Below are positions 1 to 52,350 of a stretch of 52,350 nt of DNA, piece by piece. The notes under the pieces were generated by a model. It was not told where the DNA came from. It did not search any database and worked only from the letters and a program-made list of their open reading frames with translations. Made by a program: the position numbers and the translations under genes. The stretch's first letter is position 1. Every line of letters starts with the position of its first letter. The DNA comes from Roseofilum halophilum BLCC-M91 (GTDB taxonomy: Bacteria; Cyanobacteriota; Cyanobacteriia; Cyanobacteriales; Desertifilaceae): positions 1 through 52,350 of the forward strand of contig NZ_JAQPOK010000096.1 in the NCBI RefSeq assembly GCF_030068445.1, written 5' to 3'.

Positions 1-1008
1 CGTTTATGGGGTAAACACTTAAACTGTGCCCAACTGCAAAAGCATATTGCTAAGTTAAGAAAGTGTAATTCTTTTTGGCAGCTAGTTGGTTCTCAAGCGG
101 TTCAAGATATTGGTCAGCGAATTGAGAAAGCCTATCAGTTATTCTTTAAGCACAATAGTAAAGGAGTGAGACCACCTGGCTTTAAGAAAGTCAAAAAGTA
201 CAAATCATTCACCCTTAAACAAGCGGGTTATAAATTCTTGGGTGACACCAGAGTAAAAATTGGCAGCCGAGTCTATCGATTTTGGAAATCTAGAGAAATA
301 GAAGGAAGGATTAAAACATTAACCATTAAGCGAACTGCACTAGGCGAAATGTTTATGGTGGTTGTGGTTGATAAGGAGTCAGAGCTAGAAATTAAATCAA
401 CGACAGGTAAAATAGCGGGATTTGATTTTGGACTTAAAACATTTCTGACCTCTTCTGATGGGACTAAAATTGATTCACCAGAATTTTTAAGGCAGTCCCT
501 AAACGCTATCAAAAGAGCCAGTAAAAGCCACTCGACAAAAGCCAAAGGTTCAAACAACAGGGAACGGGCTAGGAAGAATCTGGTTCGTAAACATGAAGAT
601 GTATGCAACCGCAGACGTGATTGGTTCTGGAAACTAGCTCATTCATTGACTGATGAATTTGATGTTTTATGTTTTGAGACACTGAACCTTAAAGGTATGC
701 AACGTCTTTGGGGCAGAAAGATATCTGACTTGGCTTTTGGTGAGTTCCTGCAAATACTAGAATGGGTAGCCAAGAAGAAAAATAAACAGATGGTTTATAT
801 AGACAAGTGGTATCCATCGAGTAAAACTTGTTCTTGCTGTGGTCATGTTTTAGGGAATCTAGATTTATCCACTAGAGAGTGGCGTTGTCCATCTTGCAAT
901 TCGATTAATGGCAGAGATGAAAACGCCGCTAAAATAATTCAAATGGTTGGGGCATCAACCATTGGGTTAGGCGATGTGAGACTGGCTATGCCAGCAATTG
1001 CTGTTTGA
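1..1008 (+). CDS. tnpB: RNA-guided endonuclease TnpB, IS200/IS605 family (5' end outside window)
   Basis: This is the C-terminal part of a TnpB, the transposon-encoded RuvC-type nuclease guided by an RNA made from the right end of its element. The reading frame is open from base 1, so the protein starts outside the window; the GTG at 166 is internal. The three RuvC-like motifs are visible: an Asp in GFDFGLKTF, a Glu in CFETLNL and an Asp in GRDENAAK. A four-Cys zinc ribbon (CSCCGH...CPSC) sits between the second and third motifs. No tnpA transposase is visible on the retained side. The element's right-end hairpin follows the stop codon directly. The family call is secure. Activity cannot be judged without the missing N terminus. 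Confidence 0.93.
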   Translation, partial: RLWGKHLNCAQLQKHIAKLRKCNSFWQLVGSQAVQDIGQRIEKAYQLFFKHNSKGVRPPGFKKVKKYKSFTLKQAGYKFLGDTRVKIGSRVYRFWKSREIEGRIKTLTIKRTALGEMFMVVVVDKESELEIKSTTGKIAGFDFGLKTFLTSSDGTKIDSPEFLRQSLNAIKRASKSHSTKAKGSNNRERARKNLVRKHEDVCNRRRDWFWKLAHSLTDEFDVLCFETLNLKGMQRLWGRKISDLAFGEFLQILEWVAKKKNKQMVYIDKWYPSSKTCSCCGHVLGNLDLSTREWRCPSCNSINGRDENAAKIIQMVGASTIGLGDVRLAMPAIAV

Positions 1009-1017
1009 CCTCAGAAT

Positions 1018-1057
1018 CCCCGTCGTTTAGCGAAGCGGACGGCGGGGAGTATGTCAA
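1018..1057 (+). mobile_element. Right end (RE) of the first IS200/IS605 element
   Basis: Ten bases after the tnpB stop there is a long imperfect hairpin, CCCCGTCGT pairing with ACGGCGGGG around an AGCGAAGC loop (1018-1047), then ATGTCAA at 1051-1057. The same ATGTCAA follows the two other hairpins in this window (1123-1151 and, inverted, 52015-52048). Hairpin plus conserved terminal motif is the usual RE layout of this family. The RE is also expected to supply the scaffold of the TnpB guide RNA, with the guide read from the bases after it. Confidence 0.7.
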
Positions 1058-1122
1058 TCAAGAGCATTCAATTCCAGATAAAATTTTCCAGAAGATTGTG
1101 GATAAATTCTAGAGAAGAATCC

Positions 1123-1151
1123 CCCGTGCCTTAAGGCCGGGGAATGTCAAT
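1123..1151 (+). mobile_element. Second, orphan IS200/IS605-like right end
   Basis: CCCCG (1123-1127) pairs with CGGGG (1139-1143) around the palindrome GCCTTAAGGC, and is followed by AATGTCAA. This matches the RE design seen at 1018-1057 and 52015-52048, but no tnpB coding sequence lies directly in front of it. It is probably the end of an older or nested element, or a non-autonomous derivative. It ends 12 bases before the stop of the R3H gene on the opposite strand. Confidence 0.5.
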
Positions 1152-1163
1152 TGTGTATCAGCC

Positions 1164-3053
1164 TCAAGCCGGATAAATCCGTAGGCGGCGATTGGGTTCT
1201 TCACCGAAACTATCGGATTTGAGCCGATAATGCTCGACTAGCTCATGTTGCATCTTGCGGACTTTTCCAGAGCGAGGGAGCAGTTCCACTGGTTGCCCCT
1301 TGGGAATCACAATCTGCTCTACAGCCAAGCGAGCTTCTTCGAGGGCTTCTAACTCATCTTCTGCACCACTGCGGGCAAATAGATTCAGATCCACGGCTTC
1401 ATTCACATGGGCAGTATCGAGATCGAGCAGTCGTTGCAGGGTACGAATCATCTGGGGAACCGTGTTCGATTTGAGCGTATGTACGGGAAGATGGCGAGAT
1501 TTGGCCATTTGCTTGAGTTTACCCTGGCTTTTCAGATGCGATCGCAACGCCAACACCACATCCGCACTATCAATATCCTTCGTCAGTAACACCGGTATAT
1601 TTAACGTGCGAATCACCTGCTCCAGTTGGTGGCGACTAATGCCATAGGGGTAGATATGCAACGGCCAATCTTCCCCATTGGGGCCCGTGGGTCGCTCTTC
1701 TTCCCCAGCACGGCTGAAGGAATCTTCCAACATTTGATGAAAAGATTCTTGCTCTGGGGAAACCGGTTGCCCAAATGGAGCATATTTAGTGTCATTGGAC
1801 ACCGGAAACATATGGCCCTGACTGCGCCAACCCTTGACTCCCTGAGCCTTTGACCACCCTTTGCCCTCTGTGACTGCACTATTGGATAAAGGGATCGGAG
1901 TTAGAGTGTTAGACTTGCCATTATGACCAGAACGGCGACCTGCGGGCCGTTGAATGGCTAACCCATTCTCGGTGGTTTCATGGCTAATCACTACTTCCCC
2001 TTGCTCATTGACCGTGCGCACTTCGGGAATGGGTTGGCGGCCGCGCAACAAACCATCGACCATCTCATCGACCCGTTCGTGAACTATCCACCGTTGACGC
2101 TCTTGCATTTCGATGGCGATCTCGAAGGTCGGCGGGGACTTGCGCTCTAGAACTGTTTTTTGTGACCCCCGTCGCCGCGCTTCGTCATCTCCTAGGGTAA
2201 CGGCCTGAATGCCTCCGACTAGATCGGAGAGGGTGGGGTTTTTAATCAGGTTTTCGAGTTGATTTCCGTGAGCTGTTCCGACTAACATGACCCCCCGTTC
2301 GGCGATCGTGCGAGCGGCTAAGGCTTCTAGTTCTGTGCCAATTTCATCAATCACGATCACTTCGGGCATGTGGTTTTCCACGGCTTCAATCATCACTTGA
2401 TGCTGAAGTTCGGGACGAGCCACTTGCATCCGGCGAGCGCGACCAATGGCAGGATGGGGAATGTCGCCATCGCCAGCAATTTCGTTAGAGGTGTCGATGA
2501 TGACAACGCGCTTATCGAGTTCATCGGCTAATACCCTGGCAATTTCCCGCAAAGCTGTCGTTTTTCCCACACCGGGACGACCGAGCATCAGGATCGATTG
2601 TCCGCGCTCGACTAAATCCCGAATCATGCCAATGGTTCCAAATACGGCTCGACCTACCCGCAATGTCAAGCCAATAATGTCTCCGGTGCGGTTGCGAATG
2701 GCACTGATCCGATGCAGGGTTTGTTCGATTCCTGCCCGGTTATCGCCGCCAAAGTGACCGACGCGATCTAAGCAGTATTGAATCTGTTCCCGACTGACGG
2801 GCGTATCGGTAATATACTCAGCCGCTTGTTTGGGAAAGCGAGCTTCTGGGAGCCGACCTAAATCTAGGACGATTTCAATCAGTTGGGTGCAGTTTTCATG
2901 GGCTTCTAGGGTTTGGCGAATGGTTACGGGTAAAATGTCGAGCAATTGTTTTAAGTCGTCGGCCATATCCTTTGAAGGTTGTTTGGCTGAAGGTTGTTGG
3001 GCAAGTTGAGCGTTGGAGGATTCGGGCATCCGAGGTAGTTCAAAAGCGTTCAT
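1164..3053 (-). CDS. ycf45: R3H domain / AAA ATPase, Ycf45-type (SpoIIIAA-like)
   Basis: The protein has 629 residues. A P-loop ATPase core has its Walker A motif GRPGVGKTT at about 159-166 and its Walker B motif VIVIDEIG at about 232-239. This ATPase type resembles stage III sporulation protein AA. The last 40 or so residues, with basic and His residues and the ending VEHYRLKSDSFGEEPNRRL, fit the R3H single-stranded nucleic-acid-binding domain. Between them is a low-complexity linker of roughly 110 residues, so the protein is a little longer than usual. This architecture is conserved in cyanobacteria and red algal plastids as Ycf45, and its cellular role is unknown. It lies 33 bases downstream of ldpA on the same strand and is probably cotranscribed with it. 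The ATG start gives the complete N terminus. Confidence 0.88.
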   Translation of the reverse strand: MNAFELPRMPESSNAQLAQQPSAKQPSKDMADDLKQLLDILPVTIRQTLEAHENCTQLIEIVLDLGRLPEARFPKQAAEYITDTPVSREQIQYCLDRVGHFGGDNRAGIEQTLHRISAIRNRTGDIIGLTLRVGRAVFGTIGMIRDLVERGQSILMLGRPGVGKTTALREIARVLADELDKRVVIIDTSNEIAGDGDIPHPAIGRARRMQVARPELQHQVMIEAVENHMPEVIVIDEIGTELEALAARTIAERGVMLVGTAHGNQLENLIKNPTLSDLVGGIQAVTLGDDEARRRGSQKTVLERKSPPTFEIAIEMQERQRWIVHERVDEMVDGLLRGRQPIPEVRTVNEQGEVVISHETTENGLAIQRPAGRRSGHNGKSNTLTPIPLSNSAVTEGKGWSKAQGVKGWRSQGHMFPVSNDTKYAPFGQPVSPEQESFHQMLEDSFSRAGEEERPTGPNGEDWPLHIYPYGISRHQLEQVIRTLNIPVLLTKDIDSADVVLALRSHLKSQGKLKQMAKSRHLPVHTLKSNTVPQMIRTLQRLLDLDTAHVNEAVDLNLFARSGAEDELEALEEARLAVEQIVIPKGQPVELLPRSGKVRKMQHELVEHYRLKSDSFGEEPNRRLRIYPA

Positions 3054-3086
3054 AAAATCGATATTTGATAAGGGGATAGGATTGGC

Positions 3087-4283
3087 TTACGAGGGCAGGG
3101 GTTTGAGTTGGGAGACTAGGGTATGGGCTAACTTGACCCCGGCCCAGAGAAGGTCAGGATGGTCTTCTAGATGGGGATAGGCCAATCCCTGGGAGGATTG
3201 ATCTGTTGGGCTTTCGGATGGTTCCAAGGGTTCCAAAATGGGCGAAAGTAGGACGCGAGCATAACTACCATAGGCAACACCGATAATGGGCGATTTTGGA
3301 TCGTTCCATGGGTATGAGTTCGATCCAAGCTTGTTTGTCTCTTTTGTTCCCAAGAGTCTTAGGCTTCTGAGCTTGGGAACGGTGTAGTCGTTGGTTCCGC
3401 CAGCTAGTTGTAAGGCTCCTGGAAAGCCTGACTCAATCACTTTTTGGGCGAGTTTGATGGTGCGGTGGGTGGTTGCGGAGCTGATGTCCCCACTCATGGG
3501 CCGACCATCGAGTTGCCAGATTACAGGACACGACAGGGGTTGAACGAGTTGATGGAGAGACCATAGATAGTCGATGAGGCGATCGCCGTCTGGACAGCTA
3601 ATGGCGATTAACCGCAGGGATGCCACGTGCGGTTGAATTGCTTGCCATAGACGTTTGAAGTCTGTATAATGAGAGGTCTGGGTATGAATTTCTAGCGCGT
3701 CAATCCCTTGCTCGATTAGTTCAGGTACAAGGGTTTGCGGGGTGGAAATGTAGGAGCGAGTCACAATCCGGTTGTAGGGGCAAATGGGGATACACCGCCC
3801 ACAACCATAGCAGCGTTGGTCAATCACCCCGATGTCGGGATGAATGGCCAGTTGAATGGCTTGGGCAGGACAGACCTTTTCGCAGGGCCGAGGGCAGTCT
3901 GAAGGACAAAAGGATGGGTCAAATTCAGCTTTGCGAAAATGGGGGTCTTCTCCGTCGTTTAGGCTGGCCATGATTAGGGGATCGTGGTCTTTGCCTGGTT
4001 GACCGAGTTGACGTTGCCAGGTTTGGGTTTGGAGACGACGGGCGGCAGAGATGGCTTCTTGAGCTACGGCGACGATCGCCGGATCGGCCGCCACATCGAT
4101 ACAGTCGGCTCCCGCGAGGGTGTAAGCCAACGTTAGATTCCGAATGGCAGGGATATGTTGGTAACTGGCCCCGCAGATAAGCTTGAACCAGCGATGATCC
4201 CTGATTGAGTTGAGGGCAGGGTACAGTTGAGTCACCCTTTTAAGATAAGGCCTTGTGGCCAAAATGGGGAGGTTTAGAGTCAC
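3087..4283 (-). CDS. ldpA: LdpA, iron-sulfur circadian clock modulator
   Basis: LdpA (light-dependent period A) carries redox-sensitive Fe-S clusters and passes redox or light state to the cyanobacterial clock; in Synechococcus elongatus its loss fixes the period length. Two ferredoxin-like cysteine groups are visible: C126, C130, C134, C138 and C158, C161, C164, C168 (CYGCGRCIPICPY). The signature WFKLICGASYQHIP is near the N terminus. The open frame starts with GTG at 4283. A second GTG 16 codons in (4235) gives an N terminus closer to the usual family start, so the start is uncertain. Upstream on the same strand are the Slr1339-type gene, the VWA gene and ndhN. Downstream is the R3H gene. 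Confidence 0.93.
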   Translation of the reverse strand: MTLNLPILATRPYLKRVTQLYPALNSIRDHRWFKLICGASYQHIPAIRNLTLAYTLAGADCIDVAADPAIVAVAQEAISAARRLQTQTWQRQLGQPGKDHDPLIMASLNDGEDPHFRKAEFDPSFCPSDCPRPCEKVCPAQAIQLAIHPDIGVIDQRCYGCGRCIPICPYNRIVTRSYISTPQTLVPELIEQGIDALEIHTQTSHYTDFKRLWQAIQPHVASLRLIAISCPDGDRLIDYLWSLHQLVQPLSCPVIWQLDGRPMSGDISSATTHRTIKLAQKVIESGFPGALQLAGGTNDYTVPKLRSLRLLGTKETNKLGSNSYPWNDPKSPIIGVAYGSYARVLLSPILEPLEPSESPTDQSSQGLAYPHLEDHPDLLWAGVKLAHTLVSQLKPLPS

Positions 4284-4410
4284 AATAGATAAAGTCTAGA
4301 TCTCAATGGGTTGAAATTGGGATCTAGAGTTAAGGTGAGATTGTTTGTAGTATAACAGAAATATTTTGTATTACAAATAATGGCTCATGGAATTGAGGGG
4401 TACAAATGTT

Positions 4411-4436
4411 CCCCCATTCCCCCATTCCCCCATTCC
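4411..4436. repeat. Short tandem repeat CCCCCATT x3
   Basis: Three copies of the octamer CCCCCATT plus two bases lie just beyond the stop codon of the Slr1339-type gene. The 150-base gap between that gene and ldpA holds little else; the rest is AT-rich with no clear terminator. Similar short G/A-rich tandem arrays occur at 27345, 33301 and 50973. Confidence 0.8.
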
Positions 4437-5176
4437 TATCCTTCCAGAGCTTGCAGATAATCGAGGGCAGCTTCCAGGCGATCGCCATATCCTTGGGCAA
4501 AGCTCTCAAACCAGAACCCCTCATCAGAATAGGGATCTAGCCGTGCCAACCACTCCTTAGCGCGGGGTTTGAGGGCTTCGAGTTGTTGACGGCGCATTTT
4601 TTCTTCCCGTTGAGCGGCTTCTCGTTTTTGGCGCTCAATGGCTCGATTTTGGATAAAACTATCGCGCATGTTGTCGAGGACATCATCCGTTTGAGCAGCC
4701 GAGGCTTTTGCCGCTTCCCGTTGCGATCGCATTTGCATCGCCCTTAACCGCACCTGCTCTAAATCAGGTTCTGTATTACTCGACGGTGCAGAACTCTGTT
4801 GTTTTGGAGCCTCGTAACGTTGGCGAATTTGTTCTAAATCTAAGTTTGATTCCTCAGAGTCCCCACCAGAAGGAGAGTGTTGCTGTTCATAGTGTTGGCG
4901 CAGGGCATCTAATTCTGATTCTGAATCTGGGGACTCAACAGAAGAATTTTGAGGCTGCTCGTAGCGTTGACGAATGGCCTCTAAATCAGACGGCGATCGC
5001 TCCTCTTCTCTACTGCTGCTAAACTGAGACTTGAGATCCGCCAGCAAATCATCCATTGTATTCTCCTCTCTATCTTTTCCCTCGGCGCGATCGGGAGGGA
5101 GAGGTTGGCGCTCTCCAGACTGTTTCTGCTGATGTTGAGCCTTCAACTCATTCAAAAAATCATCCATAGAACTCAT
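4436..5176 (-). CDS. Salt stress protein, Slr1339 family
   Basis: A hydrophilic protein of about 246 residues. Its C terminus (EWLARLDPYSDEGFWFESFA..Y..RLEAALDYLQAL) is the conserved signature of a cyanobacterial family named after Slr1339, linked to salt stress; the biochemical role is unknown. The N-terminal two thirds are modular. MDDFLNELK is echoed by MDDLLADLK about 38 residues later, and a motif of the form L-(E/D)-x-(I/L/V)-R-Q-R-Y-E occurs three times with a fourth degenerate copy, suggesting helical repeats. A charged coiled-coil stretch precedes the C-terminal signature. I chose the ATG at 5176 because GGGGAGG lies 11 bases upstream; the open frame extends to 5203. It lies 51 bases after the VWA gene. 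Confidence 0.82.
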   Translation of the reverse strand: MSSMDDFLNELKAQHQQKQSGERQPLPPDRAEGKDREENTMDDLLADLKSQFSSSREEERSPSDLEAIRQRYEQPQNSSVESPDSESELDALRQHYEQQHSPSGGDSEESNLDLEQIRQRYEAPKQQSSAPSSNTEPDLEQVRLRAMQMRSQREAAKASAAQTDDVLDNMRDSFIQNRAIERQKREAAQREEKMRRQQLEALKPRAKEWLARLDPYSDEGFWFESFAQGYGDRLEAALDYLQALEG

Positions 5177-5227
5177 GGTTTGCCAAACCTCCCCAATACT
5201 CAAGGGAATCCAACGTTTCCCTTAACC

Positions 5228-5851
5228 CTAATCATAGATGGCGTTCATCAACACATCCGTCAGGGTCATGGACTCCATTTCCTCCATGATAACAGTATCC
5301 ACAATGTCGAATTTCGCACCGACTTCGATCATTCGGTCATCTAAAGCCTTGAGAAATTCCCTCACTTTGGGATCTTTACCCACTTGGATAAAGGAAATAG
5401 CCAACTCTTCATCGCGATCGATTTGAGTTGAGGCATCTCGAATTAAGGCGATCGCCCCTTTCTTTTCCTCCTCCCCTTCAATACCATCAGTAATCACCAA
5501 AAACGTTTCCCCGTTTTCTTTCGCTTGCCCGGCAGCTTTACGCTCAAAATAATTATTCAGGGCATGTTCAAGCACTTGATCGAATTTGGTGACTCCAGAG
5601 GGAGTATTTTCTTGGAAGATTTGTTCTACCTTACTCGCCGTGACGTTATCATAGCGGCGGAAGTTAGCGGCAAACAAATAAACCGTAATCCCATCTGGAT
5701 CGAGTTTTTCACAGAATTGGGCTACCTTAAATGTAGACTCTTGGGCCGCTTGCCACCGACTTTTACCTTCCGGCTGGTCTTGTAGCGACATACTATTACT
5801 TTTATCGATAATCAGAGTATAGTCGCGGTTTCTGAGAATCTCTTCTGCCAT
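5228..5851 (-). CDS. von Willebrand factor A domain protein
   Basis: A 207-residue protein that is essentially one VWA domain. The metal-dependent adhesion site is complete: D-K-S-N-S near residue 17, a Thr in VTKFDQ and an Asp in VITDGIEG. There is no signal peptide, so it is expected to be cytoplasmic and to bind a partner through a divalent metal. AAGGAG precedes the ATG at a good distance. It sits between ndhN (60 bases upstream) and the Slr1339-type gene (51 bases downstream). Conserved placement beside ndhN would suggest a role in protein assembly or stress, but nothing in the sequence shows the partner. Confidence 0.88.
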   Translation of the reverse strand: MAEEILRNRDYTLIIDKSNSMSLQDQPEGKSRWQAAQESTFKVAQFCEKLDPDGITVYLFAANFRRYDNVTASKVEQIFQENTPSGVTKFDQVLEHALNNYFERKAAGQAKENGETFLVITDGIEGEEEKKGAIALIRDASTQIDRDEELAISFIQVGKDPKVREFLKALDDRMIEVGAKFDIVDTVIMEEMESMTLTDVLMNAIYD

Positions 5852-5911
5852 TGATGCGATCTCCTTGATGATACAGCGCTTCGCCCTGGTAATGGGTCAA
5901 CCGTGTTGTTC

Positions 5912-6379
5912 CTAGAGGACTTGTTTAAGGGGAAGCCAGCGCACTTGGCGATCGCCCCCTAATTCCACAATAATTTTTACCCTAGGCTCTAAACTGGGCA
6001 ATTCGGCTAGATAACCGAGTTCTTCGGAAGATAGAATATGGCCTTCAATAATCCACAGCAGTAGCCCTTTGGACTGGGGAGGAAGTTGATCCACTTGGGT
6101 TTGAATAATGGGGGGAATAAAGTAGACTTCACCAACAGCCGCTTTTTTACCACTGCTCTTTTTCCCCAAATGGGCAGGGCGAACCCCATGCACTCCAGTT
6201 AAATAAGCGGATAAATCCCCTAAACCCCGTGCAGCAATGGACAGGGCGGTATAACCGGCTGCTCGGACGCGGCGGATATAGCGTCCTTCATATCCTCCTT
6301 CTGGGGGCACATACATGCCCAACGTTCCTTGGTTTTCTAAATCGCGAATTAGACTCTTACCCGTGATAATTAGTGCCAT
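5912..6379 (-). CDS. ndhN: NAD(P)H-quinone oxidoreductase subunit N
   Basis: NdhN is a small peripheral subunit of NDH-1, the thylakoid complex that carries out cyclic electron flow, respiration and CO2 uptake with reduced ferredoxin as donor. The 155-residue protein matches the family end to end. Visible signatures are LIRDLENQGTLGMYVP, GRYIRRVRAAGYTALSI, ARGLGDLSAYLTGVHGVRP and KGLLLWIIEGHILS. AGGTGAG lies just upstream of the ATG. It is the first gene of the minus-strand run leading to ldpA and the R3H gene, so a redox complex subunit and a redox-responsive clock protein may share transcription. Confidence 0.97.
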   Translation of the reverse strand: MALIITGKSLIRDLENQGTLGMYVPPEGGYEGRYIRRVRAAGYTALSIAARGLGDLSAYLTGVHGVRPAHLGKKSSGKKAAVGEVYFIPPIIQTQVDQLPPQSKGLLLWIIEGHILSSEELGYLAELPSLEPRVKIIVELGGDRQVRWLPLKQVL

Positions 6380-6471
6380 GCTCTCACCTGACCTGATGTA
6401 ATCCTGGTTTATTTTAACGTGAGTTCGGCATTTTTCCTGGGGGGCGATCGCGCCAACGGCTAGAGACTCGC

Positions 6472-6512
6472 AAAAAAACAGGGAGAGTGGATTAATCCTT
6501 CTCTCCCTGTTT
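6472..6512 (-). terminator. Intrinsic terminator of the HD-domain gene
   Basis: AACAGGGAGAG and CTCTCCCTGTT form a perfect 11-bp stem around a 13-base loop. On the minus strand the stem is followed by a run of T residues. It starts just past the stop codon at 6520 and separates the HD-domain gene from ndhN. Confidence 0.9.
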
Positions 6513-6519
6513 GTATCGT

Positions 6520-7911
6520 TTAGCTAACCGATAGCACTTCTGCTTCTGGAAGGGCTGCTCTCAAGGCAGTTTTCCGCGCTTCAAACAGCTCTAAAAGTTT
6601 TTCAATCACAATTTGCAGCACATCTGAGGGAAACAGAGCTAAAAAGTCAGAGGCTTTGAGTTCTCCTTTGAAAAAGGCTTTAGCTTGAAGGGTAAGTTCC
6701 CGAATCTGATCGAATCCCATGGATTTCACCATAAAGGTGCTTAGGGGGGAATTTTTCAGGTCATAGGAGGAATCTTTGATGCGTCCTTTTTCCAGGAGAG
6801 TCAGGACTTCTTTTTCTAACTCATTTCCCGGTTTATGGGGATTAACTACTGGGGGCAGCAGTTCTTCTAAGACGACTCCCACGCTGCCTTCGGTACGCAT
6901 TTCCCCCATCATGGTGGAAATGGGGATATTTTTACCGAATTGTAAGGATAGGGCTTCTAGGAAGGCAATAGAAAGCAGCTTTGTGCCTAAGTAGAGGCGA
7001 CCGACATCCATATTCCGTTGCGATCGCTCAATCAAAAGCTGATACTCTTGAGGTTCAGGCACATTGCGAAAATTATGGAAAATGATTTCCGGTTTCAGGA
7101 AATTCATGAATCCTTCCATTTTCTGTAATGCCGTCCGGTATTGGCTCACCGTATAGGAATTCGAGTTTTTCAGATGATGGTTCGTTTCTGGCAATAAATT
7201 CCAGGTTCCATCCAAAAACCGAGCCGCACTTTCATACGCAAAACTACCCACGTCACGGTTAGACATGCGTACCGAGCGATAGACCGTTTCCACCATTTCC
7301 TCTTCCGTGAGTCTGGTTTGATATTTTTCGTTGACTTCCCCTAATCTTTTGTATAATACCTCACTGCTACTTAATCCTTCTGGCGTTTTCGACCGAAAGG
7401 GAATGGTGGCTTCAATACAAGCGATAATTTGCAGAATTAGACCCGGACTGAGGAAATCTTCATAGACTTTAGCCGCAACTAAGGCGCTGAGGAATTCATT
7501 TTGTCCCGTCATGGGGGCTAGTTTTTGTCCAGCCTGGAAAGCGAACAAATCCAAGACCATTTCCAACATGCCATCTTTCGGCAACTTATCCCGGTCTAGG
7601 ATCAGTAGGTCTTCCCCTACCTGACGAATAAAGGGACTAATATAGTAACTTAAGTTAAAATTTACACTTTTATCAACTTGTACATAAACCACATCATGAA
7701 ATAAGGCGGCCAAAACTTCGATCGCATCCTCATTTCCCCCAACTTCAAAAATATGCTCTGGCGTATGGAAATACCGCCAAGGCCCCGTCATGGTTTGCAC
7801 AATCAGGTTAGCAATATCGGAAAGCTTATTTGGCTCAATTTTGATGCCTAACTGATCGATCGCCCAAACGAGCTTTTCTAAACATTGTTTTTGGTCATTT
7901 TCAAGACTCAT
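6520..7911 (-). CDS. HD-domain-like phosphohydrolase family protein (cyanobacterial)
   Basis: A protein of about 463 residues. Near its N terminus it has YFHTPEHIFEV followed by LAALFHDVVYVQ, the spacing of His/Asp metal ligands in HD-type phosphohydrolases. The remainder is helical and shows no second recognisable domain. Substrate is unknown. The ATG at 7911 follows a purine-rich AGAGG site; the open frame extends eight codons further to a TTG. A Fur-box-like palindrome lies 29 bases upstream of this start and a strong intrinsic terminator follows the gene, so it is probably a single-gene transcript. Confidence 0.65.
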   Translation of the reverse strand: MSLENDQKQCLEKLVWAIDQLGIKIEPNKLSDIANLIVQTMTGPWRYFHTPEHIFEVGGNEDAIEVLAALFHDVVYVQVDKSVNFNLSYYISPFIRQVGEDLLILDRDKLPKDGMLEMVLDLFAFQAGQKLAPMTGQNEFLSALVAAKVYEDFLSPGLILQIIACIEATIPFRSKTPEGLSSSEVLYKRLGEVNEKYQTRLTEEEMVETVYRSVRMSNRDVGSFAYESAARFLDGTWNLLPETNHHLKNSNSYTVSQYRTALQKMEGFMNFLKPEIIFHNFRNVPEPQEYQLLIERSQRNMDVGRLYLGTKLLSIAFLEALSLQFGKNIPISTMMGEMRTEGSVGVVLEELLPPVVNPHKPGNELEKEVLTLLEKGRIKDSSYDLKNSPLSTFMVKSMGFDQIRELTLQAKAFFKGELKASDFLALFPSDVLQIVIEKLLELFEARKTALRAALPEAEVLSVS

Positions 7912-7939
7912 GGAGACCTCTGCACCTTTCGTCAATCCA

Positions 7940-7958
7940 ATTAATAATTATCATTATG
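7940..7958 (-). promoter_or_regulatory. Fur-box-like site upstream of the HD-domain gene
   Basis: By hand count, ATTAATAATTATCATTATG matches 15 of 19 positions of the Fur-box consensus read on this strand. The location just upstream of the start codon would suit a repressor site. The region is AT-rich, so chance similarity is possible. Confidence 0.3.
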
Positions 7959-7965
7959 CACATAA

Positions 7966-8015
7966 GATGGGAGAGGTGGGAGGAAGCTACGGAAAATTTC
8001 ACCGCTTCTCCCATC
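7966..8015 (-). other. Long interrupted hairpin after the EamA-type gene
   Basis: GATGGGAGA (7966-7974) pairs with TCTCCCATC (8007-8015), and inside it GGTG (7975-7978) pairs with CACC (8000-8003). It lies just beyond the stop at 8042. No T tract follows on the minus strand, so it may protect the 3' end or terminate only partly. Confidence 0.5.
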
Positions 8016-8041
8016 CGTATATTCTCCGGGATTTTGCCGAT

Positions 8042-9340
8042 TTAGGCTTTTTTGGGAGCGAACATGCGCTCTAAGCTCATGCCCAACACCCCTAAACTGA
8101 CCAAGCCTAAACCTAGCCATTGCTGAGTTCTGAGCGCCTCAGCAATCAAGAATAGACTAAACAGGGCGGTTAGGGCAGGGCCACTTGCTCCCATGATAGA
8201 GGCTAAAGCCGGGCCAGCAAAGCGAATGGCAAAGTTATTAAGTAAGTAACTGCCCAAGGTGAGAATACCCAAAATCGTCCCGCCAATCAGCAGACTCATT
8301 TGAGTATTGGGTTCAATGACTACAGCCAATTCCGTCGGCAAGGGAAACAAAAGGGAAATTCCAGAAAAGACAAAAATGGCCGCAAAGGAAACGAGAGAAA
8401 AGGGAATGGGGTGTAATTTCTTGGTTCCCATGCCCACTAAAAGCACGTAACCGGCAAAGGTCACCCCAGCACCGACGGCAGCGCTAATACCCAGTTCGGT
8501 ATTGCCCTCAACTCCGCCTTGAGGCAGGGCCAGGATACCTCCAGCAAGGATAACGGCCATGGCAATCATGCGAGCTAGGTTGGGGCGATCGCCGAATAGG
8601 GCCCAGGAGGCGAACACGGTGACAATCGGATAGATAAAGAAAATGGTGATCGCAATCCCCGTGGGAATATTACCAATGGCGATATAAATACAGACTTGGG
8701 ACAAAAACAGGAAGAACCCACTGCCAACCACCTTGATCATGTGGTCATAATCATTCCCCTGGATAAAGCGTTTGAGGTCTGACCAAACCGGAGGATAGAG
8801 AACTGTGGCCAAGATGGGGAAGACCAACATCACCACAATCATCCGCAAGAAGAGAATGAGCAAGGAATTGCCTAACCCTGGAGTAATCAACCCATCGACT
8901 GGAAACATGCCTAACACCAGTCTGGGTTCGGGAGAAATTTTTAATAGAATTTTCAGGGTGACGTTGAATAAGGAAAGCACACAGGCCGATAAGAAGGCCA
9001 AGAGTAAACCGACCACCACTTGACCATCTTTCGGTTGTGGCTTGGGTTTTGGAGTCATCTCTGGAGGGGGATTGACCATTTCTTCCTGTGCAGAAGGCCC
9101 GGCACCGGTTGGGATCTGCTTGAAGTGTTGGCTCTCGATTTGCGATCGCAAGCGATTGGCCCAGCCCTCTAGAGTTCTAATTTCCTCTAGAAGTCTAGCT
9201 CCTCGATCGCCAAGGGGTTGGCCATCCTCACTCACTTGATGGGCCAGCTCCTTTTGTAGCCTTTCCAGGTCTTGATTGACTTTCCTTAAAGTCTCTTCAG
9301 CACGTCTGGCCTTAGAGTCTCTTGAGTCCGTATTGTCCAT
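8042..9340 (-). CDS. EamA/DMT-superfamily transporter with N-terminal coiled coil
   Basis: 432 residues in two parts. The first 105 or so are hydrophilic and heptad-like, with a run of Glu, Leu and Arg and then a Pro/Lys-rich linker. The rest holds about ten hydrophobic segments with the inner repeat of EamA (drug/metabolite) transporters. The motif GPALASIMGASGPALTALFSLFLIAEAL near the end is typical of the second EamA unit. It probably exports a small metabolite or amino acid across the cytoplasmic membrane; the substrate cannot be read from sequence. The cytoplasmic coiled-coil extension is not usual for the superfamily. The pit gene lies upstream on the same strand, 222 bases away. Confidence 0.85.
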   Translation of the reverse strand: MDNTDSRDSKARRAEETLRKVNQDLERLQKELAHQVSEDGQPLGDRGARLLEEIRTLEGWANRLRSQIESQHFKQIPTGAGPSAQEEMVNPPPEMTPKPKPQPKDGQVVVGLLLAFLSACVLSLFNVTLKILLKISPEPRLVLGMFPVDGLITPGLGNSLLILFLRMIVVMLVFPILATVLYPPVWSDLKRFIQGNDYDHMIKVVGSGFFLFLSQVCIYIAIGNIPTGIAITIFFIYPIVTVFASWALFGDRPNLARMIAMAVILAGGILALPQGGVEGNTELGISAAVGAGVTFAGYVLLVGMGTKKLHPIPFSLVSFAAIFVFSGISLLFPLPTELAVVIEPNTQMSLLIGGTILGILTLGSYLLNNFAIRFAGPALASIMGASGPALTALFSLFLIAEALRTQQWLGLGLVSLGVLGMSLERMFAPKKA

Positions 9341-9482
9341 TGATATTCACTTGAAAGACGACGGGTAGGGGGCATACAGCCCTTTCCGGAAGTAATAAGG
9401 CTTTTGTTGCTTTAAGCATATCGATCCCAGGGAGAGAACGGAGGATTTTTGCTAGGAATTTAACAATCTTAATCAACAACCA

Positions 9483-9566
9483 TCAAGGACGGCAGCCGTT
9501 ACTGCACCTAGGAGCTTCTAGTCCACAACGGAGGTGATGATCCGTGCGGTGTTTATGCCCATTCAT
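9483..9566 (-). CDS. Possible His/Cys-rich 27-residue microprotein coupled to pit
   Basis: A 27-codon frame starts with an ATG overlapping the pit stop codon (ATGA) and ends at 9483. The predicted peptide carries four His, three Cys and five Arg residues, so it could bind metal or simply be a chance frame. The overlap would allow translational coupling with the phosphate transporter. The rest of the 222-base gap before the EamA-type gene has no other evident element. Without conservation data this is only a candidate. Confidence 0.22.
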   Translation of the reverse strand: MNGHKHRTDHHLRCGLEAPRCSNGCRP

Positions 9567-10786
9567 GACGGCGAAGCCGAAAACAGGCGAACTATTGCCA
9601 AGATAGTAGCACTTATACTAGCAGTGAGGGGAAGGGTGATCGCCCAAACTAAGGCAATTTCTTTGAGGGTGTTCAATTTTAGAGGGGAAGAAGGCGATCG
9701 CCCTGCTAAACCAATACCGACGACAGCACCCACAAGAGCATGGGAGGTGGAGACGGGAAAGCCAAACCGGGAAGCGAGTAAAATGGTGGTAGCTGTGGCG
9801 ACTTCGGCACAAAATCCCCCACTGGGTTTGAGGGGGGTAATGTTTTCCCCGACGGTAGAAATTACGTTTTTTCCCCAAAGGGCGAGTCCAACGACAATCC
9901 CGATCGCTCCTACCATTAAACTCCAGAGGGGCACGTGAAAGTCTCCAGGAATTAGGATCTCACTTTGGCGAATTTGGCTAATCACGGCTAAGGGGGCGAT
10001 CGCATTGCCCACATCGTTGGAGCCATGGGCAAAGGCCACAAAGCAGGCGCTGATCACCTGAAATTGGGCAAAAACCCCTTCTAGGGGGCGATCTTGGCTG
10101 AAGCGATGCCAACTGAGGGCGGTTAGTCCCACGATTCCTAGGGCTGCTGTGCCAATCATAGCGGTATGGTTGGGAAAGTAAGGAATGGAGAGACTAGAGA
10201 ACAGGGTGGGTAAAACGATCGCCCCAAAAATGCTCAATAAACCAGTACAGATCCAGGGAATCCATTCTTGTAGTCTCAACCGGGCTTGGGGGTGGTCTAA
10301 AACCCAGGCTTTGAGGCGACTATAAAAGACCAGAGCCAGGCTACCACTGATGACTGGGGTAATCACCCAAACGAGGGAAATACGCCCCAAGGTAGACCAA
10401 TCAATGGCTTCTGTGCCCATCGCCACTCCACTAAATCCGGCGATCGCCCCCACAATGGCATGGGATGAAGCCACCGGGAGTCCAAAGCTGGTGGCAATTT
10501 GTAACCATAGTCCACAGGTGAGCAATACGGAAACCATCCCCAGAAAGAGTAAGTGGAGATCGGGGGCAAATTCTTCCACATGAATTAAGTCACCCGCTAA
10601 AGTTTGGGAGACTCGACCGCCAAACCAGACGGCTCCAGTAAATTCTAAGATCCCGGCAATAATGACGGCTTGAGTGAGGGTAATGGCCTTCGATCCGACG
10701 GAGGTTCCCATGGAGTTGGCCACATCATTCGCGCCTAAATTGCAGGCAACATAGAAGGCCAGTAGAACGGGTAAGAGTAAATCCAT
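9563..10786 (-). CDS. pit: PiT-family inorganic phosphate transporter
   Basis: A 407-residue inner membrane protein of the low-affinity, cation-coupled phosphate transporter family. Both halves of the inverted repeat carry the signature: GANDVANSMGTSVGS near residue 19 and HGSNDVGNAIAPL past the middle. Each is followed by a GLPVASSHAIVGA or GFPVSTSHALVGA motif. About ten hydrophobic segments are visible. It begins 12 bases after the stop of the Uma2 gene on the same strand, so the two may be cotranscribed. No PhoU-like gene or Pho box is apparent nearby. Confidence 0.94.
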   Translation of the reverse strand: MDLLLPVLLAFYVACNLGANDVANSMGTSVGSKAITLTQAVIIAGILEFTGAVWFGGRVSQTLAGDLIHVEEFAPDLHLLFLGMVSVLLTCGLWLQIATSFGLPVASSHAIVGAIAGFSGVAMGTEAIDWSTLGRISLVWVITPVISGSLALVFYSRLKAWVLDHPQARLRLQEWIPWICTGLLSIFGAIVLPTLFSSLSIPYFPNHTAMIGTAALGIVGLTALSWHRFSQDRPLEGVFAQFQVISACFVAFAHGSNDVGNAIAPLAVISQIRQSEILIPGDFHVPLWSLMVGAIGIVVGLALWGKNVISTVGENITPLKPSGGFCAEVATATTILLASRFGFPVSTSHALVGAVVGIGLAGRSPSSPLKLNTLKEIALVWAITLPLTASISATILAIVRLFSASPS

Positions 10787-10798
10787 CGAGCGATCATA

Positions 10799-11359
10799 TC
10801 AGACTTCATCAAATACGGGGGGCCAAATTTCGGCGATCGCCAGTTCCCAACCGGGTAAAAGTTCCGGAATTGCCAGCGTATCATCATTCGTGAGAACCAG
10901 AGGTTCACAATTGGGGCGATAAACCGTCACTGTTAAATTTTTGGGGTCAACTAAAATGCCGACTTGAGAGCCTAATTCCAGGAATTTCTCCAGTTTTGCC
11001 ACCAAGGGTTTAATATTGTCTGAGACTGACCTGACTTCAATGGCCAAATCCGGTACAATCTCAGCAAATGCATGGGGTGCTTGACGCATTTTCTGAGCCG
11101 GAACAAAGGAAACATCCGGGCCACGCAGATTACCATCGGGTAGGCGAAACCCGGCGGAAGAACCAGTAACATAACCTAAAGACCGGGGAAACACCCACAT
11201 ATTCAGAAATGTGATTAATCGGGCAACAATAACTTCGGAAACGTAATCGGATAATCCCATGATAATAATTTTACCATCAACTAATTCTGTCCGATAGTCC
11301 AGATGGGCATCAGTTAATTGGGTTTGCAGTTTTTCTAGGTCTTCAACAGTCAGAGACAT
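10799..11359 (-). CDS. Uma2 family (DUF820) putative endonuclease
   Basis: About 186 residues of the Uma2 family, a PD-(D/E)XK nuclease-like group hugely expanded in cyanobacteria and of unknown biological role. The core motifs are visible: an Asp in GPDVSFVP and a Glu in PDLAIEVRS, followed by K-x-x-x-F-L-E-L-G. I chose the ATG that gives MSLTVEDL (11359) over the frame start at 11380, because Uma2 proteins usually begin with this helix. It is the first gene of the possible Uma2-pit unit and one of three Uma2 genes in this window. Confidence 0.88.
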   Translation of the reverse strand: MSLTVEDLEKLQTQLTDAHLDYRTELVDGKIIIMGLSDYVSEVIVARLITFLNMWVFPRSLGYVTGSSAGFRLPDGNLRGPDVSFVPAQKMRQAPHAFAEIVPDLAIEVRSVSDNIKPLVAKLEKFLELGSQVGILVDPKNLTVTVYRPNCEPLVLTNDDTLAIPELLPGWELAIAEIWPPVFDEV

Positions 11360-11469
11360 AAATTGAGATCTCCATAACAAGTAGACTCTAATCTTTTATG
11401 CTATATCTAGAGTGTATTATCCTATTTTTTTCGTCATTAATCTACAATTAAAAATCTCTAGAGGTAGAA

Positions 11470-11831
11470 ATGTCCGGAACAGCCAATAACGATATTCTAA
11501 GACTTTCAGTGGTGCGGGGATGGCTCTGTCTCTGACCGGTGCTGCTGATAATACCCGGATTACGGGATTCGAGACCATTGACCTGACGGGTTCGGGCAAT
11601 AATAGCCTGACTCTGGATTATGCTTCTCTGTTGCATCTGGTCTCGGAAAGTACATCTGGCGCTGGGTTCCGCACTCTGACGGTGACGGGTAATGCGGGAG
11701 ATAGCATCACGGCTAACCTATCTGGTTTAGGCTTTACTACTAGCAGTAGCGGCGGGTTCACGACTTACGAGCTGGATCAGTTGCGCTTGGTGGTGAGCAA
11801 TGATGTTAACCAGGGAGGGGTTACGATTTAA
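11470..11831 (+). pseudogene. Remnant of a large adhesin / RTX-like repeat protein
   Basis: The frame from 11520 encodes about 103 residues rich in Gly, Ser, Thr and Leu, with the segment GFETIDLTGSGNNSLTLD. That is typical of repeats in giant cyanobacterial surface and calcium-binding proteins. Upstream, another frame reads SGTANNDIL, also typical, before a shift to the 11520 frame, so the 5' side looks frameshifted. No start codon or signal peptide fits. It looks like the broken 3' end of a much longer gene whose body has been lost. Confidence 0.5.
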
Positions 11832-11844
11832 GCCAACCAATGGG

Positions 11845-11996
11845 TAAGGGCGGGTTTATGAGTCATTTCTTCTGGTAAGGAAGATCTGGGAGAACCCGCC
11901 CCTACCAATCCATGTTTAATTTTTAATTGATTATCCTGTAGGGGCGGGTTAACCCATAACCAGAATACCCACCAACCCCTTCTGTAAACCCGCCCC
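11845..11996. repeat. Cluster of GGGCGGGTT / AACCCGCCCCT repeats
   Basis: Four copies of a short GC-rich word occur in both orientations at about 11849, 11893, 11939 and 11985 (GGGCGGGTTTA, AACCCGCCCCTACC, GTAGGGGCGGGTT, AAACCCGCCCC). Pairs can fold into hairpins. Such intergenic palindromic repeats are common in filamentous cyanobacteria. I see no gene in this stretch. Confidence 0.7.
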
Positions 11997-12079
11997 TTGT
12001 ATTTAAGTTCCCTGTATCAATACCCAACTAACACCTTCATTGTAAAATATAGATAGTTAGAAACACAGCATACCAGTTT

Positions 12080-12313
12080 ATGAACTACCGAGACATTATT
12101 ACAATTGAACCTGAAAAACGGGGGGGTAAGCCTTGCGTCCGAGGCCTGCGGATTACAGTCTATGAAGTGCTTGAGTATCTGGCTTCCGAGATGAGCGAAG
12201 CAGACATTCTCGATGATTTTCCCGATCTGACGCGAGAAGATTTAAAAGCCTGCATTGCTTATGCTGCTGACCGCGAGCGTCGGTTGATGACTGCCCCATT
12301 ATCATCTCTATGA
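12080..12313 (+). CDS. DUF433 domain antitoxin
   Basis: A 77-residue DUF433 protein with the family core PCVRGLRITVYEVLEYLA...DILDDFPDLTREDL.A.IAYAADRERR, a small helix-turn-helix-like fold. DUF433 genes are typically the antitoxin of a pair with a DUF5615 (PIN-like) toxin. Here the toxin start overlaps the stop codon by ATGA, as expected for a coupled pair, but the toxin is broken (next entry). It may therefore be an orphan antitoxin. Confidence 0.9.
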   Translation: MNYRDIITIEPEKRGGKPCVRGLRITVYEVLEYLASEMSEADILDDFPDLTREDLKACIAYAADRERRLMTAPLSSL

Positions 12314-12483
12314 AATTACTTTTTGATGAAAATCTATCGCCTAAATTACCAAACCGTTTGAGCGATATTTTTCCAAACTCGCTTCATGTTCGAGATAGCA
12401 GAGGAAACTGCTGTATACCCAAATCTTGTAGACTGATATCAAGTCCGGTTTCCGCAAGCGGACATGAAAATGAGTTAAGCTAG
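12310..12483 (+). pseudogene. Truncated DUF5615 (PIN-like) toxin
   Basis: The frame begins MKLLFDENLSPKLPNRL and continues through SLHVRD, the exact N terminus of DUF5615 toxins. It leaves the family at about residue 31 and runs into unrelated sequence to a TAG at 12483. Intact members have about 110-120 residues, with further acidic residues in the nuclease site, which are absent here. The break falls just before a block of palindromic repeats, so repeat insertion or a repeat-mediated deletion probably removed the rest. Confidence 0.75.
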
Positions 12484-12547
12484 CGGGCAAGATGCCCGCA
12501 CTCCCTCAATCTGAGTGATATTAGTGGAGTGGGAGCATCTTGCTCCC
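12483..12547. repeat. Two palindromic repeats (GCGGGCA..TGCCCGC, GGGAGCA..TGCTCCC)
   Basis: Two perfect 7-bp stems with three-base loops occur at 12483-12499 and 12531-12547. They share the pattern of a GC-rich arm around a loop of AGA or TCT. They occupy most of the 140-base space between the broken toxin and ruvC. Confidence 0.75.
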
Positions 12548-12642
12548 TACATTTTTAATTATGGTATTTCCGCTCCGCGACCTTCGTAATGACTTATTGG
12601 CACTGATTCGCCGGATTTGATATGAGAGGGGAGAGTAGCATT

Positions 12643-13143
12643 ATGATCCAGAAACGGATTTTAGGGTTAGATCCAGGGTTAGCCCGTTTGGGGTTTGGTA
12701 TCCTCGACTGTGAGCAATGGGAGGACACCCAAGAGGAGCGTTTTAAGCCGTTGGATTTTGGGGTGATTACGACTCCAAGCGGCCAAGCAGTGGGCGATCG
12801 CCTCTGTACCCTTTATGATGACCTGCAAGCCATTGTCACCCAATGGAAGCCCGATCTGGCAGCGATCGAAAAGTTGTTTTTTTATCGTATGGGCAATACC
12901 ATTTTGGTGGCTCAAGCGCGGGGGGTGCTGCTGCTGGTTTTAGCTCAACACCAGATTCCTATGGTTGAATATACTCCTGCCCAAGTCAAGCAAACCCTGA
13001 CGGGATATGGCAGGGCTGATAAGGAGGATGTGCAAGAATCGGTAATGCTAGAGTTAGCCCTAGAAGAGGTTCCCAAACCCGATGATGCGGCTGATGCGTT
13101 GGCGATCGCTCTCACCGCTTGGTTAACAATTAACAATGAATAA
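12643..13143 (+). CDS. ruvC: Holliday junction resolvase RuvC
   Basis: RuvC cuts four-way DNA junctions produced by recombination, acting with RuvAB. The 166-residue protein has the catalytic acidic residues in place: Asp in [13 protein letters not shown], Glu in [14 protein letters not shown] and Asp in [11 protein letters not shown]. The Q-x-K/G-Y-G-R-A-D-K motif is also present. I chose the ATG at 12643, preceded by GGGGAG, over the frame start at 12622. It is the first gene of a tight operon, with the NlpC/P60 gene starting 2 bases after its stop. Confidence 0.96.
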
Positions 13144-13145
13144 TT

Positions 13146-13877
13146 ATGATCTCGATTGAAGAACTGACTGCAACTCAAGCTTATCAATTTCATGGTGATG
13201 TCAATTTATACAACTCCTGTGAAACTCAAGAGTTAGCGACGCAGGGGGCTGGCGATCGCCAGTTTCACCTCCTCGGATCTCCCCAAAACAACGCCCTTCC
13301 CATCCTCCTATCCGAAGACGACTATTCCTGCTGGTTATCTTTGGACGACTTAGACAAAATCGATCTAGCCCTAGCTCCCTATCAACCCCGTCCCGTCTCC
13401 CGTGCCGAAATCGAAAAACGGAGCGATCGCATCATTGCCTACACCCAAGATGCCATGAATCAACCCAATCACTATCTCTGGGGCGGAACCGTACCCCCCA
13501 ATTACGATTGTTCTGGATTAATGCAAGCCGCATTTGCCTCCGTCGGCATCTGGATACCTAGGGATTCCTATCAACAACATAACTTTACCCAACCCATTGC
13601 CATTCAAGAAGCACAACCCGGAGATCTCCTATTTTTCTCCTCTGGAAAACCCATTACCCATGTTGCCCTCTATTTAGGAAATAACCACTATATTCATAGT
13701 TCCGGAAAAGATCGCGGACGCAATGGCATTGGGATAGACACTTTAGCTTCCGAATCCGATCCCATTAGCCAATATTATGCCCAAATCTTCTGTGGTGCAG
13801 GTCGTATTGTGGCTGGATATATCAGCACCGGAAATCCAGAGGCTCAATTTGAATGTCCTATATCAGTCAATTCATGA
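13146..13877 (+). CDS. NlpC/P60 (C40) cell-wall peptidase
   Basis: A 243-residue protein like the Anabaena/Nostoc gamma-D-glutamyl-L-diamino acid endopeptidases that trim peptidoglycan peptides. An N-terminal SH3b-like domain (about 1-80) is followed by the C40 domain. Its catalytic residues are visible: Cys122 in YDCSGL, His172 in THVALYLG and His184 in YIHSS. No signal peptide is seen, which fits a role in muropeptide recycling or in another export route. It begins 2 bases after ruvC and overlaps the MscS gene by 4 bases. Confidence 0.9.
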   Translation: MISIEELTATQAYQFHGDVNLYNSCETQELATQGAGDRQFHLLGSPQNNALPILLSEDDYSCWLSLDDLDKIDLALAPYQPRPVSRAEIEKRSDRIIAYTQDAMNQPNHYLWGGTVPPNYDCSGLMQAAFASVGIWIPRDSYQQHNFTQPIAIQEAQPGDLLFFSSGKPITHVALYLGNNHYIHSSGKDRGRNGIGIDTLASESDPISQYYAQIFCGAGRIVAGYISTGNPEAQFECPISVNS

Positions 13878-15892
13878 AAACAGCTCGTTTTGTTAGTATT
13901 TTTAGCCTAGCAGTCCTCTTAATTCTTACTATTCAACCCTGGGCGATCGCTCAACTGCCTTTCTTAACACAGCCAACGATTACAACCCAGGAACACAATA
14001 CCCCTTGGTGGGATCTCAACAAAGCTAAACCCTGTGGCAGATATTGGTGCAGTGAAGTTCATCTTTATAGCACCAAAGTATTAACAGGAGAATTAAAACT
14101 TGCGGTTCAGTCTGATTTTCAATCTGAAAGCCCCAATGAAGCCATCATAGAGGTTGAGCAAAGAGCAAAATTAGTACAATCTTCAATCAATAGAGGAATT
14201 AATGCAATCACCCAAAATTATGAATTCCCTCACAGCGCTGAGGGCAAAAACTGGATTTTTTGGTGGTTTTGGAATCAAGACAAACCCAAACATCCACTCA
14301 CACCACGATTAGCTGTTGGGATCAAAAATAATCAAACCGTCATTTATGCACCTCCTCAACCTCAGTTTGGAATTCTGAGATCTGCAACAGTCGTTACCAT
14401 TACTGATGTAGATTCCAGCGCTAATTTTACTTCTATTGAACGATTAGGAGAAATTTGGCGTAACAACTTAGAATTAGCGTTTAGCGAAATTTTATGGGGA
14501 AAAGAATTTGATGCCCAATATCCTTGGATTCGTTCAAAAATTGCCTTCTTCATAATTTTATTGACTTTCAGTATCTTTGCATTATTTTATCTTGCTAGAG
14601 AAAAATTAACAACATGGAGAAGAAAACTTAAAAACAAGATTAAAACATTAGTTAAATCCCTTGAAGTTGATGCCCAGGAAAATTCTGGAGAGACCCTAGA
14701 ACAAGAAGCTGACACCTACCCTATCAATAGTTCTGATTTACCATCAGAAAGTTTTGCTAACACAATGGATGTTAGTCATAGACGAAAGAATAATAATAGA
14801 AAAAAAATCAAAAAACTTCATTTAGTTTTGAAATCATTTTTGATATTCAACCCGATCAAAGCATCCACAAAAAAGCTATTTTCTCAAATATCTTTGATGC
14901 AGCAAACAAATAACTTTATTGAATTATTTAGAAGGATTTTCTTGATCTTACAACCCTCAGCATTATTAGTTGGTCTTGCTTTCACGTTTGGGTTATTTAG
15001 AAGCACGCGATTTTTGACCTTTGCCTTTATTATTCAAGCTATTTTACTGCCTACCCTTTGGATTATAATTACGATAATCGATAAAATTTTCGACATTATT
15101 ATCGATTATACATTAAATAAATGGGCTAAAGAAAAACAAGAAATAGATCCTGCATCTAATCGTTATACTTTTCGTGTTACAACCTATTCTCCGGCCATAA
15201 AAGGGGGTAAACATGCGTTATTTGTCACCTTGGGCATTTATATTACGATCAACTTGTTGGGCGTGAATATGAATTTTCTAGCGAGTGTCGGCGTTTTAAC
15301 TGTTGTGCTGGCATTTATTTCGCGAAATTTATTAGAAGACATGCTCAATGGTATTTTAATCCTCTGGACGGATCGCTATGCTCAGGGAGACTTTGTTGAG
15401 ATTAATAATTTTTCTGGTACAGTGGAAATGATTAATCTTTATGTTACCCATCTCAGAAATTTAGATGGTCAACTGATCATTATCCCTAATGGTCAAGTTT
15501 CCACGGTCATTAACAGTACAAAAGATTGGTCAAGAAGTAATTTAACGATTAAGATTGCTTTAGGTGCAGATTTGAAAAAATCCATGGAAATTATTAAGCA
15601 AGTCTCGAATGAACTGGAGGAGGATGAAGAATGGAAAGGTAAAATTTTAGAACCGGTCAATATTCTAGGTGTGGATGATATTTCCCATGAAGGAATAATC
15701 ATTCGGTTCCTGATTAAAACTGTACCAGGTGAACAATGGGCTGTTGCTCGGACATTTCGTTTACGGATTAAGAAAGCTTTGGATGAATCGGGAATTTCTC
15801 TAGGAATTCCTCAGCAAATTTGGTATACTACTGGCAGAGGATATGATAATCCACTTCAACCTCCTATTTCAATAGATACGGATGATTCTTGA
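13874..15892 (+). CDS. MscS-family mechanosensitive ion channel
   Basis: A 672-residue protein. A signal peptide (MKTARFVSIFSLAVLLILT...AIA) is followed by a periplasmic domain of about 190 residues. Next come a transmembrane segment, a charged cytoplasmic or loop region, further membrane segments, and the conserved MscS pore and beta domain. The last includes GDFVEINNFSGTVEMINLYVTHLRNLDGQLIIIPNG. I prefer the ATG at 13874 (ATGA overlap with the peptidase gene) because it places the signal peptide at the N terminus. It opens under membrane tension to release solutes. Coupling to a wall peptidase fits an envelope stress unit. Base composition is AT-richer than its neighbours. Confidence 0.9.
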   Translation: MKTARFVSIFSLAVLLILTIQPWAIAQLPFLTQPTITTQEHNTPWWDLNKAKPCGRYWCSEVHLYSTKVLTGELKLAVQSDFQSESPNEAIIEVEQRAKLVQSSINRGINAITQNYEFPHSAEGKNWIFWWFWNQDKPKHPLTPRLAVGIKNNQTVIYAPPQPQFGILRSATVVTITDVDSSANFTSIERLGEIWRNNLELAFSEILWGKEFDAQYPWIRSKIAFFIILLTFSIFALFYLAREKLTTWRRKLKNKIKTLVKSLEVDAQENSGETLEQEADTYPINSSDLPSESFANTMDVSHRRKNNNRKKIKKLHLVLKSFLIFNPIKASTKKLFSQISLMQQTNNFIELFRRIFLILQPSALLVGLAFTFGLFRSTRFLTFAFIIQAILLPTLWIIITIIDKIFDIIIDYTLNKWAKEKQEIDPASNRYTFRVTTYSPAIKGGKHALFVTLGIYITINLLGVNMNFLASVGVLTVVLAFISRNLLEDMLNGILILWTDRYAQGDFVEINNFSGTVEMINLYVTHLRNLDGQLIIIPNGQVSTVINSTKDWSRSNLTIKIALGADLKKSMEIIKQVSNELEEDEEWKGKILEPVNILGVDDISHEGIIIRFLIKTVPGEQWAVARTFRLRIKKALDESGISLGIPQQIWYTTGRGYDNPLQPPISIDTDDS

Positions 15893-15895
15893 TTT

Positions 15896-16534
15896 TTAAA
15901 ACTGATAACATTGCTCGTTAATGCATAATTTTATGGGAACCGATCGCCCGCGATCGTCAACTTTGATTTCCACCACAAAGGGTTGGTTCTCTTGTTGTTG
16001 CGCTAAGTTGATTTCTTGATTGATTTTCTGGCGCTGATCTTCGGGCATATAATAGGTTTCTAATCCATAAACCAATTGCCCTTGATTGACTCGTCCACGC
16101 AAAGCAATTTGATTAGAGGGTAAATTGTCAGGTAAACTGGCGCTGACTGAAATGGCTTTCCAAGGTTTAGGCAATTCTCCCTGAGTCTCGGCTTGCGGTT
16201 GTTCTAAAATTAGATAAAATTCGCGACTGAGTTGGTTGGGTGTGGCGGATAACCGATCCCATCCGGGAAGACTTTGCAGGGTTTCCCAGCGAGAAATATC
16301 ATAACTCAAGGTTTGGGAATAGCCCCGTAACCAATCATAGGGATCGACGGGTTGGGTTTGCAAAACAACGGTTTTTCCGGTCATTCTAGTATAGAATGCT
16401 TGACCGGGAATGGCGACGACTAAACCCACTTGGACGGCTAAGGGAAGAATTAAACGCCACCAGCGAATTTTAGTGCGTTCTAGGGAGTTTTTTAGAGGTT
16501 GAGAAAGGGTAGACGGGAGAATAGAGTTAGACAT
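15896..16534 (-). CDS. GDYXXLXY domain membrane-anchored protein
   Basis: A 212-residue protein with one hydrophobic segment near residues 28-46 and an outside domain. The family motif appears here as DPYDWLRGYSQTLSYDIS, with Asp-Pro in place of the first Gly-Asp. The family has no known activity but occurs beside DUF2157 membrane proteins, as here (16932-18317, same strand), so the two probably act together. Its 3' end meets the MscS gene convergently with only 3 bases between the stops. Confidence 0.85.
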   Translation of the reverse strand: MSNSILPSTLSQPLKNSLERTKIRWWRLILPLAVQVGLVVAIPGQAFYTRMTGKTVVLQTQPVDPYDWLRGYSQTLSYDISRWETLQSLPGWDRLSATPNQLSREFYLILEQPQAETQGELPKPWKAISVSASLPDNLPSNQIALRGRVNQGQLVYGLETYYMPEDQRQKINQEINLAQQQENQPFVVEIKVDDRGRSVPIKLCINEQCYQF

Positions 16535-16566
16535 ATAGTCGCTTTAAGATAACTGCATGGGTGGCT

Positions 16567-16881
16567 TCAGACATAATAATGCGGTTTTCTAACGAAATTT
16601 TCCCTTAACCGTTCTAGTTGTTGATGGGTATCGTAGACGATGCGATCGCCCGTTGTCGCCATCTCCTTATTAAACCCAACCTGGAGACTATCTTCCACCA
16701 GGGAAATCCTGTAACTGCTTGTCGCGTTCATATCGCCGGTTATCCGTATAAATTCCTGTACTTCGACTACTATGACATACCTCTGGATAGCCCCTTGTGG
16801 GGGATGGGGGATTTGTAGGTTGGGTTGAGGAACGAAACCCAACAAATACGTTGGGTTTGCGTTGGGTTTCACTTCGTTCAA
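16567..16881 (-). CDS. Short unassigned frame, possibly a gene fragment
   Basis: This frame of about 104 codons lies between the DUF2157 and GDYXXLXY genes. Its first 30 codons run through a palindromic repeat (16816-16890) and start with TTG inside it. The remaining 75 residues have ordinary amino-acid composition with no recognised motif. A competing frame exists on the plus strand. It may be a small gene whose 5' end was overwritten by the repeat. I do not recognise it. Confidence 0.22.
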   Translation of the reverse strand: MNEVKPNANPTYLLGFVPQPNLQIPHPPQGAIQRYVIVVEVQEFIRITGDMNATSSYRISLVEDSLQVGFNKEMATTGDRIVYDTHQQLERLRENFVRKPHYYV

Positions 16882-16890
16882 CCCAACCTA
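16816..16890. repeat. 75-bp palindromic repeat element with perfect 13-bp inverted ends
   Basis: TAGGTTGGGTTGA (16816-16828) is the exact inverse of TCAACCCAACCTA (16878-16890). Inside, AACGAAACCCAAC is answered by GTTGGGTTTCACTTCGTT. The whole element can fold as one long hairpin. It looks like a MITE or REP-type mobile repeat inserted between two genes of a likely operon. Confidence 0.75.
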
Positions 16891-16931
16891 CAGAACTTTT
16901 GCTCCCCTTCGCCCATTCTAAAAAGACGGGG

Positions 16932-18317
16932 CTACCCAACTCCCGAACTTTGTTGGTGTTGTTTTTCAAACCAGAATCCGGCTGCCATTACGCCTAAGCC
17001 GCAGAGGATAAAGACTATCGATTTTAAGAGTAATCCGGTGTCGTATTCTAACATGCGGCTAATAATTTGCCCGGTGAGTAATACTAATCCGCTCCAAAAT
17101 CCTAGCCGGGTTCCCCATTTTAATCCGCGACGAATAAAGGTAATGGCGAGTAGGAAGATTTGGATGTTGATAATCAGGGGAGCAAAAATGGGTAAGGGGT
17201 AGATGAGACTGTGCCAGAGGAAGAGAGCGCAGGTGATGGCTAAAAGGTTTAAGACGAGAAGACTAGAGTTGTCTAAACGCCAGCGATCGCCCGATCGCCG
17301 AGATTGAGAGAATTGAAACCACTGCCATAGGGTTAACCCCACTAGGGCTAAAATATCGAGGCTTAAGCGCCATCCTCCTAGGGTGTCATCAATTCTATCC
17401 CAAGTGGCCCACCCATTCCACCATGCATGGAAGGAAAACAGGTATAACTGTAGGGCGATCAGTAATAGGGCGAGTCTGCGAGCAATGGGTTGAAAGGGAC
17501 GATGATTGAAATTGCCAAAGGCGATCGCGCGATCGTCGTAACCCCACAAAAATGCTGGTGGCAACGTCAACCCTAATGTCACTTTGACGACTAAGGGAAC
17601 CGTCCACACGCCGATCGCCGCAAGCTGTATCCATACGGTGGGGATAAATGCCACCATCATTAAGGTAAAAATCACCCGTGAATTCCACCAACGGGCTAAC
17701 CCAATTCCGACTACACCGGTGATTAAGGGGGCATGTTGCAGCATTCCGGCAATACCGGGTAATCCCCCTGGAGCCAACCAATCATCTAGACTCGATCCAT
17801 AGGCAAGAGCCATTAACACGAAGGAAACGAACCCTAAAAGGGGGGTTCGCAGACTCATGGCTAAACCGGTTACCCCCAATCCCCAAATCAGATAGAGTTG
17901 ATAAATGGGGCCATCGAGGTGAAACATTTGGGACATTAAACCCAAGGAAGCGCCCAGGAGCAAGGTTCCCAAGAGCAATAACCCTTGGCCAAATCGGTGT
18001 TGCCATTGTTCGGAGGGAAAACGCCATAAGTAAAATCCCAGGCTATGGGATGTAATTAAACTGAAGAGTAATAGGGCGATTTTGAGCGATCGCGGCCAGC
18101 CTTGCCAATTAGCCGCCACAAATGTAATCGCCCCCAACCCCAATAATACGGCTCCCAATCCCACCAACACGGCAATAAACCGGTTACTTGCGGCCTCTTC
18201 CAGGCGATCGAATTGATAGCGATGGGATAATTGAGTATAAATTTCCTCAGAAATTAATCCTTCAGATTTCCAAATCTGAGCTTCTTGACGCAATTGGCGG
18301 CGAAATTTCTCGGCCAT
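16932..18317 (-). CDS. DUF2157 multi-pass membrane protein
   Basis: A 461-residue protein. A soluble N-terminal region of about 45 residues (LRQEAQIWKSEGLISEEIYTQL) carries the DUF2157 signature. It is followed by about twelve hydrophobic segments, including FIAVLVGLGAVLLGLGAITFVAANW. Function is unknown. The partner GDYXXLXY gene is downstream on the same strand, separated by a repeat element. The DivIVA-like and coaD genes lie upstream with a 29-base gap. Confidence 0.85.
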   Translation of the reverse strand: MAEKFRRQLRQEAQIWKSEGLISEEIYTQLSHRYQFDRLEEAASNRFIAVLVGLGAVLLGLGAITFVAANWQGWPRSLKIALLLFSLITSHSLGFYLWRFPSEQWQHRFGQGLLLLGTLLLGASLGLMSQMFHLDGPIYQLYLIWGLGVTGLAMSLRTPLLGFVSFVLMALAYGSSLDDWLAPGGLPGIAGMLQHAPLITGVVGIGLARWWNSRVIFTLMMVAFIPTVWIQLAAIGVWTVPLVVKVTLGLTLPPAFLWGYDDRAIAFGNFNHRPFQPIARRLALLLIALQLYLFSFHAWWNGWATWDRIDDTLGGWRLSLDILALVGLTLWQWFQFSQSRRSGDRWRLDNSSLLVLNLLAITCALFLWHSLIYPLPIFAPLIINIQIFLLAITFIRRGLKWGTRLGFWSGLVLLTGQIISRMLEYDTGLLLKSIVFILCGLGVMAAGFWFEKQHQQSSGVG

Positions 18318-18346
18318 ATCATTACTTTATCTTCTCATTGGGTCGA

Positions 18347-18991
18347 TCACTGGAGTTGTTCGCGACCATTACGAACCACCCGCAACATCTCCCCTAAACG
18401 ACCTTCAAGATCCTGCAACACCTGATCTGCATAATCATCGGCTCCTTTCTGAATCATTTCGCAATCTTCCAAGAGTTTCTGGCGTTGGAGTTCTAAATCT
18501 TGTGTGGACTGTTTTTCTAACTCCTGCAACTCCAAAACTAAATTTTCCTTCGTCTTTTGACACTCCTGTAGGGTTTGTTGCCAAATAACTTGTGCTTCCT
18601 GTTCCGCTTGCTGCACTAAGCTCATTTCGTCTAAAATCTCACTGGCCTGTTGTTCGGCGGCACTAATGAGATCTTGTGCATACCGTTTAGCTTTGAGCAT
18701 AATTTCATCCCGGTTACTCACCAAGGTTACCGCTTGCTCAAAAACTTTGGGTAAATGAAACTGAATTAACTCAATTTGATCTAATAATTGGTCTTCATCT
18801 ACAAATGTATACCGCGTCCAAGGAATGCGGGCGCTCATCAACATCATTTCCTTCAGGCGTTCTAATTCCTCTTGAATATCCACTTCCGGTTTAGCATGGA
18901 GTCCATTGGTTCCATTAGGAGAAGGTTCTCCCTGGGTTGGGGAGGTGGGTTCGCGTTCTGAGTTTATGGGGGAGGGGTCTTGTTGTAACAT
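18347..18991 (-). CDS. DivIVA-like / ATP synthase b-like coiled-coil protein
   Basis: A 214-residue protein. A disordered Pro/Ser-rich N terminus of about 35 residues is followed by long heptad-rich helices ([10 protein letters not shown]..., [36 protein letters not shown]). There is no catalytic motif. Coiled-coil proteins of this type are often coded beside coaD in bacteria and are annotated as DivIVA-like or F0 subunit b-like. A structural or polar-localisation role is plausible but unproven. Its start codon lies 28 bases inside coaD, so the two are translationally coupled. Confidence 0.7.
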
Positions 18992-19464
18992 TGATAGATA
19001 TCGAGGGCAACGTGATGGGGAACTAGGTGATCGACGGAAGCGCCAAATTGAGCGATTTCTTTAACCAGACTACTACTCAGAAAGCCATATTCTGTAGACG
19101 TTGCCAGAAACACCGTTTCGATTTCCTCTAGGAGGGTTTTGTTGGTGTGGGCCATTTGGAGTTCTTTTTCAAAGTCTGACACCACTCTCAGACCCCTCAG
19201 CAATACTTGAGCGCCTTGCATTTTAGCATAGTGTACGGTTAGACCATCAAAACTGTCAACTTTGACATTCAGTAAATGTTCGGTCGCTTGTTGAATTTGA
19301 CTCATGCGTTTAGCCACCGAAAATAGGGGTTTTTTGTTGGGGTTGATCATGATGACGACAATCACATGGTGGAATAGGCGAGATCCTCGTTCAATGATAT
19401 CGAGATGGCCAAGGGTGATGGGATCGAAGCTTCCGGGGTAGATGGCAGTTAAAGGTAAACCCAT
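18964..19464 (-). CDS. coaD: Phosphopantetheine adenylyltransferase
   Basis: CoaD makes dephospho-CoA from 4'-phosphopantetheine and ATP, the penultimate step of coenzyme A synthesis. The nucleotidyltransferase motif is [18 protein letters not shown], with the HxGH-type motif as TLGH. The second motif, [16 protein letters not shown], corresponds to ISSTxVRE with a small change. At 166 residues it has the usual length. I start it at the ATG at 19464, which gives the standard N terminus [11 protein letters not shown]. The open frame runs 30 codons further upstream into the M20 gene. Confidence 0.95.
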
Positions 19465-19513
19465 AGATTGGATTGGCCCATTGATCGAGTACATGAGGAT
19501 TATACGGTATGGG

Positions 19514-20737
19514 CTATTTGGTTTCTTCTTGTTGCCAATAGAGGGCGGCTGCATAGGCTAGGGTGATGACACCAATGGCTATGGCGCTTTCATCGACTTC
19601 AAATTTGGGATGATGGAGGGGATAGTTGGTTTTATTGGTATGGCCAATTCCTAGGCGAAACATGCTACCGGGAGCATGATCTAAGTAGAGGGAGAAATCT
19701 TCAGCGCCGAGAGAGGGTTCGAGTAGATTAATGACGCGATCGCCTCCTAATGCTTTTTGGGCTGCTCTTTCGATGAGTTGGGTGATGTTGCTATCATTTT
19801 GTACGGAAGGAACCAACCGGCGATAGCTAAACTCGTAGGTTGCCCCATAACAGTCGCAAATACTTTTCACGATGCCTTCTATCCATTGGGGTAACTGGGC
19901 GCTGGTTTCTGGATGGAGCGATCGCACGGTTCCTGTTAATTGGACGCGATCGGCAATTACATTATGGGCCCGACCGCCACTAATTTGACCAAACGACAAC
20001 ACCACCGGACGCAAGGGATTTTGAGTCCGACTAATGGCTTGTTGCAAACTGGTAATCACCTGGGCGGCAATCCAAATGGCATCCTTGGCTTCATGGGGTC
20101 TAGCTCCATGGCCCGATTCTCCCACGATCGTCAATTCTATCTCATCCGCCGCCGCCGTCAAAGCTCCATAGCGCACGCCTACCGAGCCAGCCGGAATGGT
20201 TGGATAGACATGAACCCCTAAAATGGCTTTCACGTCTTCCATCACCCCTTCTTCGACCATCCAGCCCGCGCCTTTGGCAATTTCTTCGGCGGGTTGAAAA
20301 ATAAATCGTACTGTACCGGGTAGGGGGATGCCCAACTCAGATAAGACCATCGCTGTACCTAGGCCGAGTGTGGTATGCACATCATGACCACAGGCGTGCA
20401 TCACCCCCGTTTGCCGAGAGGCAAATTCTAAATCCGTCGATTCATGAATGGGGAGCGCATCCATATCAGTACGAATGGCCAAACATCCGGCCCCAGTTTC
20501 TGCTCCTGGTAATTCAGCAATTACCCCGGTTTTGCCCACTTCTTCTTTGACATGCAGTCCGGCGGAGGACAACACCCCGGCAACATAGGCGGCTGTTTGC
20601 CGTTCTTGGCCGCTCAGTTCGGGATGGGCATGGATATGGCGACGAATTTCAATCAGTCGGGGAGCAATGCGAGCGGTGAGGTCTTGGATTTCAGAGAGCA
20701 TAGTGAGAGAATAAACCGGTGTTAGATAATTTGCCAT
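19514..20737 (-). CDS. M20 family amidohydrolase (N-acyl-amino acid / IAA-amide hydrolase type)
   Basis: A metal-dependent amidohydrolase of about 407 residues, of the hippurate/IAA-amino acid hydrolase group. Visible ligands and signatures are [42 protein letters not shown] and [10 protein letters not shown] dimerisation lid domain lies in the middle. It should hydrolyse N-acyl or peptide-like amides in the cytoplasm. The precise substrate is unknown. The start could be 20737 or 20701; both ATGs lack a strong ribosome site. It is divergent from the DUF6884 gene, with which it shares about 66 bases of upstream DNA. Confidence 0.9.
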
Positions 20738-20803
20738 AGTTAAACCGTAAATCAACAGATCGAGAAAATTCAAGTCTCACTATTGAGAAAAGTTGATGAT
20801 TTC

Positions 20804-21541
20804 ATGACAAGTCACCGTTTACTGATTCTATCTTGTTCCCAGACCAAGCGATCGCAGCCCGAAGCATTACCCGCTCTTGAGCGCTATGATGGGCCAGCTT
20901 TTCGGGTAGTACGCCGTTTCTTGAGAGAACAGCCCGATCCAAGTTTAGATATCTATATCCTATCTGGGAAGTTTGGCTTGATTTCTAGTAATCAGTTAAT
21001 TCCAGATTATGACCACAAGATGAGCCAAGCGCGTGCATTAGAGTTAAATTCGTCTATTGTTACGCATTTAGAAGCGACTCTCAAGGTTCATGATTATCAA
21101 AGATTACTGATTTGCGTCACAAAAAAGTATTTTAAAGCACTTGAAAGCTACCATCAAGTCATCCCCATTTCTGTTAATGTGATCCTTGCTACTGGAACAT
21201 TGGGAAGAAAACTGTCGGTATTACGTCAGTGGCTTTATGGCGATTCCTTGCAAGTTTTAGCACCAGTTATTAATGAACAGCCTACAGATAAAATCCATTT
21301 CAAAGGAGTTGAGCTAAACTTAAGTGATGTAAATTTTTCTGAAGTTGCCCGTCAAGCTTTGGCACAAGGCAAAGGAAAACCCTATAATTATCAAACATGG
21401 TATATTTTGGTTGATAATCAGAAGATTTCTCCCAAATGGTTAGTTAGTCAATTAACCGGGTTCCCCGTAAGTTCCTTTCACTCCCAAGCTGCTCGGCGAC
21501 TTTTGCTACAACTTGGCATTCCAGTCTATTGTGATTTATGA
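20804..21541 (+). CDS. DUF6884-like protein, first gene of the transglycosylase/HerA cassette
   Basis: A 245-residue protein. Its N-terminal 150 residues show LLILSCSQTKR, then ALERYDGPAFRVVRRFL, LDIYILSGKFGLIS and PDYDHKMSQARA, the pattern of DUF6884/YaaA-like proteins. The C-terminal part (KPYNYQTWYILV...SPKWLVSQLTGFPVSSFHSQAARRLLLQLGIPVY) looks like a small separate domain, perhaps a DNA- or partner-binding module. I chose the ATG at 20804 over the TTG at 20783. The HerA gene follows after 15 bases. Biochemical function is unknown. Its position beside a transglycosylase-fold enzyme suggests a role in modified-base chemistry or sensing, by inference only. Confidence 0.75.
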   Translation: MTSHRLLILSCSQTKRSQPEALPALERYDGPAFRVVRRFLREQPDPSLDIYILSGKFGLISSNQLIPDYDHKMSQARALELNSSIVTHLEATLKVHDYQRLLICVTKKYFKALESYHQVIPISVNVILATGTLGRKLSVLRQWLYGDSLQVLAPVINEQPTDKIHFKGVELNLSDVNFSEVARQALAQGKGKPYNYQTWYILVDNQKISPKWLVSQLTGFPVSSFHSQAARRLLLQLGIPVYCDL

Positions 21542-21556
21542 AAACATGGTTTTTGT

Positions 21557-23080
21557 ATGAAGAAGAAGTCTTATCCCATAGGAACCGTCATTTCAGATAA
21601 AGAAACACCAACGTTTGAGACAGTCCGGATTAAATTAAAAGCTGGGAAAGATGTGAAACCTGGGACATTGGTGAAAATGAATGTTTCCAGAGAAGGGGAA
21701 GCAACAATTTTAATTGGACGTATCCGCAGTGGTTATGAAAGTAACCCAAATAAAAGCGTAGCTGGTGTAACAGTTAGTGATAATTTAGCTCTTCCTACCC
21801 CATCTATGCCAGAGGAACATAGTACAGATATTTATCGATTAGTTGAAGCTGACTTAATCGAGGAAATTATTGGTAAAGAAATTAGATCACCTCAAAATTT
21901 GCCGAATTCAGGTTCTGAAGTTTTTATTGCTGACTCTAGTGAAGTCGTTCGCGTTTTAGGACTCGAAACCGACAAAAAAGAAGGTTTGCATTTAGGGGAA
22001 ACTGTAGGAGGTGTTAAAACCGATATTATTCTTAAAAAATCAGCAATTCAAAGACACTTTTTTATTGGGGGAACTACTGGAAGCGGTAAAAGTTATGCAA
22101 TGGGTGTTGTTGCAGAAGAATTAATTAAACATAATTTACCAGTAATTTTCATTGATACTCAGGATGAATATTCAGAGTTTGTTAAAAAATTAAGAGGTAC
22201 TGTTAAGAGACCTGGTGAAGATTTTACTATTCGCATATCATCTTTAACTGAGAATGAACTGTTAACATTATTGCCTAGTGCAACCACTGAATTACAAAGA
22301 GATATAGCCGCTCGTGCTTTTAGCGAATTACAAGTTGAGCGATTATCTAATAATATTGCGGAATTTTCTATTGATGATTTATTAGAAAAAATGCAAATAG
22401 TCGGACCCACTTTGACTAATAAGAGAGATAGTGTAAGTATGGCTATTAGTCGAACTAGCTCTTTAAGACGTGATCCAATATTTGGTAATGGAATTAGTAA
22501 AGGGGATTGGTGTAAATTTATGAGTCCTTGTTTGGCCATTGACTGTAAGCGTTTAACTGCTTCTCAACTTCAATCAATTGCTACTGCGGTACTAAGAGAA
22601 CTTCAAATTCTACGTCTTCATAATCAAATTCCTCCTTATGTAGCAGTAGTTGATGAAGCTCATTTGTTTGTACCACAAGGAGAAAAAAGCCCTTGTAAGC
22701 AGATTATTCGAGAAGGGGTAAGGATAGGCAGACATCATGGGATTTGTATGGTGTTAATGACCCAAAGTCCTGTTGACATTGATAAAAGTGTAATTCGTCA
22801 ATGTAATACTAGATTAGTTTTTGCTCTAGAACCCGATCAATTAGATGCTATTCAAGGAGTCAAAGCAGATGCTACCGATGAAATGTTAAGAGCTTTACCC
22901 AAAATGCCACAGGGAACTTGTTTGATCTCTGGCACTTATGAAAGCCTGAAACACACAATTCCTGTCAAAATTAGACAACGGACTACTCCAGATTCTGAAG
23001 GGGGTAAAACTCCTGATATTTTCCAAGAAATGCAAGATGATTGGATTGATAAAATTACTGCGTTGAAAGAAAAGAATTAG
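21557..23080 (+). CDS. herA: HerA-type hexameric ATPase/DNA translocase (DUF87)
   Basis: A 507-residue FtsK/HerA-superfamily ATPase. An N-terminal HAS-like beta domain (about 1-150) precedes the Walker A motif GGTTGSGKS at 171-179. The Walker B motif VAVVDEAHLF is at 362-371, an Arg-finger-like RIGRHHG follows at about 389-395, and a sensor TQSP is at 402-405. HerA proteins form hexameric rings that pump or unwind DNA and work with NurA nucleases. The gene starts with ATG and ends 4 bases before the NurA-like gene. It is AT-rich and contains no HIP1 site. In bacteria, HerA ATPases recur in anti-phage systems. Confidence 0.92.
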   Translation: MKKKSYPIGTVISDKETPTFETVRIKLKAGKDVKPGTLVKMNVSREGEATILIGRIRSGYESNPNKSVAGVTVSDNLALPTPSMPEEHSTDIYRLVEADLIEEIIGKEIRSPQNLPNSGSEVFIADSSEVVRVLGLETDKKEGLHLGETVGGVKTDIILKKSAIQRHFFIGGTTGSGKSYAMGVVAEELIKHNLPVIFIDTQDEYSEFVKKLRGTVKRPGEDFTIRISSLTENELLTLLPSATTELQRDIAARAFSELQVERLSNNIAEFSIDDLLEKMQIVGPTLTNKRDSVSMAISRTSSLRRDPIFGNGISKGDWCKFMSPCLAIDCKRLTASQLQSIATAVLRELQILRLHNQIPPYVAVVDEAHLFVPQGEKSPCKQIIREGVRIGRHHGICMVLMTQSPVDIDKSVIRQCNTRLVFALEPDQLDAIQGVKADATDEMLRALPKMPQGTCLISGTYESLKHTIPVKIRQRTTPDSEGGKTPDIFQEMQDDWIDKITALKEKN

Positions 23081-23084
23081 TAAA

Positions 23085-24734
23085 ATGCCTCGCAAGAAAA
23101 AATCCAGCTATATCAACTCAAATTATATACAATTAGAAATGAATTTTGATGAGATTTTTAACCCGGACAGCTCTCAAATTTTGAATCGTGAACAAATCAA
23201 TAGTTATGATAGATTGAAAAATCACGATCCATTAGAGCAAACCCTTGAGTACATGAGCAAATTAGTTAAAGCTCAAGATCAATGGGAAACCACTATTCAA
23301 ACCGCGAGAGAACGCTTATCACAAAAAGATCCCAGAGAATTATATCTTGAGTTTTTTCAGGATTTGAGAGAACAAATTAAGCACAGTTCAAATCAATCAG
23401 AGCGGTTAGCAAATTTGCTAAAGCAAGTGGCTATTCGTGGCTTTGGAATGACGAAGGAAGAAGTTAATATTACTCCTCCTCCAAAAGGAAGCCGTCAGTG
23501 GAAAGTTGAATTAAATAAAGAATTAGTGCAACGACACCTGGAGACTCATATTGTAGGAAGATATTTTCTAAATTCGATTGAAAGTGATGATAGTTTATGG
23601 AATAACGGTGATTTTTTAATAGGATCTTCGGATGTAAGTCAGCATCGTAGTTCAGTTCCGTATCCTGCTCGTTTTTTTAATCGGACTGTACCCTTTTTAT
23701 TAAACAATGCTGCGGGTGCAATTGTTAGAGTAAGCAATGGCAAGGCTATATTTGATCAAGGTCGGTTTAATCCACAACCAACTCAAGATTTACTTCAATG
23801 GATGTTAATTGATCCATCTTACCAAGATGAATTAGAGCCAGAAGATTTTCATCGCTGTACTGCTTCAGCTATGGATGTAGGTCAATATATTTTTGATCAT
23901 GAATATTTATTGAATGCGGATAGAGATTGTCCTAATATTATCCTTAGAGATGGTAGTTTATTTCCACAAGATGCTTATTTAGATAATTATATAATTGATA
24001 ATAGACGAGGTGAATTTACTAGAAAAGCTATTAAAGAATTACTAAAATGTGTAAACTCTGCTAGAGATTTTAATAGAATTTATTGTGGAGTTTCCAAAAA
24101 TGTTCGTTTAAAAATATACAGTTCTGTTTTAGATTGGTACATTGCAAAACACATAGATACAAATTGGGAAACAGGAAATTATAGTTTAACTGATGGACAA
24201 GCAATGACATTATTGTTATCTTCTCCAGATTGTTTTGATAATGGTTTAAAAAAGGCTATATGTACTTGTTTAATTCGTAGATCATTTACAACCAGAGCAA
24301 CTTTAAATGAAAAGGCAAACTTGAAAGCATTAGATGAATCATATTTTAACCGATATCGTCAAAGAATTGACGATGAAAAAAGCGGTATTGATATAGCACC
24401 TTATAAGGATTTATGTGAAAAATTTCATACTTATACGTTTTTTATTGGACATTCTAAAAGCCCTAATAAATTATTACCTCGTTATGAATTCTTCTCGGCA
24501 AACAATAAAGATATTGAAATGATAGCTGCTCAGATATTAACAGCTATAAAATACTGTAGCTTTGCAGTTGATGAAGATCATTCTTTTATGAGCGATGAAG
24601 CTATTACTTACTTGATTCCATCTGTAACACAACAATCTCATACTTATTCTAAAGATGTCGGTAAGTGGTTAACTCAAAATGTAAAACATCAATTACTATC
24701 TAAATATCAATCTTTAATTGAAAAAATGGTATAA
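23085..24734 (+). CDS. nurA: Large divergent NurA-like nuclease
   Basis: A 549-residue protein, clearly longer than typical NurA nucleases (roughly 340-450). The assignment rests on motif order plus its place directly after herA. D-V-S at 183-185 is in a GSSDVSQHR context and would match the first NurA Asp. D-G-S at 289-291 is in IILRDGSLFP and would match the second. GVSK at 335-338 and a late His in QQSHTYSKDV correspond to the remaining motifs. The first 150 residues are a charged helical extension with no known match. NurA nucleases degrade DNA ends fed to them by HerA. The exact metal ligands need a structural comparison. Confidence 0.68.
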   Translation: MPRKKKSSYINSNYIQLEMNFDEIFNPDSSQILNREQINSYDRLKNHDPLEQTLEYMSKLVKAQDQWETTIQTARERLSQKDPRELYLEFFQDLREQIKHSSNQSERLANLLKQVAIRGFGMTKEEVNITPPPKGSRQWKVELNKELVQRHLETHIVGRYFLNSIESDDSLWNNGDFLIGSSDVSQHRSSVPYPARFFNRTVPFLLNNAAGAIVRVSNGKAIFDQGRFNPQPTQDLLQWMLIDPSYQDELEPEDFHRCTASAMDVGQYIFDHEYLLNADRDCPNIILRDGSLFPQDAYLDNYIIDNRRGEFTRKAIKELLKCVNSARDFNRIYCGVSKNVRLKIYSSVLDWYIAKHIDTNWETGNYSLTDGQAMTLLLSSPDCFDNGLKKAICTCLIRRSFTTRATLNEKANLKALDESYFNRYRQRIDDEKSGIDIAPYKDLCEKFHTYTFFIGHSKSPNKLLPRYEFFSANNKDIEMIAAQILTAIKYCSFAVDEDHSFMSDEAITYLIPSVTQQSHTYSKDVGKWLTQNVKHQLLSKYQSLIEKMV

Positions 24735-24739
24735 AAGTT

Positions 24740-25774
24740 TTGCAAATTGTAGCTGGATTTGGCTTAAAAGGCATCAAACCCCGTGTCTGGGATAAAACCT
24801 CACCCTATTACATCAAAGAGTTACAAGCAGTGATGATTTCCTATGCTGATTTTCATAAAATGCGTAGGCAAAGACAGCAAGTTATGGAAAAAGGATTACA
24901 CGAACATTTTTCCATTCCTAAAACTACAAAATTTTATCTAGATAACGGCGCATTTTCATTTATTAAAAATCATCAAGAGCTTCCCGTTGAAGAATATCGA
25001 GAATTTGTCAAAGCAGCTCATCCAGATTGGTATCCTATTCCTCAAGACTTCATCCCCATCCCTCAAATGACTTTAGAGGAACAGGAACAGTGTTTTCAAA
25101 AAACCATGAACATGAACTTTCGGCACTATCAAGGTAAGTATGTCCCTGTTGTTCATATTAGCCAATTCTTAGAACAATATATTGAAAAAATTCTCAGTAG
25201 TAAAGCTCTAAGAAATAAAACAGACATTGCTTTAGGTGGAATAGTCCCCAACTTGCTCCGCGCTCCCAAAGCCATATCTCATGAAAAAATAATTCATGGT
25301 TTAGTTAGCTTCCGGCAACAATTTAAGGATAAAAAACTGCATGTTTTTGGTATTGGAGGCACTTCAACCTTACATATTGCTGCTTTACTGGGGATTAATT
25401 CGGTTGATTCTAGTGGATGGCGTAACCGTGCAGCTAGAGGTTTAATCCAACTTCCAGGAACGGGCGATCGCATTGTAGCACAGCTAGGGAACTGGAGGGG
25501 TCGATATTTGAGTCAAGAAGAAGAAGAAAAACTAAAAACTTGTCAATGTCCCGCTTGTCAACAATATGGCTTAGAAGGATTAAGAGCCAGTGGAGGCTAT
25601 GGATTTTATAATCGAGCCACTCATAACCTATGGGTACTCCTAGAAGAAGCCAGACAAATTGAAGAGCATCTGAATATTATTGGCGATTATAAAACTTGGT
25701 ATTTAGAGCATCTGGATAATACGATTTATCGTCCATTAATTCAAAAGCTGCTCAAGGAAGTGAGAATTGATTAA
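24740..25774 (+). CDS. TGT-fold base transglycosylase, possibly DpdA-like (DNA guanine exchange)
   Basis: A compact 344-residue protein with the tRNA-guanine transglycosylase fold. The first catalytic Asp lies in YLDNGAF (D68; tRNA enzymes have DSGGF). The substrate pocket Gly-Gly is at ALGGIVPN (166-167). The nucleophile Asp lies in SVDSSGWRNRAARG (D223), matching the family's FDCVxPTRxAR block. Zinc ligands are C268, C270, C273 and H295 (CQCPAC...THNL). It begins with TTG, 5 bases after the nuclease gene. Bacterial tRNA TGTs are longer and act in queuosine synthesis. The loops here differ, and the neighbours are DNA enzymes, which favours DpdA-type insertion of a 7-deazaguanine into DNA. 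A tRNA substrate is not excluded. Confidence 0.8.
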   Translation: MQIVAGFGLKGIKPRVWDKTSPYYIKELQAVMISYADFHKMRRQRQQVMEKGLHEHFSIPKTTKFYLDNGAFSFIKNHQELPVEEYREFVKAAHPDWYPIPQDFIPIPQMTLEEQEQCFQKTMNMNFRHYQGKYVPVVHISQFLEQYIEKILSSKALRNKTDIALGGIVPNLLRAPKAISHEKIIHGLVSFRQQFKDKKLHVFGIGGTSTLHIAALLGINSVDSSGWRNRAARGLIQLPGTGDRIVAQLGNWRGRYLSQEEEEKLKTCQCPACQQYGLEGLRASGGYGFYNRATHNLWVLLEEARQIEEHLNIIGDYKTWYLEHLDNTIYRPLIQKLLKEVRID

Positions 25775-25890
25775 TGATTCGTTATAATAAGATCCCAAAT
25801 CTTGTCTGTGACTTATTCGTAATTTAGTTATTACATACTGAAACCTCTATCAATGGCGATCGCGCTCTAGTCCCTCTATTTTTTACCACC

Positions 25891-26613
25891 ATGACCGCAA
25901 CCCTAGTATCGAATACCCAACCCACAACAGAAGAAGAAATTCTCTTCCCTCCTGGTAACCTTTATAGTGATGAACCTCCCGTGGAAAGTGAACTGCATCT
26001 GAGACAAATTATCCTCTTGATTCAATGCTTAGAGAGGCTCTGGCGCGATCGCCAAGATTTCTATGCAGCCGGTAATCTCACCATCTACTATAGTCCCCGA
26101 CAACTTAAATCAGAAGACTTTCGCGGCCCCGATTTCTTCGTTGTCCTGGGAACAGAGCGCAAACCCCGCAAAAGTTGGACGGTTTGGCACGAAAATGGAA
26201 AATATCCCGACGTGATTGTGGAAATTTTATCCAAAAACACGGCATCGGTAGATCGGGGATTGAAAAAACAGATTTATGAAAATACGTTTAGGACGGCGGA
26301 ATATTTCTGGTTTGACCCCGATACTTTAGAGTTTGAAGGATTCGTTATGGTTGGGGGTCAATATCAGGCGATCGCTCCCAACCCGTCGGGATACTTATGG
26401 AGTCAAGAACTCGGATTGTATTTAGGAAGGAGCGATCGCCAATTACGCTTTTTCACAGCCAATGGCGATTTGGTTTTGACACCCAATGAAATCGCCGACC
26501 GAGAAGCTCAACGAGCTGAGACAGAAGCTCAACGAGCCGATACGGAAGCTCAACGAGCAGCTCGCCTAGCGGCTAAACTTAGAGAACTGAACATCGATCC
26601 CGATACGCTCTAA
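25891..26613 (+). CDS. Uma2 family (DUF820) putative endonuclease, copy 1 of tandem pair
   Basis: A 240-residue Uma2 protein. The nuclease-like residues sit in GPDFFVVLG (Asp) and YPDVIVEILS (Glu), followed by a Lys-rich helix (LKKQIYEN). The C-terminal 40 residues form a charged repeat, TEAQRAD in two to three copies, ending in LAAKLRELNIDPD. It is about 75% identical by eye to the next gene, and both have CCTCTATTTTTT just upstream, so they arose by tandem duplication. It follows the transglycosylase gene by 116 bases. There is no evidence that it belongs to that cassette. Confidence 0.88.
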   Translation: MTATLVSNTQPTTEEEILFPPGNLYSDEPPVESELHLRQIILLIQCLERLWRDRQDFYAAGNLTIYYSPRQLKSEDFRGPDFFVVLGTERKPRKSWTVWHENGKYPDVIVEILSKNTASVDRGLKKQIYENTFRTAEYFWFDPDTLEFEGFVMVGGQYQAIAPNPSGYLWSQELGLYLGRSDRQLRFFTANGDLVLTPNEIADREAQRAETEAQRADTEAQRAARLAAKLRELNIDPDTL

Positions 26614-26630
26614 TTCCTCTATTTTTTGTC

Positions 26631-27311
26631 ATGACTGCTTTATCCAACCTCTTCTCCAATACCGAATCGGAAGAAGAAATTATCTTCCCCCCTGGTGACC
26701 TTTATAGCAATGAACCTCCCATGGACAGCGACCTGCATCTAAAACAAGTTATCCTCTTAATTCAATCTTTAGAAAGACATTGGCGCGATCGCCAAGATTT
26801 CTACGTTGCGGGTAATCTCTCGGTCTACTATAGTCGCCAACAAATCGAATCAGGAGACTGGCGCAGCCCGGATTTCTTTGTTGCCCTGAAAACGGAGAGA
26901 AAACCGCGCAAAAGTTGGGTAGTTTGGCAGGAAGATGGTAACTATCCCCATGTGATTGTGGAAATCTTCTCCCAGAACACTCCACCAGCCGATCGCCAAG
27001 TGAAAAAAGAGCTTTACCAAAAGATTTTTAGAGCGCCACAATATTTCTGGTTTGACCTAGAAACGCTAGAGTTACAGGGTTTTATATTCAATGGTGGTGA
27101 CTATGCAGAGATCCCTGCCAATGAGTCGGGATACTTGTGGAGCGAGCAATTGGGATTATATTTGGGGAGGCGCGATCGCCAACTCCGTTTCTTCACCGCC
27201 GAAGGTGAGTTGGTTTTGACACCGGAAGAAGTAGCCGATCGCGAAACTCAACGAGCCGATCGCCTAGCGGCTAAACTGCGCGAACTCAACATTGACCCCG
27301 ATAGCATTTAA
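26631..27311 (+). CDS. Uma2 family (DUF820) putative endonuclease, copy 2 of tandem pair
   Basis: A 226-residue paralogue of the preceding gene. The same motifs are present (SPDFFVALK, YPHVIVEIFS), with the first Gly of GPD changed to Ser and the PD before VIVE changed to PH. The C-terminal charged repeat is shorter, with one ETQRAD unit. It starts 17 bases after copy 1 and shares its leader. The change at PDVIVE could weaken activity, or may be neutral. Confidence 0.87.
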   Translation: MTALSNLFSNTESEEEIIFPPGDLYSNEPPMDSDLHLKQVILLIQSLERHWRDRQDFYVAGNLSVYYSRQQIESGDWRSPDFFVALKTERKPRKSWVVWQEDGNYPHVIVEIFSQNTPPADRQVKKELYQKIFRAPQYFWFDLETLELQGFIFNGGDYAEIPANESGYLWSEQLGLYLGRRDRQLRFFTAEGELVLTPEEVADRETQRADRLAAKLRELNIDPDSI

Positions 27312-27344
27312 GATCCAATCCTTAGATATGTGCTACAGATGATT

Positions 27345-27376
27345 GACACGGGGACACGGGGACACGGGGACACGGG
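27345..27376. repeat. Tandem repeat GACACGGG x4
   Basis: Four perfect copies of the octamer GACACGGG lie in the 180-base gap between the second Uma2 gene and gpsA. No other feature is visible in the gap. Confidence 0.9.
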
Positions 27377-27491
27377 GATTGATGTGTAGCGTGATTGTTG
27401 GGATTTAATATAATCCATCTTCTCGCTTTTCATGGGTCACGGGATCGGGAAGGGTGATAGATCAATAGAAAACCCTACTGGAAATAGACCC

Positions 27492-28445
27492 ATGAATTCT
27501 AATCTATTGTCCCCTTTCCCTTCAGATACGCCGATCGCCATCGCCATTGTTGGGGGTGGAGTCTGGGGACAAACCCTGGCCCAACTGGCTGGCGATCGCC
27601 ACCATCAAGTAAAAATCTGGTCTCGTCGCGGCGATCTCACCCTCCCTGAAGCCCTTGCTGGCGCTTCTCTCGTCCTCAGCGCTGTGTCCATGAAAGGGGT
27701 AAAACCGGTGGTTGAGCAAGTGCAAGCCTGTGGACTTGAGCCTTCTACCGTCATCGTCACAGTTACTAAAGGCCTCGATCCGAGCGATCGCATCACCCCC
27801 TCCCAACTCTGGCAACAAGCTTTTCCTCAGCATAGCGTCGTCGTTTTAGCCGGCCCAAACCTCTCCAAAGAGATTAATCAAGGTCTCCCTGCTGCCACCA
27901 CGGTGGCTAGTCAAAACCCCCAAGCCGCCCAATGGGTACAGCAGGTCTTCTCCTCCTCCCGGTTTCGCGTCTATACCAACGATGACCCCCTGGGGGTAGA
28001 GTTGGGGGGAACCTTAAAAAATGTTTTGGCGATCGCCGCCGGAGTCTGTGACGGTCTACACCTAGGAACCAACGCCAAAGCCGCCTTACTCACCAGGGGC
28101 TTAACCGAAATGATCCGCATTGGCACTCATTGGGGAGCCAAACCCGAAACCTTCTACGGACTCTCCGGTTTAGGAGATCTCTTAGCCACCTGCAATAGTC
28201 CCCTCAGCCGTAACTATCAGGTGGGTTATCAACTGGCCCAAGAAAAACCCCTATGGGAAATTCTCGACCATCTCGAAGGAACCGCCGAAGGCATTAATAC
28301 GACAGAGGTTTTAGTCCAACTGGCCCAAACTCATCACATTCCTATCCCCATCTGTACCCAAGTTGATTTACTGCTGCAAGGGAAAATAAGCCCCCATCAG
28401 GCGGTTCATGCCCTGATGTTAAGAGATATTAAGCCGGAATCCTGA
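27492..28445 (+). CDS. gpsA: Glycerol-3-phosphate dehydrogenase (NAD(P)+)
   Basis: GpsA reduces dihydroxyacetone phosphate to sn-glycerol 3-phosphate, the backbone precursor of membrane lipids. The 317-residue protein has the dinucleotide-binding motif IVGGGVWGQTLA, then VTKGLDP, LAGPNLSKEI and the catalytic Lys in GGTLKNVLAIAAG. It also has the substrate segment NAKAALLTRGLTEM and GLSGLGDLLATC. I start it at the ATG at 27492; the frame is open 20 codons further, but that part is unlike the family. It ends about 600 bases before sigC. Confidence 0.96.
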   Translation: MNSNLLSPFPSDTPIAIAIVGGGVWGQTLAQLAGDRHHQVKIWSRRGDLTLPEALAGASLVLSAVSMKGVKPVVEQVQACGLEPSTVIVTVTKGLDPSDRITPSQLWQQAFPQHSVVVLAGPNLSKEINQGLPAATTVASQNPQAAQWVQQVFSSSRFRVYTNDDPLGVELGGTLKNVLAIAAGVCDGLHLGTNAKAALLTRGLTEMIRIGTHWGAKPETFYGLSGLGDLLATCNSPLSRNYQVGYQLAQEKPLWEILDHLEGTAEGINTTEVLVQLAQTHHIPIPICTQVDLLLQGKISPHQAVHALMLRDIKPES

Positions 28446-29040
28446 TATTAGAACGTGAAATTAGAAGAAAGACAGGGGGAGTCAGATCCGGGCTACCCCT
28501 ATCTGGGTATAGGTTTCACACTTGTGAATACTTCTTGGAGTCCATTGAGTTAGTGATAAAGATTAATTCAGCCTTTGACCCAAGTCACTTCCGTTGCGGT
28601 AACCTCTATCTATAGTAGAGTAGGCTCGAAAAAACATAGGATACTCAGTCGGTAAGATAAATCAATCAGGGTGCAGGATTTCATAGTCCATCTGAATTGA
28701 TTCTCCTAATAAAAAAAGATGAGAACCCATTGAATCAAGGCTGAAACCGCATAAAACCGGCTTAACCGCAAACAACAGTAAGCAAAAACCTAATGCCCTA
28801 AATCCTGAGTTGTTAGAGAAACTGAATCCCTGTCGTCTAGACCCTCTCTGGCTTAGACCCTTGAGACTCAAGTTAACTCAATCAAAACTCGGAAAACCGG
28901 ATCGAGTTGATGGAATTACAGACCCATAGATTTTATAAAAAGAATCTAAAGATTCTGTAATTTATCACTCCCTTGGGGAACCCTAATCGGAGAGGAACCC
29001 TGTAACTGCTTCCCTTTCATGACTTGGAGCAACTGAGACG
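28446..29040 (+). promoter_or_regulatory. Long upstream region of the sigma factor gene, with one dyad
   Basis: About 595 bases without a supported gene. A dyad, AGAATCTAAAGATTCT (28941-28956), lies 85 bases before the sigC start and could be an operator. CTCTA...TAGAG around TATAGT at 28604-28620 is a second small inverted repeat with a possible -10 box. No -35 box at good spacing was found. A long regulated leader would suit a stress-responsive sigma gene. Confidence 0.35.
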
Positions 29041-30306
29041 ATGACTACGCCAGTAACTGCTTTTGGCCCACACCCTGAATATGATGAATCCTCGACTCCT
29101 GACCCTGAGTTAGGAGCTTCCGAGGGCTTTGCTTCCGAGGAAGATATGACCTCCTCAGATGTCATGTCTGAACTGGAAATTGAGTCTACGGAGTCGCCTA
29201 ACCGGTCAACCGCAGTCAACCGTCGCACGACGGATTTAGTGCGGTTGTATCTTCAAGAAATTGGTAGAGTCCACTTGCTCGGTCGAGATGAGGAAGTTGC
29301 AGAAGCCCAAAAAGTCCAGCGTTATATTCAACTGATCGAACTACGCAATCAAGCTGGAGAATCAGAAACGGGGCCCATTCGAGAGTATGTTCGGTTAATG
29401 GAAATTCGCGATCGCCTCACCTCCCAGCTTGGCCATCGCCCCAGTTGGGAACGCTGGGCGGAAGTCGCTGAAACCAATGTGGCAGCCCTCAAATTGGCTT
29501 TAGTTGAAGGAAAACGCCATTGGGCCGAGTTAGCCGGATTAACGGTTGCCGAGTTAGACAAAATTCAATCGGCGGGGATTAAATCGAAAGACCACATGAT
29601 TAAGGCCAATTTACGTCTGGTAGTCTCTGTGGCCAAAAAATACCAAAATCGCGGTTTAGAGTTGCTGGATTTAGTACAAGAAGGAACTTTGGGACTAGAG
29701 CGAGCAGTGGAAAAATTTGACCCCACTAAGGGGTATCGCTTTAGTACCTATGCCTACTGGTGGATTCGCCAAGGGATTACGCGGGCGATCGCCACCCAAA
29801 GCCGAACCATCCGCTTACCAGTTCACATTACGGAAAAACTCAATAAAATCAAAAAAGCCCAACGCAAACTGGCCCAAGACAAAGGCCGTACCCCTACCAT
29901 CGAAGATTTAGGGGCAGAATTGGACATGACTCCGGCCCAAATTCGAGAAGTGCTATTGCGGGTTCCGCGATCGGTATCCCTGGAAACTAAGGTGGGTAAA
30001 GATAAAGATACGGAACTGGGCGAACTTCTGGAAACCGATAGCATTTCTCCAGAAGAATCCTTAATGCGCGAATCCTTGCAACAAGACCTGCGTCATCTGA
30101 TGGCCGACTTAACCAGTCGGGAACGGGATGTGATTCAAATGCGCTTTGGCCTCGGTGATGGTCATCCTTATTCCTTGGCTGAAATTGGCCGCGCCCTAGA
30201 ACTCTCTCGCGAGCGCGTGCGGCAAATTGAGGCTAAAGCTTTGCAAAAGCTACGTCAACCCAAACGCCGGAACCGAGTAAGAGATTATCTTGAATCCCTC
30301 AGTTAA
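29041..30306 (+). CDS. sigC: Group 2 RNA polymerase sigma factor, SigC type
   Basis: A sigma-70 family factor of 421 residues with all core regions: 1.2 (DLVRLYLQEIGRVHLLGRDEE), 2 (LVVSVAKKYQNRGLELLDLVQEG, FSTYAYWWIRQGITRAI), 3 and 4 (LTSRERDVIQMRFGL, ELSRERVRQIEAKALQKLR). The acidic N terminus and the insert after region 1.2 (REYVRLMEIRDRLTSQLGHRPSWERW) resemble SigC of other cyanobacteria. SigC is linked to stationary phase, nitrogen and heat responses. It lacks the extended N-terminal region of primary sigma factors. A strong terminator follows. The sigma call is certain; the C subtype is likely. Confidence 0.9.
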   Translation: MTTPVTAFGPHPEYDESSTPDPELGASEGFASEEDMTSSDVMSELEIESTESPNRSTAVNRRTTDLVRLYLQEIGRVHLLGRDEEVAEAQKVQRYIQLIELRNQAGESETGPIREYVRLMEIRDRLTSQLGHRPSWERWAEVAETNVAALKLALVEGKRHWAELAGLTVAELDKIQSAGIKSKDHMIKANLRLVVSVAKKYQNRGLELLDLVQEGTLGLERAVEKFDPTKGYRFSTYAYWWIRQGITRAIATQSRTIRLPVHITEKLNKIKKAQRKLAQDKGRTPTIEDLGAELDMTPAQIREVLLRVPRSVSLETKVGKDKDTELGELLETDSISPEESLMRESLQQDLRHLMADLTSRERDVIQMRFGLGDGHPYSLAEIGRALELSRERVRQIEAKALQKLRQPKRRNRVRDYLESLS

Positions 30307-30362
30307 CAGACTTGCTCTCTCTAGCTCGATTGTGGGATCGTCGGCAATGGGATAATGAATGG

Positions 30363-30390
30363 GTCGGGAAAAGGGTTTCCCGACTTTTTT
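30363..30390 (+). terminator. Intrinsic terminator of sigC
   Basis: GTCGGGAAA and TTTCCCGAC form a perfect 9-bp stem with a four-base loop, followed by six T residues. It lies 57 bases after the sigC stop. Confidence 0.93.
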
Positions 30391-30402
30391 ATGTCCATTG
30401 TA

Positions 30403-30431
30403 TTGACAATTATTATCAACAAAGTTATAGT
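30403..30431 (+). promoter_or_regulatory. Sigma-70 promoter overlapped by a Fur-box-like palindrome
   Basis: TTGACA (30403-30408) and TATAGT (30426-30431) are separated by exactly 17 bases. The palindrome TTGACAATTATTATCAA (30403-30419) covers the -35 box and half of the spacer, and matches 14 of 15 positions of the Fur 7-1-7 core TGATAATNATTATCA. Repression by Fur when iron is sufficient would suit the downstream iron transporter gene. The transcript would have a leader of about 185 bases containing a further hairpin (around 30458-30497). Confidence 0.65.
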
Positions 30432-30623
30432 AGCCCTTGGTGTTCTCCGAGTAAAGATATGACAGGGAAGGAGAGGGTGTCTTCTTCTCTGTCATCTGTT
30501 TCTTTGCTATCAATCCCCTTCTGAGTCTTCCCTGTATAAACTAAGAACTCTTCTCAAAAGGTGGGGAAAAACTATGCTAGTGTAATAACAGTTTTAATCG
30601 ATTGAACGGTTGAAGGGAAGAGC

Positions 30624-31718
30624 ATGACACAGTTGGTGGTGTTGAACCTGGAAGGGGTGAGCAAAAACTTCCATCCCAATCAAGTACCTGTGGTTAATGG
30701 GGTCAATTTGACCCTCAAGCAAGGTGATATTTTGGGACTCCTGGGCCCTTCAGGATGTGGTAAAACGACCTTACTCAGGTTAATTGCTGGATTTGAGCAA
30801 CCGGCTGGGGGAAAGATTGAGTTACTCTCTCAAGAGGTGGCCACAGGTAGGTTTTCCCTGCCTCCAGAAAAGCGAGATGTGGGGTTTGTGTTTCAGGATT
30901 ATGCCTTATTTCCCCATCTGACGGTCGCTGAAAATATTACCTTTGGCTTAAAGCATCGTCGAGGATCGAGGAAAGGAACGATCGAAAAACGGCTGTTGGA
31001 GGCGATCGCCCTCGTGAGCTTAGACGGACTCCAAAATCGCTACCCTCACCAACTCTCTGGAGGACAACAACAACGGGTTGCCCTCGCTCGCGCTCTAGCC
31101 CCAGAACCGACACTGATCCTCTTAGACGAACCCTTAAGCAACCTCGATATTCAAGTGCGAGTACGTCTGCGATCGGAAATTCGCCGCATCCTCAAAGCCA
31201 GTGGTATATCAGCAATTTTTGTCACTCACGATCAAGAAGAAGCCCTCTCCATCTGTGACTGGGTAGGCGTGATGCACCATGGCACAATCGAACAAATTGG
31301 CACGCCAGAACTGATTTACCGCAATCCTCAAACTCGCTTTGTAGCTGAATTTGTCACCCAAGCCAATTTTATCCCGGCTCGTCGTAACGGTTCTCAATGG
31401 GATACGGAAATCGGCTCATTTGCTGTGCATGAACGGGAAGCTTTAGAGCAAGGGGATTTAATGATTCGTGAAGAAGACCTGCACATCAAGCCAGATGAAA
31501 ATGGGATTGCCGAAATCGGCGATCGCCAGTTTTTAGGTCGCGAACATCGCTATACCTTATACACTTCCTCTGGACTAGAACTCAAAGCCAGAAGCGATAC
31601 CCTTCATCCCCTACCCATCGGCGCAAAAGTCAATCTTCAAACCTCGCCCAAAAGTTGGCAAATCTTTGCCAGCTCAGGGAATGATAGAGTCGGGGCAAAA
31701 AATAAGGGCGAACACTAG
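30624..31718 (+). CDS. futC: Iron(III) ABC transporter ATP-binding protein
   Basis: A 364-residue ATPase of the FbpC/FutC type, which powers ferric iron import with a periplasmic FutA and a membrane FutB. The ABC domain shows Walker [10 protein letters not shown], the signature [15 protein letters not shown], Walker [13 protein letters not shown] and the switch His in [10 protein letters not shown]-terminal regulatory domain of about 110 residues follows. AAGGGAAG precedes the ATG. The Fur-box-like promoter at 30403 supports iron rather than sulfate or spermidine as substrate. No permease or binding-protein gene is adjacent, so the transporter parts are scattered. Confidence 0.85.
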
Positions 31719-31738
31719 GGACAACAAACGTTTCGCCC
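31706..31738. terminator. Hairpin between convergent futC and glgA2
   Basis: GGGCGAA (31706-31712) pairs with TTCGCCC (31732-31738). It overlaps the futC stop and lies 11 bases beyond the glgA2 stop, so it could serve both genes. No T tract of useful length follows on either side. Confidence 0.4.
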
Positions 31739-31749
31739 CTACTACTGAA

Positions 31750-33228
31750 CTATTTATGACGGATATAGTCATAAAGCCCCAAGTATTGACTGCCAGGATT
31801 TTTCCAAGAATAATCGTAGGTCATCCCCTGAAGCACTAATTTTTGGAACTCTTGAGGATACTCATACCATAAACCGATCGCCCGATCCATCGCCGATTCT
31901 AGAGCGCTATAATCCGTTTGATAGAATACATAACCATTGCGCTCTTCCAAGGGTTTATCTTGATCGTAATCCCGGTCAAAGACCGTATTTTGTAAGCCAC
32001 CCACCCCGCGCACAATGGGCACAGTGCCATATTTCAAGCCAATCATCTGGGTCAATCCACAGGGTTCGTAGTTACTCGGAACCACAATCATATCTGCACC
32101 GGCATAGATTAAGTGGGATAACTCTTCATTAAAGCCCAGTTCCAAATGGCAATCAGCATTTTCATTCAAAAATAGCTTTTCATGCCAGAACCAGTCATTA
32201 ATCCCTTGCTCGGTTGCCGAGCCGAGTAACACAAATTGCCCTCCCCGATGCAGGGCATAATAGATAGCATGGTGAACCAGATGCACCCCTTTTTGATCGT
32301 CTAAGCGACCGATAAAAGCAATTAAAGGCTTTTTCTCGTCATGGGCTAACCAGAGCTGCTCGCGCAAGGCTTGCTTGTTCTTGGCTTTGTTCTTCAGGTT
32401 TTTGGAGCTGTAATGATAGGGAATGAAGCGATCGACTTCTGGATTCCATACATCGCAGTCAATGCCATTGAGAACCCCACCAAATTTATAATTATGCAGC
32501 TCTAGGGTATGCCCTAAGCCATAACTAATATCTGAATAGCGGGCTTCCCAAGCATGGTGAGGGGAAACCGTATTGACAAAATTAGAATAAACGATGCCCC
32601 CTTTCATTAAGTTAAGGGCAAAGGGATTAAAATTATCTTGCAGGCGATCGTACTCAAAATAATAGGACTCTCGATTGAGTCCTGTTGCCCACAGAATATC
32701 AACGCCACCAATGCCTTGGTGCTTAAAGTTATGAATGGTATAGCACACCCGTTGATTGTCCAGTCCATGATACTTATACATTTCATAGAGCAATACCGGC
32801 ACTAAACCGGTTTGCCAGTCATGACAATGGATAATATCGGGACGTTTGTTGGTTCTGAGGATAAATTCTAGAGCGGCTTTGGAGAAGAAGGCAAAGCGCA
32901 TGTTATCGTCTTTGCAACCATAGTAACAGCCACGATTGAAAAACAGATCGTCAGAATGGGGATCGATGAAGAAACATAATCGTCCATGAACCCAACCACA
33001 CAGGACATCGCAGTAAATGGCGGCTCCATACCAAGGAACTTCGAGATTGTGATAGGCTTCGTGTAAACCCCAAATTTGGTCATAGCGCATACAGTCGTAT
33101 TTGGGAAGGATGATTTCTACTCCAACTCCTCGGATTTCTAATTCTCGGCTCAGTCCATAAACGACATCCCCTAAACCTCCAGCTTTGATGACTGGAGCGC
33201 ATTCAGAGGCGATCTGCACAATGTACAT
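31750..33228 (-). CDS. glgA2: Glycogen/starch synthase, GlgA2 type
   Basis: A GT5-family glucosyltransferase of 492 residues that extends alpha-1,4-glucan from ADP-glucose. The nucleotide-sugar motif is KAGGLGDVV near the N terminus. Other markers are HCHDWQTGLVPVLLYE, NGIDCDVWNPEVD, FIGRLDDQKGVHLV and PSNYEPCGLTQMIGLKYGTVPIVRGVGGL. The sequence style (ECAPVIKAGGLGDVVYGLSRELE, GWVHGRLCFFIDPHSDD) is that of the second cyanobacterial synthase, related to plant starch synthase III/IV, rather than GlgA1. AGGAG lies 8 bases before the ATG at 33228, which decides the start over the frame start at 33246. Confidence 0.94.
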   Translation of the reverse strand: MYIVQIASECAPVIKAGGLGDVVYGLSRELEIRGVGVEIILPKYDCMRYDQIWGLHEAYHNLEVPWYGAAIYCDVLCGWVHGRLCFFIDPHSDDLFFNRGCYYGCKDDNMRFAFFSKAALEFILRTNKRPDIIHCHDWQTGLVPVLLYEMYKYHGLDNQRVCYTIHNFKHQGIGGVDILWATGLNRESYYFEYDRLQDNFNPFALNLMKGGIVYSNFVNTVSPHHAWEARYSDISYGLGHTLELHNYKFGGVLNGIDCDVWNPEVDRFIPYHYSSKNLKNKAKNKQALREQLWLAHDEKKPLIAFIGRLDDQKGVHLVHHAIYYALHRGGQFVLLGSATEQGINDWFWHEKLFLNENADCHLELGFNEELSHLIYAGADMIVVPSNYEPCGLTQMIGLKYGTVPIVRGVGGLQNTVFDRDYDQDKPLEERNGYVFYQTDYSALESAMDRAIGLWYEYPQEFQKLVLQGMTYDYSWKNPGSQYLGLYDYIRHK

Positions 33229-33300
33229 ATTCACTCCTGGGTTCACAAAAGTTTATTCTCTCTGCTTTTATTCAAACATGAAGTCGGGGAATGGGGAATG

Positions 33301-33356
33301 GGTAATGGGTAATAGGTAATGGGTAATAGGTAATGGGTAATAGGTAATGGGTAATA
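33301..33356. repeat. Tandem repeat GGTAATGGGTAATA x4
   Basis: Four perfect copies of a 14-base unit lie upstream of glgA2. A related GGGTAATG array occurs at 50973-51018. In the 250-base gap between glgA2 and the small gene at 33485 I see only this repeat and a presumed promoter region. Confidence 0.93.
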
Positions 33357-33484
33357 GGAAAACCATTGCCCAGCCTTTGATCCTAACCCTCAATTTGTTG
33401 AATAGAGCGTGGGCTTCCCGGCGGGGTAGCTAAAATGGGATAAGATAGGGTTGATACACAGACGGCGCAATGGGAGGCTCAACT

Positions 33485-33706
33485 ATGGCAATGCTCACTA
33501 TCTCCAAGCAGGCAATTTCTCAGATGACTTCAGAAGATATCACCCTGCTCGCCAACCGTTTGGAAAAAGATGAGTATAGTAATGCTTTTGAAGGATTAAG
33601 GGACTGGCATCTATTGCGGGCGATCGCCTTCCAGCGTCCTGAAATGGTAGACATCGTTCAACCCTATCTCTATTTGTTAGACATGGAAGCCTACGATGAA
33701 GCGTAG
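33485..33706 (+). CDS. Small conserved cyanobacterial protein of unknown function
   Basis: A 73-residue acidic, helical protein (MAMLTISKQAISQM..., ending YLYLLDMEAYDEA). No domain is recognised. It is probably real because GGGAGG lies 8 bases before the ATG at 33485 and a strong terminator follows 18 bases after the stop. Two other in-frame ATGs (33470, 33491) are possible starts. It appears to be a single-gene transcript. Confidence 0.65.
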   Translation: MAMLTISKQAISQMTSEDITLLANRLEKDEYSNAFEGLRDWHLLRAIAFQRPEMVDIVQPYLYLLDMEAYDEA

Positions 33707-33723
33707 ACCAAAACAGGAACCGA

Positions 33724-33771
33724 GAGGAAGAAGGATGTCGCAAGTCAGGCAAGCGTTCATCCTTTTTCCTC
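33724..33771 (+). terminator. Intrinsic terminator of the small gene
   Basis: GAGGAAGAAGGATG (33724-33737) pairs with CATCCTTTTTCCTC (33758-33771) with one mismatch, around a 20-base loop, and is followed by TTTATT. Confidence 0.8.
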
Positions 33772-33885
33772 TTTATTGAATCGATTAACGTATCATTTTA
33801 TCTTCTCCAACCCCAAGCCGGACTCGATCGGGGTAAAACCCGATCCGGATCGTTTCTAAGTTTTCTTTGTTTAATTATCCGATCT

Positions 33886-34827
33886 ATGACATCTGTAATT
33901 CTTCTGTGGTCTGTAGTTTTTGTTATTAGTTTAGCGGCCTTAATTAAATCTTCCGACTATTTTACCGAATCAGCCGAAGTTTTAGGACTATTTTTCCGTT
34001 TTCCCTCCTTTATTGTCGGAGTCTTACTCTTATCCGTTGGCACATCCCTACCGGAACTCCTCTCTTCCCTCTTTGCCGTTTTCGATAACTCTTCCGAAAT
34101 TGTCTTTGGTAATGTTCTCGGCTCGAACATTGCTAATATTTTTCTCATTGTCGGAGTCGCAGCCGTTTTTAGTAAAGGAATCATTCTAGAATACGATTTA
34201 ACCCGAGTTGACCTCCCTCTACTGTTAGGTTCAGCCCTACTTCTCATTCTCGCTGTTATTAATCAACAATTTTCCCAAGGTGAAGCCATTTTTTGTATTC
34301 TTGGATATATCGTTTACCTCTTCTATACCCTTAGCCATCGCACGGAAGAAGACGATATAGACAACCCTCCCCCCCAAACTTTTCCGATTAAAGAAACGAT
34401 TATCTTAATTATCAGTTGTATCGGATTGTATTTTGGGGCAAATTACACCATTCAATCGGTAATCAAAATATCAGAACAATTAAATGTAGGTAAACACATT
34501 ATTGCCGTTAGTGCTGTAGCCCTAGGAACCTCTTTACCGGAATTAATTGTTAGCTTAAATGCCGCCCGCAAAGGCAATGCAGAAATGGCCCTCGGAAACG
34601 TAGTTGGCTCTAACATTTTCAATTCTCTAGTCGTGATGGGTATTCCCGGATTAATTGCCGAATTAGAAATTAACCAAGATTTACTCATTATTGGCTTACC
34701 GTTTTTTGCCGCCGGAACCCTTTTGTTTTATACCGTTACCCAGGATAAACATATTACCCAATGGGAAGGTCTATTGTTTTTTGTCTTTTATGGGTTATTT
34801 ATTGCCAAGTTCTTTGATTTAGTTTGA
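33886..34827 (+). CDS. Calcium/sodium antiporter (CaCA family, YrbG type)
   Basis: A 313-residue membrane protein with about ten hydrophobic segments in two inverted halves. Each half carries the ion-binding alpha repeat: GTSLPELLSSLFAV...GNVLGSNIANIFLIVG and GTSLPELIVSLNAA...GNVVGSNIFNSLVVMG. It exchanges cytoplasmic calcium for external sodium or protons. Its last 40 bases overlap the end of the SGNH-like gene on the opposite strand. AT-rich codon use is noticeable. Confidence 0.93.
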   Translation: MTSVILLWSVVFVISLAALIKSSDYFTESAEVLGLFFRFPSFIVGVLLLSVGTSLPELLSSLFAVFDNSSEIVFGNVLGSNIANIFLIVGVAAVFSKGIILEYDLTRVDLPLLLGSALLLILAVINQQFSQGEAIFCILGYIVYLFYTLSHRTEEDDIDNPPPQTFPIKETIILIISCIGLYFGANYTIQSVIKISEQLNVGKHIIAVSAVALGTSLPELIVSLNAARKGNAEMALGNVVGSNIFNSLVVMGIPGLIAELEINQDLLIIGLPFFAAGTLLFYTVTQDKHITQWEGLLFFVFYGLFIAKFFDLV

Positions 34828-36155
34828 ACGGTTGCGGATTTCTCCTCTGCTTGCAAGGTTTCAACAATACGGTTGGCAATATATTGGGAAAAAAGTTGGT
34901 TACCCAGAACATTGTAGTGGCAACAATTATCCCTATATACGGGTTGAGATTCAGCATCAAAAACGGTTACTGCATTAAAAATATTGACCCCATTTTGTTC
35001 TAATTGAGCGATCGCATCAATTAAAACGGGGTAACCCTCACGCACGGGTTGGGCATAAACTTGTTCCGGATTAATAGCTTCTTTTTGCTCTTGGGGAGTA
35101 AATTGACGTTGGGTCAGATAATATTGATTGGGTTGCAGGAAATGGAAGTATAGCCCATTTTGACTTGTTAAAGTTTGATGCATTAAAACAGAACTATTGA
35201 CCCAAGTTTGCGCGATTTTAGAATAGAGGTTTTCGGGTGTTGTCTCTGGATCGGAAGGATTGAGATAAAACAGGCTAAAGGCATTAGATCTAGGATCTAA
35301 CATGAGTTGTTCTGAAGTTTTCTTTTGCTGCTGTTTTAAGAAGTTTTGATAGTCGAACCGCAGGATTTGATTGTAAAATTCATGACTCATATAACAGAGT
35401 GCTAACCAACAGGTGTTTTGACGATTTTGAAGACTGCGAAGGGTGGCATGATATTCACGGGTTTTAATCGCCATTTGCAGATCTTTATCGGAGAATTGAT
35501 GATTTCCTAGATTGACTAAGGCTCTCATCAAGGAAGCGTTGGGTAAGGATAAGTGGACATTTTCAGGATAATTGAGGCTCGATAAGGCGACTTCATTAAA
35601 TCCATCAATATTGATCGCCATATCAAAGGATTGCCCCAGGGATAAAAAATAGTTGAAGACTAAGAGTTGCTGGGGTTGTTTATACCCTCCCTGGGAAAAA
35701 TTTAAGACAATGATTTCTTTATCCGCAAATTGGGGAAGTTGCTGGAGCGTGTTCGTGATAATTTGATACTGAGCTTCCGTATTGGCGATCGCCACTGCAC
35801 TCGATCCGCCAAAAATACCGATCAGATACTGGCGATCGTTTTCTTTCAGTACAGGATAATCCCTGGGTGAACCAAATTGATAATTATTAATCGTTGCCTC
35901 TTCTGGCTTAAAATCAGTATAGCCAAAATAAGGATGTAATCGTAACTGTAAACTATCGTCTAACTCAATTCCCGTATTGTCTGTTTCCTCAAGTGCTGAA
36001 TAGGTTGGTTGTGAGGCTTGGGAGCGTGTATAAAACAACTGCTGCTTTGTCCATCCATATCCCCCTAGGGACAGCAGTTCTAAGCACACCACAATAGTGC
36101 TGATATTGATTAAGATAACTTTAATCCGTTTTGGCTTAAACTTAAGCATAATCAC
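34788..36155 (-). CDS. Membrane-anchored SGNH/GDSL hydrolase-like protein, copy A
   Basis: A 455-residue protein with one N-terminal transmembrane helix (IKVILINISTIVVCLELLSLGGY) and an outside SGNH-like domain. Possible blocks are GIFGGSSAV (nucleophile Ser), NFSQGGYKQPQQLL, NIDGFNEV (Gly/Asn block) and DNCCHYNVLGNQLF near the end, with Asp and His as expected for block V. It may act on acyl groups of a surface polysaccharide, by analogy with membrane-anchored SGNH proteins. It is a tandem paralogue of the gene upstream, with a 4-base ATGA overlap, and its 3' end overlaps the antiporter gene. Confidence 0.68.
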   Translation of the reverse strand: MIMLKFKPKRIKVILINISTIVVCLELLSLGGYGWTKQQLFYTRSQASQPTYSALEETDNTGIELDDSLQLRLHPYFGYTDFKPEEATINNYQFGSPRDYPVLKENDRQYLIGIFGGSSAVAIANTEAQYQIITNTLQQLPQFADKEIIVLNFSQGGYKQPQQLLVFNYFLSLGQSFDMAINIDGFNEVALSSLNYPENVHLSLPNASLMRALVNLGNHQFSDKDLQMAIKTREYHATLRSLQNRQNTCWLALCYMSHEFYNQILRFDYQNFLKQQQKKTSEQLMLDPRSNAFSLFYLNPSDPETTPENLYSKIAQTWVNSSVLMHQTLTSQNGLYFHFLQPNQYYLTQRQFTPQEQKEAINPEQVYAQPVREGYPVLIDAIAQLEQNGVNIFNAVTVFDAESQPVYRDNCCHYNVLGNQLFSQYIANRIVETLQAEEKSATVQTKSKNLAINNP

Positions 36156-37504
36156 TGGAGATTCGATTGACTGAGGGTTCGGGCAATTTGACTGGCCACA
36201 AAATTGGCAAAAAGATTTCTTCCTTTTTGATTATAGTGGCAACAGGTATCAATATAAACGGTGTCTGGCTCGGAATCAAAGGCTGTGACTCCATTGATAA
36301 AATACACCTCTTTATCTAATAGTTTTTTGCTGGCTTTGACTAAATAGGGATAACCGGATTTTACTCCATCAACATAAGGATTACGGGTAGTGTTTTCTGG
36401 GGCAAATTGCTGTTGTTCTTCTGGACTAAACTGCCGTTGGGTTGGATGATATTGATTCGGTTGCAGGATATGGAAATAGGGTATGTTTTGTGGTTGCAGA
36501 ACCGAATACATGGCTAAGGAAGATTGTACCCAAATCCGGCTTATCATTTCATAATCTGTTTGCGCTCCTTGACTGTCCCAAGGCTGGAGGTAAATTAAAG
36601 ATTCATCGGGGGTAGTAGATTTGTTGCGCCGATCTTCAAAGTCTTTGAGGCGAGCGTAATAGTTTTTGATTAAAATGGTTGAATGGAGCTGTTGCCAAAC
36701 GTAACACAAGGACAAGGCACAATCTTGTTGGGCTTGTAAGCTATGTTTGAGTTTGTCTTTAATGTCAATGACCTCTAGCATGATTTTCATTTGTGCTGTA
36801 GAGAGGTTATTATTGGCTAACTGGACTAGGGGCATTACTTGCAGAGCGCTGGGCATGGAAGGGGCGATATTTTTTTGCACATTGTTGTTGGCGATCGCGA
36901 CTTCATTAAAGCCATCAATGTTGATGGCTAAATCTAGCTCTTGACCTTGGGATAAGAAATAATTGAGGGTTAGGAGTTGTTGGGGTTGCTTATATCCTCC
37001 TTGAGAAAAATTCAAGAGGACAATTTCTTTGTCGGTAAATTGGGGTAAGGTTTTTAGGGTTCTGATGAGGGTGGGATTTTCTATTTCATTCATATAATAA
37101 AAGGTGGCTACCGAACCGCCAAAAATGCCGACCAATACTTGATTAGGATTTTGGCGCATGTAGGGATAATTGACTTGGGAGACCAAACCATAATTATTGG
37201 CATGAAAGAGTGACTGAAAATCAAAACCGCCAAATCCTGTGCCGGGTTTAGAGATATAACCAAAAAAGGGATGTAAGATTTCTGTGATATTTTGTTCTAA
37301 ACGAATGCCCTGTTGATCGAGGTTAATGGGATCGTCTTCTGGGGTTGTGGGGTCTTCTGGCGATCGCCAATAATACAGTTGTTGATGTTGAGAGGCATAA
37401 AAACCTAAACAAATGCCTTCTAGGAATAGGAACATCAGAACCAAGTTGATGCCCAGAATTTTGATTGCATTCCCCAGAGGAGGCAAGTTTCTCCATGCTT
37501 TCAT
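36152..37504 (-). CDS. Membrane-anchored SGNH/GDSL hydrolase-like protein, copy B
   Basis: A paralogue of copy A of about 450 residues with the same plan: a transmembrane helix at about 18-38, GIFGGSVAT, NFSQGGYKQPQQLL, NIDGFNEV and DTCCHYNQKGRNLF. I chose the ATG at 37504; the frame start at 37519 is a TTG. The two copies differ along most of their length but keep these blocks and the tyrosine-rich YFHILQPNQYHPTQRQF segment, so both are under selection. It is the first gene of the pair and is divergent from truB. Confidence 0.67.
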   Translation of the reverse strand: MKAWRNLPPLGNAIKILGINLVLMFLFLEGICLGFYASQHQQLYYWRSPEDPTTPEDDPINLDQQGIRLEQNITEILHPFFGYISKPGTGFGGFDFQSLFHANNYGLVSQVNYPYMRQNPNQVLVGIFGGSVATFYYMNEIENPTLIRTLKTLPQFTDKEIVLLNFSQGGYKQPQQLLTLNYFLSQGQELDLAINIDGFNEVAIANNNVQKNIAPSMPSALQVMPLVQLANNNLSTAQMKIMLEVIDIKDKLKHSLQAQQDCALSLCYVWQQLHSTILIKNYYARLKDFEDRRNKSTTPDESLIYLQPWDSQGAQTDYEMISRIWVQSSLAMYSVLQPQNIPYFHILQPNQYHPTQRQFSPEEQQQFAPENTTRNPYVDGVKSGYPYLVKASKKLLDKEVYFINGVTAFDSEPDTVYIDTCCHYNQKGRNLFANFVASQIARTLSQSNLQ

Positions 37505-37605
37505 CAGATCGACCCTCAACCTAGGGCTGAGTGCTGCTTAATCAATGGAGTAATATAGCACGATCTGGGTTAATCTAGGGAGAGAAGATCTGTTCTATGC
37601 CCTGA

Positions 37606-38499
37606 ATGACGTTTGGATTCCTCAACCTGAATAAACCTCCTGGTTACACTTCCCATGATTGTGTGGCGCGGGTGCGTCGTTTGCTGGGCACTAAGCGGGT
37701 TGGCCATGGGGGAACCCTAGACCCGGCGGCGGTTGGAGTTCTGCCTATGGCGTTGGGGAAAGCCACTCGTCTGTTGCAGTTTTTACCCCAGGATAAGGCC
37801 TATAAGGCTACGATTCGGTTTGGGGTGCGAACGACAACGGATGATTTGGAGGGAGAGGTCATTGAAGGTCAACCGGTTCCCGATTTAAGTAAGGAGTCGA
37901 TTCAGTTGGTTTTAAGTCAATTTCGGGGCAAAATTGAACAAGTTCCCCCGATTTATAGTGCTATTCAGGTGGGGGGGAAGCGTTTGTATAAAATCGCGAG
38001 ACAGGGGGAAGCGGTTGAAGTGCCAGCGCGAATGGTGGAAGTGTACGATCTCAAGATTTTAGATTGGCGGCCGGGGGAGTTTCCAGAGCTGGATGTGGCA
38101 ATTTCTTGCGGCCCGGGAACCTATATTCGGGCGATCGCCCGCGACTTAGGCGATCGCGTCAATACGGGTGCAACTTTAGCTCATTTAACCCGCACCCAAA
38201 GCAGTGGATTTCGTCTAGAAGAAAGTATCACCCTGGAGGAGTTAGAACGACAGGTAAAAGAGCAAGCTTTTACCCCCATTTCTCCCCATGTTGCTTTAAC
38301 TCATCTTCGAGAGTGTATCCTCTCTACCTCCCAAGTTAGCTCCTGGTTCCATGGTCAACGGTTGTCCATCACTGGTGAAACTTTATCCGAGGGAGCGGTG
38401 CGCGTCAGTTCTCCAACGGGCGAGTTTCTGGGTATGGGAGAACTGGAGCAAACTGGTCTAGAGTGGGTTTTACATCCAAAAGTTGTCTTTTCTAGTTAA
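37606..38499 (+). CDS. truB: tRNA pseudouridine(55) synthase
   Basis: TruB converts U55 in the T loop of tRNAs to pseudouridine. The 297-residue protein has the catalytic Asp in HGGTLDPAAVGVLPMALGKAT, the substrate motif KAYKATIRFGVRTTTDDLEG, and QVPPIYSAIQVGGKRLYKIAR and GPGTYIRAIARDLG. A C-terminal PUA-like segment follows. It starts with ATG. The next gene begins at the base after its stop codon. Confidence 0.96.
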   Translation: MTFGFLNLNKPPGYTSHDCVARVRRLLGTKRVGHGGTLDPAAVGVLPMALGKATRLLQFLPQDKAYKATIRFGVRTTTDDLEGEVIEGQPVPDLSKESIQLVLSQFRGKIEQVPPIYSAIQVGGKRLYKIARQGEAVEVPARMVEVYDLKILDWRPGEFPELDVAISCGPGTYIRAIARDLGDRVNTGATLAHLTRTQSSGFRLEESITLEELERQVKEQAFTPISPHVALTHLRECILSTSQVSSWFHGQRLSITGETLSEGAVRVSSPTGEFLGMGELEQTGLEWVLHPKVVFSS

Positions 38500-39303
38500 A
38501 TGAATCAAGTAGATATACCCAGAATTCTAACCTTATTAACCGATTTTGGTCTGCAAGATCCTTATGTGGGGGTGATGAAAGGGGCGATCGCCCAAATTAA
38601 TCCCCAGATTACTGCGATCGATCTCACCCACGATCTACCGGGGCAAAATTTAGCGGCTGCTCGGTTTGCGCTGATGAATGCCTATCCCTATTTTCCCGAT
38701 CGCACAGTCCATGTAGCTGTAGTCGATCCGGGAGTGGGAACCGATCGCCGGGCGATCGCCCTAGAGCTTCCCCAAGGGTTTTTAGTCGGGCCGGATAATG
38801 GTCTATTTAGCGGCATTCTCAGCCAAGATCCGATTATTAAAGCCGTTGAATTAACCAATCCTCAGTATTGGCGATCGCCCCATCCCAGTGCCACTTTCCA
38901 CGGCCGGGATATTTTTGCTCCTGCGGGCGCTCATTTAGCCAATGGGGTGGCGATCGCGCAGTTAGGCGATCCGATCGATCCCGATACCCTGGTCGATCTT
39001 CCCATTCCTCCCTATACCCAAGAGAAACAGTATATTCGAGGAGTCATCCAATCCATTGACCATTTTGGTAACCTGGTCACCAATATTCCCGCAGAAGTCG
39101 TCCATAATGTGCCCTGGTCAGTGATTTTAAGCGAAGAAATTATTGTCGGCGCTCAAACCTATAGCGATCTCCCCATAGGAAAGGCGATCGCCCTGATTGG
39201 AAGTCATGGCTGGGTGGAAATTGCCGTTAACTGCGGTAATGCCGAAAAAGAATTAAAGCTCACTTGGGGCGATCCAGTTCAACTGCTGATCTACACCGAG
39301 TGA
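38500..39303 (+). CDS. SAM hydroxide adenosyltransferase (DUF62, chlorinase/fluorinase family)
   Basis: A 267-residue member of the family that includes bacterial fluorinase and chlorinase. Most members, lacking the halogenase loop, split S-adenosylmethionine with water to adenosine and methionine. Visible motifs are LLTDFGLQDPYVGVMKG, DLTHDLPGQ, VVDPGVGTDRR, GPDNGLF and the FHGRDIFAPAGAHLA block with the His/Arg that activate hydroxide. The Asp of TDFG completes the Asp-His-Arg set. The gene starts directly after the truB stop, so the two are cotranscribed. Confidence 0.9.
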   Translation: MNQVDIPRILTLLTDFGLQDPYVGVMKGAIAQINPQITAIDLTHDLPGQNLAAARFALMNAYPYFPDRTVHVAVVDPGVGTDRRAIALELPQGFLVGPDNGLFSGILSQDPIIKAVELTNPQYWRSPHPSATFHGRDIFAPAGAHLANGVAIAQLGDPIDPDTLVDLPIPPYTQEKQYIRGVIQSIDHFGNLVTNIPAEVVHNVPWSVILSEEIIVGAQTYSDLPIGKAIALIGSHGWVEIAVNCGNAEKELKLTWGDPVQLLIYTE

Positions 39304-39325
39304 GCCGATGGGGGTTTAAGTTAGA

Positions 39326-39399
39326 CGGGCTAGGAGGGATTCGAACCCCCGACACCGTGGTCCGTAGCCACGTGCTCTAGTCCACTGAGCTACAAGCCC
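39326..39399 (-). tRNA. trnR-ACG: tRNA-Arg (anticodon ACG)
   Basis: The reverse strand folds into a cloverleaf: acceptor GGGCTTG/CTAGCCC, D arm GCTC...GAGC, anticodon arm CGTGG-CTACGGA-CCACG and T arm GGGGG-TTCGAAT-CCCTC. The anticodon is ACG, read as inosine to cover CGU, CGC and CGA. The CCA end is not encoded. One U-U mismatch is present in the acceptor stem (6-67). It lies between the SAM hydrolase gene and moaC, transcribed oppositely. Confidence 0.96.
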
Positions 39400-39438
39400 T
39401 TAACTGTCTAGAAAACCAATATAACACATTTATTGCTT

Positions 39439-39984
39439 ATGACACAAGAAAATTGTTCTAATTCCGGATTAAGCCATGTCAATGAGTCCGGAGAAGTGCA
39501 GATGGTGGACGTTTCTGAAAAAAAATCAACGGTTCGGAAGGCGATCGCCGGTGGACAAGTGCGAATGCAACCGGCAACCTTAGAGGCGATTTTAGCCGGG
39601 AATGCCCCCAAGGGCGACATGATCGCCACGGCTAAACTGGCAGGAATTATGGCGGCTAAACAAACTGCCCAACTCATTCCCCTCTGTCATCCCCTACCCC
39701 TGCAAAAGATTGCAGTGGAGATTGAACCCGATCGCCAGTTACCCGGTTATCAAATTGTAGCCACCGTCAAAACCACGGCCGAAACGGGGGTGGAAATGGA
39801 AGCATTAACGGCGGTTTCTATTGCTGCTCTGACTCTATATGATATGGCTAAAGCTCTGGATAAGGCGATCGCCATCGAATCCATCCATTTAATCGAAAAA
39901 ACGGGCGGCAAATCCGGTGACTATCGGGCGGCGATCGGGTTACCCCCATCTCCCCACCATGAGAAAAAGCCAGCTAGAACCTAG
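39439..39984 (+). CDS. moaC: Cyclic pyranopterin monophosphate synthase
   Basis: MoaC makes cyclic pyranopterin monophosphate from 3',8-cyclo-GTP, the second step of molybdenum cofactor synthesis. The protein has 181 residues. Signatures are [33 protein letters not shown], the conserved [10 protein letters not shown] with its His, and [25 protein letters not shown], followed by [10 protein letters not shown] chose the ATG at 39439. No other moa gene is adjacent. A perfect hairpin overlaps the stop codon. Confidence 0.96.
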
Positions 39985-39989
39985 CTGGC
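39969..39989 (+). terminator. Perfect hairpin overlapping the moaC stop codon
   Basis: GCCAGCTAG and CTAGCTGGC form a 9-bp stem with a three-base loop; the moaC stop codon lies within the second arm. No T tract follows on the plus strand, so it may be a processing or weak termination signal. Confidence 0.4.
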
Positions 39990-40177
39990 ATTGAATCGAT
40001 ATCATCAATATCAATTGTCGTTTCCGAAAATCCTGACTGCGCGTTCCCACAACACGAGGAGGAATCGGTCTCTTTTGTCTCTCTTTACCAATTGTAACAG
40101 GGAACACGATTTTTTTTAATAAAAGTTCATACTTAACGGTTTCCCTTTTGATAACTATTTATAATCAAAGATCGGGG

Positions 40178-41902
40178 TTATACTTCTAGAACGGCATCTT
40201 GGGGACATCCCCAAAGAATCCGTTCATGTTTATAAATCGCCATTCCCGGTTGAGCGCCTTTTGGTTTATACACCGATTTCGGTTCGGTGTAAACCACCGG
40301 AATCTGCTTGCTATAGCGTCCTTGGCTATAATAGGCCGCTAAATTGGCCACAAACTGGAGGTCTTCAGCATCGGGAACCTGTCCCGGATCGACTCGCATC
40401 AACACATGACTTCCGGGAATCTCTTGGGTATGGAACCACAGATCGTAAGCTCCTGCGAGTCTAAAGGTTAAGCGATCGTTTTGACGATTATTACGACCAA
40501 CGAGAACTTCAAACCCGCTCGGAGTTTGGTAACGATGGGGTTGGGAGGGGTTGGCACTCCGTTGGGAGTCAGCATCTGGAGAGTCTAAATAGTTCTGTTC
40601 AATTAATTCTTCGCGCACTTCTTCGAGGGTGGATAAATCCTCAGCCGTGCCATACTCCGAGAGTTGCAGCAGGGTAGTTTCCACTTGTTCGAGATAGCGC
40701 TGTTCGGCTTCGACTGCTTCTAAGAGGGGTTGAACCGCCAGTTGAGAGCGCTTGAGTTTTTGGTGTTTTTTGTAGAGGGCTTGGGCATTTTGTACGCCAT
40801 TTTTTTCGGGATTGAGGGGAATGTTAACCGGTTTTCCGGTTTCAAAATCGGCCAGTTCGATCGCCGCCATTCCCGGTTGCCATTCATACAAGTGAGCCAT
40901 CAATAAATCGGCTAAATAGCGATCGCGATCGGCATCCTGGGACTGATTTAACCGCTCTCGGAACAGGAGCGCTTTTTGATGGAGCTTGCCTAAGAGCGAT
41001 CGCACCTTTTGCTGCAATTGATGGTGTAATTGACTAAACTTTTGCCGATTGAGCTGCTCGGTATAATACTCACTGATTAAATTTTGTACGGACTCAACCC
41101 CCTCTACCCGATCCCAAGGCATCACCGTATAACCCTTTTTCGTCCATCCCGGCGTAAAGCTGCCCTTGTGCAAATTCTGTAACCAATGTTGCCACCGCTC
41201 ATACAGCAGAGACCAATCTGCCTCAGTTAAACTATCCGTCGGTTGATGGGGAGCGATCGCCGTTCCCGATAAGAAAGACTCAATCAACCGGGGACTTAAC
41301 CCCCGATAACTTTGCAATAACTGCCGCTTCAGCGGCCCCGGAACTAAGCCAACTCGCTCCCGAAAAGCACTGAACGACTCTTCTAAACTAGGTATCCGAT
41401 TTTTCAAAGCTGGAGGATTCACATAGGGTTGTCCGGTTAAGATCGGGCGCACACTCGACTGTTGCTCGCTCACCTGATGGGCAGCAGTCACAATCGTATG
41501 CTCCTGATTGAGCAAAATCACATTACTATACTTCCCCATCACCTCCACAATCAAATGCCAGCGAATCGGATCGCCCGGTCGTTGGGCAAACTGCAAATCA
41601 ACAGCCCGCTCCCAAGGAGCAATTTCGGTAATAGAAACCAGAGCCAACCCATTGAGTTGATGGCGCAACTGATCGCTAAACGTAAACGTATCCGGTGCTT
41701 TTGGGGGAGGACTACTGATGGCTAAATGGGCCGCTTGCGGATGCCAACAGAGCGTTAACCATCCCCGCCCCTGAAGCGTCCGCAGGGCAAGGGATAGCAT
41801 AAAGCGATCGCGTTGAAACACCTGCTCTAAGCGAGCCGGTAACCAGCGATCGCGCAAATCGGCACAAAGGGCCATCAAAGTAGTAAAATCAACCGGTTGC
41901 AC
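40178..41902 (-). CDS. rqcH: NFACT family protein, Rqc2 homologue RqcH
   Basis: A 574-residue member of the NEMF/FbpA/Caliban/Tae2 family. In bacteria RqcH binds stalled 50S-nascent chain complexes and directs alanine tailing for ribosome rescue. The NFACT-N domain covers the first 270 or so residues (LIVEVMGKYSNVILLN, GLSPRLIESFLSG). A coiled coil spans about 280-430 and the NFACT-R (DUF814) domain ends the protein (GFEVLVGRNNRQND, AYDLWFHTQEIPGSHVLMR). A GTG start is used at 41902. Older annotation would call it a fibronectin-binding protein. It is divergent from the TonB-like gene. Confidence 0.92.
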   Translation of the reverse strand: MQPVDFTTLMALCADLRDRWLPARLEQVFQRDRFMLSLALRTLQGRGWLTLCWHPQAAHLAISSPPPKAPDTFTFSDQLRHQLNGLALVSITEIAPWERAVDLQFAQRPGDPIRWHLIVEVMGKYSNVILLNQEHTIVTAAHQVSEQQSSVRPILTGQPYVNPPALKNRIPSLEESFSAFRERVGLVPGPLKRQLLQSYRGLSPRLIESFLSGTAIAPHQPTDSLTEADWSLLYERWQHWLQNLHKGSFTPGWTKKGYTVMPWDRVEGVESVQNLISEYYTEQLNRQKFSQLHHQLQQKVRSLLGKLHQKALLFRERLNQSQDADRDRYLADLLMAHLYEWQPGMAAIELADFETGKPVNIPLNPEKNGVQNAQALYKKHQKLKRSQLAVQPLLEAVEAEQRYLEQVETTLLQLSEYGTAEDLSTLEEVREELIEQNYLDSPDADSQRSANPSQPHRYQTPSGFEVLVGRNNRQNDRLTFRLAGAYDLWFHTQEIPGSHVLMRVDPGQVPDAEDLQFVANLAAYYSQGRYSKQIPVVYTEPKSVYKPKGAQPGMAIYKHERILWGCPQDAVLEV

Positions 41903-42062
41903 AATAAATTACGTTGAACTAGCCAAGATCTGTAGTATAGCGGGTTTCCTAGTTATTCTTGTCCATGGTGGAACCGATTGCTAATAGATTAGGATCGCAA
42001 TACATTGGCTTGTAAAAGTAAACTAGGGCAGTTCCGACCCACCCAACCCTGAAACAACTATC

Positions 42063-43334
42063 ATGACGTATTCTCCCCTGTTTCCCCAACAGAGCCAACC
42101 CGCTCTCCAACCCTTTTGGATTGCCACGATCGCCTCCGTTGCCTTTCATGGTCTATTGTGGATTAACATCCCCATCAGAAGTGGCAGTCCGCGCACCTCC
42201 CTCGATGCCGTTGATTTAGTGGAACTGACTCCCGAACAATTACAGCGCTTACCCGATCTCAATAGCCCCTCCCAACTGACTCTACCCCCGATTAATCCGG
42301 AAGCGTGGCAACCACAACAACCCGTTACCAACCCTCCAGCAAATAGTTCGGCTAGTCGTTCGAGTGCCGAAAATCCGTCTTCTTTTGTCTTACCTCCACC
42401 TCGCGCTTCTCTGGAGTTACCCCCGCCTCCGGTTTTGCAACTGCCCCCCATTTCTTCGACTCCTCCGTACCGAGAGCCATTAGTTATCCCCACCTTACCC
42501 CCGCCCCCGTCGAGTCCTCCGGTTTATGATGATGCTAATCCTTTGCCCGTGCTGCCTCCAGAAGATCTGGATTTAGAGATTAATCGGTTGGCACGGAATC
42601 TAGAAGAGGACACCGAAACGCCTCCACCTCCCCAACCTCCAGAACCCACAGGAGAAGAACCGCAACCGCCAGAGCCGACAGAACCGGGTGTATTACCGGA
42701 TAGAATACCAGAGGCGGCGATCGCCGATTTGCGTCGTCGGCAAGAACAATATCGCCAACAAGCCGAAGCCTCAGAAAACCCAGAACCAGAAGAAACCCCA
42801 GAACCAGAATCCTCTCCCGTGGCTGCTGTTCCCCCAGAAGAGGAAACCCCAGAACCTGAAGAAACCCCCGTAACTGCCCTGCCTCCAGAAGAGGAAATCC
42901 CCGAACCAGAGGAAATCCCCGAACCTGACGACCCCCTGTTAGCAGAAATTCAAGCCTTGCGAGAGGCGATCGCCTATAATCCACAAGGAACCAGCGATCA
43001 AGAAGCCACCGCCGCCCTCGAATCCTGGTTTAACAACATTCCCGATCGGTATAAAAATGAAGACAATACTTCCGGTTGGAAACAGAAAGAGTTAAACTTG
43101 CCCCTACCCGAACTTGCTTGTCGAAGCCAATTGCAAGGACGAGCCACCATTGGCGTATTAGTGAATCCCGAAGGCGAAATTATACGAGAAGCCAAGTTAA
43201 TTCAAAGCACAGGATATGCTCTCTTAAATCAGGCGGCATTAGAGGCAGTCAAAACCCAAACATTTGAAGCCACAGAGCAGCATCAACTCTACCTCCTCAA
43301 CATCACGTTTGAACCCCTAGACACTTGTGGTTAA
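42063..43334 (+). CDS. TonB-like energy transducer / proline-rich envelope protein
   Basis: A 423-residue protein with TonB layout. A transmembrane helix at about 18-36 (PFWIATIASVAFHGLLWIN) is followed by a periplasmic spacer of some 250 residues, very rich in Pro and Glu, with repeated PEPEETPEP-type units. The C-terminal domain is TonB-like (ATIGVLVNPEGEIIREAKLIQSTGYALLNQAALEAVK). It probably spans the periplasm and links proton-motive force to outer membrane receptors, or serves as a periplasmic spacer. ExbB and ExbD genes are not nearby. The last 32 bases overlap the prenyl synthase fragment on the other strand. Confidence 0.8.
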   Translation: MTYSPLFPQQSQPALQPFWIATIASVAFHGLLWINIPIRSGSPRTSLDAVDLVELTPEQLQRLPDLNSPSQLTLPPINPEAWQPQQPVTNPPANSSASRSSAENPSSFVLPPPRASLELPPPPVLQLPPISSTPPYREPLVIPTLPPPPSSPPVYDDANPLPVLPPEDLDLEINRLARNLEEDTETPPPPQPPEPTGEEPQPPEPTEPGVLPDRIPEAAIADLRRRQEQYRQQAEASENPEPEETPEPESSPVAAVPPEEETPEPEETPVTALPPEEEIPEPEEIPEPDDPLLAEIQALREAIAYNPQGTSDQEATAALESWFNNIPDRYKNEDNTSGWKQKELNLPLPELACRSQLQGRATIGVLVNPEGEIIREAKLIQSTGYALLNQAALEAVKTQTFEATEQHQLYLLNITFEPLDTCG

Positions 43335-44067
43335 TGTCAACTTGACCCACTTGGAACAACTCAATATTTTTCCTAAGCTGTGAGAGAAATTTGTTAGACG
43401 TAATTCTGACCAGAATTGAAGCAATCAAGTCTCGGTGGATTGTCTTCTCTTTAGTGTAGAGCATCTGCTTACATCGCTTGTGTTCTTGCTTCAGGTAAGC
43501 TAAACAATCTCCATACACTCCCTTATTCACCAGTATGCCTAAAATTTCGCGGTACTCATTTTCCTCGATCCCTTTATACCTCAATTCCTCCAGTCGATTG
43601 CGTTCTTGAGAATTGGCCCTTTGAGTCATTAAATAAACAGCGAGTGTTAACTTTCCATTAATAAAATCAGAAAATTGATCCTGATAGGGCTTTTCCAATT
43701 TTGAGAGGCGCTGTACCGGGAGAGCAAAATCACCAAAATCATTCGCTGCTTGGGTTGCAGCTCCATAAATAGCCCCCATTTCATAGAGCAAATCATCCGG
43801 TTGTCCTGCAATGATTGATCCGGCGAAAAAACAGCTACCATAGAACACGCCAGAGAGCAATCGGCATCGCTCCTGATAAGCAGTTAGGAATTGCGCGTAG
43901 TCTGGATATTCTCCTATTCTAGATACTTGTAGGTCATGAATATCCATTCTCTGACCCAGATAAACTTGGTGGTTGATTTTGCTCAACACAGGTATCAGCA
44001 CCGTCATCCCATAATCATCAAGAATCTGCTGTGCAATTTCTCTCAATTGAAATCCAGCAATGACCAA
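43303..44067 (-). pseudogene. Truncated polyprenyl diphosphate synthase-like gene
   Basis: The frame encodes the C-terminal two thirds of a trans-prenyltransferase-like protein. Visible parts are LGQRMDIHDLQ, the AGSIIAG helix, GAATQAANDFGDF (the second Asp-rich motif region, reduced to N-D-F-G-D) and KPYQDQFSDFINGKLTLAV. The N-terminal third with the first DDxxD motif is missing. No ATG fits: the only start is a TTG at 44067, and the open frame runs back to 44166 into the methyltransferase fragment. I regard it as a remnant left by a deletion. A diverged, functional scaffold protein is possible. Confidence 0.55.
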
Positions 44068-44104
44068 TTTTCGCTTACTATCAATCGTCTCATAGCCATG
44101 CTTC

Positions 44105-44410
44105 TCATCCAGAAACCATAAGATGAAGGTTGCTGATATCTTCGCAGTAGAGGGTAACTTTAGAACCTAAGCATTGTTTAGCTTGAGCCAGTAAAGATGA
44201 ACTGGTATCTATGCCAACCACCTCAAGATCGGGTCGTAACTGAACAATTTGCTCTACAAGTAAGCCAGTTCCAATTCCCACATCTAAAATAGTTGTGGCA
44301 TTACCGAAAAGGTCGATGAGATCGGTGGCAATTGCTTTATAATCTCGATTCCGTTGAACCAAGGCATTATAAAAATTAGATATGCCTTTATATAGGTCAT
44401 TAGGCATCAT
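44105..44410 (-). pseudogene. Truncated SAM-dependent methyltransferase
   Basis: 101 residues with a normal start and the class I methyltransferase core: TILDVGIGTGLLVEQI (motif I), LEVVGIDTSSSLLAQA (post I) and VTLYCEDISNL (motif II). The protein then stops, lacking the second half of the fold. Its end overlaps the open frame of the prenyl synthase fragment in another phase, as expected if a deletion joined two neighbouring genes. Confidence 0.65.
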
Positions 44411-44559
44411 AAAGGTTGGGTCTATGCTTTGATAACTTTAAATATATCATTCTTCCCGGTTTGAAGTTCGTAAAGCCCAACCTGATTTTACTGTTTTGCG
44501 TCCCACGCTCTCCCCATTCCCCGACTAAAATGGTAAGTTGTAGTCTATGGTAAAAGGTT

Positions 44560-45801
44560 ATGGAAGTTGGTTTAGAGGCTCTGTTGAGCGATCGCCACTT
44601 AGAAGCCACACAAACGAGTCAACAACGGCAATTATCGGTTTCGATATCGGCCAAGGAGTCAGAAGCACGATCGCAGAATCTGCGGTTAAATTTGTGTTTA
44701 ATTCTCGATCGCAGTGGTTCCATGGCGGGTCAACCCCTGAAAACGGTGAAACAGGCCGCCATTAAGGTGATTGAACGCTTGCAGGAGGGCGATCGCCTGT
44801 CAGTGATTACGTTTAATCATCATGCTGAGGTGTTAATTGCTAATCAGGGGGTGGACGATCGCCAACAACTCACGAAGCTAATTGAGCGCCTAGAAGCGGA
44901 TGGGGGAACCTCCATTGATGAAGGAATGCGTTTGGGAATTGAAGAAATTGCCAAGGGTAAACAGGATGCGGTGTCCCAGGTTTTTCTGCTCACGGATGGG
45001 GAAAATGAACATGGCGATAACGATCGCTGTTTCAAATTAGCATCCCTGGCAACCGAGTATAAATTAACAATTAATACTCTAGGATTTGGGGCCCATTGGA
45101 ATCAGGATGTATTGGAACAGTTGGCGGATGCAGGCGGTGGCACATTGTCTTATATTGAACACCCAGAAGAGGCGATCGCGTCGTTCTCGCGGCTGTTTGA
45201 CCGGGTGCAGTCTGTGGGCTTAACCAATGGGTTTCTGAAATTATCCTTAAATCCGGCCGTGCGTTTGGCGGAACTCAAACCGATCGCTCAAGTGTCTCCG
45301 GATACTATAGAATTAACCGTACAGACGGAAGGAGAAGGAATTAAGGTACGGTTAGGGGATTTAATGAAGGATCAGCCCAGGGTTGTGTTAGCGAATTTAT
45401 ATATCGGTCAATTGCCCCTAGGGGAACAGGCGATCGCCACGGTACAAGTGATTTATGATAATCCAGGATTAGGAGCAGAGGGGTTAGAGTCTGCGCCCGT
45501 GGAGGTAACAGCAACGGTGACAGAAGAATACCAACCGCAAACCGATCCTCAAGTACAGTCCCATATGTTAACCCTGGCCAAATATCGGCAAACCCAAATT
45601 GCGGAAACCAAACTAAAAGCAGGCGATCGCCAGGGAGCAGCCACCTTGTTACAAACCGCAGCGAAAACTGCCTTGCAAATGGGCGATCGGGGTGCTGCCA
45701 CCGTGCTGCAAGAAAGTGCCACCCGTCTGCAAGCTGGGGACGAACTCTCCGAGCAAGAGCGCAAAAAAACCCGCATTGCCTCTAAAACTCGTTTAGGATA
45801 A
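44560..45801 (+). CDS. von Willebrand factor A domain protein (YfbK/CoxL-like group)
   Basis: A 413-residue cytoplasmic protein. The VWA domain occupies about 40-220, with a complete metal site: DRSGSMAG, a Thr in GGTSIDEG and an Asp in LLTDGENEHG. A beta-rich middle domain follows, then a C-terminal helical part with two copies of an A-G-D-R-Q-G-A-A-T-L-L-Q-type motif (residues about 350-390), reminiscent of TPR-like repeats. There is no signal peptide or membrane helix. The partner is unknown. AAAAGG lies 6 bases before the ATG. It is transcribed away from the methyltransferase remnant and towards pebA. Confidence 0.88.
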   Translation: MEVGLEALLSDRHLEATQTSQQRQLSVSISAKESEARSQNLRLNLCLILDRSGSMAGQPLKTVKQAAIKVIERLQEGDRLSVITFNHHAEVLIANQGVDDRQQLTKLIERLEADGGTSIDEGMRLGIEEIAKGKQDAVSQVFLLTDGENEHGDNDRCFKLASLATEYKLTINTLGFGAHWNQDVLEQLADAGGGTLSYIEHPEEAIASFSRLFDRVQSVGLTNGFLKLSLNPAVRLAELKPIAQVSPDTIELTVQTEGEGIKVRLGDLMKDQPRVVLANLYIGQLPLGEQAIATVQVIYDNPGLGAEGLESAPVEVTATVTEEYQPQTDPQVQSHMLTLAKYRQTQIAETKLKAGDRQGAATLLQTAAKTALQMGDRGAATVLQESATRLQAGDELSEQERKKTRIASKTRLG

Positions 45802-45807
45802 CTCTGA

Positions 45808-45850
45808 GACGATGGGGAAAGGAACGAATTTTCAGAGCTTTCCCCTCGTC
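45808..45850 (+). terminator. Hairpin after the VWA gene
   Basis: GACGA-T-GGGGAAAG (45808-45821) pairs with CTTTCCCC-TCGTC (45838-45850) with one bulged T. It lies just after the stop codon. No T tract follows, so termination strength is uncertain. Confidence 0.5.
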
Positions 45851-45991
45851 CCTGAACCACACTCCTGACCGGCTTAAGTTGTTATATTAGAAGTGTTAAG
45901 GATTGTGTCTTTGTAGATCATAGCTGAGACAGAGCTGTTTTATCTGTTCTACTCTTAGGGTTTAACAGTCGTGTGGATGAGTCCGGATTTT

Positions 45992-46720
45992 ATGTATAAA
46001 CCTTTTATGGATTTTTTAGAACAGGAATTATTTAAGCGGTTCGATTTACAAAGTCAACCGATTCCGCCCGGTCTAGAACGTCAGGTGAGTACCCGTGGGA
46101 AGCATCCGGCAACCATTCAAAGTTGGTGCTATCAATGTCCTGAATTGCGAAAAATTCGCTACACTTATATTGATGGGGGCGAAGCGTCTCAGGTCTTTAA
46201 TAGTGTGATTTATCCCAGTTATGAGTATGATTTACCCCTGCTAGGCATTGATTTTCTCTCGTTTGGGAAACATAAAATATTAGTAGTGATGGATTTTCAG
46301 CCCCTGTTTCGCCATCCGGACTATCTTAAAACCTATATTGAACCCATGAAGGGGGTGCGCGATCGCTACAGCAATTTGGCCCAAAACTTAGAAATGAAGT
46401 TTTATGATGCCAATCAATATTTCTCCCCCTATCTCTTGTTTGCCAAAACCGATGCCGAAACGGTACAAACAAAGCTGTTTCAGGCCTATAAAGATTACTT
46501 GAGTTTGTATTGGGAGTTGCTCGATCTAGCTCAACCCCTAACCGCTCCGACAGCCATGGAGAGAATTCGTACAGCCCAACACGATTACGACCAGTATAGT
46601 GCCGATCGCGACCCGGCATCCGGCTTGTTTAGTAGCTACTTTGGCCATGAATGGTCAGAGCGGTTTTTATATGAGTTTTTGTTCGATGGAGCCAAGCCTT
46701 TAGCCGTGAGCGTCCAATAA
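45992..46720 (+). CDS. pebA: 15,16-dihydrobiliverdin:ferredoxin oxidoreductase
   Basis: PebA reduces biliverdin IXalpha to 15,16-dihydrobiliverdin with ferredoxin, the first step to phycoerythrobilin. The protein of about 242 residues has the family features [35 protein letters not shown] (catalytic Asp), [23 protein letters not shown] (second Asp) and [15 protein letters not shown]. These side chains match PebA, not PcyA or PebB. The start is uncertain: GTG 45971, ATG 45977 and ATG 45992 are in frame. I prefer 45992 because it aligns with the usual N terminus. pebB follows after 20 bases. Confidence 0.93.
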
Positions 46721-46740
46721 GCAGGATCGAGAGAATTCCT

Positions 46741-47493
46741 ATGGTGAGTCGTTTATATCAACCCTTTTTGGAGTATGCGATCGCCTATCTCCAAGAACAC
46801 CTAGACCTACAACCCTATCCCATTCCCCCAGGCTTTGAATCAAAACAAGCCACTGTCGGTAAAGGCCAGCGTCAATCTGAGGTATTAACGACTAGCAAGG
46901 GGTTTCAGACGGACAAACTCCGTCAAATTCGCGCCGCCCATGTCCAGGGAGGGGAGGCCCTACAGGTTCTCAATTTTGTCATTTTTCCCCGTCTCAACTA
47001 CGATTTACCCTTTTTTGGCGCGGATTTAGTCACCTTACCCGGAGGCCATCTGATTGCCTTGGATATGCAGCCCCTGTTTCGGGATGACCCCTCCTATCAG
47101 GAAAAATACACCCAGCCCATTTTGCCCCTGTTTGAGAGCCATAAACAGCATTTACCTTGGGGGGGAGATTTTCCCGAAGACGCTCAACCCTTTTTCTCGC
47201 CAGCTTTTTTATGGACTCGTCCCCAAAAAACAGAAGTGGTTCAAGAGCGCGTCTTTGCCGCATTCCAGGATTACTTGTCGGCTTATGTGAAGTTGGTGCA
47301 AGCGGCTCAACCGGTTGAGAATCCAGAAGAGTTGCTACAAATTAAACAGGCTCAGTTGAGATACGTTCGCTATCGGGCGGAGAAAGATCCCGCCAGGGGA
47401 ATGTTTACACGGTTTTATGGCTCGGAGTGGACGGAGGAATACATTCATGGATTTTTGTTCGATTTGGAACAAACGTTAGGGAGTAAGGGGTAA
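46741..47493 (+). CDS. pebB: Phycoerythrobilin:ferredoxin oxidoreductase
   Basis: PebB converts dihydrobiliverdin to phycoerythrobilin; the intermediate is thought to be channelled from PebA. The 250-residue protein shows [53 protein letters not shown] and [31 protein letters not shown], as in known PebB. It forms an operon with pebA. The next gene downstream is cpcB, 590 bases away. The presence of both enzymes means the organism can make phycoerythrobilin. Confidence 0.95.
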
Positions 47494-48084
47494 GGTGAGC
47501 GCTGGCAAGGGAAAGAGAGAATGGGGACGGGTAAAATATGAAGTTTTGTAAATAGAAATTAAGCTTTGTATCGATAACCCAGAAGCCGGGAAGACCTAAA
47601 AACAGGGGTAATTCAGGCAGATTATCTGGAGAGGTTTGTGTCCCTGGCGATCGCGTTCACCCTGGAAAAGAAAAGCCCCAGCAATAGGGCGTAACTCCCT
47701 TGTCCTGGGATTTTTCCATGGATCGGCCCCCCAAGTGCGATCGCGGATGGGGGAGATGAGAATCTTAATAATATGTAACAAATAAAGACTCAACATCATT
47801 GTATAAGAGTTAAGTGAAGGGCAAAAAAACAGTCCGACCAGAACCAAAGCACCAATTTACAGTGCTTTTTGGCGTTCTCATCCGAAGCCCGAAGTTTCTC
47901 AGATTTCTCAAACCAGTCTGAGACTTTTGACTTCATCCCGATATCAGGTAAACTGAATCGAGAATTCCAAATTCATGGTTTTGGAGCTGTTGTTCAAGTC
48001 TGTCCCGGTAGCTTGACCAGCTTGCACTTGTTGAACAGATTCTTTAATCAGAATCTAGACCTACTTAAATAGGAGATTTAGTCA
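47494..48084 (+). promoter_or_regulatory. Upstream region of the cpc operon with hairpin and promoter candidate
   Basis: No gene is supported in this 591-base gap. AAAGCAC (47846-47852) pairs with GTGCTTT (47862-47868), a small terminator-like hairpin followed by two more T residues. TTGACT (47927-47932) and TAAACT (47949-47954), 16 bases apart, are a possible promoter about 130 bases before cpcB. An earlier AT-rich stretch around 47765-47805 could hold another. GGAG at 48071-48075 is the cpcB ribosome site. Long leaders of this kind are usual for light- and nutrient-regulated cpc operons. Confidence 0.45.
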
Positions 48085-48603
48085 ATGTTCGATGCATTCA
48101 CAAAGGTGGTTTCTCAGGCTGATGCTAGAGGCGATTACCTCTCTGATAGCCAGCTCGACGCTCTGAAGGCCATGGTCGCTGATGGCAACAAACGCATGGA
48201 TGCCGTTAACCGCATCACCGGTAACGCTTCCACCATCGTTGCTGACGCAGCTCGCGCCTTGTTTGCGGAACAACCCCAGCTTATCGCCCCTGGTGGAAAT
48301 GCTTACACCAGCCGTCGTATGGCTGCGTGCTTGCGCGATATGGAAATCATCTTGCGTTATGTAACCTACTCTATCTTCGCTGGAGATGCCAGTGTTCTCG
48401 AAGATCGTTGTCTCAATGGTCTGCGTGAAACCTACCAAGCTCTAGGAACTCCTGGTGCTTCCGTAGCTGTAGGCGTAAGCAAAATGAAAGATTCAGCGAT
48501 CGCCATTGTTAACGACCGCAATGGAATCACCCCTGGAGACTGCTCTGCTCTAGCATCTGAAATTGCTGGATACTTCGACAAAGCAGCTAGTGCAGTAGGC
48601 TAA
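48085..48603 (+). CDS. cpcB: C-phycocyanin beta chain
   Basis: The beta subunit of the phycobilisome rod protein. At 172 residues it has the standard length. Bilin attachment cysteines are at C82 (MAACLRDME) and C153 (GDCSAL), and the gamma-N-methylated Asn site is N72 (GNAYTSRRM). The globin-like helices match CpcB, not CpeB or ApcB. It is the first gene of the operon, has a strong GGAG site, and is followed by cpcA after 102 bases. Codon use is highly biased, as expected for one of the most abundant proteins in the cell. Confidence 0.98.
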
Positions 48604-48705
48604 GTTTAACCATTGGTGAAGATAGACCCAATTGGGTCTCGATTCTGCTTCAAATTTCTATTTTTGAAACCCTTGCAAAACAACTCGTAGGAAGATACAT
48701 CAACC

Positions 48706-49194
48706 ATGAAAACACCTCTGACTGAAGCAGTTGCGGCTGCTGACTCCCAAGGTCGCTTTCTCAGCAACAGTGAAATCCAAACCGCTTTTGGTCGCTTCCA
48801 AAAAGCTGAAGCGTTCATCGATGCGGCTAAAACCTTGACTCAGAAAAAAGACCAGCTTGTTCAGGGAGCAGCCCAAGCGGTGTATAACAAGTTTCCTTAC
48901 ACCACCCAAATGCAGGGAGCTAACTACGCTGCCGATCAACGGGGTAAAGACAAGTGCGCCCGTGACATCGGTTACTACCTGCGGATGGTTACCTACTGCT
49001 TAATTGCCAATGGTACTGGCCCCATGGATGAGTATCTGATTGCTGGTATCGATGAAATCAACCGGACTTTTGAATTGTCCCCCAGTTGGTACATCGAAGC
49101 GCTGAAGCACATCAAAGCTAACCATGGTTTGACTGGAGACGGTGCTACCGCTGCTAATAGCTACATTGACTATGCCATCAATGCTTTAAGCTAG
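48706..49194 (+). CDS. cpcA: C-phycocyanin alpha chain
   Basis: The alpha subunit of phycocyanin, 162 residues. The bilin attachment Cys is C84 ([20 protein letters not shown]). The N terminus [19 protein letters not shown] is the canonical one. The chromophore at this Cys is normally phycocyanobilin, attached by CpcE/CpcF. Some phycoerythrobilin-producing strains load a different bilin here. A long hairpin follows and then cpcE. The rod linker genes cpcC and cpcD that often follow are absent. Confidence 0.98.
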
Positions 49195-49213
49195 TCATTG
49201 CTTAAACGATAGG

Positions 49214-49270
49214 GCCCGGAACTCTAGACAGGTGAATGTCAAAAGCTGACATCTGTTTGGAGTTCCGGGC
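49214..49270 (+). terminator. Long hairpin between cpcA and cpcE (attenuator/processing site)
   Basis: GCCCGGAACTC (49214-49224) is perfectly inverted at 49260-49270. Inside, ACAG pairs with CTGT and ATGTCA (49236-49241) with TGACAT (49247-49252). The whole forms a nearly continuous stem of more than 20 pairs. There is no T tract. It probably stabilises the cpcBA message and limits read-through into cpcE. Confidence 0.8.
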
Positions 49271-49307
49271 ACAGTTGTGTTTAAATCTCTTGTGTTTAAC
49301 CTCAGCC

Positions 49308-50150
49308 ATGATTAACGCTCCCTCAGAAAGCCCTGAAGCTCCTCAACTGACTGTAGATCGGGCGATCGCGAATCTACTCCAGGGAGACCGAGGAGAACGA
49401 TATTATGCCGCTTGGTGGCTGGGACGGTTCAGAGTCAAAGAACCGGAAGCTATTGAGGCGCTGGTGGGCGCTTTAGAAGATGAAAGCGATCGCACTCCGG
49501 AAGGAGGCTATGCTCTCCGACGCAATGCCGCCCGCGCCCTAGGAAAACTGGCCGAACCAAGGGTCATTCCCCCTTTAATTGAATGCCTCCACTGTGCCGA
49601 TTTTTATGTCCGGGAAACGGCAGCCCAAGCCCTAGGAGAACTGGGAGCAGACCTGGATCGCCCCCACTTTGAAGCCGCTATTCCCGAACTTTTAAGCCTG
49701 CTGGCTGGAGGACTCGAAGCGGCTCAACCCATCCCCGGTTGTCCCCATCTGGCTCAACCCTACAATGCGGTGATTGAAACCCTGGGCATTTTAGGCGTTC
49801 AAGAAGCTATTCCCCAGATTGAACCCTTCCTCAATCATCCCCTAGAAATTGAACAATATGGAGCCGCCCGCGCTCTCTATCAGTTAACCGGAGACCGGAA
49901 ATATGGCGATCGCCTCAAGGCTGCCCTGGAAGGCGATAAACTGCAACTGCGCCGAGCCGTTTTGTCAGATTTAGGCGCGATCGGATATTTACCGGCTGCC
50001 GAGGCGATCGCCGAAACCCTAGCCGAAAATAGCCTCAAACTCATTTCTCTCAAAGGACTCCTAGAACATCATCTGCAAACTACCGATGCCCTAAACCCTC
50101 CTAGCGAAACCGCCATCAGCCTCATGACCCTAATGGACTCCCTGCTATAG
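49308..50150 (+). CDS. cpcE: Phycocyanobilin lyase subunit alpha (CpcE)
   Basis: CpcE with CpcF attaches phycocyanobilin to C84 of CpcA. The 280-residue protein is made of HEAT-like repeats and has the family start (ERYYAAWWLGRFRVKEPEAIEALVGALEDESDRTPEGGYALRRNAARALGKL, split here over two repeats) and end (SLKLISLKGLLEHH). The related PecE, CpeY and RpcG-type lyases share this fold, but the closest resemblance is to CpcE. I chose the ATG at 49308 because the upstream part of the open frame lies within the hairpin. cpcF is not next to it. The stop overlaps the DUF3598 gene on the other strand by 6 bases. Confidence 0.93.
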   Translation: MINAPSESPEAPQLTVDRAIANLLQGDRGERYYAAWWLGRFRVKEPEAIEALVGALEDESDRTPEGGYALRRNAARALGKLAEPRVIPPLIECLHCADFYVRETAAQALGELGADLDRPHFEAAIPELLSLLAGGLEAAQPIPGCPHLAQPYNAVIETLGILGVQEAIPQIEPFLNHPLEIEQYGAARALYQLTGDRKYGDRLKAALEGDKLQLRRAVLSDLGAIGYLPAAEAIAETLAENSLKLISLKGLLEHHLQTTDALNPPSETAISLMTLMDSLL

Positions 50151-50972
50151 GGAAGAAGGGGTTTTCCTCTCAGTAACCAGGCTTAAACTCTGCCAAGCTC
50201 CCTGGCGATCGTAGCGGCGAATTAATCGCAGGCGATCGCTCTCAGAGAGTAACCATCCCACTTCCAAAAAGAAAGGTTTTCCAGATTCTAGCTTGACTGG
50301 GCTAGTCGTTGAACCCCCATCCGGGAGTAAGAGAACTTGCACCGGTTGATATCCTCCAGAAAACTCCAACCTCGAACCCTCCAGGATAGCCTTTGAAGTT
50401 AGGGAAAACTCACCGCTCTTAAGGGTTTGATAAATTTGATTGCCCTCTCGTGAGACAGATAGGGTACTTTTACTGTAGTCTGGGGGGCGTAAGTCGGGAT
50501 ACAGGGTAACCACTTCTCCTTGCCAAGTTCCTAAAAGTGGATCGACCGTTAACGGGGGACGTTCAGGAACGGTTGTTCCTCGCAGTTGTTCCCGAATCAG
50601 CGTAATTTGGTCAAGATAGCCATTTTTATAGAGAATGACAAAGCGCAGACGACGCTGTTGGTGAATGAAGCCAAATTCACCGCCAAAGGTAGCCACCGGG
50701 TTATAGTGGGCGCTGCCTTGGGAAAAAGCACCATTGTCAAAAAAGAGAATATTGCGATGGAGACTGCTGTATTCGAGTTCTAGGAGGGGGGGCGGGGTTT
50801 CCCCTGGGGGAAACCGTTGTACGGTTTGATAAACAGTTTGATTATTATTTTTGCCTTCCAGGGTAACCACGGTAGGAATATCTTTTTCCAGGATGCCCAA
50901 GGGGGAGAATTGGGTAAAGGAACCGTCCCAAATGCCGAGGTTTTCTAAGAGGTTTTGCCACTGCGATCGCAT
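50145..50972 (-). CDS. DUF3598 lipocalin-like protein
   Basis: A 275-residue beta-rich protein of a cyanobacterial family (DUF3598). It has two lipocalin-like halves, the first beginning RSQWQNLLENLGIWDGSFTQFSPLG and the second around LLGTWQGEVVTLYPDL. There is no signal peptide. Function is unknown. The phycobilin lyases of the CpcS/CpcT group also have a calycin beta-barrel, so a bilin or other hydrophobic ligand is possible. It is convergent with cpcE. A GGGTAATG repeat array lies just upstream of its start codon. Confidence 0.8.
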   Translation of the reverse strand: MRSQWQNLLENLGIWDGSFTQFSPLGILEKDIPTVVTLEGKNNNQTVYQTVQRFPPGETPPPLLELEYSSLHRNILFFDNGAFSQGSAHYNPVATFGGEFGFIHQQRRLRFVILYKNGYLDQITLIREQLRGTTVPERPPLTVDPLLGTWQGEVVTLYPDLRPPDYSKSTLSVSREGNQIYQTLKSGEFSLTSKAILEGSRLEFSGGYQPVQVLLLPDGGSTTSPVKLESGKPFFLEVGWLLSESDRLRLIRRYDRQGAWQSLSLVTERKTPSSL

Positions 50973-51018
50973 GATGGGTAATGGGTAATGGGGAATAGGG
51001 AATGGGGAATGGGTAATG
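50973..51018. repeat. GGGTAATG / GGGAATG tandem repeats
   Basis: A run of six or so 7- to 8-base units of the form GGGTAATG, GGGGAATA and GGGAATG lies between the DUF3598 gene and the secreted-protein gene. It is related to the 33301 array and probably varies in copy number between strains. Confidence 0.85.
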
Positions 51019-51020
51019 GG

Positions 51021-51935
51021 TTAATCAGTTGCATCCCAACAAACTTGGGGAAGGTTTGCCCCATTTACACAAGCTTGTTCTGCCATGGCTGCGGCTACTG
51101 CATCAAATACGGGAGCAGCCCATTGGGTTGCCCTTTCCCAAGATCCAACTTTAGCGATAATTTCCCTAGCTTGGGCAACTTCTAGGATGGCGACATGGGG
51201 ATTATATTCGGCAGCTCGTTCAATGAGGGGATGCCAAGCGAGGGAGTGACCTTCGCGATCGCTTTTTCCGCCTCGAACTCTGGGGCCAATGTTGCGTAAA
51301 CCTTGCTGTTGATAAAAGGGTTGCAGTTTAGCTTGAATACGATTTTCCCATTGGCGATCGCGCCGATGCAACCCTGTAACGAGCATTTGCGCCCCCGGAA
51401 AGGGGTTGGCTTCGCTGACCACATGGGCATCGGCAGTTAGAATTAGGGTTTGTACATTGCGGTTGCCTTTATGGACACCGGCGATATAGTGTTCTAAAGC
51501 CTGAAACCCGTCGAGATTTTCCCCATACATTTGAATCGTGGGAACCAGGACATAAAATCCGAGGGCGTTTAACCGTTGATAGAGTTCATTGGCGGTAACG
51601 GTATTCCAATAGAGTCCCACATGGTAATCATCGACTTTGGCTCCTGGTTGCATGGAGTTTCTAGTGTACTGAATGGGTAAAATGGCGATCGGGCGATCGG
51701 TATTGATGCGAATGGGAGCTACATCGGCATGAGTCCAGTTTTTACCCGTGTAGTTATATAGCACCCGATAAACACCTTGCCCGGCTTCAAAGGCATAGGT
51801 ACGGCCATCGTCAATAATGGTCGCTTGGGGGGCAAAGGTGGGGGTTTGGGCGCGGGTTGGGGCTGGGGAGGGGAGTCCATAGGATAGGCTTAAGGTTATT
51901 ATCGCCATTCCCAAGGTTTTTGATAAGAAGCTCAT
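51021..51935 (-). CDS. Secreted protein, weak resemblance to amidase_3 hydrolases
   Basis: A 304-residue protein with a signal peptide (MSFLSKTLGMAIITLSLSYGLPS, cut after about residue 28). I do not recognise a family with confidence. The order of KVDDYHVGLYWN, LNALGFYVLVPTIQMYGEN, LILTADAHVVSEANP and PHVAILEVAQ resembles the metal-binding blocks of N-acetylmuramoyl-L-alanine amidases: His, Glu, His, Glu. The central DPGHGG motif is absent. It may be a diverged peptidoglycan-active protein, or something else in the periplasm. A four-Cys pattern is not seen, only two Cys at the C terminus. Confidence 0.6.
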   Translation of the reverse strand: MSFLSKTLGMAIITLSLSYGLPSPAPTRAQTPTFAPQATIIDDGRTYAFEAGQGVYRVLYNYTGKNWTHADVAPIRINTDRPIAILPIQYTRNSMQPGAKVDDYHVGLYWNTVTANELYQRLNALGFYVLVPTIQMYGENLDGFQALEHYIAGVHKGNRNVQTLILTADAHVVSEANPFPGAQMLVTGLHRRDRQWENRIQAKLQPFYQQQGLRNIGPRVRGGKSDREGHSLAWHPLIERAAEYNPHVAILEVAQAREIIAKVGSWERATQWAAPVFDAVAAAMAEQACVNGANLPQVCWDATD

Positions 51936-52014
51936 GGTGTCAATAAAAAATCAAAAATGACAGTTAATCTGTATAATTGTAGACGCTTTGTTCTCAATCA
52001 TGAGTTCCCTTCTG

Positions 52015-52048
52015 TTGACATCCTCACCGCCCTAGAAGGACGGTGGTT
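52015..52048 (-). mobile_element. Right end (RE) of the second IS200/IS605 element
   Basis: On the minus strand, downstream of the tnpB stop, a hairpin formed by CACCG (52025-52029) and CGGTG (52041-52045) is followed by ATGTCAA (52015-52021 read inverted). It has the same layout as the hairpins at 1018 and 1123. It marks where this element ends in the chromosome. Confidence 0.65.
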
Positions 52049-52056
52049 CCTAAATC

Positions 52057-52350
52057 TCACAATTTAGGTTTCTGCTTCATAGCAGTTGCCTTCACAGATT
52101 TGCTCTGCTCTGGTCTTACACTCGCTCCACAGACTGACACCGCAAGTCCTGCGGCCAATATGTTTTTGCTGGCATTGATATCTCGGTCATGGTGTGTTCC
52201 GCATTCAGAACAATCCCATTGCCGAACACTTAACGGCATTTTTTCAACGATATGCCCGCAATTACTACACCGTTTTGAACTAGGGAACCACCTATCTATC
52301 TCAATGTAGTTTCTGCCATACCATCGGCATTTATAGGACAGTTGTCGAGT
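52057..52350 (-). CDS. tnpB: RNA-guided endonuclease TnpB, IS200/IS605 family (5' end outside window)
   Basis: The last 97 residues of a TnpB, open to the window edge; the ATG at 52239 is internal. The zinc ribbon (CSNCGH...CSECGT) and the third RuvC-like motif (HDRDINASKNIL) are intact. The preceding IDRWFPSSK is the usual lead-in. It differs clearly from the TnpB at the left edge, so the two elements belong to separate lineages. The right-end hairpin follows the stop codon. Confidence 0.9.
   Translation of the reverse strand, partial: TRQLSYKCRWYGRNYIEIDRWFPSSKRCSNCGHIVEKMPLSVRQWDCSECGTHHDRDINASKNILAAGLAVSVCGASVRPEQSKSVKATAMKQKPKL

What the first reader, a model, noticed from the sequence alone, without database searches (positions are those of the whole stretch)
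20804..25774. Four-gene DUF6884 / HerA / NurA-like / TGT-fold cassette: candidate 7-deazaguanine DNA modification or anti-phage system
Seen: four same-strand genes with gaps of 15, 4 and 5 bases; a HerA ATPase with full Walker motifs; a NurA-like protein; and a transglycosylase with both catalytic Asp and zinc ligands. Known: TGT-fold DpdA enzymes insert preQ0 into DNA in bacteria and phages, and HerA ATPases with nucleases act in several anti-phage systems. Inference: a base-exchange enzyme joined to a HerA/NurA pair would make a modification-and-cleavage system. The known Dpd cluster, as I recall it, has no HerA/NurA pair, so this combination may be new. DUF6884 could provide substrate or sense modified DNA.
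Basis: partly seen in the sequence, partly recalled or inferred. Interest (0 to 1): 0.88.

Follow-up and report, generated by a model that had tools for sequence, protein, structure and literature searches.

The report
DNA-base-exchange cassette with swappable nuclease
A four-gene cassette in a cyanobacterium pairs an enzyme predicted to swap a modified guanine into DNA with a DNA pump and a probable nuclease, and related bacteria carry the same outer genes around different pump-nuclease pairs, so it looks like a small self-marking DNA defence system that still has to be tested.

Summary
In detail: DUF6884, HerA, NurA-like and TGT-fold genes lie head to tail at 20804-25774. A TGT-keyed survey gave 24 distinct records in Cyanobacteriota, Chloroflexota and one phage contig; of 21 informative ones, 18 hold all four slots, one has another inner module, two are decayed. 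New: the outer genes (DUF6884 first, TGT last) are constant while the inner pair is exchangeable: type A (HerA, NurA-like; here) or type B (NurA, a distant HerA). In a sister species the exchange at the same site runs from the DUF6884 stop codon to the TGT start. A plasmid shows a third module (Mre11/Rad50-like). The TGT keeps catalytic and zinc residues and groups with viral DpdA-type enzymes, not tRNA Tgt. Five of six cassette Chloroflexota lack QueC (as do 12 of 16 cassette-free ones), yet four of five with upstream sequence have a YhhQ-family transporter gene beside the cassette. One phage contig carries the TGT without the other three. Best reading: a DpdB-less 7-deazaguanine restriction-modification-like system with plug-in HerA/NurA effectors. 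No modified base, nuclease activity or phage protection has been measured.

The parts
20804..21541 (+). Outer gene 1: DUF6884 protein (YaaA/DUF328-like fold), CxxxK and LSxxxG motifs
   Evidence: Pfam DUF6884 1.9e-14; PADLOC PDC-M57A 8e-10 and DpdC 3.4e-4; AF2 pLDDT 84; VIA-align Z 10.4 to YaaA 5caj and 10.5 to AF0587 2q07, next row 6.8; C11, K15, L53, S54, G58 invariant in 9 of 9
21557..23080 (+). Inner gene 1 (type A): HerA-family DNA translocase
   Evidence: Pfam DUF87 3.5e-23; Walker A GTTGSGKS
23085..24734 (+). Inner gene 2 (type A): NurA-like probable nuclease
   Evidence: Pfam NurA 4.7e-4, 20.2 bits vs cut-off 21; DVS (D183) and RDGSL (D289) invariant in 7 of 7; slot filled by a NurA over the cut-off in type B cassettes
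24740..25774 (+). Outer gene 2: DpdA-like TGT-fold base-exchange enzyme
   Evidence: Pfam TGT 2.4e-6; PHROG 887 1.5e-14; catalytic and zinc residues conserved; groups with STSV1 and phage 9g enzymes, not Tgt
21540..21541 (.). Upstream edge of the exchanged inner module (DUF6884 stop codon)
   Evidence: blastn homology to sister species G414 stops at 21539; raw sequences compared
24724..24740 (.). Downstream edge of the exchanged inner module (just before the TGT start)
   Evidence: homology to G414 resumes at 24724; raw sequences compared

Best explanation
A compact, DpdB-less 7-deazaguanine restriction-modification-like system. The TGT-fold enzyme exchanges guanine in host DNA for preQ0 or a related 7-deazaguanine, by the double-displacement chemistry of TGT enzymes (D223 as nucleophile, D68, zinc site; residue roles recalled). 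The DUF6884 protein acts on or reads that base: either a DpdC/ArcS-like conversion of the nitrile, or a base-flipping check. The inner HerA-NurA pair is the restriction arm: HerA pumps DNA that lacks the mark into the nuclease. Because recognition sits in the outer pair, the inner pair can be replaced by another translocase-nuclease pair. Shown by sequence: gene content, linkage, residue conservation, exchange of inner modules, transporter linkage, placement of the TGT. Inferred: DNA as target, identity of the base, self/non-self discrimination, nuclease activity, defence.
For: (1) Linkage: 18 of 21 informative records hold all four slots. (2) The TGT keeps active-site and zinc residues and groups with viral enzymes (STSV1, phage 9g DpdA) at 99/98, apart from five bacterial Tgts and an archaeal arcTGT fragment; 8 of 8 hosts tested also have an ordinary Tgt. 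(3) Substrate: a Vut_1 (YhhQ-family; equation recalled) gene lies beside the cassette in 4 of the 5 Chloroflexota with upstream sequence (46, 63, about 225 and 823 bases away), against Vut_1 anywhere in 3 of 16 cassette-free Chloroflexota; those four genomes lack QueC. (4) Full-length QueC in 12 of 13 distinct cyanobacterial hosts tested. (5) DUF6884 has the YaaA/DUF328 fold; print assigns DpdC to DUF328 (PMC12839542 passage) and lists DUF6884 as a DpdC domain (PMC11888242 passage). (6) Module exchange at ORF edges and interleaved A/B labels on the TGT and DUF6884 trees, at least 4 changes forced by well-supported branches. (7) A phage contig (major head protein, terminase) carries a full-length TGT without the other three genes, behind a 22-residue relic of type B HerA, as when phages keep only a modification gene. 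(8) The type C module has capP-like and LmuB-like (Lamassu) matches.
Against: No modified base, nuclease activity or phage phenotype has been measured. The TGT scores 33.4 bits against the DpdA equivalog cut-off of 200. QueC is also in 3 of 3 cassette-less congeners, and lack of QueC is common in Chloroflexota without the cassette (12 of 16), so QueC alone says little either way. G118 has a contig-edge TGT but no full-length QueC. G556 has neither QueC nor Vut_1; a DUF366 gene stands upstream. One of the four transporter-linked cassettes (G877) is decayed. A PADLOC scan of 71 hand-picked flanking proteins gave no clear defence island (no null was run). The phage capture and type C are single cases. 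Long branches make the deep TGT tree uncertain, and the bootstrap of the cassette TGT tree had not settled.
Confidence: 0.6

Rival explanations
1. Modification-targeting defence: the TGT acts on phage DNA that carries 7-deazaguanine, removing or exchanging the base; DUF6884 senses the lesion or abasic site; HerA-NurA degrades that DNA. Host DNA is not marked.
For: DUF6884 relative YfjM is reported to interact with abasic and RNA-base lesions (PMC11701544 passage); 5 of 6 cassette Chloroflexota lack QueC; low frequency fits a niche target.
Against: The YhhQ-family transporter gene beside the cassette would supply free base, which a base remover does not need; a phage carrying the TGT without the other genes would gain nothing.
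Confidence: 0.15
2. DNA repair: HerA-NurA resects ends as in archaea, and the outer genes handle damaged guanines.
For: HerA-NurA is an end-resection pair in archaea (PMC12977600, start of abstract in listing); type C contains Mre11/Rad50-like proteins.
Against: Rare and patchy (5 of 386, 9 of 243, 8 of 388, 6 of 400 genomes), present in 3 of the 6 genomes of the genus, own included, decayed in two genomes, inner genes repeatedly exchanged.
Confidence: 0.08
3. RNA target: the TGT modifies an RNA, and the neighbours serve translation or RNA control.
For: TGT-fold enzymes mostly act on tRNA (recalled); best PDB sequence match is archaeosine TGT 1iq8.
Against: The partners are a DNA translocase and a NurA-type protein in 18 of 18 intact cassettes; an ordinary Tgt is encoded elsewhere in 8 of 8 hosts tested; grouping with viral enzymes.
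Confidence: 0.05
4. A 7-deazaguanine DNA-marking system whose inner genes maintain an element or block competing elements, with no anti-phage role.
For: Type C lies on a 40-kb plasmid typed as mobilizable; one TGT on a phage contig.
Against: In the window and in G414 the cassette sits between an M20 peptidase gene and gpsA, not on an evident mobile element; the surroundings of the other cassettes were not classified.
Confidence: 0.08

Closest known systems
Dpd islands (dpdA-K; Salmonella Montevideo type)
   Same: TGT-fold enzyme plus a DUF6884/DUF328-fold protein plus DNA-processing genes; preQ0 as likely base
   Different: No DpdB in the cassette and no DndB-family gene in 10 of 20 hosts; TGT far below the DpdA equivalog cut-off; restriction arm is HerA-NurA instead of dpdD-K; four genes, against up to eleven (PMC11888242 passage)
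BREX-related capture (BRC) systems, PMC12839542 (passages read)
   Same: HerA/FtsK translocase and TGT in one locus, proposed 7-deazaguanine marking
   Different: BRC is described with PglZ, DUF6079, STAND-NTPase and DUF4007, TGT only in a subset; the authors found no DpdB or DpdC homolog; the word NurA does not occur in that paper. Here there is a NurA-type partner, a DUF6884 protein and no BREX part among the four genes
Phage DpdA modification (e.g. Enterobacteria phage 9g; PMC6884629 passages)
   Same: TGT-fold enzyme in a genome region without DpdB among its annotated neighbours; nearest group on the tree together with STSV1
   Different: Phage versions protect the phage; here the gene sits in a host cassette with translocase and nuclease
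Dnd/Ssp phosphorothioation with alternative restriction modules (DndFGH, PbeABCD, SspE; starts of abstracts in listing)
   Same: One modification module paired with different restriction modules
   Different: Other chemistry; here the exchange is seen at ORF edges inside one four-gene cassette
Archaeal HerA-NurA end-resection pair
   Same: Translocase and nuclease families
   Different: Bacterial, inside a base-exchange cassette; the type A NurA-like protein is highly diverged

Membership tests
Dpd system | DpdA by NCBIfam equivalog cut-off (200 bits) | tested here: not met
   33.4 bits; PADLOC DpdA 2.9e-10 shows relatedness only
Dpd system | DpdB (DndB-family ATPase) linked to dpdA | tested here: not met
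   No such gene among the four. PF14072 absent in 10 of 20 hosts; in the other 10 it lies on another contig or over 1 Mb away, except that for G549 I did not establish the cassette's contig number
Dpd system | DpdC (DUF328/YaaA-type nitrile-converting protein) | tested here: inconclusive
   PADLOC DpdC 3.4e-4; YaaA fold Z 10.4; activity not testable
Dpd system | restriction genes dpdD-K | tested here: not met
   None of the four proteins matches these in PADLOC at E 1; the rest of the genome was not searched for them
Dpd system | dPreQ0 or dADG in genomic DNA | not testable with these tools
   needs LC-MS
BRC system | PglZ, DUF6079, STAND-NTPase, DUF4007 with HerA and TGT | tested here: not met
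   The four proteins have no such Pfam match over the cut-off; flanks were not searched model by model
tRNA Tgt (queuosine) | groups with bacterial Tgt | tested here: not met
   Eight cassette rows separate from five Tgts (99/98; Tgts 100/100), long branches warned of
HerA family | HerA central domain with Walker A and B | tested here: met
   Pfam 83.3 bits; Walker A GTTGSGKS, Walker B read in translation
NurA family (type A protein of this window) | Pfam NurA gathering score | tested here: inconclusive
   20.2 bits vs cut-off 21; L036 19.7 bits, L025 and L068 no match at E 0.05; L008 13.8 bits
NurA family (type B protein) | Pfam NurA gathering score | tested here: met
   31.0-40.8 bits in 4 of 4, 32.7 bits in L070; the other type B proteins were not scanned against Pfam
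DUF6884 | Pfam gathering score and CxxxK, LSAxxG motifs | tested here: met
   54.4 bits; C11, K15, L53, S54, G58 invariant in 9 of 9; the window reads LSGKFG, so the A of the second motif is not kept

The most novel reading that the evidence does not exclude
A previously undescribed family of minimal 7-deazaguanine restriction-modification systems in Cyanobacteriota and Chloroflexota, in which a constant recognition/modification pair (DUF6884 + DpdA-like TGT) brackets an exchangeable effector slot. Two unlike HerA/NurA pairs and an Mre11/Rad50-like set have been plugged into that slot, by recombination that cuts at the ends of the outer genes. Phages can take the modification enzyme alone.
Probability: 0.5. 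Interest if true: 0.85.

Novelty: new variant of a known kind. Interest (0 to 1): 0.76.

Why it matters
It would reduce a Dpd-type DNA marking and restriction system from up to eleven genes to four, make it small enough to move into a model host as one operon, and give a natural set of effector swaps with which to ask how a DNA mark is read by a DNA pump and nuclease. It also names DUF6884 and an unusual NurA-like family as testable parts of 7-deazaguanine biology in cyanobacteria.

Tried and rejected
AlphaFold of the type A NurA-like protein (alignment A2, 4 rows) failed with pLDDT 38.6, so no fold search was made with it. Profile-profile comparison of type A and type B NurA found nothing, so I do not claim they are homologous beyond the Pfam matches. 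PDB sequence searches with the DUF6884 alignment (no match) and both NurA alignments (only chance-level matches to unrelated chains, best E 0.027) found no relative.

Ordinary tRNA-Q enzyme: rejected. Defence island: scanning 71 hand-picked flanking proteins from 11 other loci (not every ORF; the window's own flanks left out) gave PDC-S03 in up to 6 of 71, and PD-T4-6, mad6, MkoA and C3a189 in 2 of 71 each, only 25 of 54 families being shown. Without a null this is not evidence for or against.

Empty site in congeners: the M20 gene is found in G426, G437 and G448, but its neighbours differ, so no clean empty site could be defined.

Viral scans: the TGT alignment gave one contig; L007 TGT and both NurA alignments gave none. 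The window TGT matched 5 phage records, all Sulfolobus viruses at about 25% identity. Plasmid searches with both NurA types gave none.

Dropped before counts: records that I take for one genome by equal contig lengths or coordinates (L003=L027, L008=L024, L006=L033, L007=L067, L005=L066) count once in the 24. G118 and L066 (contig edges) and phage contig L017 are outside the 21. The cassette TGT tree has 17 of the 24; L026, L063, L064, L065, L068, L069 and L070 were left out. L005 and L017 were labelled B from partial HerA. The 16 cassette-free Chloroflexota were taken from the top of the list, not drawn at random. QueC was not tested in G987, G1081 and G1096.

Mended on re-reading: the HerA relic matches at 20 of 22 positions (my notebook wrote 21), and the base rate of QueC absence was added.
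Full report
What is there. Four same-strand genes occupy window 20804-25774 with gaps of 15, 4 and 5 bases: a 245-aa DUF6884 protein, a 507-aa HerA translocase, a 549-aa protein with a borderline NurA match (20.2 bits, cut-off 21) and a 344-aa TGT-fold protein. Upstream is a divergent M20 peptidase gene, downstream are two Uma2 genes and gpsA (M20 and gpsA named through the G414 orthologues). G+C of the four genes is 0.321-0.407, against 0.457 for the window and 0.455-0.532 for the seven neighbours measured.

Conservation. Searches keyed on the TGT (alignment A1) found matches in 5 of 386 genomes of the phylum sample (E 1e-60), 9 of 243 of the order (E 1e-20), 8 of 388 of the class (E 1e-15) and 6 of 400 Chloroflexota (E 1e-15; one of them, G877, only a fragment) (the cyanobacterial samples overlap). 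One scan of genome contigs gave 9 loci, viral contigs one, plasmids one close match among 8 records. After merging duplicates there are 24 records. A uniform six-frame profile scan shows 7 intact type A cassettes, 11 type B (one, L064, with a short divergent DUF6884), one type C (plasmid), two decayed (L037, L065), two cut by contig edges (L066, L026) and one phage contig with the TGT without the others (L017). So 18 of 21 informative records hold all four slots with DUF6884 first and TGT last.

The inner pair is a module. Type A is HerA then NurA-like; type B is NurA (31.0-40.8 bits in the five scanned, over the cut-off) then a different HerA (21-25% identical to type A HerA over two stretches). 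In the window's genus, G213 is type A and G414 type B. Against G414, homology to the window runs through the M20 gene and DUF6884 to 21539, stops, and resumes at 24724 in front of the TGT; it then continues, with the Uma2 genes reduced to a remnant, to gpsA. The raw sequence shows the change at the DUF6884 stop codon. DUF6884 and TGT are 87.5% and 93.5% identical in DNA between window and G414. Between the window and G213 the four genes are 88.6, 93.4, 99.3 and 92.8% identical, so the NurA-like gene may itself have moved recently (inference). On trees of the TGT (17 cassette rows) and DUF6884 (14 rows), A and B labels interleave: well-supported branches force at least four changes of either label, and the labels are no more clustered than shuffles; the bootstrap of the TGT tree had not settled. 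Three of the six genomes of the genus, own included, have the cassette. On Aulosira laxa plasmid6 (L021) the outer genes bracket seven genes on the same strand: a sigma-like protein and an unknown (both under Pfam cut-offs), an M78 peptidase (capP-like), an unknown, a HerA-like protein under the cut-off, an Mre11-like phosphoesterase and an SbcC/Rad50-like protein with LmuB matches. This is a single case.

The base-exchange enzyme. Catalytic D68 and D223 and the zinc ligands C268, C270, C273, H295 are invariant in 10 of 10 cassette proteins; the role of each residue is recalled from TGT enzymology. PDB sequence relatives are archaeosine TGT 1iq8 and DNA-guanine transglycosylase 7ui4. In a 21-row tree the eight cassette proteins used group with STSV1 and phage 9g DpdA at 99/98, away from five bacterial Tgts and an arcTGT fragment, with a warning about long branches. 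Each of 8 hosts tested has a separate Tgt.

Substrate. Full-length QueC is present in 12 of 13 distinct cyanobacterial hosts tested, the exception being G118, whose TGT is cut by a contig edge; it is also in 3 of 3 cassette-less congeners, so this is weak. In Chloroflexota 5 of 6 cassette genomes lack QueC, but so do 12 of 16 cassette-free ones. What is telling is the transporter: a Vut_1 (PF02592) gene lies directly upstream of DUF6884 in G555, G753 and G877 and 823 bases upstream in G554, with one or two small ORFs between (in one search the overlapping ORF chosen for G877 had no match, the Vut_1 frame being another one, and that cassette is decayed). That PF02592 covers YhhQ is recalled; YhhQ is described as the preQ0 transporter in PMC6884629 (passages). 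G556 has a DUF366 gene there and no Vut_1; G572 has QueC, and its contig ends before the place. Vut_1 occurs anywhere in 3 of 16 cassette-free Chloroflexota. More distant haloarchaeal relatives of the TGT (22-25% identity) lie near preQ0 synthesis or transport genes in three of the five plasmid stretches read (not in 33 or 124), and a Haladaptatus plasmid has DUF6884 next to a TGT and an ATPase.

DUF6884. The model (pLDDT 84) matches E. coli YaaA (DUF328) and AF0587 at Z 10.4 and 10.5, well above the next row at 6.8. PMC12839542 names DpdC as DUF328, and PMC11888242 lists DUF6884 as a DpdC domain (passages). PMC11701544 describes the two motifs and suggests a DNA-lesion role for relative YfjM (passage). 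That AF0587 belongs to the archaeosine-synthase family is recalled, not tested.

Phage capture. Contig L017 carries a major head protein and a terminase and a full-length TGT right after a 22-residue stretch that matches type B HerA of L007 at 20 of 22 positions (in L007 the stretch lies well inside HerA, residues about 499-520 of 629). A phage that kept only this gene from a host cassette fits a protective, self-marking role for the TGT (inference, one case).

Mechanism proposed. The TGT marks host DNA with a 7-deazaguanine; DUF6884 converts or reads it; HerA-NurA destroys unmarked DNA. Gene content, linkage, exchange and transporter linkage are shown; target, mark, discrimination, nuclease activity and defence are inferred. 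Rivals are listed with their tests.

Known or new. In the held library, no paper holds DpdA with HerA and NurA; NurA with transglycosylase gives one paper, on a mycobacterial plasmid by its title; HerA with 7-deazaguanine gives 16 papers, of which I opened only PMC12839542 on BRC systems; tRNA-guanine transglycosylase with HerA and defense gives that paper alone; DUF6884 gives two papers. A word search of PMC10853773, on related HerA capture systems, finds none of NurA, TGT, DpdA, transglycosylase, 7-deaza, YaaA. Most subscription papers are not in the library. The cassette fails the DpdA equivalog cut-off and lacks DpdB, so it is not filed as a Dpd island; it works most like one.

Noticed in passing
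window 25891-27311: Two tandem Uma2-family genes follow the cassette; both are in G213, and a remnant is in G414 at the same site.
   Followed up: partly
G000:C88:42344-45960: Three DndB-family matches within 3.6 kb in the window's own genome, on another contig, perhaps a phosphorothioation-type locus.
   Followed up: no
L018, L019, L020, L022, L078: Haloarchaeal plasmids carry a repeated set: a large TGT-annotated protein (734-968 aa), a 344-aa TGT, a 298-299-aa unknown and a BREX-type ATPase, in three of five with preQ0 synthesis genes or a queuosine-precursor transporter.
   Followed up: partly
L072:6384-10256: Haladaptatus plasmid with a PLD-like gene, DUF6884, TGT and ATPase in a row beside large helicases.
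   Followed up: partly
L011:3-671: DUF366 gene (PDB 2ddz, hypothetical protein) in the place where other Chloroflexota cassettes have a YhhQ-family transporter; a link of DUF366 to 7-deazaguanine supply is possible.
   Followed up: no
G555:C30:71296-72375 and G556:C266:27974-29053: A second, more divergent Tgt paralogue (313-323 bits) in two Chloroflexota genomes; the G555 copy groups with Tgt.
   Followed up: partly
L037:7209-10658: Decayed type A cassette: DUF6884 and HerA reduced to fragments and a stop in the TGT frame.
   Followed up: partly
L017:2746-3477: The phage contig with the captured TGT also carries a PAPS-reductase-like gene and repeated copies of an unknown family, PHROG 34599.
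   Followed up: no
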